A stretch of DNA of 64,000 bases, from the NCBI GenBank assembly GCA_030374765.1, contig JARGXX010000115.1:310001-374000 (forward strand), in the 5' to 3' direction. The stretch is from Agarophyton chilense (Eukaryota; Rhodophyta; Florideophyceae; Gracilariales; Gracilariaceae). Position numbers and translations under genes: made by a program. A model generated the notes under the pieces. The model saw nothing but the letters and a program-made list of their open reading frames with translations, had not been told where the DNA came from and searched no databases. Within the stretch, counting starts at the first letter, position 1. Every line of letters begins with the position of its first letter. Below are positions 1 through 64,000 of this stretch, piece after piece.

Positions 1-3000
1 GCCGGAGAAATATTCCCATATGGTAATGCGGCGGTTATTGCATCATTGAAGATTAGGCGAACATACCGCTTTATTTTTCAGGGAGATGACTGCTAGTCGT
101 TGACGATGCGATGGAGAGTGCTACTATGTCAATATCATAGCCCACAACGCTCTCTAACGTGTGGTTTCTTCACATACGACGAGCGCTATGACATCGAATT
201 TGATTATCCTAGATGAGTTTGGACGCATCTGCTCACTTGATCACTGTGGTCTTTGTCCATCATAGTGTTCCATAGCCATGGACGTATAAAAATCAGTTGG
301 AATCAGTGGAACAAACACATGGTTAAAGATGCCTAACAAATCACTACGAGGTATGACAAAGCGTTCTATGTAAGGCTACGGAGAGGTGCTCAGGAGGTGC
401 ACGGAGAATTTGCTGTATACCGAATTACATCTGCTCGAAAAGGGGTTTGATTTAATGAAAAGATATCAAATTCGTGAGCCCCTGCTGAGCAGAGGGTGAA
501 CAACATTCAGGTTACTCATGTGTTTCAAAACAACACTCAAAAAGCCACATGTCGGGCTTTTGGCAGCAGATGGGATGCACAAAGTTTCAAAGGCTTTGTA
601 CAATAATTGACCTTCTTCGCTCCGCGGAAGCCACAGAAGGTTGCTTGGAAAATGGACGGGTGCCAGTGACCTCTCATGACAACGTGATGACTGTATGATC
701 AAGAATATCGATGTTTGGAAGCGACGACCGTTGTTAATCGAGCTCTTTTACTTCATCGATTAATCGAAATTTTTGATTTTTGGATGGTTGGTTCCCATAA
801 AACGAATACATACTAGGCCGAACTCCACATGCGCCCTATGGACAAAGTTTGACGTTTTGGGATCCGATATCGAAAGAGGATAACCTTATCCACACAACTG
901 GCTGGTTCTACTGTAGGACTGCAGGAGCAAATCAACAAGTTGTACTCCAAGAAAAACCTTCTTTTCATATCACTTGTTGATGAACGGCACTCGCTGACTT
1001 ACAAAAGTGAGAGCTAGTTAGCATTCTCAACCCAAAGCACTCGCAGGAAGAACGCCGATCTCTAGATCCATGCGTAGTCTTACAGTTCGAGGCCCAGTGA
1101 AGAAAACGGTCCACATACAGTGGATGAGAGCGTCGTATCTTGTAGATGAGAAGGGTAGCAATTGCAAACTCTAGCTAGTTCCGGCAGAATAGCCGTCCTT
1201 CCCGAGAAGACAATTCATCATGGGCTAATAAATGTGGGGCCCTTTTTGACGAGGTGGCGGGCCCCCCGGTACGCCTACACTCTAGCTAGTAGCTTCGGGA
1301 CTGTGCTGTAAGCCTTGAAGTCATGCCCGGCATTTCGCCTAACTGTAAACTGCCCATAGCTCCATTGTTTGTGTCGTGGGCTGCTTTGGTGCCGAATGCC
1401 TTCTTGGGTTTGCCACATCCCAGTGGCGCCTCCAGGAGCAAGCGATAGAAGACGTAGGTAGGATGGGAGAAAGAATTGTAGTTGTTGAGAAAGATGTTTT
1501 GAGCTTTTGCCGCAATCCGACGGCGATGTTGAGCAGCGTCGACACAGACGGTGGTGCAAGCAGCGCTTGACTAATTTTGACCAACTACTATGTAATAAAA
1601 TAGTTCTCTATGCAAATTTTAAAACATCCCCGGACGCATGTCCTTGTACCCGTGGCATTAGGAGATCGCTCTTATTCAACAGAACAGTTTGGTCAGTGAC
1701 AACAAAGTCATGGCCTTCTGCCAGAAACTGCGCCGGCGCCCGAAGCGTTTAGCCGTACAACTATAAAAAAAAGTGTTTTTGAAGTGTGATGCATGTTTAA
1801 TATTGTCTAATTTCTTTCCACAAATTTTACTGCCTCATATAAAACCGGGAAATTATCAAACTTTACGCATAATATAAAATGTACTGTGTTCATGACTGTC
1901 AGATCGCATTACAAAAGAACATAAGTGCTTTCTTCACAGGTTACAGCATATTGCTGATCAGTAAAAACAAGCACTTTCAACACGCCAATACGGCCTCAAC
2001 AGACCAACACCTCCTACGGCGACAACATAGACAGCAACAAAAAGGAATACACCACCATCCTAAACAATCAAGAATAACGGAAATCTTGCGAAACACACAC
2101 TCCACTCGACACAAATACCAACCGTACTATGAACATGGATACCAAAGCTTATGTTCCCACATTGATCCATTAAATTATGTACCTCAACTTCTGGCACTCA
2201 AATCAACAGCCATCAAAGCAGACTCAGCTTAACACATAAAAATATTCTTCACCTTAACAGCAGATCCAGCCCAATACAAAACGTTTTCAAAGATTAAAAC
2301 AATCTCCTAGCTGTTATTTTCTCCACAGTACCAGCAGATATCATAATGCTCATTCTAAAGCCCAACATAGAGCCCAACATAGAGCCCACACCTCAACATT
2401 TAATCAACCAAATCATATCGCATCCAGATCACTTTAACAAAAGCGACCAATAGTACCTCAAAAAGTTGGCAGAGTGAACAACCTTTTCTTCTGACATGAC
2501 AATTTCATTCTATGCAGCTGCTCATCAGAAAAGTCGCACACAGATGAAATCTGCCAACTACCCGCTTATTTCGAACAATTAGACAACAGTGAAATCTTTG
2601 GTCAATGGCCTGAATCAAAACAGAGCATAATTCCGCAAACGTACGCTCCCAAACCAAGGAAGTAAATAGAACCAAGGGTTTCTTTAACCAGTTTTGCAAA
2701 GACGTCTGGGCGTTGCAGACGGTTTCTTTCGTCGGCTAGGTGAATCACCGCGCGTTTCTATGTGTTACAAAATCGCACGACGGGACTCTGTCACAGTTTC
2801 TCGTGACGCTAGTGTTCTGCAAACCTACCGTCTCTAAAGACGCAATAGAAACTTAGTTGAAAATTAGATTTCTGCAGGGCGGTTGGGGGATATCAAAAGT
2901 TCCAGCGCTTCTCGTACGATGTTGTGGAAGGAAAAGACTATGTTTGGTCAGAGGCAAAAACCTCTGTTGGCGCTTCTCCAAACACTAGTCTTCGAAGAAG

Positions 3001-3459
3001 AAGAGCTCGGAGCATAAGTACCCACCTTACCATGCTGCTATCTTGGGTGGTTGGCTTTTCCGGAATCTCCCCCTACAAAATAATTTGGAAACAGCTTCAA
3101 AACGGCAACACAGAAAAGTGAATTGTGGATTACGTCAAATCTGACAACCTTGCTGCAGTGTAATTCTTACACAACTGAACGTATTTGCGCGTCATGCTCC
3201 CGTTTTTGCTCCAATAAACCGCCATTACCTGCCGTGCGAAACCTCGGTTTTCGGCACTTTATTGCTACCCTCTTAAAATAAAGTGAAATTACCGGCGTGA
3301 CTGAAAGTTCGTCCGAGAACCCCGCCGTGACACCCACCAAAATGTGCCACTTACCATACAATATTAGCGTAAGTATCCTCATGGAGACAGTGCACGTCTC
3401 AACTTTTTTGATAGACACCCTACCTCAGTAAACTGTTCTTCCTTGTACACTCAAGTATC
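1..3459. other. No recognisable gene; intergenic or fully decayed sequence
   Basis: Reading both strands I see only short, low-complexity or composition-driven ORFs (longest about 117 codons at 1879-2232, rich in His, Gln and Asn) with no motif I can assign. A 12-bp unit (AGCCCAACATAG) is tandemly repeated about 2.5 times at 2359-2388. No LTR pair, tRNA or rRNA is evident. Confidence 0.5.
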
Positions 3460-3495
3460 TTGTACTTTGTTTTTTCGTTTTGGGCCACCGCTAAC

Positions 3496-3891
3496 ATGTC
3501 TTCCTCTGCACCTGTTTTGAGCATCAACCATCCAAAAGAATTTCCCATCTGCGTTAAAACTCTTGAAGGGAATGTAGCAAAACTTTTCTGTCAACATGTT
3601 TTTTGTAACGATTGTCTTTCGAGGCATATGAAAACAGATGATGCATGGAAGTGCCCAATTTGCCATCACTACACTCACAGCGGATATGTTCTCACTTTTA
3701 TTGACTACACTCCTCAGGTTTCGATTCAGGAAAAACTGCAACGTCCATCACTCACGGACACTAAGCATCAACTTTTAGAAAAAAAAGTGGTAGCAAACCT
3801 TAAGCGCTGCGAGCGCCGAGAAAAAAAGAAAGCGCTACGCCCATCTTCTTCTCATAATCAAAATGGAGAAAAAAGAGCACCATTGAAGTAG
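3496..3891 (+). CDS. Small RING-finger-like protein, first zinc ligand missing
   Basis: An open frame of 131 codons from the ATG at 3496; an in-frame start at 3460 is possible but is not ATG. Residues about 18-58 follow RING spacing: IC, then LFCQH, VFCNDC, and WKCPICHH. This gives Cys, Cys-x-His, Cys-x2-Cys and Cys-x2-Cys. The position expected to hold the first Cys of the opening C-x2-C pair is Phe (FPIC). The C-terminal third is highly basic (KKKALRPSS and similar) with no further domain. RING proteins are usually E3 ubiquitin ligases that recruit E2 enzymes. Loss of one ligand would be expected to weaken the first zinc site, so this may be a decaying copy. It lies alone upstream of Copia1. 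Confidence is moderate for RING ancestry and low for function. Confidence 0.45.
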   Translation: MSSSAPVLSINHPKEFPICVKTLEGNVAKLFCQHVFCNDCLSRHMKTDDAWKCPICHHYTHSGYVLTFIDYTPQVSIQEKLQRPSLTDTKHQLLEKKVVANLKRCERREKKKALRPSSSHNQNGEKRAPLK

Positions 3892-4090
3892 CTCGGAATC
3901 GAAAAAACGTGCAAAATTATGTCAAATGCATTCTTTAATCCCTTGAAAAGGTACGTTCGAACTGATCAAGGAGCCTCACGAAGTTTTTGGGTTGTAACAT
4001 CTCTCCTTCCTCTTCTCCTTCCAACTCATATACCAGGCTGATTAGTGGCTAAAACAAGAAGTCTCATTGATCTACCACTCCTCAACATAT

Positions 4091-4323
4091 TGTTGCCCGA
4101 TCTGGACGTTTGGCCACTGTTGTCCGATACGGAAGTTTGGCTTCTACACTGCGCTGAATTACGAGTACTCGTACGGTGCAGCACTACTTTTTGGATTTTG
4201 GGTGACTAGAAGGCTGGAGGCCAAGTAGCTAGAACGAGTAGTACTTAAGACCATAGCAGCGCGACACCGCAACAGAAAAACGTCGGTAGCTTCGACAAAA
4301 CAACTTCTGCATCTACGATAAGA
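4091..4323 (+). repeat. Copia1 5' LTR
   Basis: It begins TGTTGCCCGATCTGG and ends CTACGATAAGA, and matches 8507-8739 almost base for base over 233 bp. The direct repeat CATAT precedes it. Confidence 0.95.
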
Positions 4324-4337
4324 GGTTATGGGCCCAG
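4324..4337 (+). promoter_or_regulatory. Primer-binding site of half-tRNA iMet type
   Basis: GGTTATGGGCCCAG directly follows the LTR. It is complementary to the anticodon-arm region of eukaryotic initiator tRNA-Met, not to the tRNA 3' end. This is the arrangement known for Drosophila copia, which primes from a cleaved half tRNA. Confidence 0.8.
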
Positions 4338-4389
4338 AACGCTAACGCAAATCTGTGCTTCTCAACTATCCTTTCGATCGCTGAACAAG

Positions 4390-7300
4390 ATGAAAAACGC
4401 GCTCGTGGAGCTTTTTAAGCTACGCTTACCTGTGCTGCAGGCCGACAACTACTTCATGTGGTCTCGCAAGATTGAACTGGTGTTGCGGGCCAAAGGGGTT
4501 TGGGGTATCATTGATGACAGTGTCAGCATTCTGAACCCCGAATCAGTAGCCGAGCAGCAGAAACATCAGGAGAAGCGCGACATTGCGCTTTCGTGCATCC
4601 TTCTTTCTGTCGGCGATTCCTGTATTGCCCCTGTTCTGGAGGAGAAGGAACCACAAGTCGTGTGGAAGACACTGCGGAAGAACTTCGAAATGGTGTCACA
4701 AGCCAGCATCGACGTTCTGCTCCACAAGTATCAGGAGATATGCATGCAACCGTGAATCTGTGCTAGCATACATGAGCCGTCTAGCAGAAGTCGAATCGAA
4801 TCTCGGTAGTGTCGGTCATTCTGTATCGGACAAAGATAATCTACGTGCACTCCTTCGAGGGTCATCGAAGGAGTATGAAGTAACCACAGAGGTAAATCGT
4901 TCCACTGACAAGAAGCTACATGAAGCTACTCCAATGCTAATCACAAGGGAGGTTTAGGTGGACATGGGCGAATCAGGATCGGCTGGCAACAGTAGTGGGA
5001 CTGCATTTCACGTTCGAGTGTCAACATCGAACAAGGACAGAACCTGTTTCTTCTGTAACGGGAAAGGACACATCAAACGCTTTTGCAGAAAGAACCCGCG
5101 TAGCGAGAACTACGTCAAGAAGAACGGGGCGTCTTCGAAGGGCGCCGGGAGCCGAAGAGGGCCCAAGGATGGGACGACAAAGCAGACGAAAATGCCTGGG
5201 TGTCATTCATTGCAGCAGATATGGCCTCTGGAAAGAAAGAGTCTATCATGGGAGAACACAAGTGGTACTTGGACTCTGGTGCCACGAAGCACATGGCCAA
5301 CAGTGCGCACATCTCCGCAGGGGAGCTTCGGGCTCCAAAGAAGAAGGAGATTGCGGTCGGTGATGGTCAAACCGTCATCATTCGAGGTGAAGGTGATGTG
5401 CATTGCAGAGGCGTTTGTTTCGGGAATGAGAAACAGATATTGCTAGAAGATGTTCAGTACGTACCGGACCTAATGTGCAACCTTTTATCGGTGAGTTTCA
5501 TTCGCCGTAAAGGCTGATCTATCGTTTTCAAGTCTGATCAGCTGGGGAACGGACTATGTCTGCTAATCAATCAACGAACGGGCGATATCATGGCCTCTGG
5601 TATAGAAATCAAGACAGGCCTCTACGAGATGGCGTTCCGTTCTTTGTCCGAATAGTCGGCATTTCTTTCAAAGGCAAGCAAGGACTCTACAATACTGTTG
5701 CACAAGCGACTTGGGCATCCTGGTGCTGATGCGATGCGAAGGACTCTGAAGGTTGTAGATGGTGTTGGAATGTCTATAGTGTCTGACAGAGGCTTCTGTG
5801 AGCCATGTGCAGTTGGAAAATCCGCACGTGTGTCTCGGAAAGCTCTAGGCGCGGAGAATCAGGCCAAGAATGTCATGGAACTACTCCACTCAGACGTGAT
5901 GGGACCTATGCCGCACCCGTATCTGTCTGGTGCGGTCTACTGCGTCACGATCTACGAGGATAAAAGCACGCTTTCTCTTGTGCGATTGGTCAAGCGTCGT
6001 TCGGACGTTGAGGTGGCAGTCAAGGAAATGGTTCAAGAGCTGGAGACACAATCTGAACATCAGTTGAAGCGGTTTCGGTTTGATAACGCAGGAGAGTATG
6101 TGTCTCAATCCTTCACGGCTTGGTTGAAAGGCAAGGGTGTCAAGATTGAGACGACTGCTGCCTACTGTCCGGAGTCAAACGGGAAGGCAGAGCGTCTGAA
6201 CCGCACTCTGAATGACAAAGCTCGAACCATGCTTTCTGAAATGAAGGGCACACCGTATAAGAAGCAACTGTGGGAAGATGCAGTGAACACTGCCAACTAT
6301 CTCCGCAATCGCACGTCAACCAGCACCAATGATGGACAGAACGTTACGCCCTACGAAGCATTCACGGGTAGCAAACCCAACACTGCGCATCTTCGCACGT
6401 TTGGTGCACAGGGTTTTGTTCATATTCCTAAGGAAACGAGGAAGCACGCGAGCATGTATGAAGAAAGAGCTGTGAAGGGCATCCTCGTGGGGTACGCTAA
6501 AGGAAAATGTTACAAAGTTTTCTATCCGGAGACGCGCAAGTCCACCGTCTCCAAGGATGTACGGTTCAATGAAGATCTGGTAGGATGGGACAAGGCGACA
6601 GGGGAGAGTGATGACACGTATATATTGCATGAAGTGCGCAATGTTTCGCATAGTGTGGGCAAGGTTGAGAGCAAGGTCGAGAAGAATCACCAGACCACCA
6701 ACGCTTCTGTAGTCATCAAATCGGAACCTGAAGAGACGTTTGAAGATGCTGTGTCAGAGTATAGCTACGATCCTTAGCTGGTGACACACTACCCACCTGA
6801 GCCGAGAAAGTCAACGCGTGCTCGCAAGCAAACGTCACGCTTTACGCCCGATGCAGCCACTGCACTCTTGGCACGATCTATTCTTGGTGCAGACGATATA
6901 GAGGCACCAGATACCTTTCTAGAATCTATGAATGGCTCTGAAAAAGAGCTGTAGGGGGCTGCAATGCAGGATGAGATGAGTAACATGGAACGCAGGAGTG
7001 TGTGGAAGTTGGTTAAGCCTCCTGCGGGGTGTGGACCATTGGACAATCGCTGGGTGTACTACAAGAAACGCGATGAACAGGGCCGTGTAGCGCGGTACCG
7101 GGCCCGGCTGGTGGCAAGAGGCTTCAATCCACGAGAAGGAATTGACTACACCGAACTGTTTGCCCCAGTGGTTCGATATGCCACTTTGCGTGCCTTGCTT
7201 GCAATCATCGCTTCACTGAGACTGGAAAAGATACAGTTCGATGTTTGTACTGCATTTTTGTATGGTGATCTGGAAGAGATGCTGTACATGTCACAGCCGC

Positions 7301-8453
7301 AAGGGTTGGTCCAGGAAGGCAAAGAAAACTACGTATATTAGCTATACAAAGCGGTGTACGGTCTTCGGCAGGCATCAAGGGCGTGGCGGAAGAATTACTC
7401 GCCTATTCTACTCGGAATGGGGTGCAAGGTGTCGGAGGCTGACCCAGGACTATTCATCCATGAAAATAGACACCAAAGGATCTGGATACTGATGTATGTG
7501 GACGACGGATTGGTGGCAGGACGCAATCGTGAGCGGCTGGTTGGGTTTCTGGCGGAGCTGAGAACCAAGGTAGAGCTGCGAACGGAAGAAACGCCGAAGA
7601 AGTTCCTTGGAATTGTGGTTGATCACTGGAAGGAAGAAGGTACAGTACGGATTCACAACTCTCCGATGATCAATAATCTTTCTGAGAGGTTCCGAATTGT
7701 CAACTGCAAGCCTGTTCACGTTCCATTGCCGGACACAGCGACCCTACAGGAGGCAGAGGCATCAGAAGGTGAGGAAAAGATGCCCTATCAAGAATTGGTA
7801 GGGGCTCTGATGCATCTGGCAAATACAGTGAGGCCAGACATTGCCTTCCCGGTTGGATATCTCGCAAGATACATGAGCAAGTACAACAAAACTTGTGGAA
7901 AGCAGCCCTTAATGTCTTGAAGTACTTACATACAACTCGCAGGCAATGCATCAATTATGGTTCTGAGACCAATGGCACGTTGATTGGCTACTCGGACGCT
8001 GATTTTGCTGGTTGTAGAGTAGACAGGAAGTCTACAAGTGGTTTTGTTTTCATGTATGCGGGTGGGCCGATTGCTTGGAGAAGCAAGAAACAGACTGTTG
8101 TCGCGCAGTCAACGTTGGAGGCAGAGTACGTGGCAATGTCGTTTGACGTATGAGAAGCGGTATGGCTGTGAAGACTGTTTAAGCAATTCCAAGTCCTACA
8201 GAATGGACCAACTACGTTGTACTGGGACAATCAAGGAACGATCTGTCTCTCCCGAGATGAGGTGTGCAATGAACGCACGAAACACATAGATGTGAAGTAC
8301 CACTTGGTTCGTGACACAACACGAAAAGGAGAAGTTCACATTGAGTACATTACGACAAGTGAAATGAAAGCCGATGTTTTCACAAAGGCTTTGAAGAGAT
8401 GGTTGCACAAGCATGTTGGCAAGGACCTGCAAATGGGAATGATAGATGGTTGA
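4390..8453 (+). pseudogene. Copia1 gag-pol polyprotein, decayed
   Basis: In order: a gag region (4390-4950); a zinc knuckle (CFFCNGKGHIKRFC, about 5044); a protease motif (WYLDSGATKHM, about 5262); integrase HHCC and DDE parts (HKRLGHPG, LLHSDVMGPM, FRFDNAGEYVS and PESNGKAERLNRT between 5698 and 6240); reverse transcriptase (WVYYKKRD onward, YGLRQASRAW, catalytic YVDD at 7495-7506); and RNase H (GYSDADFAG and QSTLEAEYVAM, 7985-8150). The reading frame shifts near 4750, 5180 and 7910. Stops lie at 5514, 5653, 6775, 6952, 7339 and 8151. Most occupy positions where Arg (CGA) or Gln (CAG) would fit the family. Catalytic residues are still present, so the decay is recent and the copy probably lacks activity. 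Confidence 0.93.
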
Positions 8454-8506
8454 GAAAGTACTTAGAATGTCTTGCACAATTCAGCTCGTTGTAGGAAGCA
8501 GGGGAG

Positions 8507-8739
8507 TGTTGTCCGATCTGGACGTTTGGCCACTGTTGTCCGATACGGAGGTTTGGCTTCTACACTGCGCTGAATTACGAGCACTCGTACGGTGCAGCAC
8601 TACATTTTGGATTTTGGGTGACTAGAAGGCTGGAGGCCAAGTAGCTAGAACGAGTAGTACTTAAGACCATAGCAGCGCGACACCGCAACAGAAAAACGTC
8701 GGTAGCTTCGACGAAACAACTTCTGCATTTACGATAAGA
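8507..8739 (+). repeat. Copia1 3' LTR
   Basis: It begins TGTTGTCCGATCTGG, ends TTTACGATAAGA, and is preceded by the polypurine tract at 8498-8506. It is followed by the CATAT duplication. It matches the 5' LTR over its whole length. Confidence 0.95.
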
Positions 8740-9239
8740 CATATTACAGCCTGTGATTGTCTATAAAGACTGTCAATTTCTGGCGCCGAGGAAAGCTATT
8801 TCAATTTTTAAAACAGGCGTTTTCCTTTGGCTCGGGAGAACTGGAGAAGAGGTTAAGGCCTATAATGGATTATCTAGGAGTCTGTTTCAATTTTCCGTTC
8901 GGACATCTAGCTAGGATACATGAAACCCGTACACCTTTACTGTAAGAGTCACCTCGTATCACGAAGTTCATGCAGATATCAAATGTAATTACTTGAAGTT
9001 TTTGTATTTCGATCTTTCTTTCTTTTCCACGTCGAACATGAAACGAAAGTCACCGCTAAGGTGTTTTAAAGTAACCCTTTACCAGTATTTATCCACTCAG
9101 AGATGGATATCGTTCCAGTATTCTCCAAGATGGGATTCGTTTCATCAAACTTTCTTTTCGTCGGTTGCCGAGGTGTTCGACACTTTTCTCTCGTCCAAGT
9201 AAACGTTTTTCTTTTTTCCGGTTCGACAACGCTTATGTC

Positions 9240-12107
9240 TGTCTTCTTGTGCTACTGAGAGGAACAAAATCGAAGAAGCTGCTTTGATGCTCGAGAACCT
9301 CTCCAAGTAGGGTGAAAAAAAATCATTGTCCTCAGGATTACCCAATCGTTTGTCCAGCATATTCAACTCGATTAATTCCATTTCATCTCTTGATGATGCT
9401 AAACGACTACTCGCGGCTGGTACATGATGACAAATAAGAACTGGAAGATTTCATCCTTAAAACTTGGTCCTACCTTCCCTCCATGTACTTATATGAAAAT
9501 GCAAAATGATCTCACAGGTGTATCAATCTGGAATTCCATCATCTCAGTTGAAGCTCAGTCGATCGAGAAGGAAACAAAAGTTGTTTCGGTTCGGGTGCGC
9601 CACATAGCGGTTGACTGCATGTACATGTCAACTATTGCTCTAGACGGTACCAGCGCTCGTTACAATGTTGACAGTCTTAGTTTGCCCAAATTCTATAATG
9701 CGTGTGGGCAAAAGTATGTTGCGGAAATTAATGACACGGATAGGGCATTAGTGTGTTACTCAAAGGCAAATGAGTTCGCATCGGTCGTTCTAAAAGAGCC
9801 AGTCACGACAATTGCAGATCAAACTGTGTTACCTCTAGTAATGTTCGATCTATTAATTGGACGAGCGGGATGTTCGTGGGAAAGGGAAGAATTTCCGAAG
9901 GCTGAAGATTATGTTCAACAAGCTCGTAAATATCTCAAAGATCTCCCCGGAGAGTTTGAATTCCTTTCAACCGTTGAGCACAACTTTGGTTTGTTCACCT
10001 ATCAGAAAAAAATACTTTTGGAGCCTTAAGGTGGCTGCAGAGGTCAATTCAAACTAGAGAATATCCTGCAAATAAGTCCATGAATGAACAGAAACAGACC
10101 AAGGCATTTCGCATTGCCGGGGTTTGTCTTCTTGCTCTCCGGCGTTATGATGGATCATGGGACATGATGAAAAAGGCTGCAGAGAGAAGTCACGACCCAA
10201 TTGGGTCGTACCTACTGCTCAACTTGAGCGTTATTACGAGGAAGTATGATGCTGCTGATCAGATGATGCGCATCATTGAAGACCCTAATTCTAATGTAGA
10301 CGTTGTATAGACGCTTTTTCGCTCTTTGGCGATACCCAAAGAGTCTCTGAAGCCGTCTTAGGATAGGAAGAACTTCTCAAGAGGTTTGAGGGGGACCCAG
10401 GTACACAAGCATGCACAATAGGTCCAATGTACTTTGAGGCTTTGTGTGCGATCGGGCATACTCAGAAAGCGCTCGCTATCTTGAAATGGAGTTCTGGATT
10501 CTTGGCCCATCGCAGTGGTTTTACTATGACTGATCAAGATGGGAACCAGATTGCCGAAGACATTGAAAAGGGTTTTAGGGGGGAGGGGGGGGGAGGTGGT
10601 AAGATATTTCAGTTCCTTCGCTGGTCTTCCCTTCTGCTTTTTATCGGCTCCTCTCAGGCAGATCGAAGGGACTTTAAATCTTCTGTGCTCCTCCTGAGTA
10701 GAGCCCTAGATTTTGCCCGCGCTGCCAAGGACATCTCAGCCCGGCAAGCGTCTTCATCCACAGAACCACACAAAGCTTTGAAGAACATTGTCCTGGACAA
10801 CGAAGCCAGAGTCTGTATACTTGCTTCTTCATGTGCACTGTGCAGCATAACAGATGTGAAGCAGAAGATTGACATGTCTGTAAACGATGGGTGTTTGAAC
10901 CAAAGTGCAGAGGAGACCATCAATGAAGAGCGCAATTTGATGCTAAATCTTTCCCTCCAACACGCAAACAGTGCGAAAGGAAATTGAGCCAGATGAATAT
11001 TCTCCTGAATTGCTTTTGTTCAGAACCTACCTAATGCCAGGAAACCATTCGAAGGCTGCTTCAGAACTCGAATCATCTTGCACCGAAATTCTTTCTTATT
11101 AGCGCGGGTTTTTGGCTGAGGCTGCTTACGCTGCCAGAGACGTTAGTTCAACTGCTTCTGTCCTAGCTCTTCAGAGATGCATTTTAGCACTAAACAGCGA
11201 TATTTTGATGAAACGGTATGATTCCACAGCGGAATCTCCTCCGAACGGGTTTTATGGAACAGTTCTACTCGCTTTCATAAAGCTGCAGCAGAGAAACACG
11301 GGGGTTTCTGGCCCAGAAGGATCCGAAAAACCTAGCAGCGAAACATCTGAAGGAATAATAAACGCTCCCAAAGAACTACTCAACACTCTGACTCCTGGGC
11401 TGAAAGGAGTCATTAAGCTTGGGCTTGATGTTGCTTTCGAGAAATCAGAGGATTTTGAGGACAAAATTTCGTATGTGGTAAACATTCGTTGGAATGCCGG
11501 GATAGAAGCTGGAACGAATATGCTGTACGATTTATGGGAGTCATTCTTTTCGGTATGCTACGAATTCTGTATGTTTCAGGCAGATAGCGATGAGGTTCTG
11601 CAAACAAGGAGAATGTCCAGAGTGATAAGTGCTTGCACCAATAATGAAAATCTGGAAGCGAAGCGAGAACATTTTACACGAGCAAGAACTCAGATACATG
11701 AATCTCGCAAGGTTTGTCATAGCTTAAAGGTTCTAAGCGAAAGGGAAGGAGAAGATCCAATTGAAGGGATACTTTTATTGCTCGAAGCTCGATGTTGCAT
11801 TAGAAGTCAAGACCCTGAAGGTTTGAATCAAATAGTACAGATTGCTTTAGACCTAGATACTACTGCTGGGGTACTAGAACAACTCGCCGCAGTGTGCTTC
11901 AACTTCAAGAATCCACGAGATGGAAACAGTACTGTATCAGCAAAATGTATAGATTTAACAACAGCGCTATTGGCAAAATCAGGGGATCGGCGCCTATGTG
12001 ACGATAAGAAAGATCTTGATGCACTGTCACTTACCTTGCGTGAACGTCTTGGAGTAGAACTATCTCAAGGCTGCGACCGAGCTCGCTCTTACCATGCAAG
12101 GAATTGA
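9240..12107 (+). pseudogene. SPO22/ZIP4 (TEX11)-like meiotic TPR protein, decayed
   Basis: ZIP4/SPO22 proteins are TPR-repeat scaffolds of the ZMM group needed for meiotic crossovers. The resemblance runs in collinear blocks: GVSIWNSIISVE and VRVRHIAVDCMYM (9510-9640); DRALVCYSKANEF (about 9740); FGALRWLQRSIQTRE (after a shift in an A run near 10012); LLALRRYDGSWDMMKKA (about 10130); YFEALCAIGHTQKALAIL (10430); and RWNAGIEAGTNMLYDLWESF (11485), which fits the WN-x-G block of Spo22. At least three frameshifts (near 10012, 10310 and 10985) and a TAG at 11099-11101 break it. An upstream block (IEEAALMLENLSK, about 9262) suggests that the N-terminal part extends to about 9240. I see no clear introns. 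Identification is from memory of family sequence; the broken state is seen directly. Confidence 0.72.
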
Positions 12108-12188
12108 TTTTAGGGTTTTTGTACTCACCACTATAAGCTGCCCTGTTCCTCAGGTTCCAGTTGTTAATCTTCCAGAAGATGCTGTTGA

Positions 12189-12809
12189 TTGTTCGTCAAG
12201 TTCGAGGGTTTTTATTATCACAAGTGGAATGGGCGACGGTGGACATGGCAGCAATCCCTCGGAACCGCAGAGATCCGGGTTACTTTTGGCACGGCCAATA
12301 CCGCCTACGCTATGTGTATTCTCTTATTATTCATCAACAACGACAGTCTAACTTACAAAGAAATCGCTGACGCCACACTCACTTCCAAATCCGAGCTTAT
12401 CAGACATTTGCAGAGTCTATCTCTGGCAAAGCACAAGGTTTTAAAGAAAGAACCGCGCGAAAAAGAAGTAAAGGCAGATGATAAATTTATTTTCAACGCC
12501 GACTTTCGCAGTCGAAGCTGAAAAATTAAAAGGCAAGTAGTTACAGCTCAAAAAGAGAATGAAGCTAAAAGACACCATACGCCCTGTTGCATCAACGCCA
12601 CCCGGGGCTCTGTCATATACACAGTTGTTGCGCGCATAATGAAACACCGAAAGACCTTAGAGCCCAACAGGCTGATATCTGAAATCACCCGACAGCTGTA
12701 GCCGAAGTTCGAACCAAATACCCAGGAGATAAAGAAGAGAATTGAAAGTCTAGTACAGAGGGGGTACTTGGAGAGAAAGAAGGATAAGAGACAGGTATAC
12801 CAGTATGTA
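12189..12809 (+). pseudogene. Cullin-3-like C-terminal region, broken by stops and by Gypsy1
   Basis: Cullins scaffold ubiquitin ligases. Their C-terminal winged helix binds RBX1 and carries the NEDD8-acceptor lysine. One continuous frame shows NDSLTYKEIADAT, KEPREKEVKADDKFIFNADF, the neddylation motif VVARIMKHRKTLEPN (12619-12663), IKKRIESLVQRGYLE, and the C-terminal QVYQYV. The region before it (about the first two thirds of a cullin) is absent, so this is a fragment of about 210 codons. Two in-frame stops interrupt it: TGA at 12519-12521 and TAG at 12699-12701. The final codons are separated by Gypsy1: the frame stops at GTA (12807-12809) and resumes as GCA TAA at 17839-17844. The block EITRQL and the ending fit CUL3 better than CUL1 or CUL4, with moderate certainty. 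Confidence 0.85.
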
Positions 12810-13014
12810 TATAGCGCACGCTACCCACCACAATTAGGATAGCACCCAAAGTAGACACAAGCATTGTGGGTAGCGTCTCGATCCGGGACACAGTAGACAC
12901 CCACGATAAGTATTTAAGACTGCTCTAAGATACATTTCAGTAAACGAGGGCATCGAACCCACTACACTACAACTTTGCTTTTTCGTTGACGCCAACCGCT
13001 GCGGCAACAGCATA
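12810..13014 (+). repeat. Gypsy1 5' LTR
   Basis: It begins TATAGCGCACG (the canonical TG has become TA) and ends CAACAGCATA. It matches 17629-17833 along its length, including the shared stretch CCACAATTAGGATAGCACCC. Confidence 0.9.
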
Positions 13015-13051
13015 GTGATCACTGCTTCAACCGTAACGATTGAAGTTTTCG

Positions 13052-16000
13052 ATGTTCAAAACCTTTCGTTCGATCAACGAAGCAATGTCAGCATCCAATG
13101 CGCAACCGAAAGCGTCAGCTGGCAGCGATTTGCCCCTCGGACAACCGAGCTTCGTCTCGACGTCCGTCAGTCACCCGCGACTGACCCGCACCGATGCCGC
13201 CTCCATCCGAACATTTTTGCACCAATATGATCAATACGCAACTGAAATCAAGGCTCGAGCACTACAGCTGGCTGCTGTAGACTCCACCACCACAGAACCA
13301 GTACGTCCGGTTAACCTTACGTATTGTGTCGACCCCGAATGGCTACAGTCTGCGGTAGAGCTTGGTTTCATCGATGATGTAGAGAATGTGGAAAATCTTA
13401 CGGACACTGCTCTCTGAGCGTACTTAGAGTCTAAATCCAAAGAGCGCAAAGAGGTCCTCACGATTTCTGCTTTGGATGGGCTTGTAGACAAGAATTTGAA
13501 GATGGATATGTCAGACAGGTCTGCCCGGTCCAGAATGGAATCCCTTTTCACTTCATACATATCAATCTTGCGTAGACATGGGTTGAGTTGGGTAGTCAAG
13601 ACCAACCAGAAGACGGCCGTATCGCACATTATATCTGCAGTAAGGCCCAAATCGCTTCGTGTACGATTGGAAACGGACGTTCAATTTTCGTATGTAGATC
13701 TCAGGAAGTACTTTCGTGATTTCATGCATCACGCCTTCCGTGTGTCAGAAGCGTTTGAGATGATCGATACAGGGCCAGTATCAAGCACGAAGCACGGTTA
13801 TCTGAAATAAGAATCGTCTACACCCAGCAAGTTACCCGAAACGGACAACTTGCAGATGGAACAGAAGGAGAACACGTCGAGGAAGGCGAACTCGAAGCGT
13901 TCCGCCCCACAATGCCCCTTCGGTCCATGCAAACAGCAAGGACTCCTGCATTGGATTGATGACTGCACAAAGTCTACACATGAGCAGAAGAAGGACATGA
14001 AATGCAAGCTAGCCGCCCTCAAGGCGTCTGACGGTCCGGCACGTTCTACACGTTCCCAGAAACAGAGGCAAGGTAACAGTTCCGGCGCCGTAAAGTCTCA
14101 TAGTAACGCAGTAAATCGACTACAGGACCCTCAAGAATCCAATTCAGATGCACCATCCTGTGTTCTCACCGTTTCAGACGGCAGTTCGCTCCGACAGGCT
14201 ACCGGAAGGTGCGATAATGGAAGTGAGGACAGCATTGTTTCCCCTGGCCTCGCCGAGAGAGCTGCCCTTCAAGGAATTGGTAGAATCAAATCGATCACAC
14301 CCGTGCACCTCAAAGTGGCTCGCAGGAGAGGAGCTCAGCCTCAGACATTCGCGTTTTCACGGACATGGCAAGTTTCACGCACAGTTCTCCAACTTGCCTC
14401 TGGAAGCCTTGCCCTGGCCAACATCACCTCCCTCATTTCCGATGATGACCTCTCCTGTGAGGAGCTGCTGATTGGCTTGCCTGTGCTACAACACCTTCGG
14501 GTGGGCACAGAGACTTTTCTTGACAACAATCGCAGCCAACTGGATGGCACTGATTGCTCGAGAGTAGGAAACCCAACAAGGCGCCCCAATGGCGGTTACG
14601 TCAGTCGACTCATGAACTCAGAAGAACCCACAAGCAGTAACGGTGACTCCAGCTCCAGGACACGCTTGGACCCGAACAGACCCCGCTCGATTTATCACGT
14701 CGCACGTTCTGAAGATGACCCATTCCCAGACCCATCTTTGCTTGACCCAATTGACTCTGAACAGCATGAGGACGTCGTGACAGCGGTCAATGGAATGATA
14801 TCCGCCGCTCAATCGCAGGGAATGCCAGCCTCTCACGTAACTTCTCTGCAAGGCATCGTACAGGACCATGTTGACATTTTTCGCACCTCGTCATCAGCTG
14901 GTCCACCGGCATAACTCAAACCGCTCAAGATCAACCTCACCCCCGACGCACGTCCCGTTCGCGTCAAACTGTGGAATTTCTCCCAAGAACAGCGTCAATT
15001 CTTGGACAAGTTTCTAGGAAACCTGGTGAAAGCCGGAATGGTGTATTTCAACCCAAGCGCAGCATGGGCCTCCGCCCCACTCCTCGTCCCCAAACCAGGC
15101 CCAGCCCGGTTTCGCTTCACTGTAGACTTGCGTCCTGTGAACAAGTACACCGTTTGGCATCAATTCCCAATGCCCAACGTAGAACAGGAGCTTTGTAAGC
15201 TGGCGGGCTCCCGTTATTTCGCTACATTTGACCTCTCACACGGATATTGGCAGCTTCCTCTCGCCGAGAGCTCTCAACCTCTCCAATCGTTCATCACTCC
15301 GGATGGGATATTCACTCCAACAAGAGTGCTACATGGCACTAGAAATGCAACCACGCATATGCAGTCTGCTCTGGCCGAAGTCATCCCCGAAGGTCTTCGA
15401 CCTCATGTACTGTACTGGCTTGATGATATACTCCTTCATCATGCCACCATTGAAGGCCTTCTCCACTGCATCCGCTCTCTTTTCCGGTTGTGTTCTGAGC
15501 GACAGATGAAGCTACACCCTGCCAAATGCACCCTTTTTGCGACTTCTATCAGGTGGTGTGGGAGGATCATATCTGCTGATGGTGTCAAGTACGACCCTCG
15601 ACAGCTCAACGGCCTCCTTTCCATGGAACCTCCATCTAACGGCGGCCACTTACAACAACTTCTTTGCGCTTTGCTGTGGATGAAAACTGGTATCCCCAAT
15701 TTTTCCAATCTCATTGACCCACTGCATCACTTCATGGAAAATGTGTACCACCAAGCCGGCAAACGCACAACTCGAGCAGTAGCTCGAATTGACTTACGTA
15801 CCTTCGAATGGGGAGAAGTCGAATTGCAAGCGTTTGCAGCCTGCAAAGCGGCTCTGGCGAAACTGGTAACATTGTCTCATCGTCACAACAATCAGCGCTT
15901 GTGCATCTTTACTGACGGATCAGACAGCGTCTGGTCAGGAATTGTTACGCAGGTACCCTACGATGATTTGAGCCTGCCCCACCCGAGTCAACGCCATAGC

Positions 16001-17618
16001 CCACTTGCATTCTGTTCCGGCCGGTTCAGCAGAACTCAACTTGGCTGGTCCATTTTTGAAAAGGAAGCTTACGCAGTTCTTGCAACACTGGACCGTATGC
16101 ACTGGCTGGTAGCAACCACCAATGGTTTTGACCTTTTCAGGGATCATAACAACCTAATTTTTCTTTTTGATCCACTTGCAGTCGCACCTGACCTGTCTCA
16201 GACTTCAGTCCGAAAGGTCCTTAGATGGGCCGTACGTCTTAGTATGTACGACTACACCTGCTTCCACATAAAGGGCACGGACAATGTCTGGGCAGACCTA
16301 CTGGGAAGATGGTCAGCCCCAGGCACAGTACGACGATTGGTCAGAATCCCCGAGCTTCCATCCTCTTCCATTGAAAACTTCGAGTGGCCATCGCAGAAGG
16401 AGATCTTCACAACACAGGATGCAAACCACGACTCTCGCCCACATGACATACAAGTGAAACACGACCTATGAAGGAGCCCGAGCACGGACGCCATATGGAT
16501 ACCAGATAATGCAGGGGGCCTGCATCTTCGTCTTTGCATCATCGCGCACACTGGACCCAGTGGTCATCGCGGCAGCAAAGCCACCCTAAGTATACTACAG
16601 CAACACTTTTTTTGGTCCACCATGACAGCCGACGTTGCGAACTTCGTTCAGGCCTGTATTCTCTGCCTCTCAACAGTTGGCGGTGAGAAAGTCCCGCACC
16701 CTTTCGGTCCTGCCTTTCACGGTACAGCGCCAAACGATCTTGTTCAGTTCGACTATTTGGAAATTGGGCCGAGCCGCACTGGTGAGAAACACCTCTTACT
16801 ACTCAGGGATGACCACTCTGAGTTCAAATGGCTTTTCCCATTTCCAAACACTTCAGCCGAGAACGCAGCGCACGCTCTTATCGATTGGTGTGCCGCCTTT
16901 GCTGTCCCGCATGGGTTCATGTCAGACGGTCCAACACACTTCCGAAATGAGACGCTTCGTTTGGTCTCAAAGGGCCTCAAAGTCCCACATAATTTCACCG
17001 TACCATATACCCTTTGGAGCAACGGTGCCGTCGAGCGCTTGGGCAAGGAAGTACTTCGTGCGTTCCGCGCTATTGTCTCTGAACTGCGCATGGACATTAA
17101 AGAATGGCCTGATCTAGTTCCTATCATTCAGAGTGCTCTGAACAGTGCACCATCTCCACATCGCCGCAATGTCCCACCCGTCACAGCTTTCACTGAATTG
17201 AAACCGACACCACCCATTTCCACCTTTCTACGGACATCCACAGAAACAACAATGACTCTTGCGGAGGCAGCTGCCGAACGCTTGCTCAACACCAAGTCCT
17301 TAAAGCAAGCTGTAGCTGAATTGCACCCTCTGATACAGTCCACACTGCAGAGACGCCTCGTTAAACACTGAAGCTATTCTTCCGCATGTTCTCGCTTCGG
17401 AAACTGGCATGCCTTTAGCGCGTTTACTGAAACTTGTCGAAACGGCAGATGGTTTGAAGGTACGCGTGCGCTGGAAAGGACTGCCGAACAATGAAGACAC
17501 TTTGGAATCGATAGAACAAATCAACGAAGACGTTCCAGTCATGTTTTCTCGCTTGCTGAAGCGAAAAAACTGTCCTGCACACCTTGTGGATAAAGTTGGT
17601 GACGCACTTTCTCTCTGA
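13052..17618 (+). pseudogene. Gypsy1 gag-pol polyprotein with chromodomain-like tail
   Basis: A single reading frame runs from 13052 to about 17371 with only in-frame stops (TGA 13415, TAA 13808, TAA 14912, TGA 16469). One shift then leads into the last 210 bases. Domains: gag with a Cys/His cluster (CPFGPCKQQGLLHWIDDC, about 13914); protease-like DNGSEDSIVSPGLAER (about 14217); RT (FRFTVDLRPVNKYT, FDLSHGYWQLP, catalytic LDD in YWLDDILLHH at about 15412); RNase H (FTDGSDSVWSG, 15908); integrase HHCC (16540-16670) and core (FDYLEIGPS, MSDGPTHFRNE, NGAVERLGKE); and a chromo-like end (VRVRWKGLPNNEDTLES). All four stops are consistent with C-to-T change in CGA or CAA. LDD in place of the usual Y-x-DD is seen in some gypsy lineages. 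Confidence 0.92.
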
Positions 17619-17628
17619 AAGAGGGGAG

Positions 17629-17833
17629 TGTAGCGTACTCCACCCACCACAATTAGGATAGCACCCAAAGTAGACACAAGCATTGTGGGTAGCGTCCCAA
17701 TCCGGGACACAGTAGACACCCACGATAAGTATTTAAGACTGCTCTAAGTTACATCTCAGTAAACGAGGGCATCGAACCCACTACACTACAACTTTGCTTT
17801 TTCGTTGACGCCAACCTCTGCGGCAACAGCACA
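17629..17833 (+). repeat. Gypsy1 3' LTR
   Basis: It begins TGTAGCGTACTCC, ends CAACAGCACA, and is followed by the ATGTA duplication. It directly follows the purine tract at 17618-17628. Confidence 0.92.
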
Positions 17834-18082
17834 ATGTAGCATAAGTCGAAGCAACTATTTCATATTGAAACTCTTATTCTTGGGATGGGAGGGAGATGTC
17901 TGTGGAGTTCGCGTGCATTTCTCATGCGATGTTCAATGTAATAGGGCTAGGACCAACCCAGACGGCGTATTCGTGGCGGAGCGGGCGTGGGGAACATGTC
18001 GTGAAACCCAAACTCATCTCGACAAATAGATTGTCAATATATTGTAATGTTGACGTATTGATGTCTTTTGCTCATTTCGTTT

Positions 18083-18794
18083 TCAACACAGATAAAGAAA
18101 TAAACACCAATCAATGAAATCGCAGTGATACGAAGCCTTTGAATTCATTGATAAGTTCTCAACTCTCTTTTCTAATTGTTCGTCATCGTTCAGTGGGTTA
18201 TCACCGGGTTTGATGTTAGTTACGTCAGCTTCCAAAGAGTCGAGGTAGTCGTAAACTGTTTGAGATTCAGGAATTCCGAAAGAAAACGCGTGAACTCCCC
18301 GAGTCTCATCCACTCTGGAACACTGAGCAGAACGTTTTCCATTTCCAAGAAGTCCGCAGTCAGCTCTGTCATAAGACAAGTTTCATCCAGCTGTACCTCC
18401 TCTGAATCCTCTACGGCACGGATCTTGGTAGCCTCTTTAAACTCTACTCCACTGTCTTGGTAGTCATCTTCAAGCTCTTCTTGGAGATATCGGTATTCGT
18501 TGGAACCAAGATATTCATCGACACTTGAGCCTCGATGCGAACCTATCCTACAAGCTCTTGGCCCGCCCATCCCCCTCGACCATTTCGCCCACCTCGTTCA
18601 CCTCTTCCGCGGCGTCCACCTCCCCCACCCCGTCCGCGGTTCTCGCGGCGATAACTTGCGCTGTGGCGACTGCGAGCCGACCGCCGACATGGACCAGAGA
18701 GCAACACTTTCTCCATCCGATTCCAGAAATATCCCGATCGGTCGTGAAGATTTGTAATATGTTTGCCACCAATGAATGATATCAGGAAGGCCAA
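18083..18794 (-). pseudogene. Unassigned RGG-rich protein remnant
   Basis: On the minus strand three overlapping frames together look like one broken gene. The upstream part (18794-18543) contains an arginine-glycine-rich run (GRGGGGGRRGRGERGGRNGR), typical of RNA-binding RGG boxes. A second frame (18570-18220) is acidic (YLQEELEDDYQDSG, MTELTADFLEMENVL, EWMRLGEFTRFLSEFLN). A third (18379-18083) continues plausibly with TVYDYLDSLEADVTN and ends LCLFLYLC-like. Frame changes near 18550 and 18280 are needed to join them. I do not recognise the family. It may be a gene fragment or a transposon ORF. It sits between the Gypsy1 insertion and the ASNSD1-like remnant. Confidence 0.3.
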
Positions 18795-19607
18795 GAGCTG
18801 AGATTTCTGAGGACGCGATTCGGCGCCAAAGACTAACAGAGATAGTTTGTCTCTTGGGTGACGAAAGATTTGATGTTATTAGACGTTGAAGAAATAGCCC
18901 CGAGCGGAGTAGGGTCGTCGTTTAATCAGAACGGAAGCCGAAAGCTTATCAATATCCAGCAAATACGAAGGGACTTGCCAGTAGAATCGTTGACGTCCTC
19001 TACATCTAGCAAAGGGTTCTGTTTTTGTTACAATAGCGTCGTAAATACCGTAGCTGCAGAGAAATACAGCGACATTTTACTAATCAGTGCGGCTGTCTTT
19101 TTTCCACGGACTGTTATCAGCTTCCACTAGAAGTGTTAAAACTGTGGTGGGACAAATATTTCATGCAACCAGATATCCTGTATGTTTCTCTAGATTTCTA
19201 CAATCTTCGGGTTCTTGAAGGACGAGAAAGAGGCAGGGCATTGTTCATGTACATATTCTGCAGAGAGTGTGCTGCCTCCGCAACGATCGTGCCGGCCTTT
19301 GAAGTGAAACAATTTACGCCGTTTGCATCCTGTGTTTAAGATGTGCTCGATGATTCGCTTTCAATAATAGACAAAATACAAAAAGATGCAGGGATAGCCC
19401 CGGGGTAAAGGGTTACCCGTCTAGTGTTGAGAACTCAAATTGATTAGCAAGTTCTCTGTGATGAGCAAAGGGCTCTTGTGGAATTGTCATCGCTAGGTGC
19501 CACTATATGCTTAGGCCCAGAGGATTCTTTTTCGTTGCGAAACAGAACAGTGAAGCCTTGATTTGTGAAGTCTGAAAAGCACCGTCCTTGCCTTGTGATC
19601 AGTGTCC
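18795..19607. other. No assignable gene; decayed coding-like stretch
   Basis: Short plus-strand frames such as 19133-19339 (LWWDKYFMQPDILYVSLDFY) and 18858-19130 have protein-like composition but no family I recognise. Stops and frame changes break every continuation. This is possibly the remains of another gene between the RGG-rich remnant and the ASNSD1-like one. Confidence 0.35.
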
Positions 19608-21334
19608 ATGTGCGGAATCTATGCGGAGCTAGTTAGCGGTAAAGTTCCTTCTCTACCGCGCTGGCAGTTTTGGACGGGCAAGGCCCAAAGATCTAAATCG
19701 GAAGAATGCTCGATTCTACCTTCTAGAAGTTCTGTCCGGCAGCATTTGGACCGACGAAAACCAGATTATCCAAACACAGAGGTTATAAGTATAGATGAAA
19801 AATGTTCTTTGCAATTGACTCAAACGACTCTCTCCCTTCGTGGATCTCCGAAGGCAGTAGATTGGGGCTAAGAGAAGAACAAAATTTTGTAAAACGAGGA
19901 ATTGTATGGTGGAATATTTATCGATGAGGATTCTTCTGATACTCAGATCCTTCTTAATTATTTGAATGAAAAAATATCTACGCATGCCTTGGAGCCAGAG
20001 ATCTTGGATGGGCTTAAAGACCCATGGAGTATTATTTATTGGCATTCCCATTGCAAGCGGTTGTATTCTGCAAGAGATTGTATCGGACGGCGTTCGCTTC
20101 TTATGCAAGTGTTACCAAGTAAGAAGATTGTCTTAACTTCAGTAGCCCCAGAGCATGCATGATACATACGGATTTGTGGAAGTTCCTCCGGCCGGAGTAG
20201 CTTACATTGATGTTTCGGGTGTTCCCAAATTCGGATTGTAGGGCAGAGAAACCCATTCGGTTGTGCCAAGACGTGATCTGGCTTTGATGTGTAGTAGAAA
20301 TGGAAATAGTGCTCGTATTGTTAGTGGCATCGATATTGACATGTACGTTTCCTTACTTCCGAAAAAATGGTTGAATAGAAAAGCACCACGGACAAACATG
20401 GAATCTCTGACACCCATAGAGTCCACGTAGAAATTCATGGCCTTGTTCAAGCAAATTATCAAGAGACGTATGGTAATCAATGTTCCCTGCAGTAACAACC
20501 GGCCAAGATTCGCAGTGCTCTTCTCAAGTGGAATTGATTATATGTTTCTTTCTCTCATTCTTGACTCATGCCTCCCCGAAAACGAACCATTGCAGCTTAT
20601 TAACGTTGCGTTCGGTTGCGGCAAAAGGTCCATTTCTCAGTGCCTGAATCATGCTTGGATTTCACGAGCTATATAGCTTATGCTCGAAGAGAAGAGCAGG
20701 TGAGATGTTGTGCGTCGATGTTCTTGCTAAACAAGTGGATGAAACTCTCGCTAGTCGTGTGCGACACCTTTCACATCCCTGTGATCAGCTTTTGGATGCC
20801 TCCATCGGTACCGCTATCTGACTTTCTTCCCAAGGAATAGGGTACAAAGTTGTTCATGGCTTCAAAAGCCCGCGTGAGATAACGCAATCTCCAGCAAGAG
20901 TGTTATTGAGCGGCCTCGGCGCTGACGAACTGATGGGTGGGTATAAAGGTCGGCATCGTACAATATTCCAAAGCGAAGGAACTGATGGTATTCTTCGTGA
21001 AATGAATGCCGACTTAAGTAGGTTATGGTTTCGAAATCTTGGACGACACGATAGACTTACAGGAGACCATGGAAGAAAAGTACGCCATCCATTCCTTGAT
21101 GAAGACTTGGCGGACTTTATCACGAAATTGCCGTTGACGGAACATGTATGTGATCTCTCAGCATCAGATGGTGTCGGTGATAAGCACCTACTTTGAAGCG
21201 CTGCTAGAAAATTTGGACTGTCGGATGAAGCAACCTCGCGTAGTAAGCACGCCATACAATTCGGATCGAGCAGTCGACATGTTCTCGAACGGAAATATTT
21301 TTTGCCACCAATCGTCAATAAGACACCTCCCTGA
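19608..21334 (+). pseudogene. Asparagine-synthetase-domain protein (ASNSD1-like), decayed
   Basis: It begins MCGIYAELVSG at 19608, with the catalytic Cys2 of a class II glutamine amidotransferase. Family blocks follow in order but in different frames: DSSDTQILLNYL (19928), LYSARDCIGRRSLL (20063), a damaged PP-loop AVLFSSGID (20515), NVAFGCG (20603), VLLSGLGADELMGGYKGRH (20900), and GRHDRLTGDHGRKVRHPFLDED (21039). In-frame TGA at 21194-21196 falls at a position that would read Arg (CGA). Beyond it KHAIQFGSSSRHVLE continues to the end at 21334. ASNSD1 resembles asparagine synthetase but its physiological reaction is not well established. The block order and the GADELMGGY and FLDE motifs make the assignment fairly firm. 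Multiple frameshifts make this copy non-functional. Confidence 0.8.
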
Positions 21335-21473
21335 ACAACGTACGAAGTCCACAATGCCAAGAACGCGACTGCTATATGAAAACTGAAAACAACCTGACCG
21401 GGGGACGGAGGTATACGTCAGCTCTTTCTGCGAGCTCTTCGTCATTAGAATTCAACAGACCACTGCAGTACAC

Positions 21474-21963
21474 TGCGTGATGGTTTTAGGTCTTAATTTG
21501 GGTTTGAGATACGATGAAATATCAAATCTTAAAATTGATAAAGTTTCCCTATGGTCCAATGGAATAAATATGACTTTCGGTGAAACCATAAAGAATTCAA
21601 CAGTTCAAAGAAAATACACGGTTCGAAAGTAGGGCGGGAACAGTGAACTTCGCCATTCTTTGTTGAAGGGCCCGTTTGTGGCAGTACTTTCGTGGTTGGT
21701 AATCAGAGAAAACGCCAGTGGTTTTCGATTCTTTAAAATAAAGAGCACAAAAATAAGAGAAGACTTAAACGTGTTAAGGAATGGGACGTGCGAGAGCTTC
21801 AGATGTGCTTTTAAGAAGCGTCTTTCGCAAATCGGAGTTGGTAGAGGTAATCTTGAGATGTTCACGGGCCATTCCTTAAAGCATTGTAGCCTAGAATTGT
21901 ACAGATCGCATGGATTGAAAGAAAAGATAGTAATCGAATTGATTCAAATGAGGGGAAATAACG
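21474..21963 (+). pseudogene. Tyrosine recombinase, first part (split by Gypsy2)
   Basis: Frame 3 reads VLGLNLGLRYDEISNLKID, which matches the box I arginine region of tyrosine recombinases (phage-integrase fold). Farther on is MFTGHSLKHCSLELYRSHG, which matches the box II H-x-x-R region with Lys in place of Arg. A single TAG (21630-21632) interrupts the frame. It ends inside the catalytic domain at ...LIQMRGNN where Gypsy2 starts at 21964. The part carrying the expected nucleophilic Tyr lies 16 kb downstream at 38053. The N-terminal half is not visible. Such enzymes occur in Crypton and DIRS transposons; which one cannot be told here. Confidence 0.68.
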
Positions 21964-22277
21964 TGTAGCATTCTGAATGCACCTGAGTTCGACCGTTCGA
22001 AATACTACGAAGTCGCGATACGGCATTCATCAGCTATTGCTTGGGCTAGAAGTTATTAGAAGAATCACTTCATGGAAAGATCTGGACAGGAGATACTTAA
22101 TTAGGGAAGTACTGTATTTAGTGTACACTGTGAGGTGCCATCACCAAATATTTTATTTGGTATTATTTAGACAATTAAGTAGTGGCACGCCACGTGCATG
22201 CATTACTGTACAGTACTTGCTTTGCATCTGGGCACATTAAAGGGCGCAAGGCCCAGGTGAGGACGGCAAAGGCCAAC
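21964..22277 (+). repeat. Gypsy2 5' LTR, left segment
   Basis: It begins TGTAGCATTCTGAATGCACC and aligns with the 3' LTR from 37246. It is cut at GGCCAAC, where Copia3 inserted. Confidence 0.9.
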
Positions 22278-22556
22278 TATGAGAACGATCATTGATGGAA
22301 GTCGATCGTCTACAAATACGCCCGCTCAATGCTTTATATTTGAATATTCAATTGTCGTTGCTATGAGTCATCATTCGTACCACATGGCAACCTCTTATAT
22401 CATGTATTACGCCCGTTAATTATGTTGTAATGTACTCTATTTATACATCTATGTACCTCATGTTTGTAAACATCTGCGACTGCGGCCAGCCGCTATTTTG
22501 TACTCTGTCCTACACTGTGTGTACCTAGTTCTACACCGCAAGTCTAATCATTCTTA
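22278..22556 (+). repeat. Copia3 5' LTR
   Basis: TATGAGAACGATCATTGATG ... AATCATTCTTA, a 279-bp match to 27088-27366. Confidence 0.93.
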
Positions 22557-22569
22557 GTTATGGGCCCAG
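22557..22569 (+). promoter_or_regulatory. Copia3 half-tRNA iMet primer-binding site containing the gag ATG
   Basis: GTTATGGGCCCAG abuts the LTR and matches the initiator tRNA-Met anticodon-arm complement, as in Copia1. The ATG inside it (22560-22562) is in frame with the gag ORF. Confidence 0.75.
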
Positions 22570-25439
22570 CGTCCCAGTCCAATCTGCCGTCCCGGCCCAA
22601 GTTCTCCTGAGATTCCAAGTCTCCTCCATGGACTGATGGCAAAGGTGACCAGGAAGAATATCTTGATGCTGTGAAGCTCTGGCAAACGTTTCATAACGCA
22701 CTACCAGCTTCGAACAGCAACAAGATTCCAATTGCACTTCAGGCTATATGTCTTAAGTCGCAACTGTATGGCCGTGCAAAGGATTTCTGCTCCGGAATTG
22801 CTGATGGCCAATTGACGGAAGATGGCGCTGTGGATCATCTGGTAGGAAAAATTTACCAGAAGGACGCTCTCTCTGTAGTCAGTGAGGCCTATCGCGATTT
22901 CAACCAACTCTGGAATACTCGTAGAGGCAACACAGAGACTATGAAGAACTTCGAATCCCGTTTCTCCGCGCAAGTTGCAAAGTTCAACTCCATCTCTGCA
23001 ACGACTAAGCTTCCAGAGTGTATTACGGCACTAATGCTGCTATCCAACTCTGCAATTGACGACTCTCAGCGGGTCTCTGTCATGGCAGCAGCTGCACCTT
23101 CCGATGAGAACCTAAATTCTCAATCGTCGAATGATGAGTTTCTGAGCTCTATCACGTATCAGTCAGTGGCCTCGGTAATAAAGCAGTGCGACAAAACTTC
23201 GCATGCCCTGAGTGGTACTGTACCGCTTACTGCTAGTTCTGCTGGCACCACGCAACACCGCGAGCAACATCGCTATAGCAAGAACAGTTTTGGTTACCGT
23301 TACAAAGGACAGTCTCCTTCAATGAAATATCCTTGTGACATATGCGGCAAATACGGTCATTGGAAACGTAACCATAACCCTGACGGCTCACTACCTCATC
23401 ATGTCAAGTCGTTCGATGCACCAGCTACATCATCTGCTTCGCGAGCTCCTGGATCGCGCCCTGACCATGATCAAGAAAGGAGAGACAAGTCGCAAAGGAA
23501 GACAGTGTCGTTTAATATGGCAACTCTGACTAGTTCATCAGCTAGTACCGGCAAGTCACCTGTCGAAGTTGGACCTCTACTTGACGACGGAGCACCGTAC
23601 TCTGCAATTGGCCTTATCGAACTGAATCTACTTGCTGACCATATAGGGATATCGCCCAATCCCAAGCTCGATGCTATTCCCAAAGCACTCGATGGAAATA
23701 CAAATTGGCAGTATGGAGTCGGTGAACACTCCAGTCCGGCACGCTGCATCCTAGGATCTATTGTCATCACTGCGACATCTGACCAAGGTAGAACAGTCCG
23801 TATCACCCACCTTGTCCTGGATGGATCATTTCAGTTGGTCATAGGAAGAAATGTAACTCGCAAGGCCAACATCGAGCATATTGGAAGAAATGCATTGGTC
23901 TTCCTGGCTGATGGTCATAGAGACCATATATCTATAATCAATGAAAGTTTCTTAAGCTACATAGCTCTAGATCGGTTTACCTCTCATTGTAACAATGGTT
24001 CTACACTGTTATGCCTCTCAGCAGTCACTCTCGATAATGCACCACGGCTTGAGGTCAAGAAGATTATAGACAAAGTCCACAAGCACGTTTGTGGTCATGC
24101 AAGCTATACAGACTACAAGCTCCTCCTCGAGAGAAACGGATTTTGGAATGAAACCATAGCTTCCTACCTCACGGACATGGTCAATCGCTGCACGGCTTGT
24201 CGGAGCACATCGGTCCCGCAGCCCCGTCGTAAGGTTTCAATCAGTTCTCTGTCAAAGAAATTCAACGAGGTTCTCTGTGTTGATCATCTCTATCTGGATG
24301 AAATACTACAAATGCATCTGATGGATCTCATCACACGATATTCGAGCGTCTATGCAGTTACCTCGACAAATCTCTCAGAAGCTGTTGTTGGCTTTGAAGC
24401 TTCATGGGTATCACAATTCTGGTACCCTGACTCTATTCGTGCAGACAAGGCATTCCAAATAGGTGCATTCAAGAACTACACCAAGAAGGCGGGAATCCCA
24501 ATTCACCCAGTGCCTCCTGGTAGGCACTCCAAGAATGCAATAGAGTCTAAACACAGCATCATCCGTAGCGTCTTTATTCGTCTAAAAGAAGCTGCTGGCG
24601 CGGACTTCGATCCAAAGCTCTCAGCATACAAGGCTGTGTCAATCTCAAATGACCTCTATGGCAACGACAATATGTCTGCATTCGAACTAGCCAAAGGCTT
24701 TTCTAGCCCTATCGTGGCGAAGCCTATCGAAACAGTAATCCCGGATGATATGCTCAATGCTCGTGACCAGCTTAAAGCTCGTCGCAAACTGGCGCTTATC
24801 TTGCGCTCGAAGGCAGTGACCGAAGTGCCAATTGCAGCTGGTGATCTGATAGAAGTATACCAAAAGAAAGAATTTGAGAAGAGAGGAAAATGGTCCAATC
24901 CCAAACCGGTCCTCTCTATCAACCAGCATGCACGTTCAGTGACTGTACCAGGACGCAAAAATCGAGAAATCACTGTTGCATTTGAAGATACTCGCCCAGC
25001 GCTGCCTCAAGAAAGCTTCGCCCAACTAGTACAAGATGGTATTGACTCGATATCCGAGAGTTCAAGTGACCATTGTACTGCTATAAAGGCACAGGCTGAA
25101 ATGAACACAGATGTCATCTTTGAATGCTCTGTACCAAGTGACACTGCTGTTGACTTATCTCAAGGTTCGTCTGATATCAACACACCTGTTGATGCACCTG
25201 TTGATGATGACTTCTCTACTGAATCCTCAAACGTTGAACCCTGTGTAGGAGACAATATCTCTGTTCTCTGCCCCCTTGAAGAACAATTCTTCCCTGGCAC
25301 TGTCCACTCGGCAACAGAAGATGGTCGTCTAAACATACACTATGATGATGGGGATGTAGAACAACTTGAAATGGAGAAGGAGGTATGGAAGTTTACTGAA
25401 ACACTCCCAGCCAGTTCTGGTACAGTGGCACAACTGTAA
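22560..25439 (+). pseudogene. Copia3 gag-protease-integrase with Tudor-like tail
   Basis: The frame opens at the ATG within the primer site and has one early TGA (22608-22610). From 22611 it is open for over 940 codons to TAA at 25437. Domains: gag (YLDAVKLWQTFHNAL onward); zinc knuckle CDICGKYGHWKRNH (from 23334); an aspartic-protease-like site with the unusual LLDDGAPYSAIG (about 23580); integrase HHCC (VHKHVCGHASY ... NRCTAC, 24077-24200); and integrase core with Asp in CVDHLYLDE, Asp in IRADKAFQIG and Glu in NAIESKHSII. The C-terminal segment (about 25246-25395) reads VLCPLEEQFFPGTV, YDDGDVEQLE and KEVWKF, which resembles a Tudor/SH3-like fold. Without the TGA at 22608 and TAA at 25437 the frame would continue into RT. 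Confidence 0.9.
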
Positions 25440-27076
25440 GTCACAAGCACTGAGAACTCAGTCCTAGAATCGATTCTTGACCATTTTGGGAACAAACCAT
25501 TTCTAAGGCACCACGCACAAGGGTTTGACCAATACCCTTTAGTCAACGCCTACAATGCAGAGGAAGATACATTTCTCAAGACTGTTCGCCCGGTCACACA
25601 CGAAGAAGTTCCTGCGAACTCCAATGTTATCAGCAGTCACACCTTATACAGAGTGAAGACTAATGATGACGGGTCTCTCAAGCTTAAAGCACGTATTGCA
25701 CCACATGGGAACGAGGACGATTTGAAGAACGTCTTGAGCAAAGATTGTACCAGATGTCCACCCACAGGACTTCGGATGTTCGAATCAATTGCATCTCTAT
25801 TCGGCTGGATAATCCACAGGGCTGATGTGAAGGCTGCGTTTCTGCAGACAGGGGAGGCTCAAAGAAACGTCTATGTTCGCCCACCCAAAGAAAGCCAAAT
25901 GAAATCGACTCATCTTTGGCTACTTCTGACAGCTGCCTATGGCCTTGTCAATGCAAATGCCAAGTGGCAGAACCAGTCCGATAATGTTATGTTTGACATT
26001 GGACTCAAGCAGTCGACCCATGTTCCTCAGCTTTTCTTCCAGAAAGAAAACGGAAGGCTGGTATTAATTGTTGCTAAAATAGTTGACGACCTGAAAGCTG
26101 CAGGCGATGGCGACCGTGTGAAACGCTTTATGGAGGATTTTGACAGACGATTCAAGTTTGGTGATGTGATGCAAGGACCAGGCAAACTCCGATTCTTTGG
26201 CATCAACACTGTTCAAAATGGCGACTTTACCATTGAGACAGATGCGGACGATAAGATGAACTCTGTATCTGAGTATCCGTTTTCTAGGCAACGCCGCAAA
26301 CATATTGATTAGCCACTCAATCAGCTTGAAAAGTCTGTGTTTGCCTCCACAAATAGTTCACTTGGATGGATCGGAACTGCGGCTTCACCATTTTGCTCAT
26401 TCTATACCAGCTATCTGCAGCAAAAAGCCCCTGATCTAAAAGTGTGTCACCTTGTTGAAAAAGTGAATATAGTTCGCAAGCTGAAGAAGCTCGGAACAAC
26501 TATTGCTTACCCTAGACCAACAGACAAAAATCAGTATGAACTCAGCGTTCTAGTGTTTTCAGATGCGTCACGGACAGATGAATGTGGCCAACTTGGAGTT
26601 CTAACTGGTTTGCTTATCGGTGAGATGAAGAACAACTCGATTTATCATGCCATATCGTGGTTTTCTCACAAGTCAAAGCGCCCGGTCAAAAGCATACCTG
26701 CTGCAGAGGTTTTTGCTGCCTCGGAAGGGATTTACGAAGGAAAGACAATCTCTAAGGCATACTCGGAGCTTCTTGGCATGGAAATCAAGTTGAGACTTGC
26801 TGTGACTCTAAGGACTTGTTTACTTCACTATCGACACAGAAGAATTCTATCCACAAATCGATTCGTGGTGATGTTAGCTGCGTCCGTTTTGAATTTCAGA
26901 CTGGTGCTGTTGGTAAGATATCGTGGGTTCCCGGACATTCCAACCTGGCAGATCCGCTTACCAAGAAAGAGAGCTCTCTGACAGATGCTCTTCAAATGAG
27001 TCTGTTCACTGGCAGACTTTGCTTCGATTTCCAGGACATTGCTGAGACGAAGCATTCGAAGAAAAACTTTGGCTGA
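25440..27076 (+). pseudogene. Copia3 reverse transcriptase and RNase H
   Basis: This continues the same frame after TAA 25437. RT blocks: LKARIAPHGNEDD, RADVKAAFLQTGEAQRNVYV, LTAAYGLVNANAKW, and the catalytic region IVAKIVDDLKAAG, with IVDD where YVDD is usual. A TAG at 26310-26312 precedes the connection region. RNase H reads VFSDASRTDECGQLG and, after one frameshift near 26790, WVPGHSNLADPLTKKES to the end at 27076. The intact Asp pair suggests that only a few lesions inactivate this copy. Confidence 0.9.
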
Positions 27077-27087
27077 AAGGGGAGGAA

Positions 27088-27366
27088 TATGAGAACGATC
27101 ATTGATGGAAGTCGATCGTCTACAAATACGCCCGCTCAATGCTTTGTATTTGAACATTTAATTGTCTTTGCTATGAGTCATCATTCGTACCACATGGCAA
27201 CCTCTTATATCATGTATTACGCCCGTTAATTATGTTGTAATGTACTCTATTTATACATCTATGTACCTCATGTTTGTAAACATCTGCGACTGCGGCCAGC
27301 CGCTATTGTGTACTCTGTTCTACACTGTGTCTACCTAGTTCTACACCGCAAGTCTAATCATTCTTA
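27088..27366 (+). repeat. Copia3 3' LTR
   Basis: It is preceded by the purine tract AAAGGGGAGGAA and followed by CCAAC. It is a 279-bp match to 22278-22556. Confidence 0.93.
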
Positions 27367-27371
27367 CCAAC

Positions 27372-27534
27372 CAAGAACCAACCAACCTAAACACCATCTT
27401 GGTGAGTCCTGGAAATCCTAAAGTGGTTCCCCACAAAGAGGCACCTATACTATCAGTTCTTAACCGTTTTGAGCTATAGCTCTTGTTCCGAGGATACCCG
27501 CTAGTTTTGCGCGTTTACCGCCCTCTTTCTACAG

Positions 27535-27566
<32 letters not shown>

Positions 27567-27839
27567 TGTTTCTTTATTGATCTCTATACTGCGACCTGGT
27601 GATTTGTGTTGTCACAAAGGTTATCAAGCCGATCTCATGTGCATTACGTACCGCCGTATCTGGACATCGGCCCCGGGAATACACGTATTATCCCCATTGT
27701 TCAGGCACACCTTGCTGCTTTCCGCACACTCTCTTCTTATCTAAGAACCGTCACTCGCAAGGCGACACCCGCTCTTCCCCGTTGTTTCTGTGGATACCCA
27801 CTGCACCGAGACCTCTACAGTCTTCAGTGGAATATCACA
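27372..27839 (+). repeat. Gypsy2 5' LTR, right segment
   Basis: It continues the Gypsy2 LTR after Copia3 and aligns with 37570-38047. It includes a GT dinucleotide run (27539-27566) and ends ATATCACA before the primer site. Confidence 0.9.
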
Positions 27840-27844
27840 TAAAT

Positions 27845-27858
27845 TGGTCTCCCGACTT
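27845..27858 (+). promoter_or_regulatory. Gypsy2 primer-binding site
   Basis: TGGTCTCCCGACTT lies five bases after the LTR. It begins TGG, complementary to a tRNA 3' CCA end. The same 14 bases occur at the equivalent place in Gypsy4 (62865-62878). The tRNA was not identified. Confidence 0.7.
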
Positions 27859-28226
27859 GGAAAGAAGTACACCTGTGTGTGGAATATTGGTCGCTAGGAC
27901 CGGAAATATCGTGTTTCGCACGTTCGAATGGTCCTCGTTGGATTTAAGTGCGTTGTATTGAGATCAATGAACTGAAGTTTGAACCGTCATCGCGGAATCT
28001 ACATTGTCAGAAGACATTTGGAAGCGGATCTAACCGTTCGCCACGTTAGTCGCTCAACCCGAATATTTGTTGTGAATCTGCACTGTTTGTTTGTTCTATT
28101 TGCTAGAAGTTTCTATCGTTGTCGATATTGGTTGTATCGATCGCGATATTTATATTGTTTTCATTGAGAAATTGTGTTTGCGTCGTTCGCATTTGTTATC
28201 TGGATTGCCAGTGATAAGCTGCGGCC

Positions 28227-30340
28227 ATGCAGACAAGAAGCCGACTGGATTCGGATAGAAGTGAGTCTGCGGAACATTGCTTAGCCACCTCTACAGAGGC
28301 TGGCCACCGCCCATATCTTCAGGCGAAGAAGAATTCGAAACCGACAGGAGGCGCAGTTGCACCTTCCGAGGTTCAGGCGGCGATCGCTCTCGAGGCTAAT
28401 ACCTCATCTAAACGTGATATCACGGAAGGTGCAGCCTTGGGAGCTGAATTTAAGCAACTCCGTGCAGAATCTGCGACGCAGAAGTTCCGTCTGGAGGAGA
28501 TGGAAGGTCAAGTTAACTTGTTAAAATCGTTATTAGAGACGTTAAGAAGAGAGCACACGGCTCTGGAGAATCGAAATATAGATACGAATCGGATGGCCGA
28601 GACTGTTCGGACAATCCGAGAAGATCTAAATCAATTGCTAGAAGAGCAAGGAAATGCCACAGGGGCCTTACCAGATATACCGATTACTGTTGAAGAGGTC
28701 CTCTCACGTGAAAACCCTTGGTTAGAGCGATTGGAGACTGTAGTGAATGCAACCTTGCAAATTCCGCACCCGGAAGTACAGGAGGTGGGACTCATCGTTG
28801 CTGATGCGCGGTTGCGCAAGAAAGATTCGAAGAAGTCGAAGGTACAGAAGTTATCTTCAAGGCGCTCTAAATCGAGAAAACTCGCAAGAAGACATGACAC
28901 CGATAGAGACGGAGATGATTCCGATTATATGGATTCCGATAGTTCGGATATGGACGATCCCGAGAAAGGAAGTTCATCTTCTGATGATACCACGAGCGAG
29001 AAGGACACTTTCCGTTCGAGAAAGAAAAGAATGGGTAGCTCACTACTGTCCCGCAAGAAAGGATCGCCCTACAAGAATCTAAACCCGCTTTCCTGTACGA
29101 ACCTGCTTTACAGGAAGATTACAAATTATCGTGTATATCGGCTCAAGGTCCGAAAGGGGAAGCGAACAGGTCGCAAGACAGCCAAAGTGAGAGATCACAT
29201 TAAGCGTTTGAAGATTGGCCTCGATGGCCTTACTTTTCTGGGAAGGATCCCATTGTTATATTTGAATTTCTCAATCGCTTTGTAGTCGAAGCCGACACGC
29301 TGGGGATGAGTGAAGCTCAAGCATTTGTGGCACTTCCACTCTTATTGGTTGGATTTGCATAGGAGCAATACCGTGCCGTGAGTGGTTCGCTTACCGTCGA
29401 TGAAGATGGAGTCACAAGTTGGGCCGAAACCGTGAAGTACCCTCTGCGTAGTTATGAAACGTCTAATGGGATTCGTGAAGCTATTCTGAATCTCAGAGAT
29501 ATCACCAAGAAGCCTGGAGAAAAGGAGGTTGAGTACAGTTCAAGACTGAATAATACAGCTATACGCTGTAGAAATGTCCATTCTACGGTCGAGAAGATGA
29601 CACTTTTTGTCGATGGACTCGATCCGACTATCAATTTATTGGTAGCCCATCATCAGGAGAAGCACTCGAAAATCAGTTTTCTGGAGTTAGTGCTGTATGC
29701 ACAGGCTGAAGGTGAGGCCGTCCGCGCTCGTCACGGAGGTGTAACACGTCGTCTGGGAACATACCCCGTTGCTAACAAGGACCTAAAACGCCCTCTCAAG
29801 CGAGGCAAGGTTTTGCACCTGAAGTAGCCAGAGGAATCACGCGTTTCGGCGTTTACGCCCCATGATGTCAGCTATGCTGGAGAAGACGCAGTTCACTATC
29901 TAGATGATCCAGAGGGCTCAGTGCCTACTACGGAATTGCCGTCAACTGATTCCCATGTGGAAGATGATATATTGGTTATGGAGCTACGCCGTTATCCTTA
30001 CAGAAGGAGTCTGATGGTCCCGCCAGCTGGTGGATTTACTTCTCGGAAGCCTGGTTGGTTCGATACCCGTGTTACAGAACAGCCAAAGCTGAGGTTGAAC
30101 AGGGACGGCCTGATATGTTACGGGTGCTATCGAATACATTATTTGTCATCACAGTGCATTCTGCTCTTTAAACAGGTACATCGAGTTGTCTCGAACCATG
30201 AAGCTCTCACGGAGCAAGAACGAACCCGTGTACCGAGACAATCATATTGGAAGGCCAAAGCTTTGGGACTTGCGGACATTGTATGCAGAACTCATGAGAG
30301 GGCTCAGAACTCTGATAAACCAAAGGGTTCAGCCCCATAA
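28227..30340 (+). pseudogene. Gypsy2 gag region
   Basis: It starts MQTRSRLDSD at 28227 with a coiled-coil-like segment (EFKQLRAES, RLEEMEGQVNLLKSLLETL). An acidic/Ser stretch and basic segment follow. After a shift near 29210, a capsid-like part reads RFVVEADTLGMSEAQAFVAL, which closely resembles RFVVEANILGMNEGQAYLAL of Gypsy4. Further parts are LRSYETSNGIREAILNL and LFVDGLDPTINLLVAHH (29378-29827). A CCHC-like cluster CYGCYRIHYLSSQC lies at about 30114. Multiple frameshifts and stops are present. Role in an active element: the structural particle protein. Confidence 0.82.
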
Positions 30341-30654
30341 GTACAGAGGAACGCCGATGTGGCGAGGGAGAACCCCGCGTCATGGGTAAATTAAGTGAAG
30401 GAGCCCTCAGGGGGTTGGGGGGATTCAAACCCATCATACCGATCAGGGTACCGATATTGCCCCGCTCCCGGGAATTTAAACCGAAGGTCCTACTGAGACC
30501 AGGAAAATCTTCGAATGTCGGAAACTATGTACAGTTTGACTGTATGTTGAAACATCCTTGGAGGCGATATGTGTGCCCAAGTAGGAGGACGAGGCCCGAA
30601 AGAACTACAAGGTCTATGCAGCCGTCGGCTCTTCTCAAGCGCTGTTATCGCGAA

Positions 30655-33600
30655 GACTCGCTGTATTGGATACGGGTGCAGGCCCAAACTTTATCAGGTT
30701 GTCTGCATTGCGCGAAGACGAGCGAGCTCGAACACGACAGACACAGATGCCGGATTTCCGGGATGCGAACAAGAGACCGATAAAGTCTATTGGAACAATA
30801 CGACTTGTCGTTTGCATGGGAAATCAAGTAGTCATGTTAACGTTTATTGTGTGTATCATATTGGCTGCACCAGTTGTGATGGGTTGTGACTACTGTGACA
30901 AGTTCGTCGAATTGATTCGTCCGAAGAATCGGGAAGTGGAGCTGGACGATGGCTCTACATTGCCAATCGTGCGCAGACCTCTGCGGCGATCCGCTTCATT
31001 TGCACCATTACCATCGTCATTCGAATACGAAGCCCCACTAGGGAGAACATCTCTGGAGATTCGGGGTGTAAACTAAAGGTGATACCACCAAAAAGTCAAA
31101 CATGGGTATCAGTCGTTACTGACAAGCACGGACTTATCGTTATTCAGCCGAACGCGGCACTGTATCACACTAGTGAATTGCTAGTCACTAACGGCATTGC
31201 ACAAGTGAGCCCGAACATCCCTTTCAGAATGTTGGTGAGAAACGTTGGCTCTGAAGAGCGTCGCTTACACAAGCATCATCTCTTGGGCATGGCTCTGCCA
31301 CACCCTTCAGTTGTGATACCGACGCACATAATGACGACAGGCGTCTTGGGAGTAACGCCCACAGGCGAGCAGAAGTCGACAGCGACAAGAGCGGTCGAGA
31401 ACATGAAAAACATGAAGGAAGAGAATGCCTCTGAAGAAGAGATGGAAGAAGCCCTCGTGGGTATGAAGATGGAACACGTTCCTGATAAGTATAAAGGAAG
31501 ATTGCACAGATTTCTGCTGAAGTTTTCACATATTTGGAGTGGACACATTGGCCAGATCGTGGCTACAGAACATCATATTGAAGTTGCACCGGGTACACGA
31601 CCCATCTCTCAATTACCGTATCGGGCAGGCCCACGAACTCGTCAGATCGTGCAAGAACACGCGGAATCCATGTTGGGGAAGGGAATCATTGAGCCAGCTC
31701 AATCAGCTTGTGCATCCCCAGTGGTGATTGTTCTCAAAGAAGACAGTTCTTTACGATTTTGCGTTGACTACAGAAAACTGAATGCTGTAACTGTGAGGAA
31801 TATGAACCCATTACCGCATATGGATGAATGCATCGATTGTCTTGGAGTAGCCAATGTTCTTACTACGCTTGACGCAAATTGGGGATACTGGCAGATACCA
31901 GTCGCCCCAGAAGACTAAGATAAGACTGCATTTTCATGTCACGCAGGACTATATCGCTTTAAGCGAATGCCGTTTGGTTTGACCAACGCCACTGCGACTT
32001 TTCAGCGTGCTATCCATACAATATTATCAGAGTATAACTGGAAAAAATGCCTTGTTTACTTCGATGACATCATCATTTTCAGTAAGAGTATGGAAGACCA
32101 TTTTGGGAATATTGAGGGAATCCTCGAGAAGTTAGAGCAAGCTGGATTACCCTTGAAGATCAAGAAGTGTGAATGGTTCACGGACCAAGTGAAATACATG
32201 GGGCACAGGATAAAGCCAGGGAAACTAGAAATGGAAGAAGTGCAGACCGCTGGGATTCGTGAGTTCAAACCTCCGCGACCGCAGACGAAATTGAGATTTT
32301 TTCACGGACTTTGTAACGTCTACAGACGATTTGTGCCGCGCTATTGTCATATCGTTGCACCCCTTAATGCTTCATTGAAGAACGGACAACCCGTTAAATT
32401 GAAAGAATTCGGAGAAGCCGAAACGGAAGCTACTGCAAAGCTAAAACACATGCTGACCACAGCACCTGTGTTATTTCTTCCAAAAAAGGATCTTCCTTAC
32501 TCCTTTGATGCGGACGCTAGCGATTATCAGATAGGGCATGCCCTTTTTCAAACGCTCGAAGACGGCATATGACATCCTATTGGAAACTGGTCGAGAACAC
32601 TGGACCAGGCAGAAAAGAACTACTCTGTGTCAGAAAAGGAATGTGTTAGGAATTCAGATGATTTTTAGTCAATTATGTTATGCATTTATGTTATGATTTA
32701 GTTATACTATGCTTTACGTATGTTATTTGAGTTTCAGTGCTTTGGCGGTCCAGTCCCATAATCCATTTTGACCCAAATCGTCATTTCAAGGACCATTTTC
32801 ATCTCACACGTCACAATGACTTTATAGATGACATTCTTGTCACAATCAACAAAGCTGTCACTGTCAGCATCATCGAGCAAGTGACAACGAGGCATTGGAC
32901 ACGCATGCACGATTGAACCTCGTGGAAGCAACCATGTTTCACACGGCACCCAATTAGAATGGTACATTAGAAAACACTCTTTATGACCTCTTCTTCGAAG
33001 GTTCAATAGTCTATATAAACCCTGGTCGACCGGCCGACTCTCACCTCGGCCGTCACGATGATTCACCTTTTCAACCACTGACCAGTGTTCTAACAGAATG
33101 CCTTTCTATGGTTTGGGCTCTCACGACCCTCAGACCTTACCTACAGGGTGCTCACTTTACGGTCAATACCGATCATTCATGCCTCAGATGGCTCATGTCG
33201 ATTACCGACCCGTCGGGACGCTAAATGCGATGGCGTCTGCGCGTTTCAGAATTTGATTTCACAATCAACTACAAGAAAGGAACTTCAAACGTACACGCTG
33301 ACGGGTTATCGCGACTCGAGACCTTGGGAGAAACCCAATTGGAAATCGATGATGAGATACCATGTTCGGTAACGGAAAATTCGAGAACGAAAGAAGAAGA
33401 ACTAGAAGATCTAGAAGAAGAGGACTATCAAATGGAATTACTGGTAGCCCAGACTACGGACACTGATCCAGAAGATCAACTCGAACGAATCTCTCTTGAA
33501 GATCTATTACATGAACAAGTCACAGATGCCTTCTGCGCGGCTATCCGCTCTCGACTTAACGGGAGGGAGGGGTTGCCTTTTCGTCTCGACGATCGAGGAA

Positions 33601-34980
33601 TCTTTGTTCGAACTGTAGAATCGCATGAGTAAATCGTGATACCACATGCTCTTAAGAGCTGAGTCGTGCATTGGGCACATTATTCGCAAATGTCTAATCA
33701 TCCAGGAGGTACGAAGCTGTATCTAATCCTCAGAAGGGACTTTCATCGGCCAACTTTGGTAATGGATTGTAATGAGACAGCTACGATGCGCGTAACGTGA
33801 GCGAGGAATAGAGTGAAGCTCTGGAAAAAGAAGAAGCAACTGAAGCTGCTCCCAGCAATTTCACCACTACAGAATGTCAGTATTGACATATTTGGGGAAT
33901 TGATCCGCTCGAAGCGGGGAAACAAATACCTTTTGGTATTAACTGATCGCTTCTCTAAGCTGGTTAAGACTGTTCCGCTGAAACGGATTACTGCTTCCGT
34001 GATAGCACGAGCGTTTATCCACCATTGGGTTTATTACTACGAACCACCGGATACTCTGCTCTCATATAATGGAAAGCAATTCGTTGTACGCTTCTTTCAT
34101 AATGTGTGCAGAATAAATGGAGTTCAGAACGTGATCACCACGACGTATCATCCGCAATGTAACGGGCAGGTGGAACGGTACAACCGTACACTACTCGCTG
34201 CAATTCGGCACTACTTCGGAGAACATCCGAAAGACTGAGATCTGTATACAGACACGCTTTGCTACGCGTAAAATACGCAAGTGCATTCGACGACGAAGCT
34301 AAAACCCTTTGAATTGGTAATATCTCGCCGACCAGCGGCTTTGCCAATCAAGATAGATCCGGACAGAACCGAAGAAGAGTCAATGCCGACGCCGGCTCAG
34401 TTTCACCTACGCTGGAGGAATGAGTTGCGCAAACGCACTACACAGGCCGCAAAAGAGATGGGAGAGGCCCAAGCGCGCTACAAGCGTAATTACGACGCGT
34501 CAATGCGACGGGCACTTCAAGATATCTCATTCGGAGGACACGTTTTCGTGAAAGTGGAAAGGGAAGATCCCGGAAGACTGGAGAGGACAAGGAATGGAAA
34601 CGCCGTCATGAGTTAGCCCCGATCGCTACAGGACCGTATGAAGTTTTCGAATTCGACGAATATACCGTTGTAATACGGAGAGGTACTGAGGTGGAGCGCA
34701 TTTCTCGCGATCCAGTAGTTGGTGCGCCAGATCGAGAAGCTGACATACAGCGAGAGGAATTCACACGTGAAGATATTGAGGTGCAAGAGCCACCACAGCC
34801 CCTAGTTGTGCCGGAGCTTGCGGGCATACCGACGTACAACAGAATAATTCCAAAACTTCCCCATGGTGAAAAAAGTTCGGAAATCCCACGTTTAAGGCGG
34901 AACAACAGTTCTGCGACACACGAAGCATCCGCCCATGATAAAATCATAGCTCCCACTGTAGCAGTGTGAGGAGACACGGT
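30655..34980 (+). pseudogene. Gypsy2 pol: protease, RT, RNase H, integrase
   Basis: Protease-like LDTGAGPNFIRLSAL (about 30660) comes first. RT is LRFCVDYRKLNAVTV and LDANWGYWQIPVAPED (to 31916), then MPFGLTNATATFQRA and catalytic YFDDIIIFSKS (32058-32090). RNase H is DADASDYQIGHALF and EKNYSVSEKEC, interrupted at 32644 by a solo LTR, then resumes as VNTDHSCLRWLMS. Integrase core is NVSIDIFGEL, LLSYNGKQFVV, and NGQVERYNRTL. The second catalytic Asp of the D-D-E triad is replaced by Tyr (SYNG where SDNG is expected), an inactivating change. Stops at 31916, 32569 and 33221, plus frame changes, confirm a dead copy. Confidence 0.92.
32644..33095 (+). mobile_element. Solo LTR inserted in Gypsy2 RNase H
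   Basis: A 452-bp segment begins TGTTAGGAATTC and ends GTTCTAACA, with matching inverted termini TGTTAG/CTAACA. It is bounded by the direct repeat GAATG (32639-32643 and 33096-33100). Removing it restores the RNase H block SEKEC...MVWALTTLRPYL. It contains a TATA-like TCTATATAAACC near 33011 and no coding capacity. It has no second copy in the window. These features fit a solo LTR left by recombination of a complete element. Confidence 0.85.
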
Positions 34981-35521
34981 GATCTGCACTGCGATCGCGC
35001 AGCAAACTGCAGTCTCTCCCTCAGAGCACGCAGTGGACTCGAAAGAAATTAAGGATGGAACCTCACGTATCAGAAGTCGTGAAGGCTCTACAGGCAGTTC
35101 TGATGACTGAACAGAATCGCCATTTGGCGTAGACTCAGAAGGAACCGAAGCTGAGATCAGCAAGCCAATTCCCCAAAACGGATTGAAGAGCATAACTCTC
35201 CCTGAGGAGCGCAGCAGGTCTCAAGAAAAGAAGAAGTCTATAAGGGACATTGCAGTTGTGGAGACGGCGCATGGAGACAGTATTACTGTATCGGCTGACC
35301 CATTTTCGGCGGATACGATGCATTTGGGAAGACCCCCCGAACATCCGGACACCTTAAATCCGAAAGAAAAGAACACCAACGGGGCAAGCCAAAAGCGTAC
35401 AGTGGCAACTGAAACCGCGTTTTCGCCGCAAGGTTCGGAAAAACCGAGAAGGAAGTTGGAAGCACCGGCCAGACCGGAAATACAAAGGGAATCCCAACGA
35501 CTGGCTTTGAGAACCCCGTAG

Positions 35522-35866
35522 GTGGATGAGATGACAGAACGTGAAGACCCGATTCCGAACGCTACAGCGAACGCTACGGAACCTGTGGATAGGAGTGTCA
35601 CCCCGACTGAGAATTCCGCAACCGAGGAGATGGAATACATCATCAAACCCATTCTAGATCATGGATGGCAAGGCAAGGACAACATTCTACTGTGTAAAGT
35701 GCGTTGGTACGAATATCAACCCGACGATGATACATGGGAGCCCATACGCAATCTGCCACAATCACACGTGCTCGCGTACTGCCGACGTGTTAAACTGGAT
35801 GTCTCAGACACTAGTCATGACGCTCTCGTCGGTTTGGTTGTGTCAGGAGAGCCTGATCGAATCTGA
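35522..35866 (+). pseudogene. Gypsy2 integrase C-terminal chromodomain
   Basis: The block MEYIIKPILDHGWQGKDN then LCKVRWYEYQPDDDTWEP and LPQSHVLAYCRRVKL (about 35630-35790) has the chromodomain pattern of aromatic residues around a W-x-P end. In chromoviruses this domain is thought to guide integration toward marked chromatin. It lies downstream of the integrase core in a separate frame because of intervening shifts. Confidence 0.82.
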
Positions 35867-36065
35867 CCCCTACAGAAGTATGGAGTAACTCCAGGAGGAG
35901 GAAGAAATAAGTGGAGGTCCACAAGAAGTGAGAATTGAAGCAAGAAGAGGAGAGACCTCGCAGAAAGAAGAAGAAGCAAAGAAGTTGCAGATGCTCAAAG
36001 CGTTTTATTTTGTTATCTCAAGAATACCGCTAGTCTGTTTGTTACAGTGCCCTCAGGCAAGAAGG

Positions 36066-37068
36066 TTAGGGATTCGGGTTATTCGAGTTGATACCCATCG
36101 AGAAGTGCAAGAGATTCAGCATCTGCTGTCGACTTTCTTGAACAAGGTGGGGAGGAATCCCAGCGTCTTCCAGGAACTGCCTCAGATTACCAAGCTCGGC
36201 ATCTTGGTAAGCCACTGCGCGTCGAAAAGGCTCAGGCACAGCGCTCTGCATCGCTTCAGGGATCACTGGCTCTATGCCGTCGTTCTCACCCAAAGCGGGA
36301 TCATCGAGGATGACCTCTTCTGACTCGTCGTCGTAATCGATTTCGTGCATCTCATCAACGAGTACGTCTGCTATTTTAGCAGTTGGCTCGTGTATGTATC
36401 CAGTCGGCTGGGTTGGAGGCATTGCTCGCAGAGTTTCCCGCAGAACTTTGGCGTGATCGCTGTCGATATGCTGGTTAGTCCAGGGGTCGTACCAGACGAA
36501 GTCAACTCCGGAACCGGTTCTTCCGGGTGAATACTCACGAAGAGGACGTTCTCTAGCCTGCTGTTCAGAAGGAACAAGGGTCCGGTCAATCTGGTCAATG
36601 AAATTCATCAGGCGCAGAAATTCTTCGTGATTGGCACTTAAGCCCAGGACGAGGGACAGATCGAGTTCTCTCACAAGTTGTCGAGCAATCGGGCTCATAT
36701 ACCACAAGCAATATGTGTCGTACACATCCCATAGAATGAGCACAGCCACATCAGAGCTTCGTCGCGGACCGCCGCAGGGAGAAAAACTAAGGTGCTCGCG
36801 CGTATAATGCAGAGTGCTGCAGGGGGTTTCGGCCGACGACCTCCGCGTAATGCGGGAACCTCTGTACGAAGGAGGACGCAGGTTGCAGAACAGCTGCTGT
36901 GGAGGAAAGGTATGCAGGACCAGGACTGGAAGCCGATTGCGACAAAGGTGCGGTTCGGGAGATTGAAGCGGAACCTCTAGGGGTTGCAGAATTCTGCTGC
37001 ATCGGAGGGTTGTAGAGATCGTCATAAAACGAATGTGGACTGACCACGTAAGGCGGAAAGTTGCTCAT
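36066..37068 (-). CDS. Antisense ORF of Gypsy2 (function unknown)
   Basis: On the strand opposite to gag-pol, between the chromodomain and the polypurine tract, lies a protein-coding-looking frame. It starts MSNFPPYVVSPHSFYDDLY at 37068. One frame change near 36790 joins it to an open stretch running to 36066, in total about 333 codons. It has a Ser/Ala/Pro-rich N-terminal part and a central region with RQLVRELDLSL, EEFLRLMNFIDQIDR and VDFVWYDPW. The tail is acidic (DEMHEIDYDDESEEVILDD) and ends GIPPHLVQESRQQMLNLL. I do not recognise it. It is far more open than the sense pol of this decayed element. A shorter relative (57396-57782, minus) lies at the same place in Gypsy3. Antisense ORFs near the 3' LTR are known from some plant Ty3/gypsy elements; any relation is unproven. 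Confidence 0.6.
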
Positions 37069-37234
37069 CGCGAGATGTCAGATACACGAAACGCTTGAAC
37101 GATGGAATAGCGAGATGATCGCAAGGTGGATTGGGAAAACACAAGGATGTGATAAGAAAAGAAGAATCGGAATGTCCGAGAAGCGCGCTGCGATTTCTTT
37201 TAAAGACAATGCGTCTCGGTGGCTCCGCTCTTAA

Positions 37235-37245
37235 CGGGGGGGATA
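37235..37245 (+). promoter_or_regulatory. Gypsy2 polypurine tract
   Basis: CGGGGGGGATA lies directly before the 3' LTR, the usual site for priming plus-strand DNA synthesis. Confidence 0.75.
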
Positions 37246-37735
37246 TGTAGCATTCGGGATGCACCTGAGTTTGACCGTTCGGAATACTACGAAGTCGCGA
37301 TACGGCATTCATAAGCTATTGCTTGGGCTATACTCGACTACAGAAAGTTTTGAGAAGAATTACTTCATGGAAAGATTGGGACAGGAGAAATTTAATTAGG
37401 GAAGTACTGTATTTAGTGTACACTATAAGGTGCCATCACCAAATATATTATTTGGTATTATTTAGACAATTATGTAGTGGCACACCACGTGCATACATTA
37501 CTGTACAGTATTTGCTTTGCCTCTTGGCACATTAAAAGGCACAAGGACCAGGTGAGGACGGCAAAGGCCAACCAAGAACGAACCAACCTAACTACCATCT
37601 TGGTGACTCCTGGAAATCCTAAAGTGGTTCACCACAAAGAGGCACCTATAATTTCAGTTCTTAACCATTCTGAGCTATAGCTCTTGTTCCGAGGATACCC
37701 GCTAGTGTTGCGCGTTTACCGCCCTCTTTCTACAG

Positions 37736-37778
<43 letters not shown>

Positions 37779-38047
37779 TCTTTGTTGTTCTCTCTACTGA
37801 TACCTGGTTATTTGTGTTATCACGAGGATTGTCGATTCGATCTCGTGTGCATTACGTACCGCCGTATCTGGACATCGGCCTCGTGAATACAAGTATTATC
37901 CCCATTGTTCAGACACACCCTGCTGCTTTCCGCACACTCTCTTCTTTTCCAAGAACCGTCAATCGCAAGGCGACACCCGCTCTTCGCCGTTGTTTCTGTG
38001 GATACCCACTACACCGAGACCTCTACAGTTTTTAGTAGAATACCACA
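37246..38047 (+). repeat. Gypsy2 3' LTR
   Basis: 802 bp, TGTAGCATTCGGGATGCACC ... ATACCACA, followed by the TAACG duplication. It contains an uninterrupted CCAAC site (the Copia3 target in the other LTR) and a GT run at 37741-37774. Confidence 0.93.
37741..37774 (+). repeat. (TG)n microsatellite inside the Gypsy2 LTR
   Basis: About 17 TG units; the corresponding run in the 5' LTR (27539-27566) is shorter. It is part of the LTR and not an independent locus. Confidence 0.9.
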
Positions 38048-38052
38048 TAACG

Positions 38053-38162
38053 CGTATGCAAACTACTGCGAGGCGTATTATGACAGCGGTTCAAAGGAGC
38101 TGCCTCTGTTCGCGGCGTGGGAAAAGTACGTATCACATGCGAAGATAATTGTGAAGCAGTGA
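38053..38162 (+). pseudogene. Tyrosine recombinase, last part with presumed catalytic Tyr
   Basis: Joining the frame at 21963 to 38053 (one copy of the TAACG duplication removed) keeps phase and gives NAYANYCEAYYD, which fits the box III tyrosine region. The frame then runs to TGA at 38160-38162. This shows the two halves were one gene before Gypsy2 inserted. Confidence 0.68.
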
Positions 38163-38691
38163 AACATAGTTGAAAATGATATTTCCTTTAGGAAGTGGTT
38201 GAAAGAAATGGACCTGGTGAAAAAAGAAGTGCAAGTTCGGAGAAGCATATTAGGCTTTGCAAACCATGAGTTGGGCGCCCTACTGAATTCCACAGCCGTC
38301 GGTGCAATGCCCCGCTTTTGGTTGGCATGATGCTCCATTTCCCGCTCCTGTCTTGGCTTTGGCTCCGTTTATGGCGGAACTGGCGTGGGGTAGACCGCAG
38401 GTGACGCGGTTTTTGCGAGGGTGCCCGCAGTGGAGCCAGAAGCCAAAGTATTTGGGTTGTACGCATTAGCTGGTATACTGGTAGCCCCAGCCGATGGCAC
38501 TGCTTTGGCTCCAGAGGGTAATGGGTGCTGCTGAGCGCTTTAGCGTTTGTAGGGTTGGGGTTGGTGGGGGCTTGTTATAGAGCACCTGTGCTGCCGTTGG
38601 CAGTAAAAACACCCAGTAAAGGCTGGGCGCTCGGCTGAGAGGCACCACTGATGTGTTGCGCAGGAAGTCTTTCAAGCACCACGTTTCACAG
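38163..38691. other. No recognisable gene
   Basis: Only short overlapping frames on both strands; no motif assigned. It separates the recombinase remnant from the HPC2-like remnant. Confidence 0.5.
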
Positions 38692-39000
38692 TCAATTGCG
38701 ATCTACCACTGAATGATTGTTAGCAGCGTCGTCTGCACCCACCCAGAAGCCGCCGAAGAAGACAAATTCGGACTGCAGCTTGTCATTTTCGTCGAGTTGT
38801 TCGACATCACCATCATCGATAAAGCCATCTTCGTAGTCGTATTCGTCAGCGACAGCGCACGTGCAGGCGCCGGCCGTGAGGCCAGCGACGAAGGCTGGTC
38901 GCCGTCGTTTTCGCCGACATATGGCATGGCAGAGGGTGGCAATCCCAGCCGCAGAGCCTCAAGGATGTTACTGGTTTTTTCGAAGGAGATAGAGACAAAT
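38692..39000 (-). pseudogene. HPC2/ubinuclein-like (HRD) domain remnant
   Basis: Minus-strand frame ending at 38692 reads ADEYDYEDGFIDDGDVEQL and FVFFGGFWV. This matches the pattern of the HPC2-related/ubinuclein (HUN) domain: acidic, Y-D-x-x-D-x-FIDD, then GGF-x-V. That domain binds HIRA in the histone H3.3 chaperone complex. Upstream the plausible coding continues in another frame (ILEALRLGLPPSAMPYVGEN), so a frameshift lies near 38860. The frame ends soon after the domain, whereas family members are longer, so this is a fragment. The assignment rests on a short motif. Confidence 0.45.
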
Positions 39001-40917
39001 TCGCACGTTAATTTTCATGCAGTTCTGCGTTCTTGTGGCGGTTGCGGCGAATAGGAAGTGTGCACTTGCGATTCGGCGGCGTTTAGGTTGGCATAGCGCG
39101 ACGCCGTAGCCATACAGAGCATAAAACGTCACCAAAAGAGAACGCGTACATATCTAACCTTTTCCTGTATTGAGATTCAATTCTTGCCATGATCATAAAG
39201 AGTGACAAAATCCTCACGTAATTTCATATTCCATCTGCATCGATAGTTTCTTTTACAAAGATACCCTTCTGTCTACAAGAAATTGTGTTCGCTGACGAAT
39301 ATTTTTACTGAAGGGGTTCTGATATCACTACCACTAGATTACCTCATGCGAAGAGTTGTATCTAAAGGTGAAACGTTAGCTTTCAGGCCTCTGAGACGCT
39401 TGCGTCTTAAACTGCAAGAGTTTATGCTTTGACAGTTTCTTCAGCAAGATCAATAGTTGCTGGGGGACATGTACATTCTCTTGAAGCATTTTTCTCGTTT
39501 TCATGAATTGATCGCCGGTTTTTGTGCTTTCTACGCCGGAGCAAATGAATTGAGAGGTGTCAAAAGCGAATGGGCTCCCGCATGATACCAAAAAAGGATT
39601 TATCCGAAAGAAAGGTGTTGGAAGAACTTTTAGTGATGTAAAATTTGCATCTTGGTATCGTAAGAAACATAAGTTTTGTCTTCGTTACGGGTTTTGCCAC
39701 AAAATGTACCTAATTTTGACCAATGGAAAGCTTGCAAACGTTTGCCTTGGAAACAACAGCTCAAAGAGCAAAGAGGAAAATTTGCTCTATTGGCACCCTG
39801 AAATTCTGCCAGTGCTATGTTATTCGACATTTTTGTTGACCTGTGCGGCCGACCAGGCACGTGCATTGAGACAAATGTGATCATTTGGTAATTTACCCAT
39901 GCCGGATGGGAATGCAATCAACAACACAAGGGACTCAATAGCGTTACATGAATGACGGCTTCGCAAGAAAAATAGGCGTTGTCGCTGTAGAGCGCGGACT
40001 ATTTCAACAATTGAACGCTACATTTTAGCGCACTGGAAGTCTTGATCTAACTCTCCATAAATATAATACAAATTTGAAAATGACGGAAGTGATGTAATAA
40101 TTGAAATAATTTGAGAATGGAAAATGACACGTGTTGACTACTTTTTTTTGAAAACCTGTTGGCTACGGAAATCTAGATTTACAGAATTGGAGCAAAAGTT
40201 CGTCTTCGTCTATTTTTGTAAAGTCACAGAAAAGGTAAACGTTTTCACTTTTTTCTACAAAAGCAAAACTTTTCAAAACTTCTCCTTCTGGCCCTGTATT
40301 CTTGAATGAGCGGTCACTCTCACACCTCCGTGTCTTTCGCCTCTGTGCTCCTTTGATGTGACAGAGCAACCTGCTGTACCCAGATCAACATGCATCGTCG
40401 AAAGGACGTATACCTGCACGTGTGGCGCGACAAGGCTTACAACCGTCTGTTGTTTGAAACGCCAGGCACGTCAACTGTTTGTCGCATGGACCGTCGACCA
40501 CCCACAGCCCTTGCAAAATCAAATCTCCCCGAGATTCTGTGACCCTAGAGGAGTTTTTGCCACGAAGAGCGATTTCTTTCGAAACATGGGCTGCTTCTTT
40601 TGAAAGAGCTGCAGTTTATGGTGGCTATTTTGTGCATGAGCAGCAAAATCGACGAAGATACACGTAGCACGCATGTGCCCACAAGATTGCGAATCTTCGA
40701 TCCACACCTGCTTAGGTTCATTCATACAACGCGTTCATCATCGTCCCGTTCTGTACGGAAGCCATCTCACAATTTTCTTACACCTCATGTCCGGGGAGAA
40801 AATTTTTTACTAGCCAAAGGCATACACCTAGCGTGTTCAATTTGCCCATCATGCATCATGCCAGCGTCCTCAAGCTTAAAAAATATTTCTTGTAGTCGGT
40901 GTTCTTTAACTCAATTC
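39001..40917. other. No recognisable gene; region upstream of the GMC pair
   Basis: AT-rich sequence with short ORFs on both strands (for example 39557-39880) lacking recognisable domains. No LTR pair or transposase seen. Confidence 0.5.
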
Positions 40918-40925
40918 TATATAAC
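40918..40925 (+). promoter_or_regulatory. TATA-like box of first GMC gene
   Basis: TATATAAC lies about 85 bases before the ATG at 41003, a plausible core promoter position for a short 5' leader. Inferred from sequence only. Confidence 0.4.
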
Positions 40926-41002
40926 AGGCGATTGCAATGTAAAGTAATACTTCTCTGGTTGAGTTCTAGACGCCGCCAGTTTTGTTTCACTTCTTGTTCA
41001 CC

Positions 41003-42604
41003 ATGTCTCGGTCCAGCTTTTTCCAAACCGTATTTGTCCTCAATGTCTTTCTTGCCGCTCATGCTATCGCGGACATCTACACAGACTTTCTAATTGTCGG
41101 TGGTGGTACTTCGGGCTGCGTACTTGCAGCACGTCTCTGCACTGCGTTTCCAAATCTACACGTCACTCTGCTAGAACGTGGACTCCCTCGATCCGCCCAG
41201 TCCGAATTCCTCGTCGATGCTCCTCGAAATCTCTATCAAACCTGGTCAGATCGTTCGATCACCGAATTTTTCGAATCTCTTCCAGATGAAGGAATAGGCG
41301 GAAGGGTAACTCCCACACTCACAGGCAACACCTTGGGCGGATCATCTTCTATCAATGGCATGCAATGGACGGTCCCAACCACAAGTTCGATACAGCAATG
41401 GGCAATTTCAGGTCTCGACTCAGCTACGGCAGCATTCTACTTCCGACGTGCATACGAAACCGTGGGATTTGCGCCCCCACAATCACCTCTTCAGTACGCA
41501 GATGATTACGTTAGTGCCGCTCTCAATGTGGGATTTCAGCCATCTAGTGATCCTATTTCGCAGCCGCCGACGTCAGTCTGGCAAAACCGTCTAGCAATCA
41601 CACAAAATTTCCGCCGGAACGATGCCTGTACGGCGTATGTAGAATCGGTGAAGAACGGAAAATGTTCACAAAATCTGAGCATCGTTCAGGGTGAGACTGC
41701 GTCGAACATCATCATGGAGGACGTATCGGGCGGTGGAAAACGAGCCATAGCGGTCGATACGATTTCGACTGCTGATCGTATCTCAAAGAATCGTTTTCGG
41801 GCGAGAAAGGAAATCATATCGTCTGCTGGACCTTATGGATCGCCTACACTATTGCAGCGGTCGGGGATAGGAAGCGCTTCTACTTTAAGCTCCGCTGGAA
41901 TTGTTCAACTAGTTAGCTTGCCTGTTGGTGAACGCTCTCTGACTCGGGCAAGTGTGGGTGTGTCTTCTACATACACTGGAGTGCCTGACGAACCTGCAAA
42001 TAATGCCCAGGCAGTGGCAAGCGCTGAGGAACGTTCAAAATGGGAGGCGGGACGTGGTGGACTATTGGGAACACCAGTAACGGCCGCAAATGGACGCGTG
42101 GGAGATGATGGCTATTTCACAGCTACGTTGGTTCCGTTCTTCCCCGGAAATCCAGAACTGAGAACAGGGTGTTATCACAACACAAAACAGACTGGCTTCG
42201 TTCGAATTCGTGATTCCAATGCTTTTAGCACGCCGTTGTTGAAAAACAACCTACTCCGCGATCCAGACGATGTCGGTCGATTGGTACGATGTCTCCGAAA
42301 AGTGGCTCAGATCCATCAAAGCTTTCCTCCAATATTTGGAATGAGACTTGTGGCCCCTGAAAACGGTACTATAGACGAGCAGTACGTTAGACAGAATGCA
42401 AACACGGGGGCTCACATTGTCGGTGGGTGCGCTGTGGGAGACGTTTTGACGGATGAGTTGAAGGTGAAAGGAGTGGAAGGATTGAGGGTCATTGACGCAT
42501 CGGCAATACCGCAAATGCCTGTTTCAGCCGGCCCTGCCGCCTCCGTGTACATGTTGGCAGAATTCATGTCTGACAAGATTGTCTCCGACCATAGTGGCTT
42601 CTGA
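41003..42604 (+). CDS. Secreted GMC-oxidoreductase-like flavoprotein, copy 1
   Basis: An intact 533-codon ORF. ATG 41003 (ACCATGTC) was chosen because it gives a hydrophobic signal peptide (FFQTVFVLNVFLAAHAIA) like that of copy 2. The FAD dinucleotide fold DFLIVGGGTSGCVLAARL is followed by the Glu strand VTLLERG. The GMC signatures are NTLGGSSSINGMQW and SSAGPYGSPTLLQRSGIG. The C-terminal catalytic region reads GAHIVGGCAVG, keeping the first His. In VSAGPAASVYMLAE a Gly occupies the place where the second catalytic residue (Asn or His) normally sits. GMC enzymes oxidise alcohols or act as hydroxynitrile lyases; the substrate cannot be told. It probably acts outside the cell or in the secretory route. 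No stops, frameshifts or introns. AATAAA occurs at 42771. It is in direct tandem with a close paralogue. Confidence 0.9.
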   Translation: MSRSSFFQTVFVLNVFLAAHAIADIYTDFLIVGGGTSGCVLAARLCTAFPNLHVTLLERGLPRSAQSEFLVDAPRNLYQTWSDRSITEFFESLPDEGIGGRVTPTLTGNTLGGSSSINGMQWTVPTTSSIQQWAISGLDSATAAFYFRRAYETVGFAPPQSPLQYADDYVSAALNVGFQPSSDPISQPPTSVWQNRLAITQNFRRNDACTAYVESVKNGKCSQNLSIVQGETASNIIMEDVSGGGKRAIAVDTISTADRISKNRFRARKEIISSAGPYGSPTLLQRSGIGSASTLSSAGIVQLVSLPVGERSLTRASVGVSSTYTGVPDEPANNAQAVASAEERSKWEAGRGGLLGTPVTAANGRVGDDGYFTATLVPFFPGNPELRTGCYHNTKQTGFVRIRDSNAFSTPLLKNNLLRDPDDVGRLVRCLRKVAQIHQSFPPIFGMRLVAPENGTIDEQYVRQNANTGAHIVGGCAVGDVLTDELKVKGVEGLRVIDASAIPQMPVSAGPAASVYMLAEFMSDKIVSDHSGF

Positions 42605-42770
42605 CTTGTGAAAGACAGGCGTTCGGCCACACCTGTTACGCGATTTTAATGAATCTGTTCGGAGTTCTCGTGTAGCCTCCAGCCATAGATTACACTACTA
42701 CGCAGTTACTGACAAACACTGTATATGTCAGCAACAAGGCCATGACAGCCAGCACTATTGCATTACGTAC

Positions 42771-42776
42771 AATAAA
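42771..42776 (+). terminator. Possible polyadenylation signal of copy 1
   Basis: AATAAA 167 bases after the stop codon. The hexamer alone is weak evidence. Confidence 0.35.
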
Positions 42777-43510
42777 TGCGAATTACATAATGAAGAATTA
42801 CGTATATGATTATAAATGCTTATATGTTATGGTTTTTACTATTTTCTCTTTTTTCGCTCAAATGAATGGAATATGAGTTGAAATCGTGGTTTTGCACATT
42901 CATGCATTAATTGCGTGCGAGATCTACTGGTACAGCGTCTGACGTCCATTAATGGCAGCGAAACAGTCATATGTGAGCCTTGAATGCGTGTTTTGAGAGA
43001 TTAAAGATACCGATTGCATTTCCTGCTCAAGATGTCTCCTGATATCCAGTATATTCTACCATACCGTAGAGCTTGATAGAGAAATCACAGGTCTGTTAAG
43101 GTCAGCAATGTAATGTAGGAAAAGTGGATCTGTAGTGGAGATTGCTGTGATATTGAAATTGCTAAAAATACATATGAAGACCAAGAATAAACCGACGTTT
43201 TCAAACAGGAAATGAAAACACCGTCATCAGTTTGTCGTCGATGATAGCAAAGCACAGCTTAGTTCCATGCTCACTGGAATACTCCAGTTTCATCGTTGTT
43301 GAATCGAGAGAAATTCAAGAAAATTGCCTACGATGCAAACACACCTGTTAGAATTCGTTTAGTCAGACCAAAGACTTGCGCATGCCTGGCACGCGCGCTG
43401 AAAGGGAATACTACCAGAGGGTGACCGCCGCGCAAAAAGCGTCCAGCAGAGCTCTGTGTTTCTTGCGAGAGATTCAATCTCGTTTGCCCCTCTACCATCA
43501 TAGCCTCCCT
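42777..43510. other. Intergenic region between the GMC paralogues
   Basis: No ORF or motif of note; AT-rich. It should contain the promoter of copy 2. Confidence 0.6.
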
Positions 43511-43520
43511 TATACTTAAA
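43511..43520 (+). promoter_or_regulatory. TATA-like box of second GMC gene
   Basis: TATACTTAAA lies about 60 bases before ATG 43571. Confidence 0.4.
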
Positions 43521-43570
43521 ACCGCTGCTTCCTCAGCATCATTTGCATACTCAATTGCATCAAATCAAAA

Positions 43571-45190
43571 ATGATCTCTATCTTTCCTGTCTTCCTCGTC
43601 TTGTTCGCCCTTCTTATCTCCACGAATGGGCAACAAACCACAGACTTTCTCATCGTCGGTGGAGGTACAGCTGGCTGTGTGCTTGCTTCAAAGCTTTGCA
43701 CTGCCTTCCCCAATCAGCGCATCACCGTCATTGAACGCGGTCTTCCAAGATCATCGTCCTCCAACTTCCTGGTCCAAGCCCCCAGGAACCTCTTCTCTGT
43801 GTTGTCAGACCGCACAGTCGCGGAGCTCATTCCCTCCCTTCCAGATGTTGGAATCAACTCACGCGGCGTGGATGCTGTAACTGGTTCTACTTTGGGTGGG
43901 TCCACGGCTATCAATGGCATGCAATGGACAGTTCCGTTTCCAGGAACGGTTGAACAATGGGGTGTTAACAACCTCACGTCTAATCTCGCCGACGCTTACT
44001 TCCGTGCAGTTTATGAAAAGGTGGGATTCGGACCTCCGCAAAATCCTCTTCAATACGCAGATGAATATGTACAAGCGGGAATTGATTCTGGGTTCGAATT
44101 AAGTGACGATCCATTCGAACAACCATTCCGTTCAATTTGGCAAACACGCCTTTCCATTACTAGTTCCTTTCGGCGAAATGACGCTTGTTCAGCCTACCTT
44201 CTTCCACTTCTTCAGACGGACTGCTCTCAGAACGTGAACCTCATCCAAGGTCTCACTGTTTCAAAGATTGTTTTCCAAAGAACCTCTAACCACACTGTTC
44301 CAACTGAACCCCCTTCGTTAAGAGCTGTGGCCGTTGATACGATTTCCACCCCGTCAAGTTCGCAGCAGCCCCAACGCATCTTCGCATCCAAAGAAATCCT
44401 TGTCACTGCCGGTCCATACAATTCTCCAAAGCTGTTACAACTTTCTGGCATTGGTCTGAAGCCCGTGCTTGACGCAGCCGGTGTGCCTCAAGTACTCGAT
44501 CTGCCCGTGGGGGAGGCTACCATCTGTCGCGCATCTGGTACTATTCCTTCGACGTACAGCGGCGTCCCCGACGAAGCAGCAAACAATCTGACATTAGTGA
44601 ACTCTCTCGAAGCTCGCCGACGATGGGACGAGGGGCTGGGAGGCATTCTAGGGACACCTGTTTCGGCCGCAAATGGTCGCGCTGGTACAGACGCGTACTT
44701 TGGTTCTTCACTCGTTCCGTTTATTCCAGGCTCTCCAGAGATTCGTTCTGCTTGCTATCACAACACCGAAACGACTGGATACCTTCGTATTCGCGATTCA
44801 AATCCGTTCAGTTCCCCGTTAGTCAAGTACAATCTACTTTCTTCCCAACAGGACTTGCAGAGGTTGACAAACTGTCTAAAAGAAATGGCTGATCTTCATC
44901 GAAAGTTTCCGGAACGATTCGGTATGTCATTTATGTACCCCCCTAATGGGGTTATTACGGAGGAATTTGTTCGGAGTGTTGCCCAGTGGGGGGCTCATTT
45001 CGTCGGTGGCTGTCCAATTGGGTCCGTTTTGCGAGGGGATTTCAAAGTGAATGGTGTAAGTGATTTGCGAGTCATAGATGCGTCAGCCATACGCACTATG
45101 CCAGTTTCTGCAGGACCTATGGCTTCTGTATATATGCTAGCTGAGTTGATGGGAGACAGGCTGGTGGAGGAGTATAAAGCCGCACCATAA
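43571..45190 (+). CDS. Secreted GMC-oxidoreductase-like flavoprotein, copy 2
   Basis: An intact 539-residue ORF. Signal peptide MISIFPVFLVLFALLISTNG is followed by the FAD fold DFLIVGGGTAGCVLASKL and ITVIERG. Signatures STLGGSTAINGMQW and TAGPYNSPKLLQLSGIG match the GMC family. As in copy 1, the C-terminal motif keeps His (GAHFVGGCPIG) but has Gly in VSAGPMASVYMLAE where Asn or His is usual. The two proteins align over their full length with few gaps, showing tandem duplication. Absence of any disabling mutation, in a region where nearly every other gene is broken, suggests selection on both. Length is typical for the family. Substrate unknown. Confidence 0.9.
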   Translation: MISIFPVFLVLFALLISTNGQQTTDFLIVGGGTAGCVLASKLCTAFPNQRITVIERGLPRSSSSNFLVQAPRNLFSVLSDRTVAELIPSLPDVGINSRGVDAVTGSTLGGSTAINGMQWTVPFPGTVEQWGVNNLTSNLADAYFRAVYEKVGFGPPQNPLQYADEYVQAGIDSGFELSDDPFEQPFRSIWQTRLSITSSFRRNDACSAYLLPLLQTDCSQNVNLIQGLTVSKIVFQRTSNHTVPTEPPSLRAVAVDTISTPSSSQQPQRIFASKEILVTAGPYNSPKLLQLSGIGLKPVLDAAGVPQVLDLPVGEATICRASGTIPSTYSGVPDEAANNLTLVNSLEARRRWDEGLGGILGTPVSAANGRAGTDAYFGSSLVPFIPGSPEIRSACYHNTETTGYLRIRDSNPFSSPLVKYNLLSSQQDLQRLTNCLKEMADLHRKFPERFGMSFMYPPNGVITEEFVRSVAQWGAHFVGGCPIGSVLRGDFKVNGVSDLRVIDASAIRTMPVSAGPMASVYMLAELMGDRLVEEYKAAP

Positions 45191-45420
45191 TGCGTTGGAA
45201 CAGAATGAGTTTAGAAATTTAGACGTATGTCATACCAGTATCATCCTTCGTACTGTGAGAGCATGCTGTTACCAAACGTGATTTCACTTTTATTTCATGA
45301 GGCTCTCCCTCTTCGTTGGTTAAATCTTGTACGGATTCTACATTTATCGACTCGTAAAACTAAAAACTAAGTGTTTGAACTTGGTTCGAACATTCTCTCG
45401 TTTGCTATTGTTGAAATATA

Positions 45421-45426
45421 AATAAA
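45421..45426 (+). terminator. Possible polyadenylation signal of copy 2
   Basis: AATAAA about 230 bases downstream of the stop; weak evidence by itself. Confidence 0.3.
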
Positions 45427-45539
45427 AATGGTTGCCATGAAATAGTTCTATTACCTACACCCTCTCTGAGAACATGAAAACTACAGCAAATATCCAAAGT
45501 ATTTGATAAATTCGGAACAATGTACCAACTCATTTTTGT

Positions 45540-46738
45540 TCATATAGGTTGATTCTTCTTGTTAGTAGCATTGTCCTGATCGTTCATGCTAAAATCTGAT
45601 GTATCGTCCTCCGGATCGGATCTGGTTGCACGTTGATTGATACTACAAGGTTCAACTTCTATGTTGATACATTTTGCCGAGTCCAAAATACAGCTGTCTA
45701 GTTCATCGATGGCTTCTTGTATGGAAGCTGCTAGTTGATTTCCGGTGATGGCTGAGCGTACATCTTCCATTGCAGATCGTATTAGAATGCCAGTGGAGTC
45801 GAGGACGACAACGGTACCAGTGTTAAGATCATATGGCAAAATTGGTGTGGAGCAAGACCATTTCTTATGTTTCTCCTTTTCTTTCTTAATACATATTTGA
45901 ATGAGGTCGCCGACGGATACAGTTTGGACTTCAATAGCTTTGGATCGGAGGATAAAGGTGAGTTTTTGTTTAGCGAGGAGCTTCTCATGGGCACGACGAA
46001 TTTCATCGAGTATCGGCTTCGAAGAGTTTGATGAATCAAGAGGCTGGGTGTATCCTTTGGCGAGCTCATGCGCTTACATAACATCATTGCTGTACAGGTC
46101 GTTAGAAATACGAATAAACTGTTGAATTAACAGAGTAATATCAATATCAGACTTTTTGGTACCTTTCAGACGAAGATATACGTCTCTGATTATGCGGTGT
46201 TTCGACTCTAATGTGTTCTTGCTGTGACGTCGAGGGGGTATAGGTCAAGGTACTATGCCCATATTCGAAAGGTAGGAAGCTATAATGGAGTTGTTGAAAG
46301 CAGGATCAAATTGAGCCGAGTCGGGGATGAGGGCGGCGGGGAAGGGAAGTGGGGGCATAAAGAAGAATTCCAGTGCGCATCAAAAGCTTTGGTAGCTCTT
46401 TTCATTGTTGTGTCTGGGACACAGGAGCCTGTAGAATATCTGGTTGTGGAATCCATCATGTGTAATATGCAGTGTTTGTCAAGATAAAAATGATTCAAGC
46501 AAAGAATATGGTTGAATGGGCGTGATATAGACGAGAGCGATTTATTTCTGTTTGTTAGCTGGGGCGAAGAGGCGGTGCAGTGGATGCAGGTTTCCAGCAC
46601 TTGAGCGAGATAGTTCTTCACTGGAGCGCCCACTAAATCGTTGCGGTCCAGAAGAGTCTTGATTTCTATGAAGTTAGAGTGACCAAACACACGTTTATGG
46701 ACCTTATGGATGATACGTTTATTATCAGCCCATGACAT
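45540..46738 (-). pseudogene. CopiaB integrase region (Copia3-like lineage)
   Basis: Reading on the minus strand from 46738: VHKRVFGHSNFIEIKTLL and LETCIHC (HHCC domain), then LCLNHFYLDKHCILHMMD, where the first catalytic Asp appears as Asn. After a gap and frame changes, ISNDLYSNDVM, ARDQL-like KLLAKQKLTFILRSKA and GDLIQICIKKEKEK follow. These match Copia3 blocks in order. The last open part (45839-45540) is Ser/Asp-rich linker. Several frameshifts and stops. The gag-protease half of the same element lies at 50240-51110, on the other side of a piggyBac insertion. Confidence 0.8.
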
Positions 46739-46804
46739 GTGTAGTATTCTACACCTTCGGATAGCCGATGCATCCTTTTTTTCGAGTAGTTTCTATACGA
46801 CCAC

Positions 46805-46822
46805 TGGCCTCATATGAGGCCA
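46805..46822. repeat. 18-bp perfect palindrome left of piggyBac
   Basis: TGGCCTCATATGAGGCCA is its own reverse complement. Near-copies lie on the other side of the transposase gene at 49602 and 49623. Possible subterminal site; function unproven. Confidence 0.6.
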
Positions 46823-46885
46823 AAATTACAACATCGATAATTTTTGTAAACGTTGTCAATTTCCTTAAATTTTTGTGCCTAGACG

Positions 46886-49119
46886 TTGTCAACACTCTCT
46901 TCTTCTCTGGCGTCAACCTCAAAGATCACGAACGATCGTCCACAACTTGTAAACAACATCATCTTTACTACATTCTTTCGTAATTTATCAAATATGTCAT
47001 CATCTATGGATCCTCGTCGTCTAGTGGGAAACAGATTACACACCCGCGCACGTCTCACCACATCAGAGAGCGACTGTAAACGTTTCTTTGGCACGCAATG
47101 GAAGACAAAACTGGTCAGCGTAAGTGTTACAAAAGTAAAGATTGTTATCAAAAATAATCGGAAACACACTTCTGTCACGATAAACTTCAAGCTATCTGGT
47201 TGCGAGAAAGTATACACTTTCAAACTTTGCAATTTAAAAGCTGGAGATCATGTCACGGTTCAAGAAACTGCTCTAATAGCCATCAATTTCAACGTAGAGA
47301 TAAATGGTGTTGCTATTACTAATGAAGTTTCGAACAATGAAGGTCAGCATACTGTCGCAGATGGCGATCACTGTTACACAATAAATCCGTTGAGCCCTCT
47401 TACTGTGACAAAAAGTGACACACAAGACAGCTATGTGGAAGTTCATTCGACGAAATGGGCAACTGAAAATGTATCCTTGACTCCGAATGGTACAGTGCAA
47501 ATGCATCAATGGAAAGTCACGGGAACTGTTGTACATTTTATCTCTGCCATTTATGCACCTTCGGGACTCTTTCCATACGATTTATTCATGTGGATGTTTC
47601 CTGTAACTCATTTGGAAAAGATATTTTGATCTACCGAATCTTGGCTGGAATAAAAAGGCTTAAAGCAGACTAAAGGAGGTGTAATTTTGAAGTTTTTTGG
47701 TTTGATGGTGTTAATGACACACTTCAAGTTTTCAGTAGAAGATCAATTTGGTCTAAAAACACATATTCTAAATATATCGAATCTAAGCAGCTCGGAAAGA
47801 TCATGCCACGAAATCGGTTTGAACATATAAGGCAATTCATCGTTTTCAGTGGCTCTGAAAACGATCAAAAATCAGAAGAATGCAGGTGGTCATGCGTTTC
47901 TGAGTTTTTGAAAGCTATAAATGACCATCGGAAAGCGTTCGTAACTTCGTCACACACTTTCTGCGTGGACGAAAGTATGTCACGTTGGTATGGACTTGGA
48001 GGGAACTGGATTGAAATTGGACTTCCACACTACACTGCTCTCGATAGGAAACCTGAAAACGGTTGTGAATTAAAAGCAGTGTGTTGTAGAGGGAGTGGAA
48101 TTATTCTCAAAATAGAAATCACGATGGAAACTACGCGATAAGATGTACAGCCTTTTGAGTCAGAACATGTACATGGAACAGCTGTTTTAATGAGACTTGT
48201 TGAAAATTGGTTCGCAACTGATTGAATCGTTTGAGCCGATTCATATTTTGCATCTGTTGAAACCGCTGAAGAACTTTGAAAAAGAGGAATGCGATTTATT
48301 GGGGTCGTAAAAATAGCCACCAGAATGTTCCCAATGAAACATCTTTCCGAACTTACGATTACGGCACGAGGCCAGCACGTGTGAATGGTCTCGAAACTGC
48401 CTGAATTGGATCGGAAGACGATGTCTGTGCTTTGGGTGGACCTCTAGAGGAGACATTTCATCAGCACTTGTAGCAATACCCTACCAGGAACTTCCACTTC
48501 TCGTGAAAGATGGAGGACAACTGATGGAATAACAAAGAAAATTCCGCTTTCCATTGCTATTCCAGAAGTTTGTGAGGATTACTATTCTTGTTGTTCAAGA
48601 ATTGATTGGCATAATAGGTCACGTCAAGATGATCTGAATATGGAAAAGAAGTTTGAAGTGAAATAATGGTCTTTTAGAGTGAATACTTCTTTGCTGGCAA
48701 TGTGCGTGGTTGATGCTTGGAATCTTTACAAGGGTGCATACGAAAACACATTAAATCTTACACCGCATAATTTCTATTGTAATCTCGCAGACTGCTTAAT
48801 AGATAACAACTGGGATGCTATTCGAACTATGAAAAGAAAATGTAAGGAGGAAGATGAAATAGAAACCCCATATATGGCTGGTACCGGCATTCATTTAATG
48901 GAGTCCAATCGAAAAAGAAGGAAATTGGATGGTTCTCTGACGTCTCAAACATATCAAGGACGATGCAAAGTCTGCAAGACCACTTACGAATCCAAATTTG
49001 TTTGTTTAGAATGCGAAAAGTACAATGATATGGATGTTTATATATGTTACAATGGAACCGGTCGGGAGTGTTTTATAGATCATCTGCGTGACATTCATCA
49101 CATGTCGAGCAACATTTAG
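46886..49119 (+). pseudogene. piggyBac-type (PGBD) transposase, decayed
   Basis: piggyBac transposases cut and paste at TTAA through a D-D-D catalytic core. The N-terminal part (46886-47629) contains RLTTSESDCKRFFGTQWKTK and PYDLFMWMFPVTHLEKIF. A shift follows, then GVILKFFGLMVLMTHFKF. The core in frame 1 has FCVDESMSRWYG (first Asp, 47965), ADSYFASVETAEEL (second, 48236) and RIDWHNRSRQDDLNMEKKF (third, 48598). The C-terminal Cys-rich domain reads CKVCKTTYESKFVCLEC and CYNGTGRECFIDHLRDIHH (48964-49100). Five or more in-frame stops and at least one frameshift inactivate it. TTAA-flanked terminal inverted repeats were not found by eye. It splits the minus-strand CopiaB remnant. Confidence 0.88.
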
Positions 49120-49601
49120 TCAACAACATTGATGGTCGTGTGTCAACATGCGTTTTTAAGGCTTTTTAGAGGCAATTTTTAAGAGTATAACGCAAAACTT
49201 CAAATTACCTTAAGCCCCCAAATAATTCAATCCACGTTATTCAACTTGCTAGATTTATTATGGTCTCTGACGAAACAATCCCTTTAGCAGATGCCACCTT
49301 ATTCTGTCTGCTGTTCAAGTGGACGCGAATGCGTTCTTAGACCATAATAGTTTTTAAATTAGTCGAGCTCCCGTAGGAGTTTTCGAGTTACACTGAACTC
49401 AGCGAGGTTTGAACTCTGTTTTTATCAGTCTCCGAGCTGTCGTGAAACCATTAAGCTGCTGTTGCTGAAGACAACTGTCTAAGGAATGAACTTTAAAGCA
49501 GGAGGAAGATGATTAGAAAATTAGTTTTTTTCTTAGAAAATAGAATACGCCGCTGCAGTATGGAAACCAGCGAGTTTTACTAATTTTTTGAAAAATAGAA
49601 C

Positions 49602-49640
49602 TGGCCTCCTATGAGGCCATGCTGGCCTCATGTAAGGCCA
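49602..49640. repeat. Two tandem near-palindromes right of piggyBac
   Basis: TGGCCTCCTATGAGGCCA (49602-49619) and TGGCCTCATGTAAGGCCA (49623-49640) are near-copies of the palindrome at 46805, spaced 21 bases apart. Confidence 0.6.
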
Positions 49641-50239
49641 ATCCGTCGGGTGCGTAGACACTAGGTACGATAATACTCATATAAGGCTGTGACGGCATGG
49701 ATTGAGTTATGAGCAACATCCCGCAGAGGTTGCATGTTTCACGTGCGAGTTGGCTTTCAACGGCGCATGTAGTGGATGGCCACGTGGAAGGTAAGTCTAC
49801 CCTTCTTAGACGGAAGCCCATTAGAGATGATTACCGTATACTGTAGAGGTGCTAATTGGCTCACCAAGTTTTATATCTAGATATTATTTTGTGGCCCTCA
49901 CCTCTGGGCACAGTACATATGGTACAGAGGTGAGCGCTAACTCCAAAGTAAAGGAGACAACAACGAGATCGCAATTGACTTGTTCCTTGTTCAGGAGTCT
50001 TTAACCCTAGATCCGGATAAGCTACAACAAGTAGTTGTCCGTTCAACAACGACCATAGTCTGTCAACCACCCTCATTAGCGAGTGGGGCTTTACAACCCT
50101 CATCTTCTAGCTCGCTAGTGTTGCAGCTCTATCACTCCCTTTTCCCTTCGCCGCAAGCACCCCTATCGGCAGTCCGAACGCTTGTGCAAGTGTTTGCTCT
50201 CTCCGTTAGAGCGGATACTACAACCTATTTTTATCGACG
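49641..50239. other. No gene; small hairpin
   Basis: No coding signal. CTCACCTCTG and CAGAGGTGAG near 49898-49936 form a 10-bp inverted repeat around CACAGTACATATGGTA. The junction between the piggyBac insertion and CopiaB lies somewhere near the right edge. Confidence 0.45.
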
Positions 50240-51110
50240 TTGTCAAAAGTAGTAGTAGCGCAGTATGGTATAGACGCGGCGTGAGCCTGAAGTTGTTGTG
50301 CTGGGGGCCGAAACTTCGATGCGGAACGTATGAGTGTAAATTGTGCGACAAGAAGGTGAACGAGCCTTGAGATCCTTCGTCAGAGTTTGGAGGTAGCTTA
50401 ACCATATCTTCATGCATGTGCAAGATATTGTAGTACTGAGATACATTATGACCTACAACCCATGGTGAGGAGCCTTCGATGATTAAGTGTCTAATTCGAA
50501 CCGTGTTTCCTTGGTCAGTTTGAGCTTCAAAAATTACCGAGTCAAGTAGTTTCCGAGTTTCGCTAGAGTGTTTGACAGAACCATATTGCCATTTATTATA
50601 GTCGCCGAGAAATGTAGGGATTGGATTGAGTTTTCCCTTTCAGTTTGGGCACATGATGCGTTGGATGAGGAGGAACTCATCCTTTCCAATTCCACTATAT
50701 GGAGCGCCATCGTTCTGCAGTGGACCGATTTCAGCTTTGAACACTCTTCATTATCTATCCAAAAGTACCCGAGCTGAACCATATTGAATGTTATGGTCTT
50801 TCTGGACTTATCATCATGATCCTGGTCTCTAGAAGAAATTTTCAGGCTTCAATGAACCATATTCTCTTTGATCAGAAGCCCAGTGTCCGTATTTGTTGCA
50901 TTAGAAACACTTACATTTTGATTTCAGGTCAGACAGTTGTTCTGTGGTGATCGTGAGTTTCTTCTTTGATCCGGAGGTAATTCTTCTAGAGGAAACGCTT
51001 TGAGCGTAGGAAGGATTCAACACTTTAGAAGTAGATCCAGACGTCGTTGGTTGATTAATACGGTCACATTGACGTTGAACAGAAACAATGGACTCATATG
51101 CCACCCTTTC
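50240..51110 (-). pseudogene. CopiaB gag/protease region (Copia3-like lineage)
   Basis: On the minus strand: a gag end with a zinc-knuckle-like CKCF...CNKYGHWASD (about 50910-50860); a protease-like block NDGAPYSGIGKDEFLLIQ (about 50710), matching the unusual DDGAPYSAIG of Copia3; and WQYGSVKHSSETRKLL and DQGNTVRIRHLIIEG (50585-50475), collinear with Copia3. Stops and shifts throughout. Together with 45540-46738 this makes one minus-strand Copia remnant whose middle was split by piggyBac. Confidence 0.78.
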
Positions 51111-51957
51111 TAAATACTGACTAATTGTAAAATTTTGTGGTATAAACCAAAACGGTAGCGAGGGGTGTAAGACATGTCGGTTCTAGGGAGCGCGGGATGT
51201 ACTCGACCTAGGAGGCGGAGATTGAGGATACATGTAGAGTGTGGCAGCACCAGCCACTGAAGGGTGCAACGGGAACGGTGGGCTTACAAGGACCACGTTC
51301 GTAGACGACGATGTACAGCGCACGCGGGTCCGGAAACCCGAAAGGACACTAGGCTTACATTTATGGTCGACTGTAGAAACGAAAAAGGGTAAAAGTAGTC
51401 TAGTCGGTGCTTGTCTTTACGATAGTGACGGGGGTGGCCATGTTTGGTGAAGATATATCTCACCAGCCACCCGACTTACGTTGGAACTCCTTGCAACTTG
51501 GCAACCAGGAGGTGCACCCCTAGTAGAATTGAAGCGCTGTGTACACGTAGATTGTGGAGTGCATTCATCTAAGAAAGTTTCTCCGTGCGTACACATCGTG
51601 TGCACTGCACTGCAGTGGTTGTAGAGTGTCCACACGGGATTTTCAGTTTTCGAAAGGTCACTCCTTGCCCACTCCACAGACACTCAAGCGCGCCAGGTCT
51701 TACAGGAAGATTGGGTTCGCAGTACAGGTTTGTCACACTTGCACAGATTCTACTTTGTGACACGGCGCTTCTTCTCTTTGTCGCTCTGCTAATATAAGCC
51801 TTTACCTGTTCACACCATCTATTGAATAGGATGTAGAATTGAGCAATTAATGAGCCAACAGAGGATCATCCAAAATATACGTTCGGACACGCCCATAACT
51901 GCCACCAGCACTTCTGCTACTACCTCCTGTCGAACCGTGCAGGCGCGAAGGGCGGTG
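51111..51957. other. No recognisable gene
   Basis: Expected to hold the 5' LTR of CopiaB and one end of the CACTA-like element, but I could not identify either border. Only short overlapping ORFs. Confidence 0.4.
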
Positions 51958-54216
51958 TTATAAACATCCTACTAGCCTTTGAATGATGGAGACGTCCTCT
52001 AACGTCGCCCCAGTGAAAACCTTTTCCACTTGCCCCTCCTTGTAAACCTGCCCTTGTAGCTCTAGCTTCAGGTCGTTACACCAGTCGAACCACCCCATTA
52101 CATACTTGCGCCTCCAGTCGAATGAAAGTAGTGGTTCTTTTTCGTCAGCATTCGAAAAGTCAAGTTCCATAATGCGTAACAGGCGCCCGTAGTATAAATT
52201 CGAGGAATCTTCAGTGCAGTCCATTTCTACGGCGACGTAGCTTTTTTCAAGTAAGGAAGGGTTCCTTTTCTCTCTCCCTTGCGACTTCGAATACACTCCA
52301 TCCCTTTGAACAATTCCTCCAGAGATGAACCGAACGCACGAACACAACCGTTCCTTTTTAACTTTAGACACAATTATTCGTGCCTGATCCTCGCTCAGAT
52401 CAGCGTGCTTTCGAACTAAGTAGCTCCTTAGAAGTATTCGTAGGCGCAGTGCAACACAAAACTCTTCCATGTTTATCGACTTCTGAGGACCGAGTACTTC
52501 AAAGTTCCCTCCCCCGATTAGTCTCTCCACTGCATTATCTTCGCTGAGAAAAGGCATCTTGTAGAACATATTGAATGCTTCCCTGAAGACAGCCCTTCTC
52601 GTCATGCTTTCAGCCGCCAAGTTCCGGGCGTTATTTATATCCTGCACTCAGCCCACATTTCGCTCTAGCCAGAACTGCGAGACCGCTCCAAGTGGACCAA
52701 ACCTCTCCATGCATTCAGCCAGGTGAAGCCCAGCGTGAATGGTTGACTTGCAAACTCTAATGCGTTCGGGGTCGTACCGAAAGTAATACCTCTCAAAGTC
52801 TTCAAAAACCTTAACAGAGAGTTCTCGAGTGCTGGTCACGTCAGCCAGTGAAAGAGCCAGTCTGAAGCATATGTCCACCAATTCTGCTAAATAGGCAAAA
52901 CCAGTGACGTACGGATTTGGCAGTACTCCGTCCAAGAAGACGATCGAATACGATATAGTTAAGCGCTTCAATTCAACTGCTTTCCAATCCTTGTACCTGG
53001 AATGCTCCCTTGGCTTCGGAGCAATTTGTCCCGAAATGGTTGAGCCCCATCGCCTCATTTCAGCGTCCAATAAGCTGACTTGCTGCTTTGATAGCGAAAA
53101 AACTTCACCTTTCATCTCATACATCAATCGCAAAATATCTCGTTGGATATTCATAAATGTGTGTATCACATCCTGAGGGAACAGATCGTATGAGCTGACG
53201 CTTGGCAGCAAGAACAATATTGACTTCTTAGAAGTTCCGGTCTCCTCTCTCACACGTCTGCGAGCAGCTTCTGTCCGGCAAGCATCTAGTTGCTGAAATG
53301 GATGAGAGATGGAGAGAGGTGTGCGATAATTCAAACTCCTAGGGTTGAAGAAAACTTGAAGCTCATTGGTGCCACTCAGGTCTCTCATTCTAGAAGGAAA
53401 GTACATTTGCCCGTCATACACCCCTTCTACTTCACATTCTCGACAGGGTTTCTTCCCGTTTGGACCGGAGAGCCCTGCCTCTTTAGAAACTGCTGGCTGG
53501 TCACCAGAGAAAAAGACGAGGTGTATTCGTACCCGGCGTGTAATGCGGTCAGGAAACTGCAGAAGCGCTCCATCTTCTGAGAATGAATCGGCGATTCTGT
53601 TGATAAGTGGAATCAGGACTGATTGGAGATCTTGAGGCTGGTCCGGTCCAGGTATGAAGCCCAATGGAATAATGTTTTGCATCCGATGGCGCACAACTGG
53701 TGCCAGATTTAAATTAAGAGACGAGATGATCCACACGTCTTATCGATGATTCTTGAATGCCTGAAACCCATCCGTTGATACCCCGATGAACATGTCATGT
53801 TTCACTCCTTCTTTTCCTCCATACCGGGCAAGCAGCTTCTGGTACTAGCTGCCATGGGTGTAGTCACTAATGACGTCGTCGTCTTGTCGATTTGAAATGC
53901 GACGGCGCTACTCGTAAAGAGCCTGGCAAGTTTTCTCTTCCTTCACGATAGTTTTTAGTCTGGGAAGCAATGGTATGTATGTAAAGATACTTTTGACATC
54001 TTCAAAGTACTGAGGAGCCGGACTGTTACATATGCTGCAGACATCACGAAATGTACCCGTAGTATCGTCTTGATGCCGATCGGCGAACATCATATGTCCG
54101 GGACATAACGCGTATTCTTGCAAGGTCTCAGACAATCCAGTTGACCCACAAATGAATGATGTGACGGTCTTCCAACTTTTGCAAGGGGCATTGACCAGTG
54201 AGAGAACTTCATCCAT
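51958..54216 (-). pseudogene. CACTA/Plavaka-like (Tnp2-type) transposase
   Basis: One minus-strand frame of about 753 codons, from MDEVLSLVNAPCKSWK (54216) to 51958, is interrupted only by in-frame stops (TAG near 53905, TAG near 53846, TAA near 53739, TGA at 52648). Features typical of Tnp2-type transposases: CSICNSPAPQYF; IGVSTDGFQAFKN (probable first catalytic Asp); PCRECEVEGVYDGQMYFP; a HPFQQLDACR block; and DLFPQDVIHTFMNIQRDIL. A C-terminal part (LHLAECMERFGPLGAVSQFWLERNVG) is also present. Stops fit Gln or Arg codons changed by C-to-T. Terminal CACT-type inverted repeats and a 3-bp duplication were not located. Family assignment is from memory of motif order. Confidence 0.72.
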
Positions 54217-54275
54217 GACTGTTCACTCTAGACCTTTTTTTGATAGAGCTCCACCCATCCCTTGTTCTCTCTGAT

Positions 54276-55211
54276 TCAAGCAGGTGGTCCTGAAATTCTG
54301 GTGAGCATTTTAAAAGGCTCAATGACTTCACTATTGTTTATTGCTTGTGCATTTCCTTCAAATCGTCCCCCACTGACGACATCCAAGGCTTCTTTTCCAT
54401 AATGTGATCTAGCTTCACCACTCCGGTCACCTTCGATAACCTCCAGAGGTTGCTCTTCACTGACGGAGCTATTCGGCGTTTCCCGAGTTATGGCGGCTGA
54501 GAGTATTTTTAATCGCTCCTCACCACCTGAAGAGGGAACCATTTCTGTATCGCTAAGACGAGCACGGGAATCTGATGGTGATGTAAGCATTAGTAAATGT
54601 GGTTCTGAACTGGCTAACGGCGGTGTTCTTGGTGTTTCATGTGATGCATAGAGGGCAATCTCTCCGCCAGCATCTGCGACCGTAGCCTGGACGCTCTCAG
54701 AGATCGGTTGTAGTGAGTGTGTTTCAGTGATAACGTTGGCATTCATTTCTTCAGCTCGCCTAGTTTCTGATATCAAAGCTTCATCGTTAAAATACCGGAT
54801 TGATTTCATAGCGTTGGGTGCGACAGGAGGAGATACAAAGAGAAGTAATGTGGGCGGTGTTTCGGAAAGTGGTTGTAGAACTTCATCCGTTGCAATCTTT
54901 TCATCGTCGCAATTGTCTCTTTCGTCATCCGTCGGATGCTCGAACATCTTATCGAAGCACTGAAATATGTATAAATTCAAATTCTCACCATGTATTCGGG
55001 GCCCTCTTGCAAATTGCCCACGACCTCGTGCAACGCGTCGATGTTTTGCTTCCTGGCAATGCTTGTTCATCGTTGTGAGATAAACCGGTCTTCCAAGCTT
55101 GCATCGACATTCGAACCACGGTGGACACACAAATCTTTTGATAGACATAAGTTGAAGGTGAGAGGAAGAAAGCTTAGTTTCTCTGGACTGGGGAACCATA
55201 TGTAGATTCAA
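54276..55211 (-). CDS. N-terminal ORF of the CACTA-like element, zinc-finger-like
   Basis: An open frame of 311 codons upstream of, and in a different phase from, the transposase. Near its start is CPPWFECRCKLGRPVYLTTMN followed by HCQEAKHRRV, a Cys/His cluster with the look of the N-terminal zinc finger that precedes the core in many CACTA/Plavaka transposases. The remainder is Ser/Thr/Glu-rich linker with no domain. It may be exon 1 of the transposase (an intron of about 60 bases would join it) or a separate ORF. It faces away from 55277-56869, so the two share the intergenic stretch 55212-55276 as a likely divergent promoter. Confidence 0.5.
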   Translation of the reverse strand: MNLHMVPQSRETKLSSSHLQLMSIKRFVCPPWFECRCKLGRPVYLTTMNKHCQEAKHRRVARGRGQFARGPRIHGENLNLYIFQCFDKMFEHPTDDERDNCDDEKIATDEVLQPLSETPPTLLLFVSPPVAPNAMKSIRYFNDEALISETRRAEEMNANVITETHSLQPISESVQATVADAGGEIALYASHETPRTPPLASSEPHLLMLTSPSDSRARLSDTEMVPSSGGEERLKILSAAITRETPNSSVSEEQPLEVIEGDRSGEARSHYGKEALDVVSGGRFEGNAQAINNSEVIEPFKMLTRISGPPA

Positions 55212-55276
55212 TATATGTTCTTGAACTCACAGAAAAAAGGTGGTACTTTCTCCTTTTCGTTTGAGCTGAACTGAAA

Positions 55277-56869
55277 GTGGTGACTGCAAAAAGAAAAATT
55301 GATAGTATCGAAGATTGTCACACAGGTGCACCAAATCCTCGTAGTATGCCGATTCATTTTGAGAAAAGAAACCTACCCTATTCTGAAAATGCGGTCGCAA
55401 GATCAAATGGCATTGCACGCGATGATAAAAGTGGTTCTGAACAAAATGACGACGATGGAGAGCACTTTTCAGAAAATGAAAACCAGAATCGATATTATCC
55501 AGCCACACAGGTATATCGCCCCCCGATATAAAACCCGAATCACTTCCAAGCCCGTTTTAGTCGCGATCCGAACTTGGCTAACGCGTTTCGCCGTTTTGCT
55601 GACGACCGTAACGTAAAACTACCTAAAGAGGAGCCAAGAAGGGCTTTCAACATACCGAAAGAAGTACCAGAAGAGATTTTCAATATGCACGCAAACGATT
55701 GCGCTGGACATTTCATGGCTCTAATGCTTCCGACTGGTTGGGAGCGGAAAAGCTGGTCAGCAATATACAGAGGAAACAAGTTGTTGGCTGAGAGACTAAA
55801 TGAAAGGCTGAGCAACAGACCTGAGATGGCACTCTTTGCCCAAGGGGCAGCGAACTGGGGAATAGAACAAGTTCTTATCCAGAAGTGTAAGTCTATCAAA
55901 CGGATCGCTGTTGTTGTTCCAGTTGGTCAAAACTCTTGAGCTGCCCCTCGCCGTCGCCTCAACAACCAGGCAAATGTGTCGTCATTTGCAGCACAGCACA
56001 GCTTGGCATATCCTTTGAATCAATTTTCGGCAACAAGCAAAGACCCGAACTGCCCACTTCATGTTTTAAACAACCAGTTCATTCCTCGCCCGCTAAGTGG
56101 CTCCAGACATCTAACCTGCAAAATAGTAGCTACATCTGCAGATCGTACTCACACTGGAACCAGGGCGGAAGCGGAGCGAAAAGAGAAAGAATTCGGAGGG
56201 AAGAACAATGGCGCTAACCCAAGAAAAGTACCAACATTTGAACGAAGGCAGTTTGCCATGCTCGAGAATGCTCCAATCTCACACTTGGGTCGAGAAACTC
56301 CGGCGAATAACGAACGGGTTTCCCTGTCAACTGGCAGCTGTACACCTTCTGCTTCAGACGCAGGCAGCGTCCTCTTACGAGACGCAGACGGCTTATCTCA
56401 GACTCCGGCTTGTTCCATTCCAGTTGATGGAAACGTGAAGAATCAAGACATTCCACAATCTTTGATGGCTCGACAAAGGACAGAACCTATGAGAAAATCT
56501 GCAACCAATCAACCGCAGCCACCAAGTTTTATAGATTCAAGTATCCGAATCGCCAGCTTAATTACCTCTGATGTGTTGAAAGCAGCTCTAATTGCCAACG
56601 GGTTCTCAACGGATGTGCCAAACTCGGATTTCGTTCATTCGAGGGGCGCCAGTACATCTAGAGATAGGTATACCATATCTCAACGAAATGGTCTCTCTCG
56701 CGAAGGTGGTCGCCGCGGCCATGTTGAACGTATACGTCAAGGTAATGCATCAAGTGGTCGCCCAGTAAAAATTCGTCGGAGATAATATGGTTCTTTCGAT
56801 GCTGATGAATGTATACGAGTATTGGAGGCTCAAATTGGAAGAGATATTCAAAGGTACTCAATGAAATAG
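55277..56869 (+). pseudogene. Second ORF of the CACTA-like element (unknown, one frame with three stops)
   Basis: A single frame from MVTAKRKIDSIEDC (55277) reaches TAG at 56867, broken only by TAA 55529, TGA 55937 and TAA 56783. All three are one C-to-T step from CAA or CGA, and no frameshift is seen. The protein would be about 530 residues. It has a middle part (ANAFRRFADDRNVKLP, MALMLPTGWERKSWSAIYRG), a Ser-rich stretch, and a basic C-terminal part (SREGGRRGHVERIRQG, KIRRR). No family recognised. By position it could correspond to the DNA-binding second protein (TnpA-like role) that many CACTA elements encode, but this is inference. Confidence 0.5.
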
Positions 56870-57395
56870 CTTATTTTGAGATTAAGACAACCGGGTTTCA
56901 AGAAAAAGAAGATTCCATGATCTTGGTTAGAAATCTAAGCTGTTACATGTAGTAAAAAATTTACGAATGAGCGTACCCTACCGGTCAAAGATTAGTTCCA
57001 TGCAGACCCTGGAGGAATAAGAATGTTTTCTGTCCTCAAAGTAGAAACATATTTAACGTACTATTCTATTCGTTTCAACGGCGCCCGAGAAGCTCAGTTC
57101 TTCATGGAAAGAAGCAGCGGTGATATCGATGATGGTTGGTGCTGTGGCTACTTTGTGATACAATGCAGCTGGATATGAACCTGTGCATGATGGAAAATTC
57201 GGTTGTAATTTCGTAGAGTTCAATCACATGGCTCAGATGCTAGCACGAAGTTATCAGAAATTGTCTTCACAACAACGAAGCCTTACTATGTCCGGAAGTG
57301 CAGCCGGTGTTTCATTTGAAATGCATTTCATACGCTGAATGTACATTCGTAGAAGACGGAGGTAGTGTATAACACGTTTTGGTTTTCAGAATGTA
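56870..57395. other. No recognisable gene
   Basis: Should include the right border of the CACTA-like element and the left border of the Gypsy3 remnant; neither was identified. Confidence 0.4.
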
Positions 57396-57782
57396 TCAAC
57401 GCAGATCCACAGGACAATGCAACCAACGGTTATACCACGAGGCGAAGCGCCCGTTCTTACTGCCTCTCCGGAAATCGGGGAGCTTAGCGAACCTCCGGGA
57501 TTCGAGAAACTCGTGAAAAAACCTCTGGTAATCTTCCACCGAGGACGGCCGAATGGCATGACGCACGGCCCGCAGATTGTGTCCGATGGTATGGTCATAG
57601 CGCTCCCCGGGGCGCTCATAAGCCACTTGGTATCCCGAGGAGCTCCTCGCTTGGTTGTTTGACGCCATGTCGCCGCTTCCCACAGGCTTGTCCGCCGGGA
57701 AATGGATAGAAAAGCCGACGGAAGCGACATAGTCCGGACGGAGAATATCGTATCTGACGGGCTTCTAAGGCGAGTTCGGCAT
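57396..57782 (-). pseudogene. Antisense ORF of Gypsy3, relative of the Gypsy2 antisense ORF
   Basis: A minus-strand frame of 129 codons from MPNSP (57782) has one TAG near 57767 and a stop at 57396. It contains VRYDILRPDYVASVGFS, HNLRAVRHAIRPSSVEDYQR, FFHEFLESRRF and FASWYNRWLH. These parallel RQLVREL, EEFLRLMNFIDQIDR and FVWYDPW of the Gypsy2 antisense protein in the same order, and both begin M-x-N-x-P. Similarity is weak residue by residue, so common origin is a hypothesis supported mainly by identical placement and orientation. Function unknown. Confidence 0.42.
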
Positions 57783-58201
57783 TACGCGCGACCAATGGAA
57801 AAGTACCACGATGGGAAGATGAGATGATGTAATTGACCGGAGCGGACTGACAGACGTAAACCACGGTGGACGAAGCGCGTAAGGTCGCCAAAGTAGAAGT
57901 GGAAACTAAGGAAGGCCGCAATGACCAAGGGACCATCTCGCCCATACGCCACGAGGAATACGCTGGCGATGCACCTATGGACATTGTTCATTGCGCGCTT
58001 GAGTTACAGTACTTAGGCAAATTGATTGCCACCCCGGCGCCAATTGTCAGCTCACACTTCCTCGTACCCCCGCAGGTGATGACGACGCGACGTCCAGTCG
58101 CACCCAATGGTAATGGGAGCAACTAAGCACTCACGTCACCTAGATCAATCATGAGGCAATCTGGACTTCACGGTGACGGTCAAATCCTAAGGAGGGATAT
58201 A

Positions 58202-58650
58202 TGTGAAGGAGCAACGGTAACAGTTGAGTTCTGTGAGCTGACGGGCCCTGAGGGATCTTACAGGCGCCACATGGACTGGCAGACCTCAGCTGGACTGATG
58301 TAGATTATTCAAATATTTAAATTAGTGTAATAGATTAGCATTACAGTACCAGGGAGATCCCAGCGCCTCGCCATTGCTATTTACTTGGCTCGAGTAACGC
58401 TTCTCCCTTAGAGTGAGGTAGGCACTGTTAGGATACTGAATTACCACCTTTGGTACATTAGTTTCACCAATTGGTCTTCAAGCCATCGTTTCCATAGCTC
58501 CGACCTGTAGGACTCCGCAGTAAACGTAAGCCCATGGCACCAAGTACTCTGGGAGTGCCGCCGTCAAGGATTCAACCCTTAGGACCCACTCTACCACGCT
58601 ATCCCAGGTTGAGACCAGTACGCTGACCTACCAGTCATTGCGTTACACTA
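58202..58650 (+). repeat. Putative Gypsy3 3' LTR
   Basis: It starts TGTGAAGG after the purine tract, but no second copy is present in the window. The end is not defined. Copia4 sequence begins by about 58900. Confidence 0.35.
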
Positions 58651-58899
58651 CTGGGGAATGAAATATTGTCACGTTCGGACCTCATGGGCTCGGACCTCAC
58701 GCTCGTAGTGCCGGTTTCGGTCGGAATATCTCGGGATGACGCAGTTCTGTCAACGTACGTCCTAAGAGAAGACATTGACCGCCTAACACACTTATTCGTC
58801 GTTCCTTCGATAGCAATGTCGATCAAATCCTTCTTCTCTTCTCATTTTTCTTTTTTCTCTAGGAATCCTCAGCCGATCGCCAGACTATCTAGCAAGGAC

Positions 58900-61800
58900 G
58901 ATATGGGTCCATCCCATGCCATCCGCTTCGCCACAAAGCTTCAGACTTAGTCTCATCTCTCTATCGAGGACATGCAAAAGCTTTGCAGTCGAGCTGGAAT
59001 ACTCAATGGAACTCTTGCTGATGAGCTCGAACAAGCCTATAATTCTTAAAATTCGTGCAAAAGGTCTGGCCGCCCACTACATTCCCGAAAAATACCATCC
59101 AAGATGATACTGGGTAAGTTCAACGAGCACCTTGAAGTCGATTTCCTCTTCATTCTCGAGTTTGGAAACCTCCCCATTCTGCATATGAAGGATGTATCCA
59201 CCGGTCTCTCTGTCACTGTTTTGATGACTTCAAGGGATATGACTGATACAGCTCGCATGATTGTTGTTCATTGGTTTGATGTCTTTGGGCCTTCATCAAA
59301 GCTTCAGGAGACCTAGAGTTCAATAACGACTCTATTCAGCGATTGTGTACCGAGATTCCGATATCACTCGAACGGCGCCCTGCTCGAAGCCACATCGAAA
59401 TTGAAAGCGTCGAATTGAGCAACGAGACCATCGGTACATTTGTCCAAACGCTCCTTCTCGACGAACCCCATCTGAGGAAAACTCGTCAAGTGCATCGCAC
59501 GGACTTTGAGATCCTCTCAAAAGCCACATTCCTGCTGAACGTGCTGTATGGTAACAAGTCAGTCAGCGGCTTTGAGCTTGTTCACGGCTACACTCCTTCT
59601 GTTTCTGGGTTACCTAAGCAGATGCTACTAGAAAGGCTCCTGGCTTTCTATCACGAACATGTTTTCAGGCATGCCGTACACACCTTACTTCGTACCAAGC
59701 CATCATATCCTTTATCACAACACCTTTTGACATCAACAACACCGGTATACGTCTTCAAGAGGGTTGGAAAACGTGGTGCCTGGTACAAGGCATTTGTGGT
59801 CACTTCTACTGACCATATAGTGTCGGTCTCTCCGAGCGAAAACTCCAGGGACCGAAGCGTCAGATCGCCTACGAGGGCATAAGGTTGGTACCGCGTTCAT
59901 CCCTTCTTCAGGAACTGGACAAACAGGAGCTTGGATACTCGTCCTCCCCGGACACTACCGACCAAGAAGAACCGATTCCAGTCCCTGAAAAAAGGAATGA
60001 TGCCGAATGTTCTCCCCTTGCGTCTTTCATATATGAAGAAGTCACAGGCGTTCCTGTGCGGAACATACAAGACCCTTTGAGTTTTGACCAAAACATATCA
60101 GACAAACCAAACTTGTGGTTTCTGCATCCATTCTCTTCATCTTTCTTTGCGTCAAAGGAAAAGAAAACGGCTGTGAACGCACACTCAATGGATGTCGGGA
60201 ACCCTCAAATTTGCAGAGATATTGGTGACACCTCGCTGAGGTTCCCTACCACAGGCAAAAGTCTATTTTCTTCGGAACAAAAGATTTTCAAGCAGATCAA
60301 GAAGGTCATTGGAGACCACCCAGTCACAAAAGATAAGCTTCAGTTCGCCCTGCGATGGACAATCGGCAAGGCCATCGAAGTAGAGAAGAGAAACTACTCT
60401 GAAGCCGAGCCATACAAGCCGATCTCTATCAAAGAACTCCAGCGAAATGCAAATATTATCTCCTCCCATCACTTCTTCCCGACGAAGTTTAATGGAGATA
60501 TTGGTAATCTTAAGCTCAAGTGCCGACTGGTAGCCCGTGGGAATCGGGATTCCGAAATGGATAACATTCGATCTGACTCTTCTACGGCTCAATTCACCTG
60601 CATCAGACTTATGCTTTCCCTCGCAACTTTACTACACTTCGCCCTTGGAAGCATTGACATCTCTAGATCGTATTTGCAATCAGGCGACCTCAAACGAGAT
60701 ATATACATGCGGCGTCCCAAGGGATGGACACCGTTCGTAGACGAAGTATGGAAGCTACTCAAGCCTGCGTATGGCCTCGTCGAGGCCAGTCGTCTTTGGC
60801 AACTGTGCATCGAGGAATGCCTGTGCCAGTGCGGATTCCGTACTATCCCTGGTATTCCACAGATTTTCCTATAGTCGGACGACCCCGAACATATATCTCT
60901 ACTCCTGTCCAAATCAGTAAACGAAATTCTCCTTGCCGGATCAAAGAGTGAAATGAACACCTTCTCCAATGCTCTCTCAGCTCGCTTCAAGTTTGGCAGA
61001 GCTCGCTTCAAGAAAGAGATCATCTATAGCCCCATTTGGATTCGGCAATATGAAGACTTCTAGATCGAGATCTCCATGGCAGAGTTTATGGAAAACCTCG
61101 AACCCATTCCGATCTCGAAGTATAGAAGGAAGCACTCCGAGAATCTATGCACCCAACAAGAAGTCCGATAAATACAGTCTCTTGCTGGAAAACTCAACTA
61201 CCTCTGCCATGGTGTGCTGCCTCAAGCCGCTTACACCGCTAGATTTATGCAGCAGCTGGTCCCGGCGATGCGCGTCAGGCATCTCTTGCAGGCAAATCAG
61301 ATCCTCAGATCCTCAATCTCGTTCTTAAGCTCCTTCCGGTCGTGAAGTACATGGCTCCGAGATCCCCGATGCTATCGGATAACATGAAGGCTTTCCACAT
61401 AGTGAAGTTTTCTGACGCCAGCAATGGAAATTCATCCTACGGTCAAAATGACTGTATCAGTGGCATCGCCTTCTTCCAAGGTGATAACTTTTTGTACCAC
61501 ATCGTCTAATGGCATAGCGCGAAGCAAAGACGCATATTCTTTTGTACAATTGGTGCCGAATTTCTTGTGGCAGCAGAATGCGCAGACATATCCCTATAAC
61601 TTGCGGAATGCATGGAAGTTCTTGCATCGGATTTCGGTTCACTCGTCCTTTACGCCAAATCATATAGTTTGCACCCAACGATAACTACCCTTCACGAATG
61701 CCGAGACTACCGATAACGTCCCACCGTCTCGCCTCTGTGAATCGTTCGAAGTTGGGCACAAATTCTCTATGCGTTGGATAGCAGGAAGTCTGAACTTAGC

Positions 61801-61987
61801 CGACGTTTTGGCAAAGGGCAATCATCATTTTTTTACTCAAATAAACCAAGCTATGGATCAATGTGTACTCAGCAAAGGTATCATATCTACATTTACAATG
61901 GTCCATCATCTTGGAGCATGGAACCCTAAGGCTAAGGATCTATTATGGCAAAGATTTCAAACTCTGTTTGAGGAACCTTCCTGGTGA
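58900..61987 (+). mobile_element. Copia4: 5'-truncated Ty1/copia element, distinct lineage
   Basis: Only integrase to RNase H is present; gag and protease are missing and no LTR pair was found. The domain order integrase before RT shows Ty1/copia. RT blocks differ clearly from Copia1 and Copia3, indicating a third lineage. Confidence 0.8.
58900..61987 (+). pseudogene. Copia4 integrase, RT and RNase H, decayed
   Basis: Integrase zinc region (LSIEDMQKLCSRAGI; near 58950) and core: NEHLEVDFLFILE, DVSTGLSVTVLMTSRD and SVELSNETIGTFVQ (Glu, about 59405-59446). A linker follows with GKRGAWYKAFVV. RT (59885-60874) has LKCRLVARGNRDSEMD, IDISRSYLQSGDLKRDIYM and LKPAYGLVEASRLWQL. After TAG 60872 the catalytic block reads SVNEILLAGSK, where V-D-D would be expected, so the active-site aspartates appear lost. 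RNase H fragments include VKFSDASNGNSS and MRWIAGSLNLADVLAKGN (61770-61820). Frame changes and stops are frequent after 60900. Confidence 0.85.
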
Positions 61988-62169
61988 CTACATTTCTGAA
62001 GAGCAACGTCCTCCAGGGAGGTTTTTCGGGACTTAAGTTTTTTCCGGAGCCTCCGGCGTGCCACCTCGTTATGAGTAGGAGTAATCCGTTTTCACGGCGA
62101 TGGCCAGAACGCCGGTGATGCACCGGCCGGACAGGGTGCCATACACGTGGCCACAGCGCCCGCGCGACA

Positions 62170-62861
62170 TGTGGCCGCCAGATTGGCCCCTTTTATTAGA
62201 CGGACATTTAGCTATTTAGGATAGACTTTATTTATTCTATTCTACGGTGACTACAGTACTTAGGCCGCCGGCCTCGCGGCCGCCGGTCCAGTAAAGTCTG
62301 CCCAACAAGGGTGATCTTGGTCTTCCAGATCTTGGCTCTGGGTCAAACCGCCTGCGCGGATATTCAACTCCTTACGGAGGGATTTACCGTGGTGCACGGC
62401 TTCCCAACCCCCTTGGACGTTCAAGCAGCCTTCGTGTGATGGGTATCTATTCCCACTTTCGTGGTTCCGCCCGTGTGTACGGTTTGCTACACCCGGCAGT
62501 GCCGGCTATTCCCGAGTCCCCTCTTGCGACTCGTGGTCAACCTCGCCCTCTTGCCTCCGTTCCCATTTTCCTTCCCTTTTCCTCCCCTTCATTGTGCAAT
62601 TCCCGCTCTTGCGGCTCGCACTGACACCTGTCGTGCTCGCCACTCTCGTGGGTTTTGCCTCCTCAGAGGATACGCAAGCACCGCTTCGGCGGATAATCTC
62701 GGCTTCTTTCAGCCTCCCTGCGCCCGTCGCGACGGTTCGGCTCCGGCTTACACCCGGCATTGCGCGCCGATCCCTGGGAGGGCTCTACCGCGCCGGTTAC
62801 TTCGTGAGAAGAAGATCCGGACGTCTTCGTAGGTTTTCCCCCTTGGGGGCATTTTCCTACA
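62170..62861 (+). repeat. Probable 5' LTR of Gypsy4 (borders uncertain)
   Basis: GC-rich non-coding sequence directly upstream of a primer site identical to that of Gypsy2. The right end (CTACA at 62861) is set by that primer site. The left end is a guess at TGTGGCCGCC. The 3' LTR would lie outside the window. Confidence 0.45.
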
Positions 62862-62864
62862 AAT

Positions 62865-62878
62865 TGGTCTCCCGACTT
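62865..62878 (+). promoter_or_regulatory. Gypsy4 primer-binding site
   Basis: TGGTCTCCCGACTT, identical to 27845-27858 of Gypsy2. Confidence 0.7.
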
Positions 62879-63005
62879 AGAAGTCAAGACCGCTTTTGTC
62901 CTCTCTGAGGTTGTTTTCCGTTTAACGGGTTTTCACCGGTCTCACCGGTTTTCTTTCTATTCTTCCGTCGAGACGGTGTGGCCAAGGCCAAGGAAACCGC
63001 CTAGC

Positions 63006-64000
63006 ATGGAGCGTCCTGCAACACGCAGCCGTTCCCGCCAAAGCGGTGATGCCAGGGGCACTGATGTTCCACAGGCCCTGGCTCCAACACCGGCTTCCCG
63101 GGAGATACCGGTCACCGGCACTGAGGACCCACAGCCCGATTCCGGGTTAACGACCGTCGCAACGGTGGTTTCTCCGCCTCCGCGGTTGTTCGACCAAGCG
63201 CGGATTGTACGCTTAGAAGAGCAGCTCCGCTCCCTGCGGGCTGCTCACAATAACCTCTCGAGGGAGTTCACCTCTTTACGAGGAAGCCTCGCTAACCCCC
63301 CTACAAGTGAGTTAGCCGAGGATATCCGCGTATTGCGGTCGGACGTCAACACACTATTCGAGTGTTCTGGCGCTCCGTCTTCCTTCGCAGAAGGTATGGA
63401 GAATCGCTTCGAGCGTCTCCGAAGCCGACTTGAGTCGGTCGAGAGGACGTTAACCTCGCACGCAAACGCGGCTAGACCGGTTGTCTCTCATAGAGAGACC
63501 CAGTCGCGGAACCGGAAGAGCCGGAAGAACCGGGATTCTAACCGTAAGCACGGACACCCGTCAGACTCATCATCTGAGTCGGACGGTAAACCGAGTGACT
63601 CGGAGAGTTCCGATTCGTCGGTGAGCGATGACCCACAGGATCGTTATGGGCGCTCTTCCCGCTCAAAGCGGTCCCCTGCCACCTACGGGGCCATCCGGTC
63701 GCGCCCCAAGGGTCGGCGACATCCGGGCCTCAAACCCTTGAAGCCCACCGACCCTCTGTACAGGACACTCCTGTCTTACCGGTATTACCGGCTAGAAGAT
63801 TCCTCTTTAGGTCGGACACCGCGTGACACGGGTAAAGTGAAAGACTGCATCAAGCGGATGCAGCTTTCACTTCGTAACCAGTCATTTACTGGGGATGATC
63901 CAATTCTGGTCTTGGATTTCCTACACCGCTTTGTAGTGGAAGCCAATATACTCGGAATGAACGAAGGACAAGCCTACCTGGCGCTACCCTACTTTCTACG
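63006..64000 (+). CDS. Gypsy4 gag, partial at window end, intact so far
   Basis: From ATG 63006 (MERPATRSRSRQSG) the frame is open for 331 codons and runs off the window. Features in order: a disordered N-terminal part; a coiled-coil-like segment (VRLEEQLRSLRAAHNNLSRE); a Ser/Asp-rich acidic stretch (HPSDSSSESDGKPSDSESSD); a basic patch; LKPTDPLYRTLLSYRYYRL; and the capsid-like DDPILVLDFLHRFVVEANIL. Each block has a counterpart in the decayed Gypsy2 gag (28227-29340), so the two are the same family. In contrast to nearly all other element ORFs here it has no lesion, and it is markedly GC-rich. That fits a recent insertion. Expected role: particle structural protein. Confidence 0.8.
   Translation, partial: MERPATRSRSRQSGDARGTDVPQALAPTPASREIPVTGTEDPQPDSGLTTVATVVSPPPRLFDQARIVRLEEQLRSLRAAHNNLSREFTSLRGSLANPPTSELAEDIRVLRSDVNTLFECSGAPSSFAEGMENRFERLRSRLESVERTLTSHANAARPVVSHRETQSRNRKSRKNRDSNRKHGHPSDSSSESDGKPSDSESSDSSVSDDPQDRYGRSSRSKRSPATYGAIRSRPKGRRHPGLKPLKPTDPLYRTLLSYRYYRLEDSSLGRTPRDTGKVKDCIKRMQLSLRNQSFTGDDPILVLDFLHRFVVEANILGMNEGQAYLALPYFL

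Follow-up and report, generated by a model that had tools for sequence, protein, structure and literature searches.

Full-length relatives of a decayed antisense reading frame in chromodomain Ty3/Gypsy elements of the red alga Agarophyton chilense

The stretch of DNA analysed here (the window; 64,000 nucleotides of Agarophyton chilense contig JARGXX010000115.1, positions 310,001 to 374,000) contains the remains of a Ty3/Gypsy element, Gypsy2, whose broken pol lies on the plus strand. The pieces of this pol include an integrase core (33801-34238; Pfam PF00665, E 8.6e-10) and, at the end of pol, a chromodomain (35633-35863; PF00385, E 7.5e-7). Further along the same strand, direct reading of the sequence gives a polypurine tract (37233-37245), which is followed by the 3' LTR (37246-38050, the end being approximate). 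This LTR matches two plus-strand segments, 21964-22288 (87.9%) and 27367-27842 (90.3%), which represent the first and second parts of a 5' LTR that was apparently split by a later insertion. As the 5' and 3' LTRs are only 88-90% identical, the insertion of Gypsy2 is old. The segment that apparently interrupts the 5' LTR, at 22289-27366, is by eye a Copia-like element with a 942-codon open reading frame (ORF) at 22611-25439 followed by pol ORFs; residues 892-921 of this first long ORF give a sub-threshold match to a Tudor-type domain (PF18115, E 2.3e-4).

On the minus strand, in the interval between the chromodomain and the purine tract with its 3' LTR (from about 37246), the ORF read-out of the window shows 332 codons without a stop (36066-37064). 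A preliminary description of this DNA had reported an antisense ORF of about 333 codons here, and the open run is real and in that place; what does not survive is its reading as a gene, since the run spans an internal deletion and two frames, and the full ORF has 558 codons. It lies beyond the pol stop codon and does not overlap pol.

The nature of the run becomes clear from other copies in the genome. For this family, which we call family A (Gypsy2 type), there are 126 genome candidates, of which 40 were scored (39 fetched copies and the window copy), and a single one, L023, is open from ATG to stop, over 558 codons; the other 39 have stops or frame changes. By tblastn with the L023 protein, the window copy consists of two minus-strand remnants. 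The N-terminal remnant (36781-37068, ATG at 37068; residues 1-96 of 558) is 72.9% identical in frame -2, and the C-terminal remnant (36045-36755; residues 322-558), which overlaps the 332-codon run, is 77.2% identical in frame -3 (E 5.6e-110), with one internal stop in each. The two remnants lie in different frames, and therefore roughly the first 100 residues read from the 332-codon run are an out-of-frame translation. When the window sequence was used as the query, 36 of the 39 other copies matched as two pieces (query positions 1-320 and 321-1003) about 650 bp apart, three matched with the second, C-terminal piece alone, and the window copy gave a single match; hence it is the window copy that was deleted internally, with the loss of about 650 bp (codons ~97-321) at a junction that the copy comparison places at 36748-36749. 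The Gypsy2 feature in the window is thus an old, decayed copy that has lost about 650 bp internally and undergone a frame change.

A TATA-like octamer, TTTAAAAG, is found on the minus strand at 37197-37204, 136 nt before the ATG, and is a candidate core promoter for the antisense frame. A match of at least seven of eight positions to TATAAAAG is present near that place in 22 of the 29 family A copies tested (of 40), compared with 2 of 1450 random windows inside the ORF region, the copies being related by descent and so not independent. The exact octamer TATAAAAG occurs in three of the 29, and the intact copy matches at six of eight positions. The octamer was sought in family A alone, and by eye it was not seen in the leader of A2, a second family described below. 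In one family A copy (L008/L015, G000:C4:343-345 kb) the sequence before the ATG, read by eye, translates like window 62315-62908 and is in frame with the antisense ORF.

Protein searches with family A led to family A2, about 50% identical to A, of which two copies (L086 and L087) are open over 560 amino acids each. A hand count gave 18 A2 copies with a stop-free 560-codon match among the 78 listed (1792 first-look candidates). Four A2 ORFs have an equal score (1140.1 bits, 89%; G000:C34:486338, C114:2872, C115:2606 and C115:49186) and a fifth at C95:1200388 has the same 1140.1 bits at 88%; two of the four are close to contig starts, and the equal scores may reflect duplicated segments. Family A3 came to light because an A2 element sits inside an A3 ORF: at L089:122-798 (G000:C4 near 611 kb) the LTR side of the A2 element ends within the A3 antisense ORF, a nested insertion. 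Its intact member, L091, has 622 codons, and 150 A3 loci were listed as the best of 1256 candidates found with a 101-residue query. The first-look candidates in the 80-Mb genome, 1935 for the chromodomain (150 scored), 1792 of A2 type and 1256 of A3 type, indicate that chromodomain and A2/A3-type elements are seemingly very abundant.

The fourth type is represented in the window by Gypsy3, for which the preliminary description had claimed a shorter ORF in the same place and orientation. It is indeed on the minus strand, but it is a remnant of the N-terminal 126 residues alone, from a protein that is at least 678 amino acids long, with the C-terminal side cut off (57363-57782; tblastn 62.1% identity, E 4.6e-43). 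A probable polypurine tract, by direct reading (58191-58201, plus strand), lies beside it with an LTR-like start near 58202; no second LTR and no chromodomain were found nearby within the window, and a few relatives elsewhere show the arrangement. The Gypsy3-type copy L090 is open for at least 678 codons, from the ATG to the edge of its sequence stretch, with no stop seen up to that point, and by hand count 20 of the 119 copies listed (794 candidates) have a stop-free C-terminal half. Thus the expectation that the ORF would recur in other copies is borne out by long open ORFs in L023, L086, L087, L090 and L091, copies taken without regard to age. The antisense frame is thus more than a chance opening: these full relatives are single-exon ORFs open over 558 to at least 678 codons, and the longest run in their other five frames is at most 271 codons. 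All copies were found through the antisense ORF itself, so that elements that do not have it would escape these counts of copies.

The position of the ORF relative to pol and the LTR was compared across the families. In family A an opposite-strand chromodomain lies past the ORF end in 38 of 40 copies, the exceptions being L015 and L023, and in L048, the longer locus of the intact L023, it is found at 3433-3663 on the minus strand (75% over 77 residues). A strict pattern recognises a junction of polypurine tract and LTR in 20 of the 40 copies, 155-192 nt ahead of the ATG, and a looser pattern finds it 181 nt ahead of the ATG in L048. One A2 copy could be followed in order through L088, L087 and L089, which hold a sense integrase core (PF00665, E 9.2e-14) and chromodomain (PF00385, E 5.1e-6), the antisense ORF, and the purine tract with the LTR (from about 122), respectively. 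Chromodomain neighbours were taken from the best 150 of the 1935 chromodomain candidates. Among these, 14 matches have one of the 78 listed A2 copies no more than 4 kb away, and all 14 are convergent at 340-441 bp; four are near the 119 listed Gypsy3-type copies, three of them convergent at 518-567 bp and one arranged otherwise; and none of the 150 listed A3 loci is near a chromodomain among the matches listed, while the single A3 copy that was fetched has one, convergently. The antisense ORF is therefore convergent with the pol chromodomain in A, A2 and A3 (one copy in A3), and it directly precedes the purine tract and 3' LTR in the Gypsy2 type and A2.

The antisense proteins of the first three families are plainly homologous by sequence comparison, with 50% identity between A and A2 over 510 residues (E 2e-175) and 33% between A and A3 over 571 residues (E 2e-79). 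For the Gypsy3 type, Smith-Waterman scores were 66 with A, 96 and 77 with A2 and 87 with A3, and none of 500 shuffles reached the observed score with any of the four queries; the shuffle maxima were 64-67, so that family A clears the shuffles by little (66, with a highest shuffle score of 64). The preliminary description had expected a profile comparison to detect similarity between the two ORFs, and it does: with hhalign, the three-family profile matches the Gypsy3 type with E 1.4e-5 and probability 80, colinear over 206 columns, although HMMER against the Gypsy3-type ORF was not significant (E 0.12; best reversed-sequence control 1.0). Before the full A3 protein was included, hhalign gave E 0.0018 and probability 15, and two narrower profiles gave probabilities of 0.3 and 2.1. 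BLASTP of the Gypsy3 type gave 21-23% identity to A3 over 120-196 residues (E 2.7e-7 to 0.010 by settings), 20-21% to the A2 protein L086 over 278-300 residues (E 5e-6 to 0.001, and 3e-5 in another run), E 6e-4 to 0.09 by settings to the A2 protein L087, and a short match to A in a different register (E 0.009-0.025). In a run with a cut-off of E 1, A3 was the sole relative listed (E 1e-6). As the scores vary by method and settings, we take the homology of the Gypsy3 type as probable, short of proof.

The earlier attribution of the ORF to both Gypsy elements is supported in that the Gypsy2 and Gypsy3 types are probably homologous, but this rests on the full-length relatives and not on the motifs by which they had been paired. 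The pairing of EEFLRLMNF with QRFFHEF, together with a WYxxW motif, was rejected because in an alignment of full relatives these motifs occupy non-homologous positions: the Gypsy3-type protein has EEYQRF and WYNRW in its N-terminal part, while EEFLRLMN and WYDPW are in the C-terminal half. A fifth, very divergent possible relative is a fragment on the minus strand of L084 (96-362; G000:C16:355801-356067; profile E 0.0018). For this type 150 loci were listed as the best of 360 candidates, with open frames of up to 876 codons and a listed chromodomain within 6 kb in two of the 150, one in each arrangement.

Comparison of the families shows constraint on the reading frame. Between A and A2, dN/dS is 0.21-0.22 at a dS of about 2, which is near saturation, and the differences per codon position are 0.35, 0.30 and 0.62. 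For A2 against A3 the ratio is 0.35 at dS 2.2, while A against A3 and A3 against the Gypsy3 type are saturated. For the Gypsy3-type L090 the ratio is 0.21-0.37, at dS 0.46-0.51, against five other sequences that include one near-identical pair. Two recent A2 copies gave 1.05, and other Gypsy3-type comparisons are closer to neutrality: L084 against L082 and L083 gave 0.72-0.73, and L079 against L085 gave 0.92, although this last pair apparently takes in leader and frame-shifted stretches. A dN/dS near 1, named in the preliminary description as part of a refuting outcome, is thus not what the families show, with values of about 0.2 between A and A2 and 0.21-0.37 for L090; the 1.05 of the recent A2 pair is the neutral decay that inserted copies should undergo. 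These ratios show purifying selection between families, with the two recent copies differing neutrally. Inside family A (38 sequences) biallelic sites are evenly distributed over codon positions, with no codon-position bias; this is expected after insertion but lends no support to selection. In this reading, selection would act on the active lineages and the copies would decay later. The integrase cores of Gypsy2 and A2 are 73% identical (120 residues) and the C-terminal/chromodomain parts 43% (84 residues); as the antisense proteins of A and A2 are 50% identical, compared with 43% for the end of pol, the two evolve at roughly equal rates.

Known domains were not found in the antisense proteins. 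For L023 nothing in Pfam matches at E up to 10, and for L086, L091 and L090 at E up to 1 the sole Pfam match is PF23520 in L086 (E 0.78); NCBIfam and PHROGs gave none. Searches by sequence against solved structures returned chance-level S100 matches (E 0.43-1.9) in one case and none at E up to 1 in a second, scanning IMG/VR with the alignment of the three families gave 36 pattern matches of which none was confirmed, and a single-sequence AlphaFold2 prediction of the window fragment was unusable (mean pLDDT 36.9). The HBZ protein of HTLV-1 is a bZIP protein, and Pfam shows no bZIP match in the antisense proteins. The proteins do have features in common: all five are acidic in their C-terminal part, many aromatic and arginine positions are invariant across three families, and a central hydrophobic stretch lies at an equivalent place in all families. 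The maximum 19-residue hydropathy of this stretch is 1.07-1.82, and the customary transmembrane cut-off on this scale is 1.6; two of the five proteins exceed it, three lie below, and charged residues occur within the stretch. The antisense orientation of the gene makes an envelope-like protein unlikely, yet two of the five proteins do pass the cut-off in the central stretch, which leaves some room for a membrane role. In the Gypsy3-type protein there is a basic stretch, PPKKRARL, which we take to resemble a classical nuclear signal, and A3 has RRRR; a clear stretch of this kind is limited to the Gypsy3 type.

Genes of this kind have been named before. The literature describes antisense ORFs known as aORF-3R or eORF-3'R, of more than 250 codons, which are present in many copies, occupy the interval from pol to the 3' LTR and run convergently to gag-pol; they occur in the plant Ty3/Gypsy elements Grande (GENE23), RIRE2, Retand (TRP28) and PvRetro13 and in the fungal element Boty of Botrytis (PMC7264820, PMC11963269, PMC6317226). 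Thus the earlier statement that the ORF has no assigned function agrees with the literature covered, but the kind itself already has a name. The ORFs described here have the same position between pol and the 3' LTR (the LTR side being seen for the window, A and A2), are antisense to gag-pol and, at 558, 560, 560, 622 and at least 678 codons, exceed the minimum of 250. The antisense ORF of Grande is reported to be transcribed from its own upstream promoter and its protein to be nuclear (PMC7264820, PMC11963269, PMC6317226). However, there are differences. A plant survey describes eORFs as highly heterogeneous, with 314 groups in Ty3/Gypsy, whereas the homology is clear here for three families and probable for a fourth, and Retand elements are non-chromoviruses whereas the elements here carry a chromodomain (PMC7264820, PMC11963269, PMC6317226). 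Moreover, Transposase_28, the plant mobile domain (PF04195, PF10536) and the SMC domain gave no Pfam match in the antisense proteins searched. HTLV-1 HBZ and HIV-1 ASP, beside which we set a protein of 558 to at least 678 residues, likewise come from antisense genes in the 3'-terminal region of LTR elements, but their promoter lies in the 3' LTR, a location that here is conjectural, and they belong to animal retroviruses (PMC10186651).

Chromoviruses occur in green and red algae, and the abstract of that report makes no mention of an antisense gene (PMC3605345). With the class assigned by domains alone, Gypsy2 and A2 resemble chromoviruses in having an rve integrase core and a chromodomain at the end of pol. 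The genome that carries them gives nine matches to the light-harvesting family PF00504, as befits a photosynthetic eukaryote. In the part of the open literature covered, through titles, the beginnings of abstracts and passages, we found no report of an antisense ORF in algal Gypsy elements. What is new is an antisense gene in chromodomain elements of an alga, and a single protein family that extends over divergent elements.

We propose that what the window shows is the decayed remnant of a true accessory gene, encoded antisense between pol and the 3' LTR of chromodomain Ty3/Gypsy elements and having a trans-acting product, a proposal to which we give roughly an even chance. A promoter of the gene's own, placed in the leader or the 3' LTR, would drive its transcription convergently with gag-pol, and the protein, probably nuclear, would act in trans as a regulator or helper of the element, a role proposed for Grande GENE23 and reported for HTLV-1 HBZ. 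By this analogy a trans-acting accessory protein is most likely; everything beyond a selected protein, including the regulator or accessory role raised in the preliminary description, we infer by likeness to these two. The window copy on its own, broken and deleted, would look like a mechanically open frame or a nested foreign insertion that is no gene of the element, but the constant place and orientation, the long intact ORFs and the signs of selection contradict this, and we find it scarcely credible. Independent capture of the Gypsy2- and Gypsy3-type ORFs, with a resemblance due to chance, would fit the 20-21% identity, the HMMER E of 0.12, the hhalign probabilities of 0.3-15% with shallower profiles, the dependence of BLASTP on settings and the narrow shuffle margin of family A. 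It is nonetheless improbable in view of the plain homology of A, A2 and A3, the 0 of 500 shuffles and the hhalign result (E 1.4e-5, probability 80).

Two other explanations accept that something antisense is selected. The product could be the RNA, forming dsRNA with genomic RNA and tuning silencing, the ORF being secondary; an RNA from this location would be complementary to the genomic RNA in its 3' part, and non-coding antisense transcripts are known in other elements (PMC7264820, PMC10186651). However, this leaves unexplained why the frames stay open over 558 codons to at least 678, the third-position excess and the dN/dS of about 0.2-0.4, and we regard it as a distinctly unlikely account. 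It is also conceivable, though on balance unlikely, that the antisense message encodes no regulator but a structural or life-cycle accessory protein, acting in the particle, at a membrane, in nuclear import or as an integration cofactor. A conserved protein of at least 560 residues with invariant aromatic and arginine positions and a central hydrophobic stretch, above 1.6 in two of five, would suit such a role, but there is no known domain, nothing ties the protein to particles, and the hydrophobic stretch carries charged residues and falls below the cut-off in three of five. Returning to the antisense accessory gene, a wider form of the proposal is that it is an ancestral third gene, which selection has kept in no fewer than four divergent families, and perhaps in five, and that it encodes a new retroelement-specific protein family acting as an HBZ-like trans regulator; this we offer tentatively and would not call probable. 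A shared antisense family with intact copies and measurable purifying selection makes its conserved residues, its transcription and its effect on gag-pol testable.

Elsewhere in the window, 40970-42604 and 43520-45190 are adjacent intronless ORFs of GMC oxidoreductase type, the first identified by Pfam and the second by eye.
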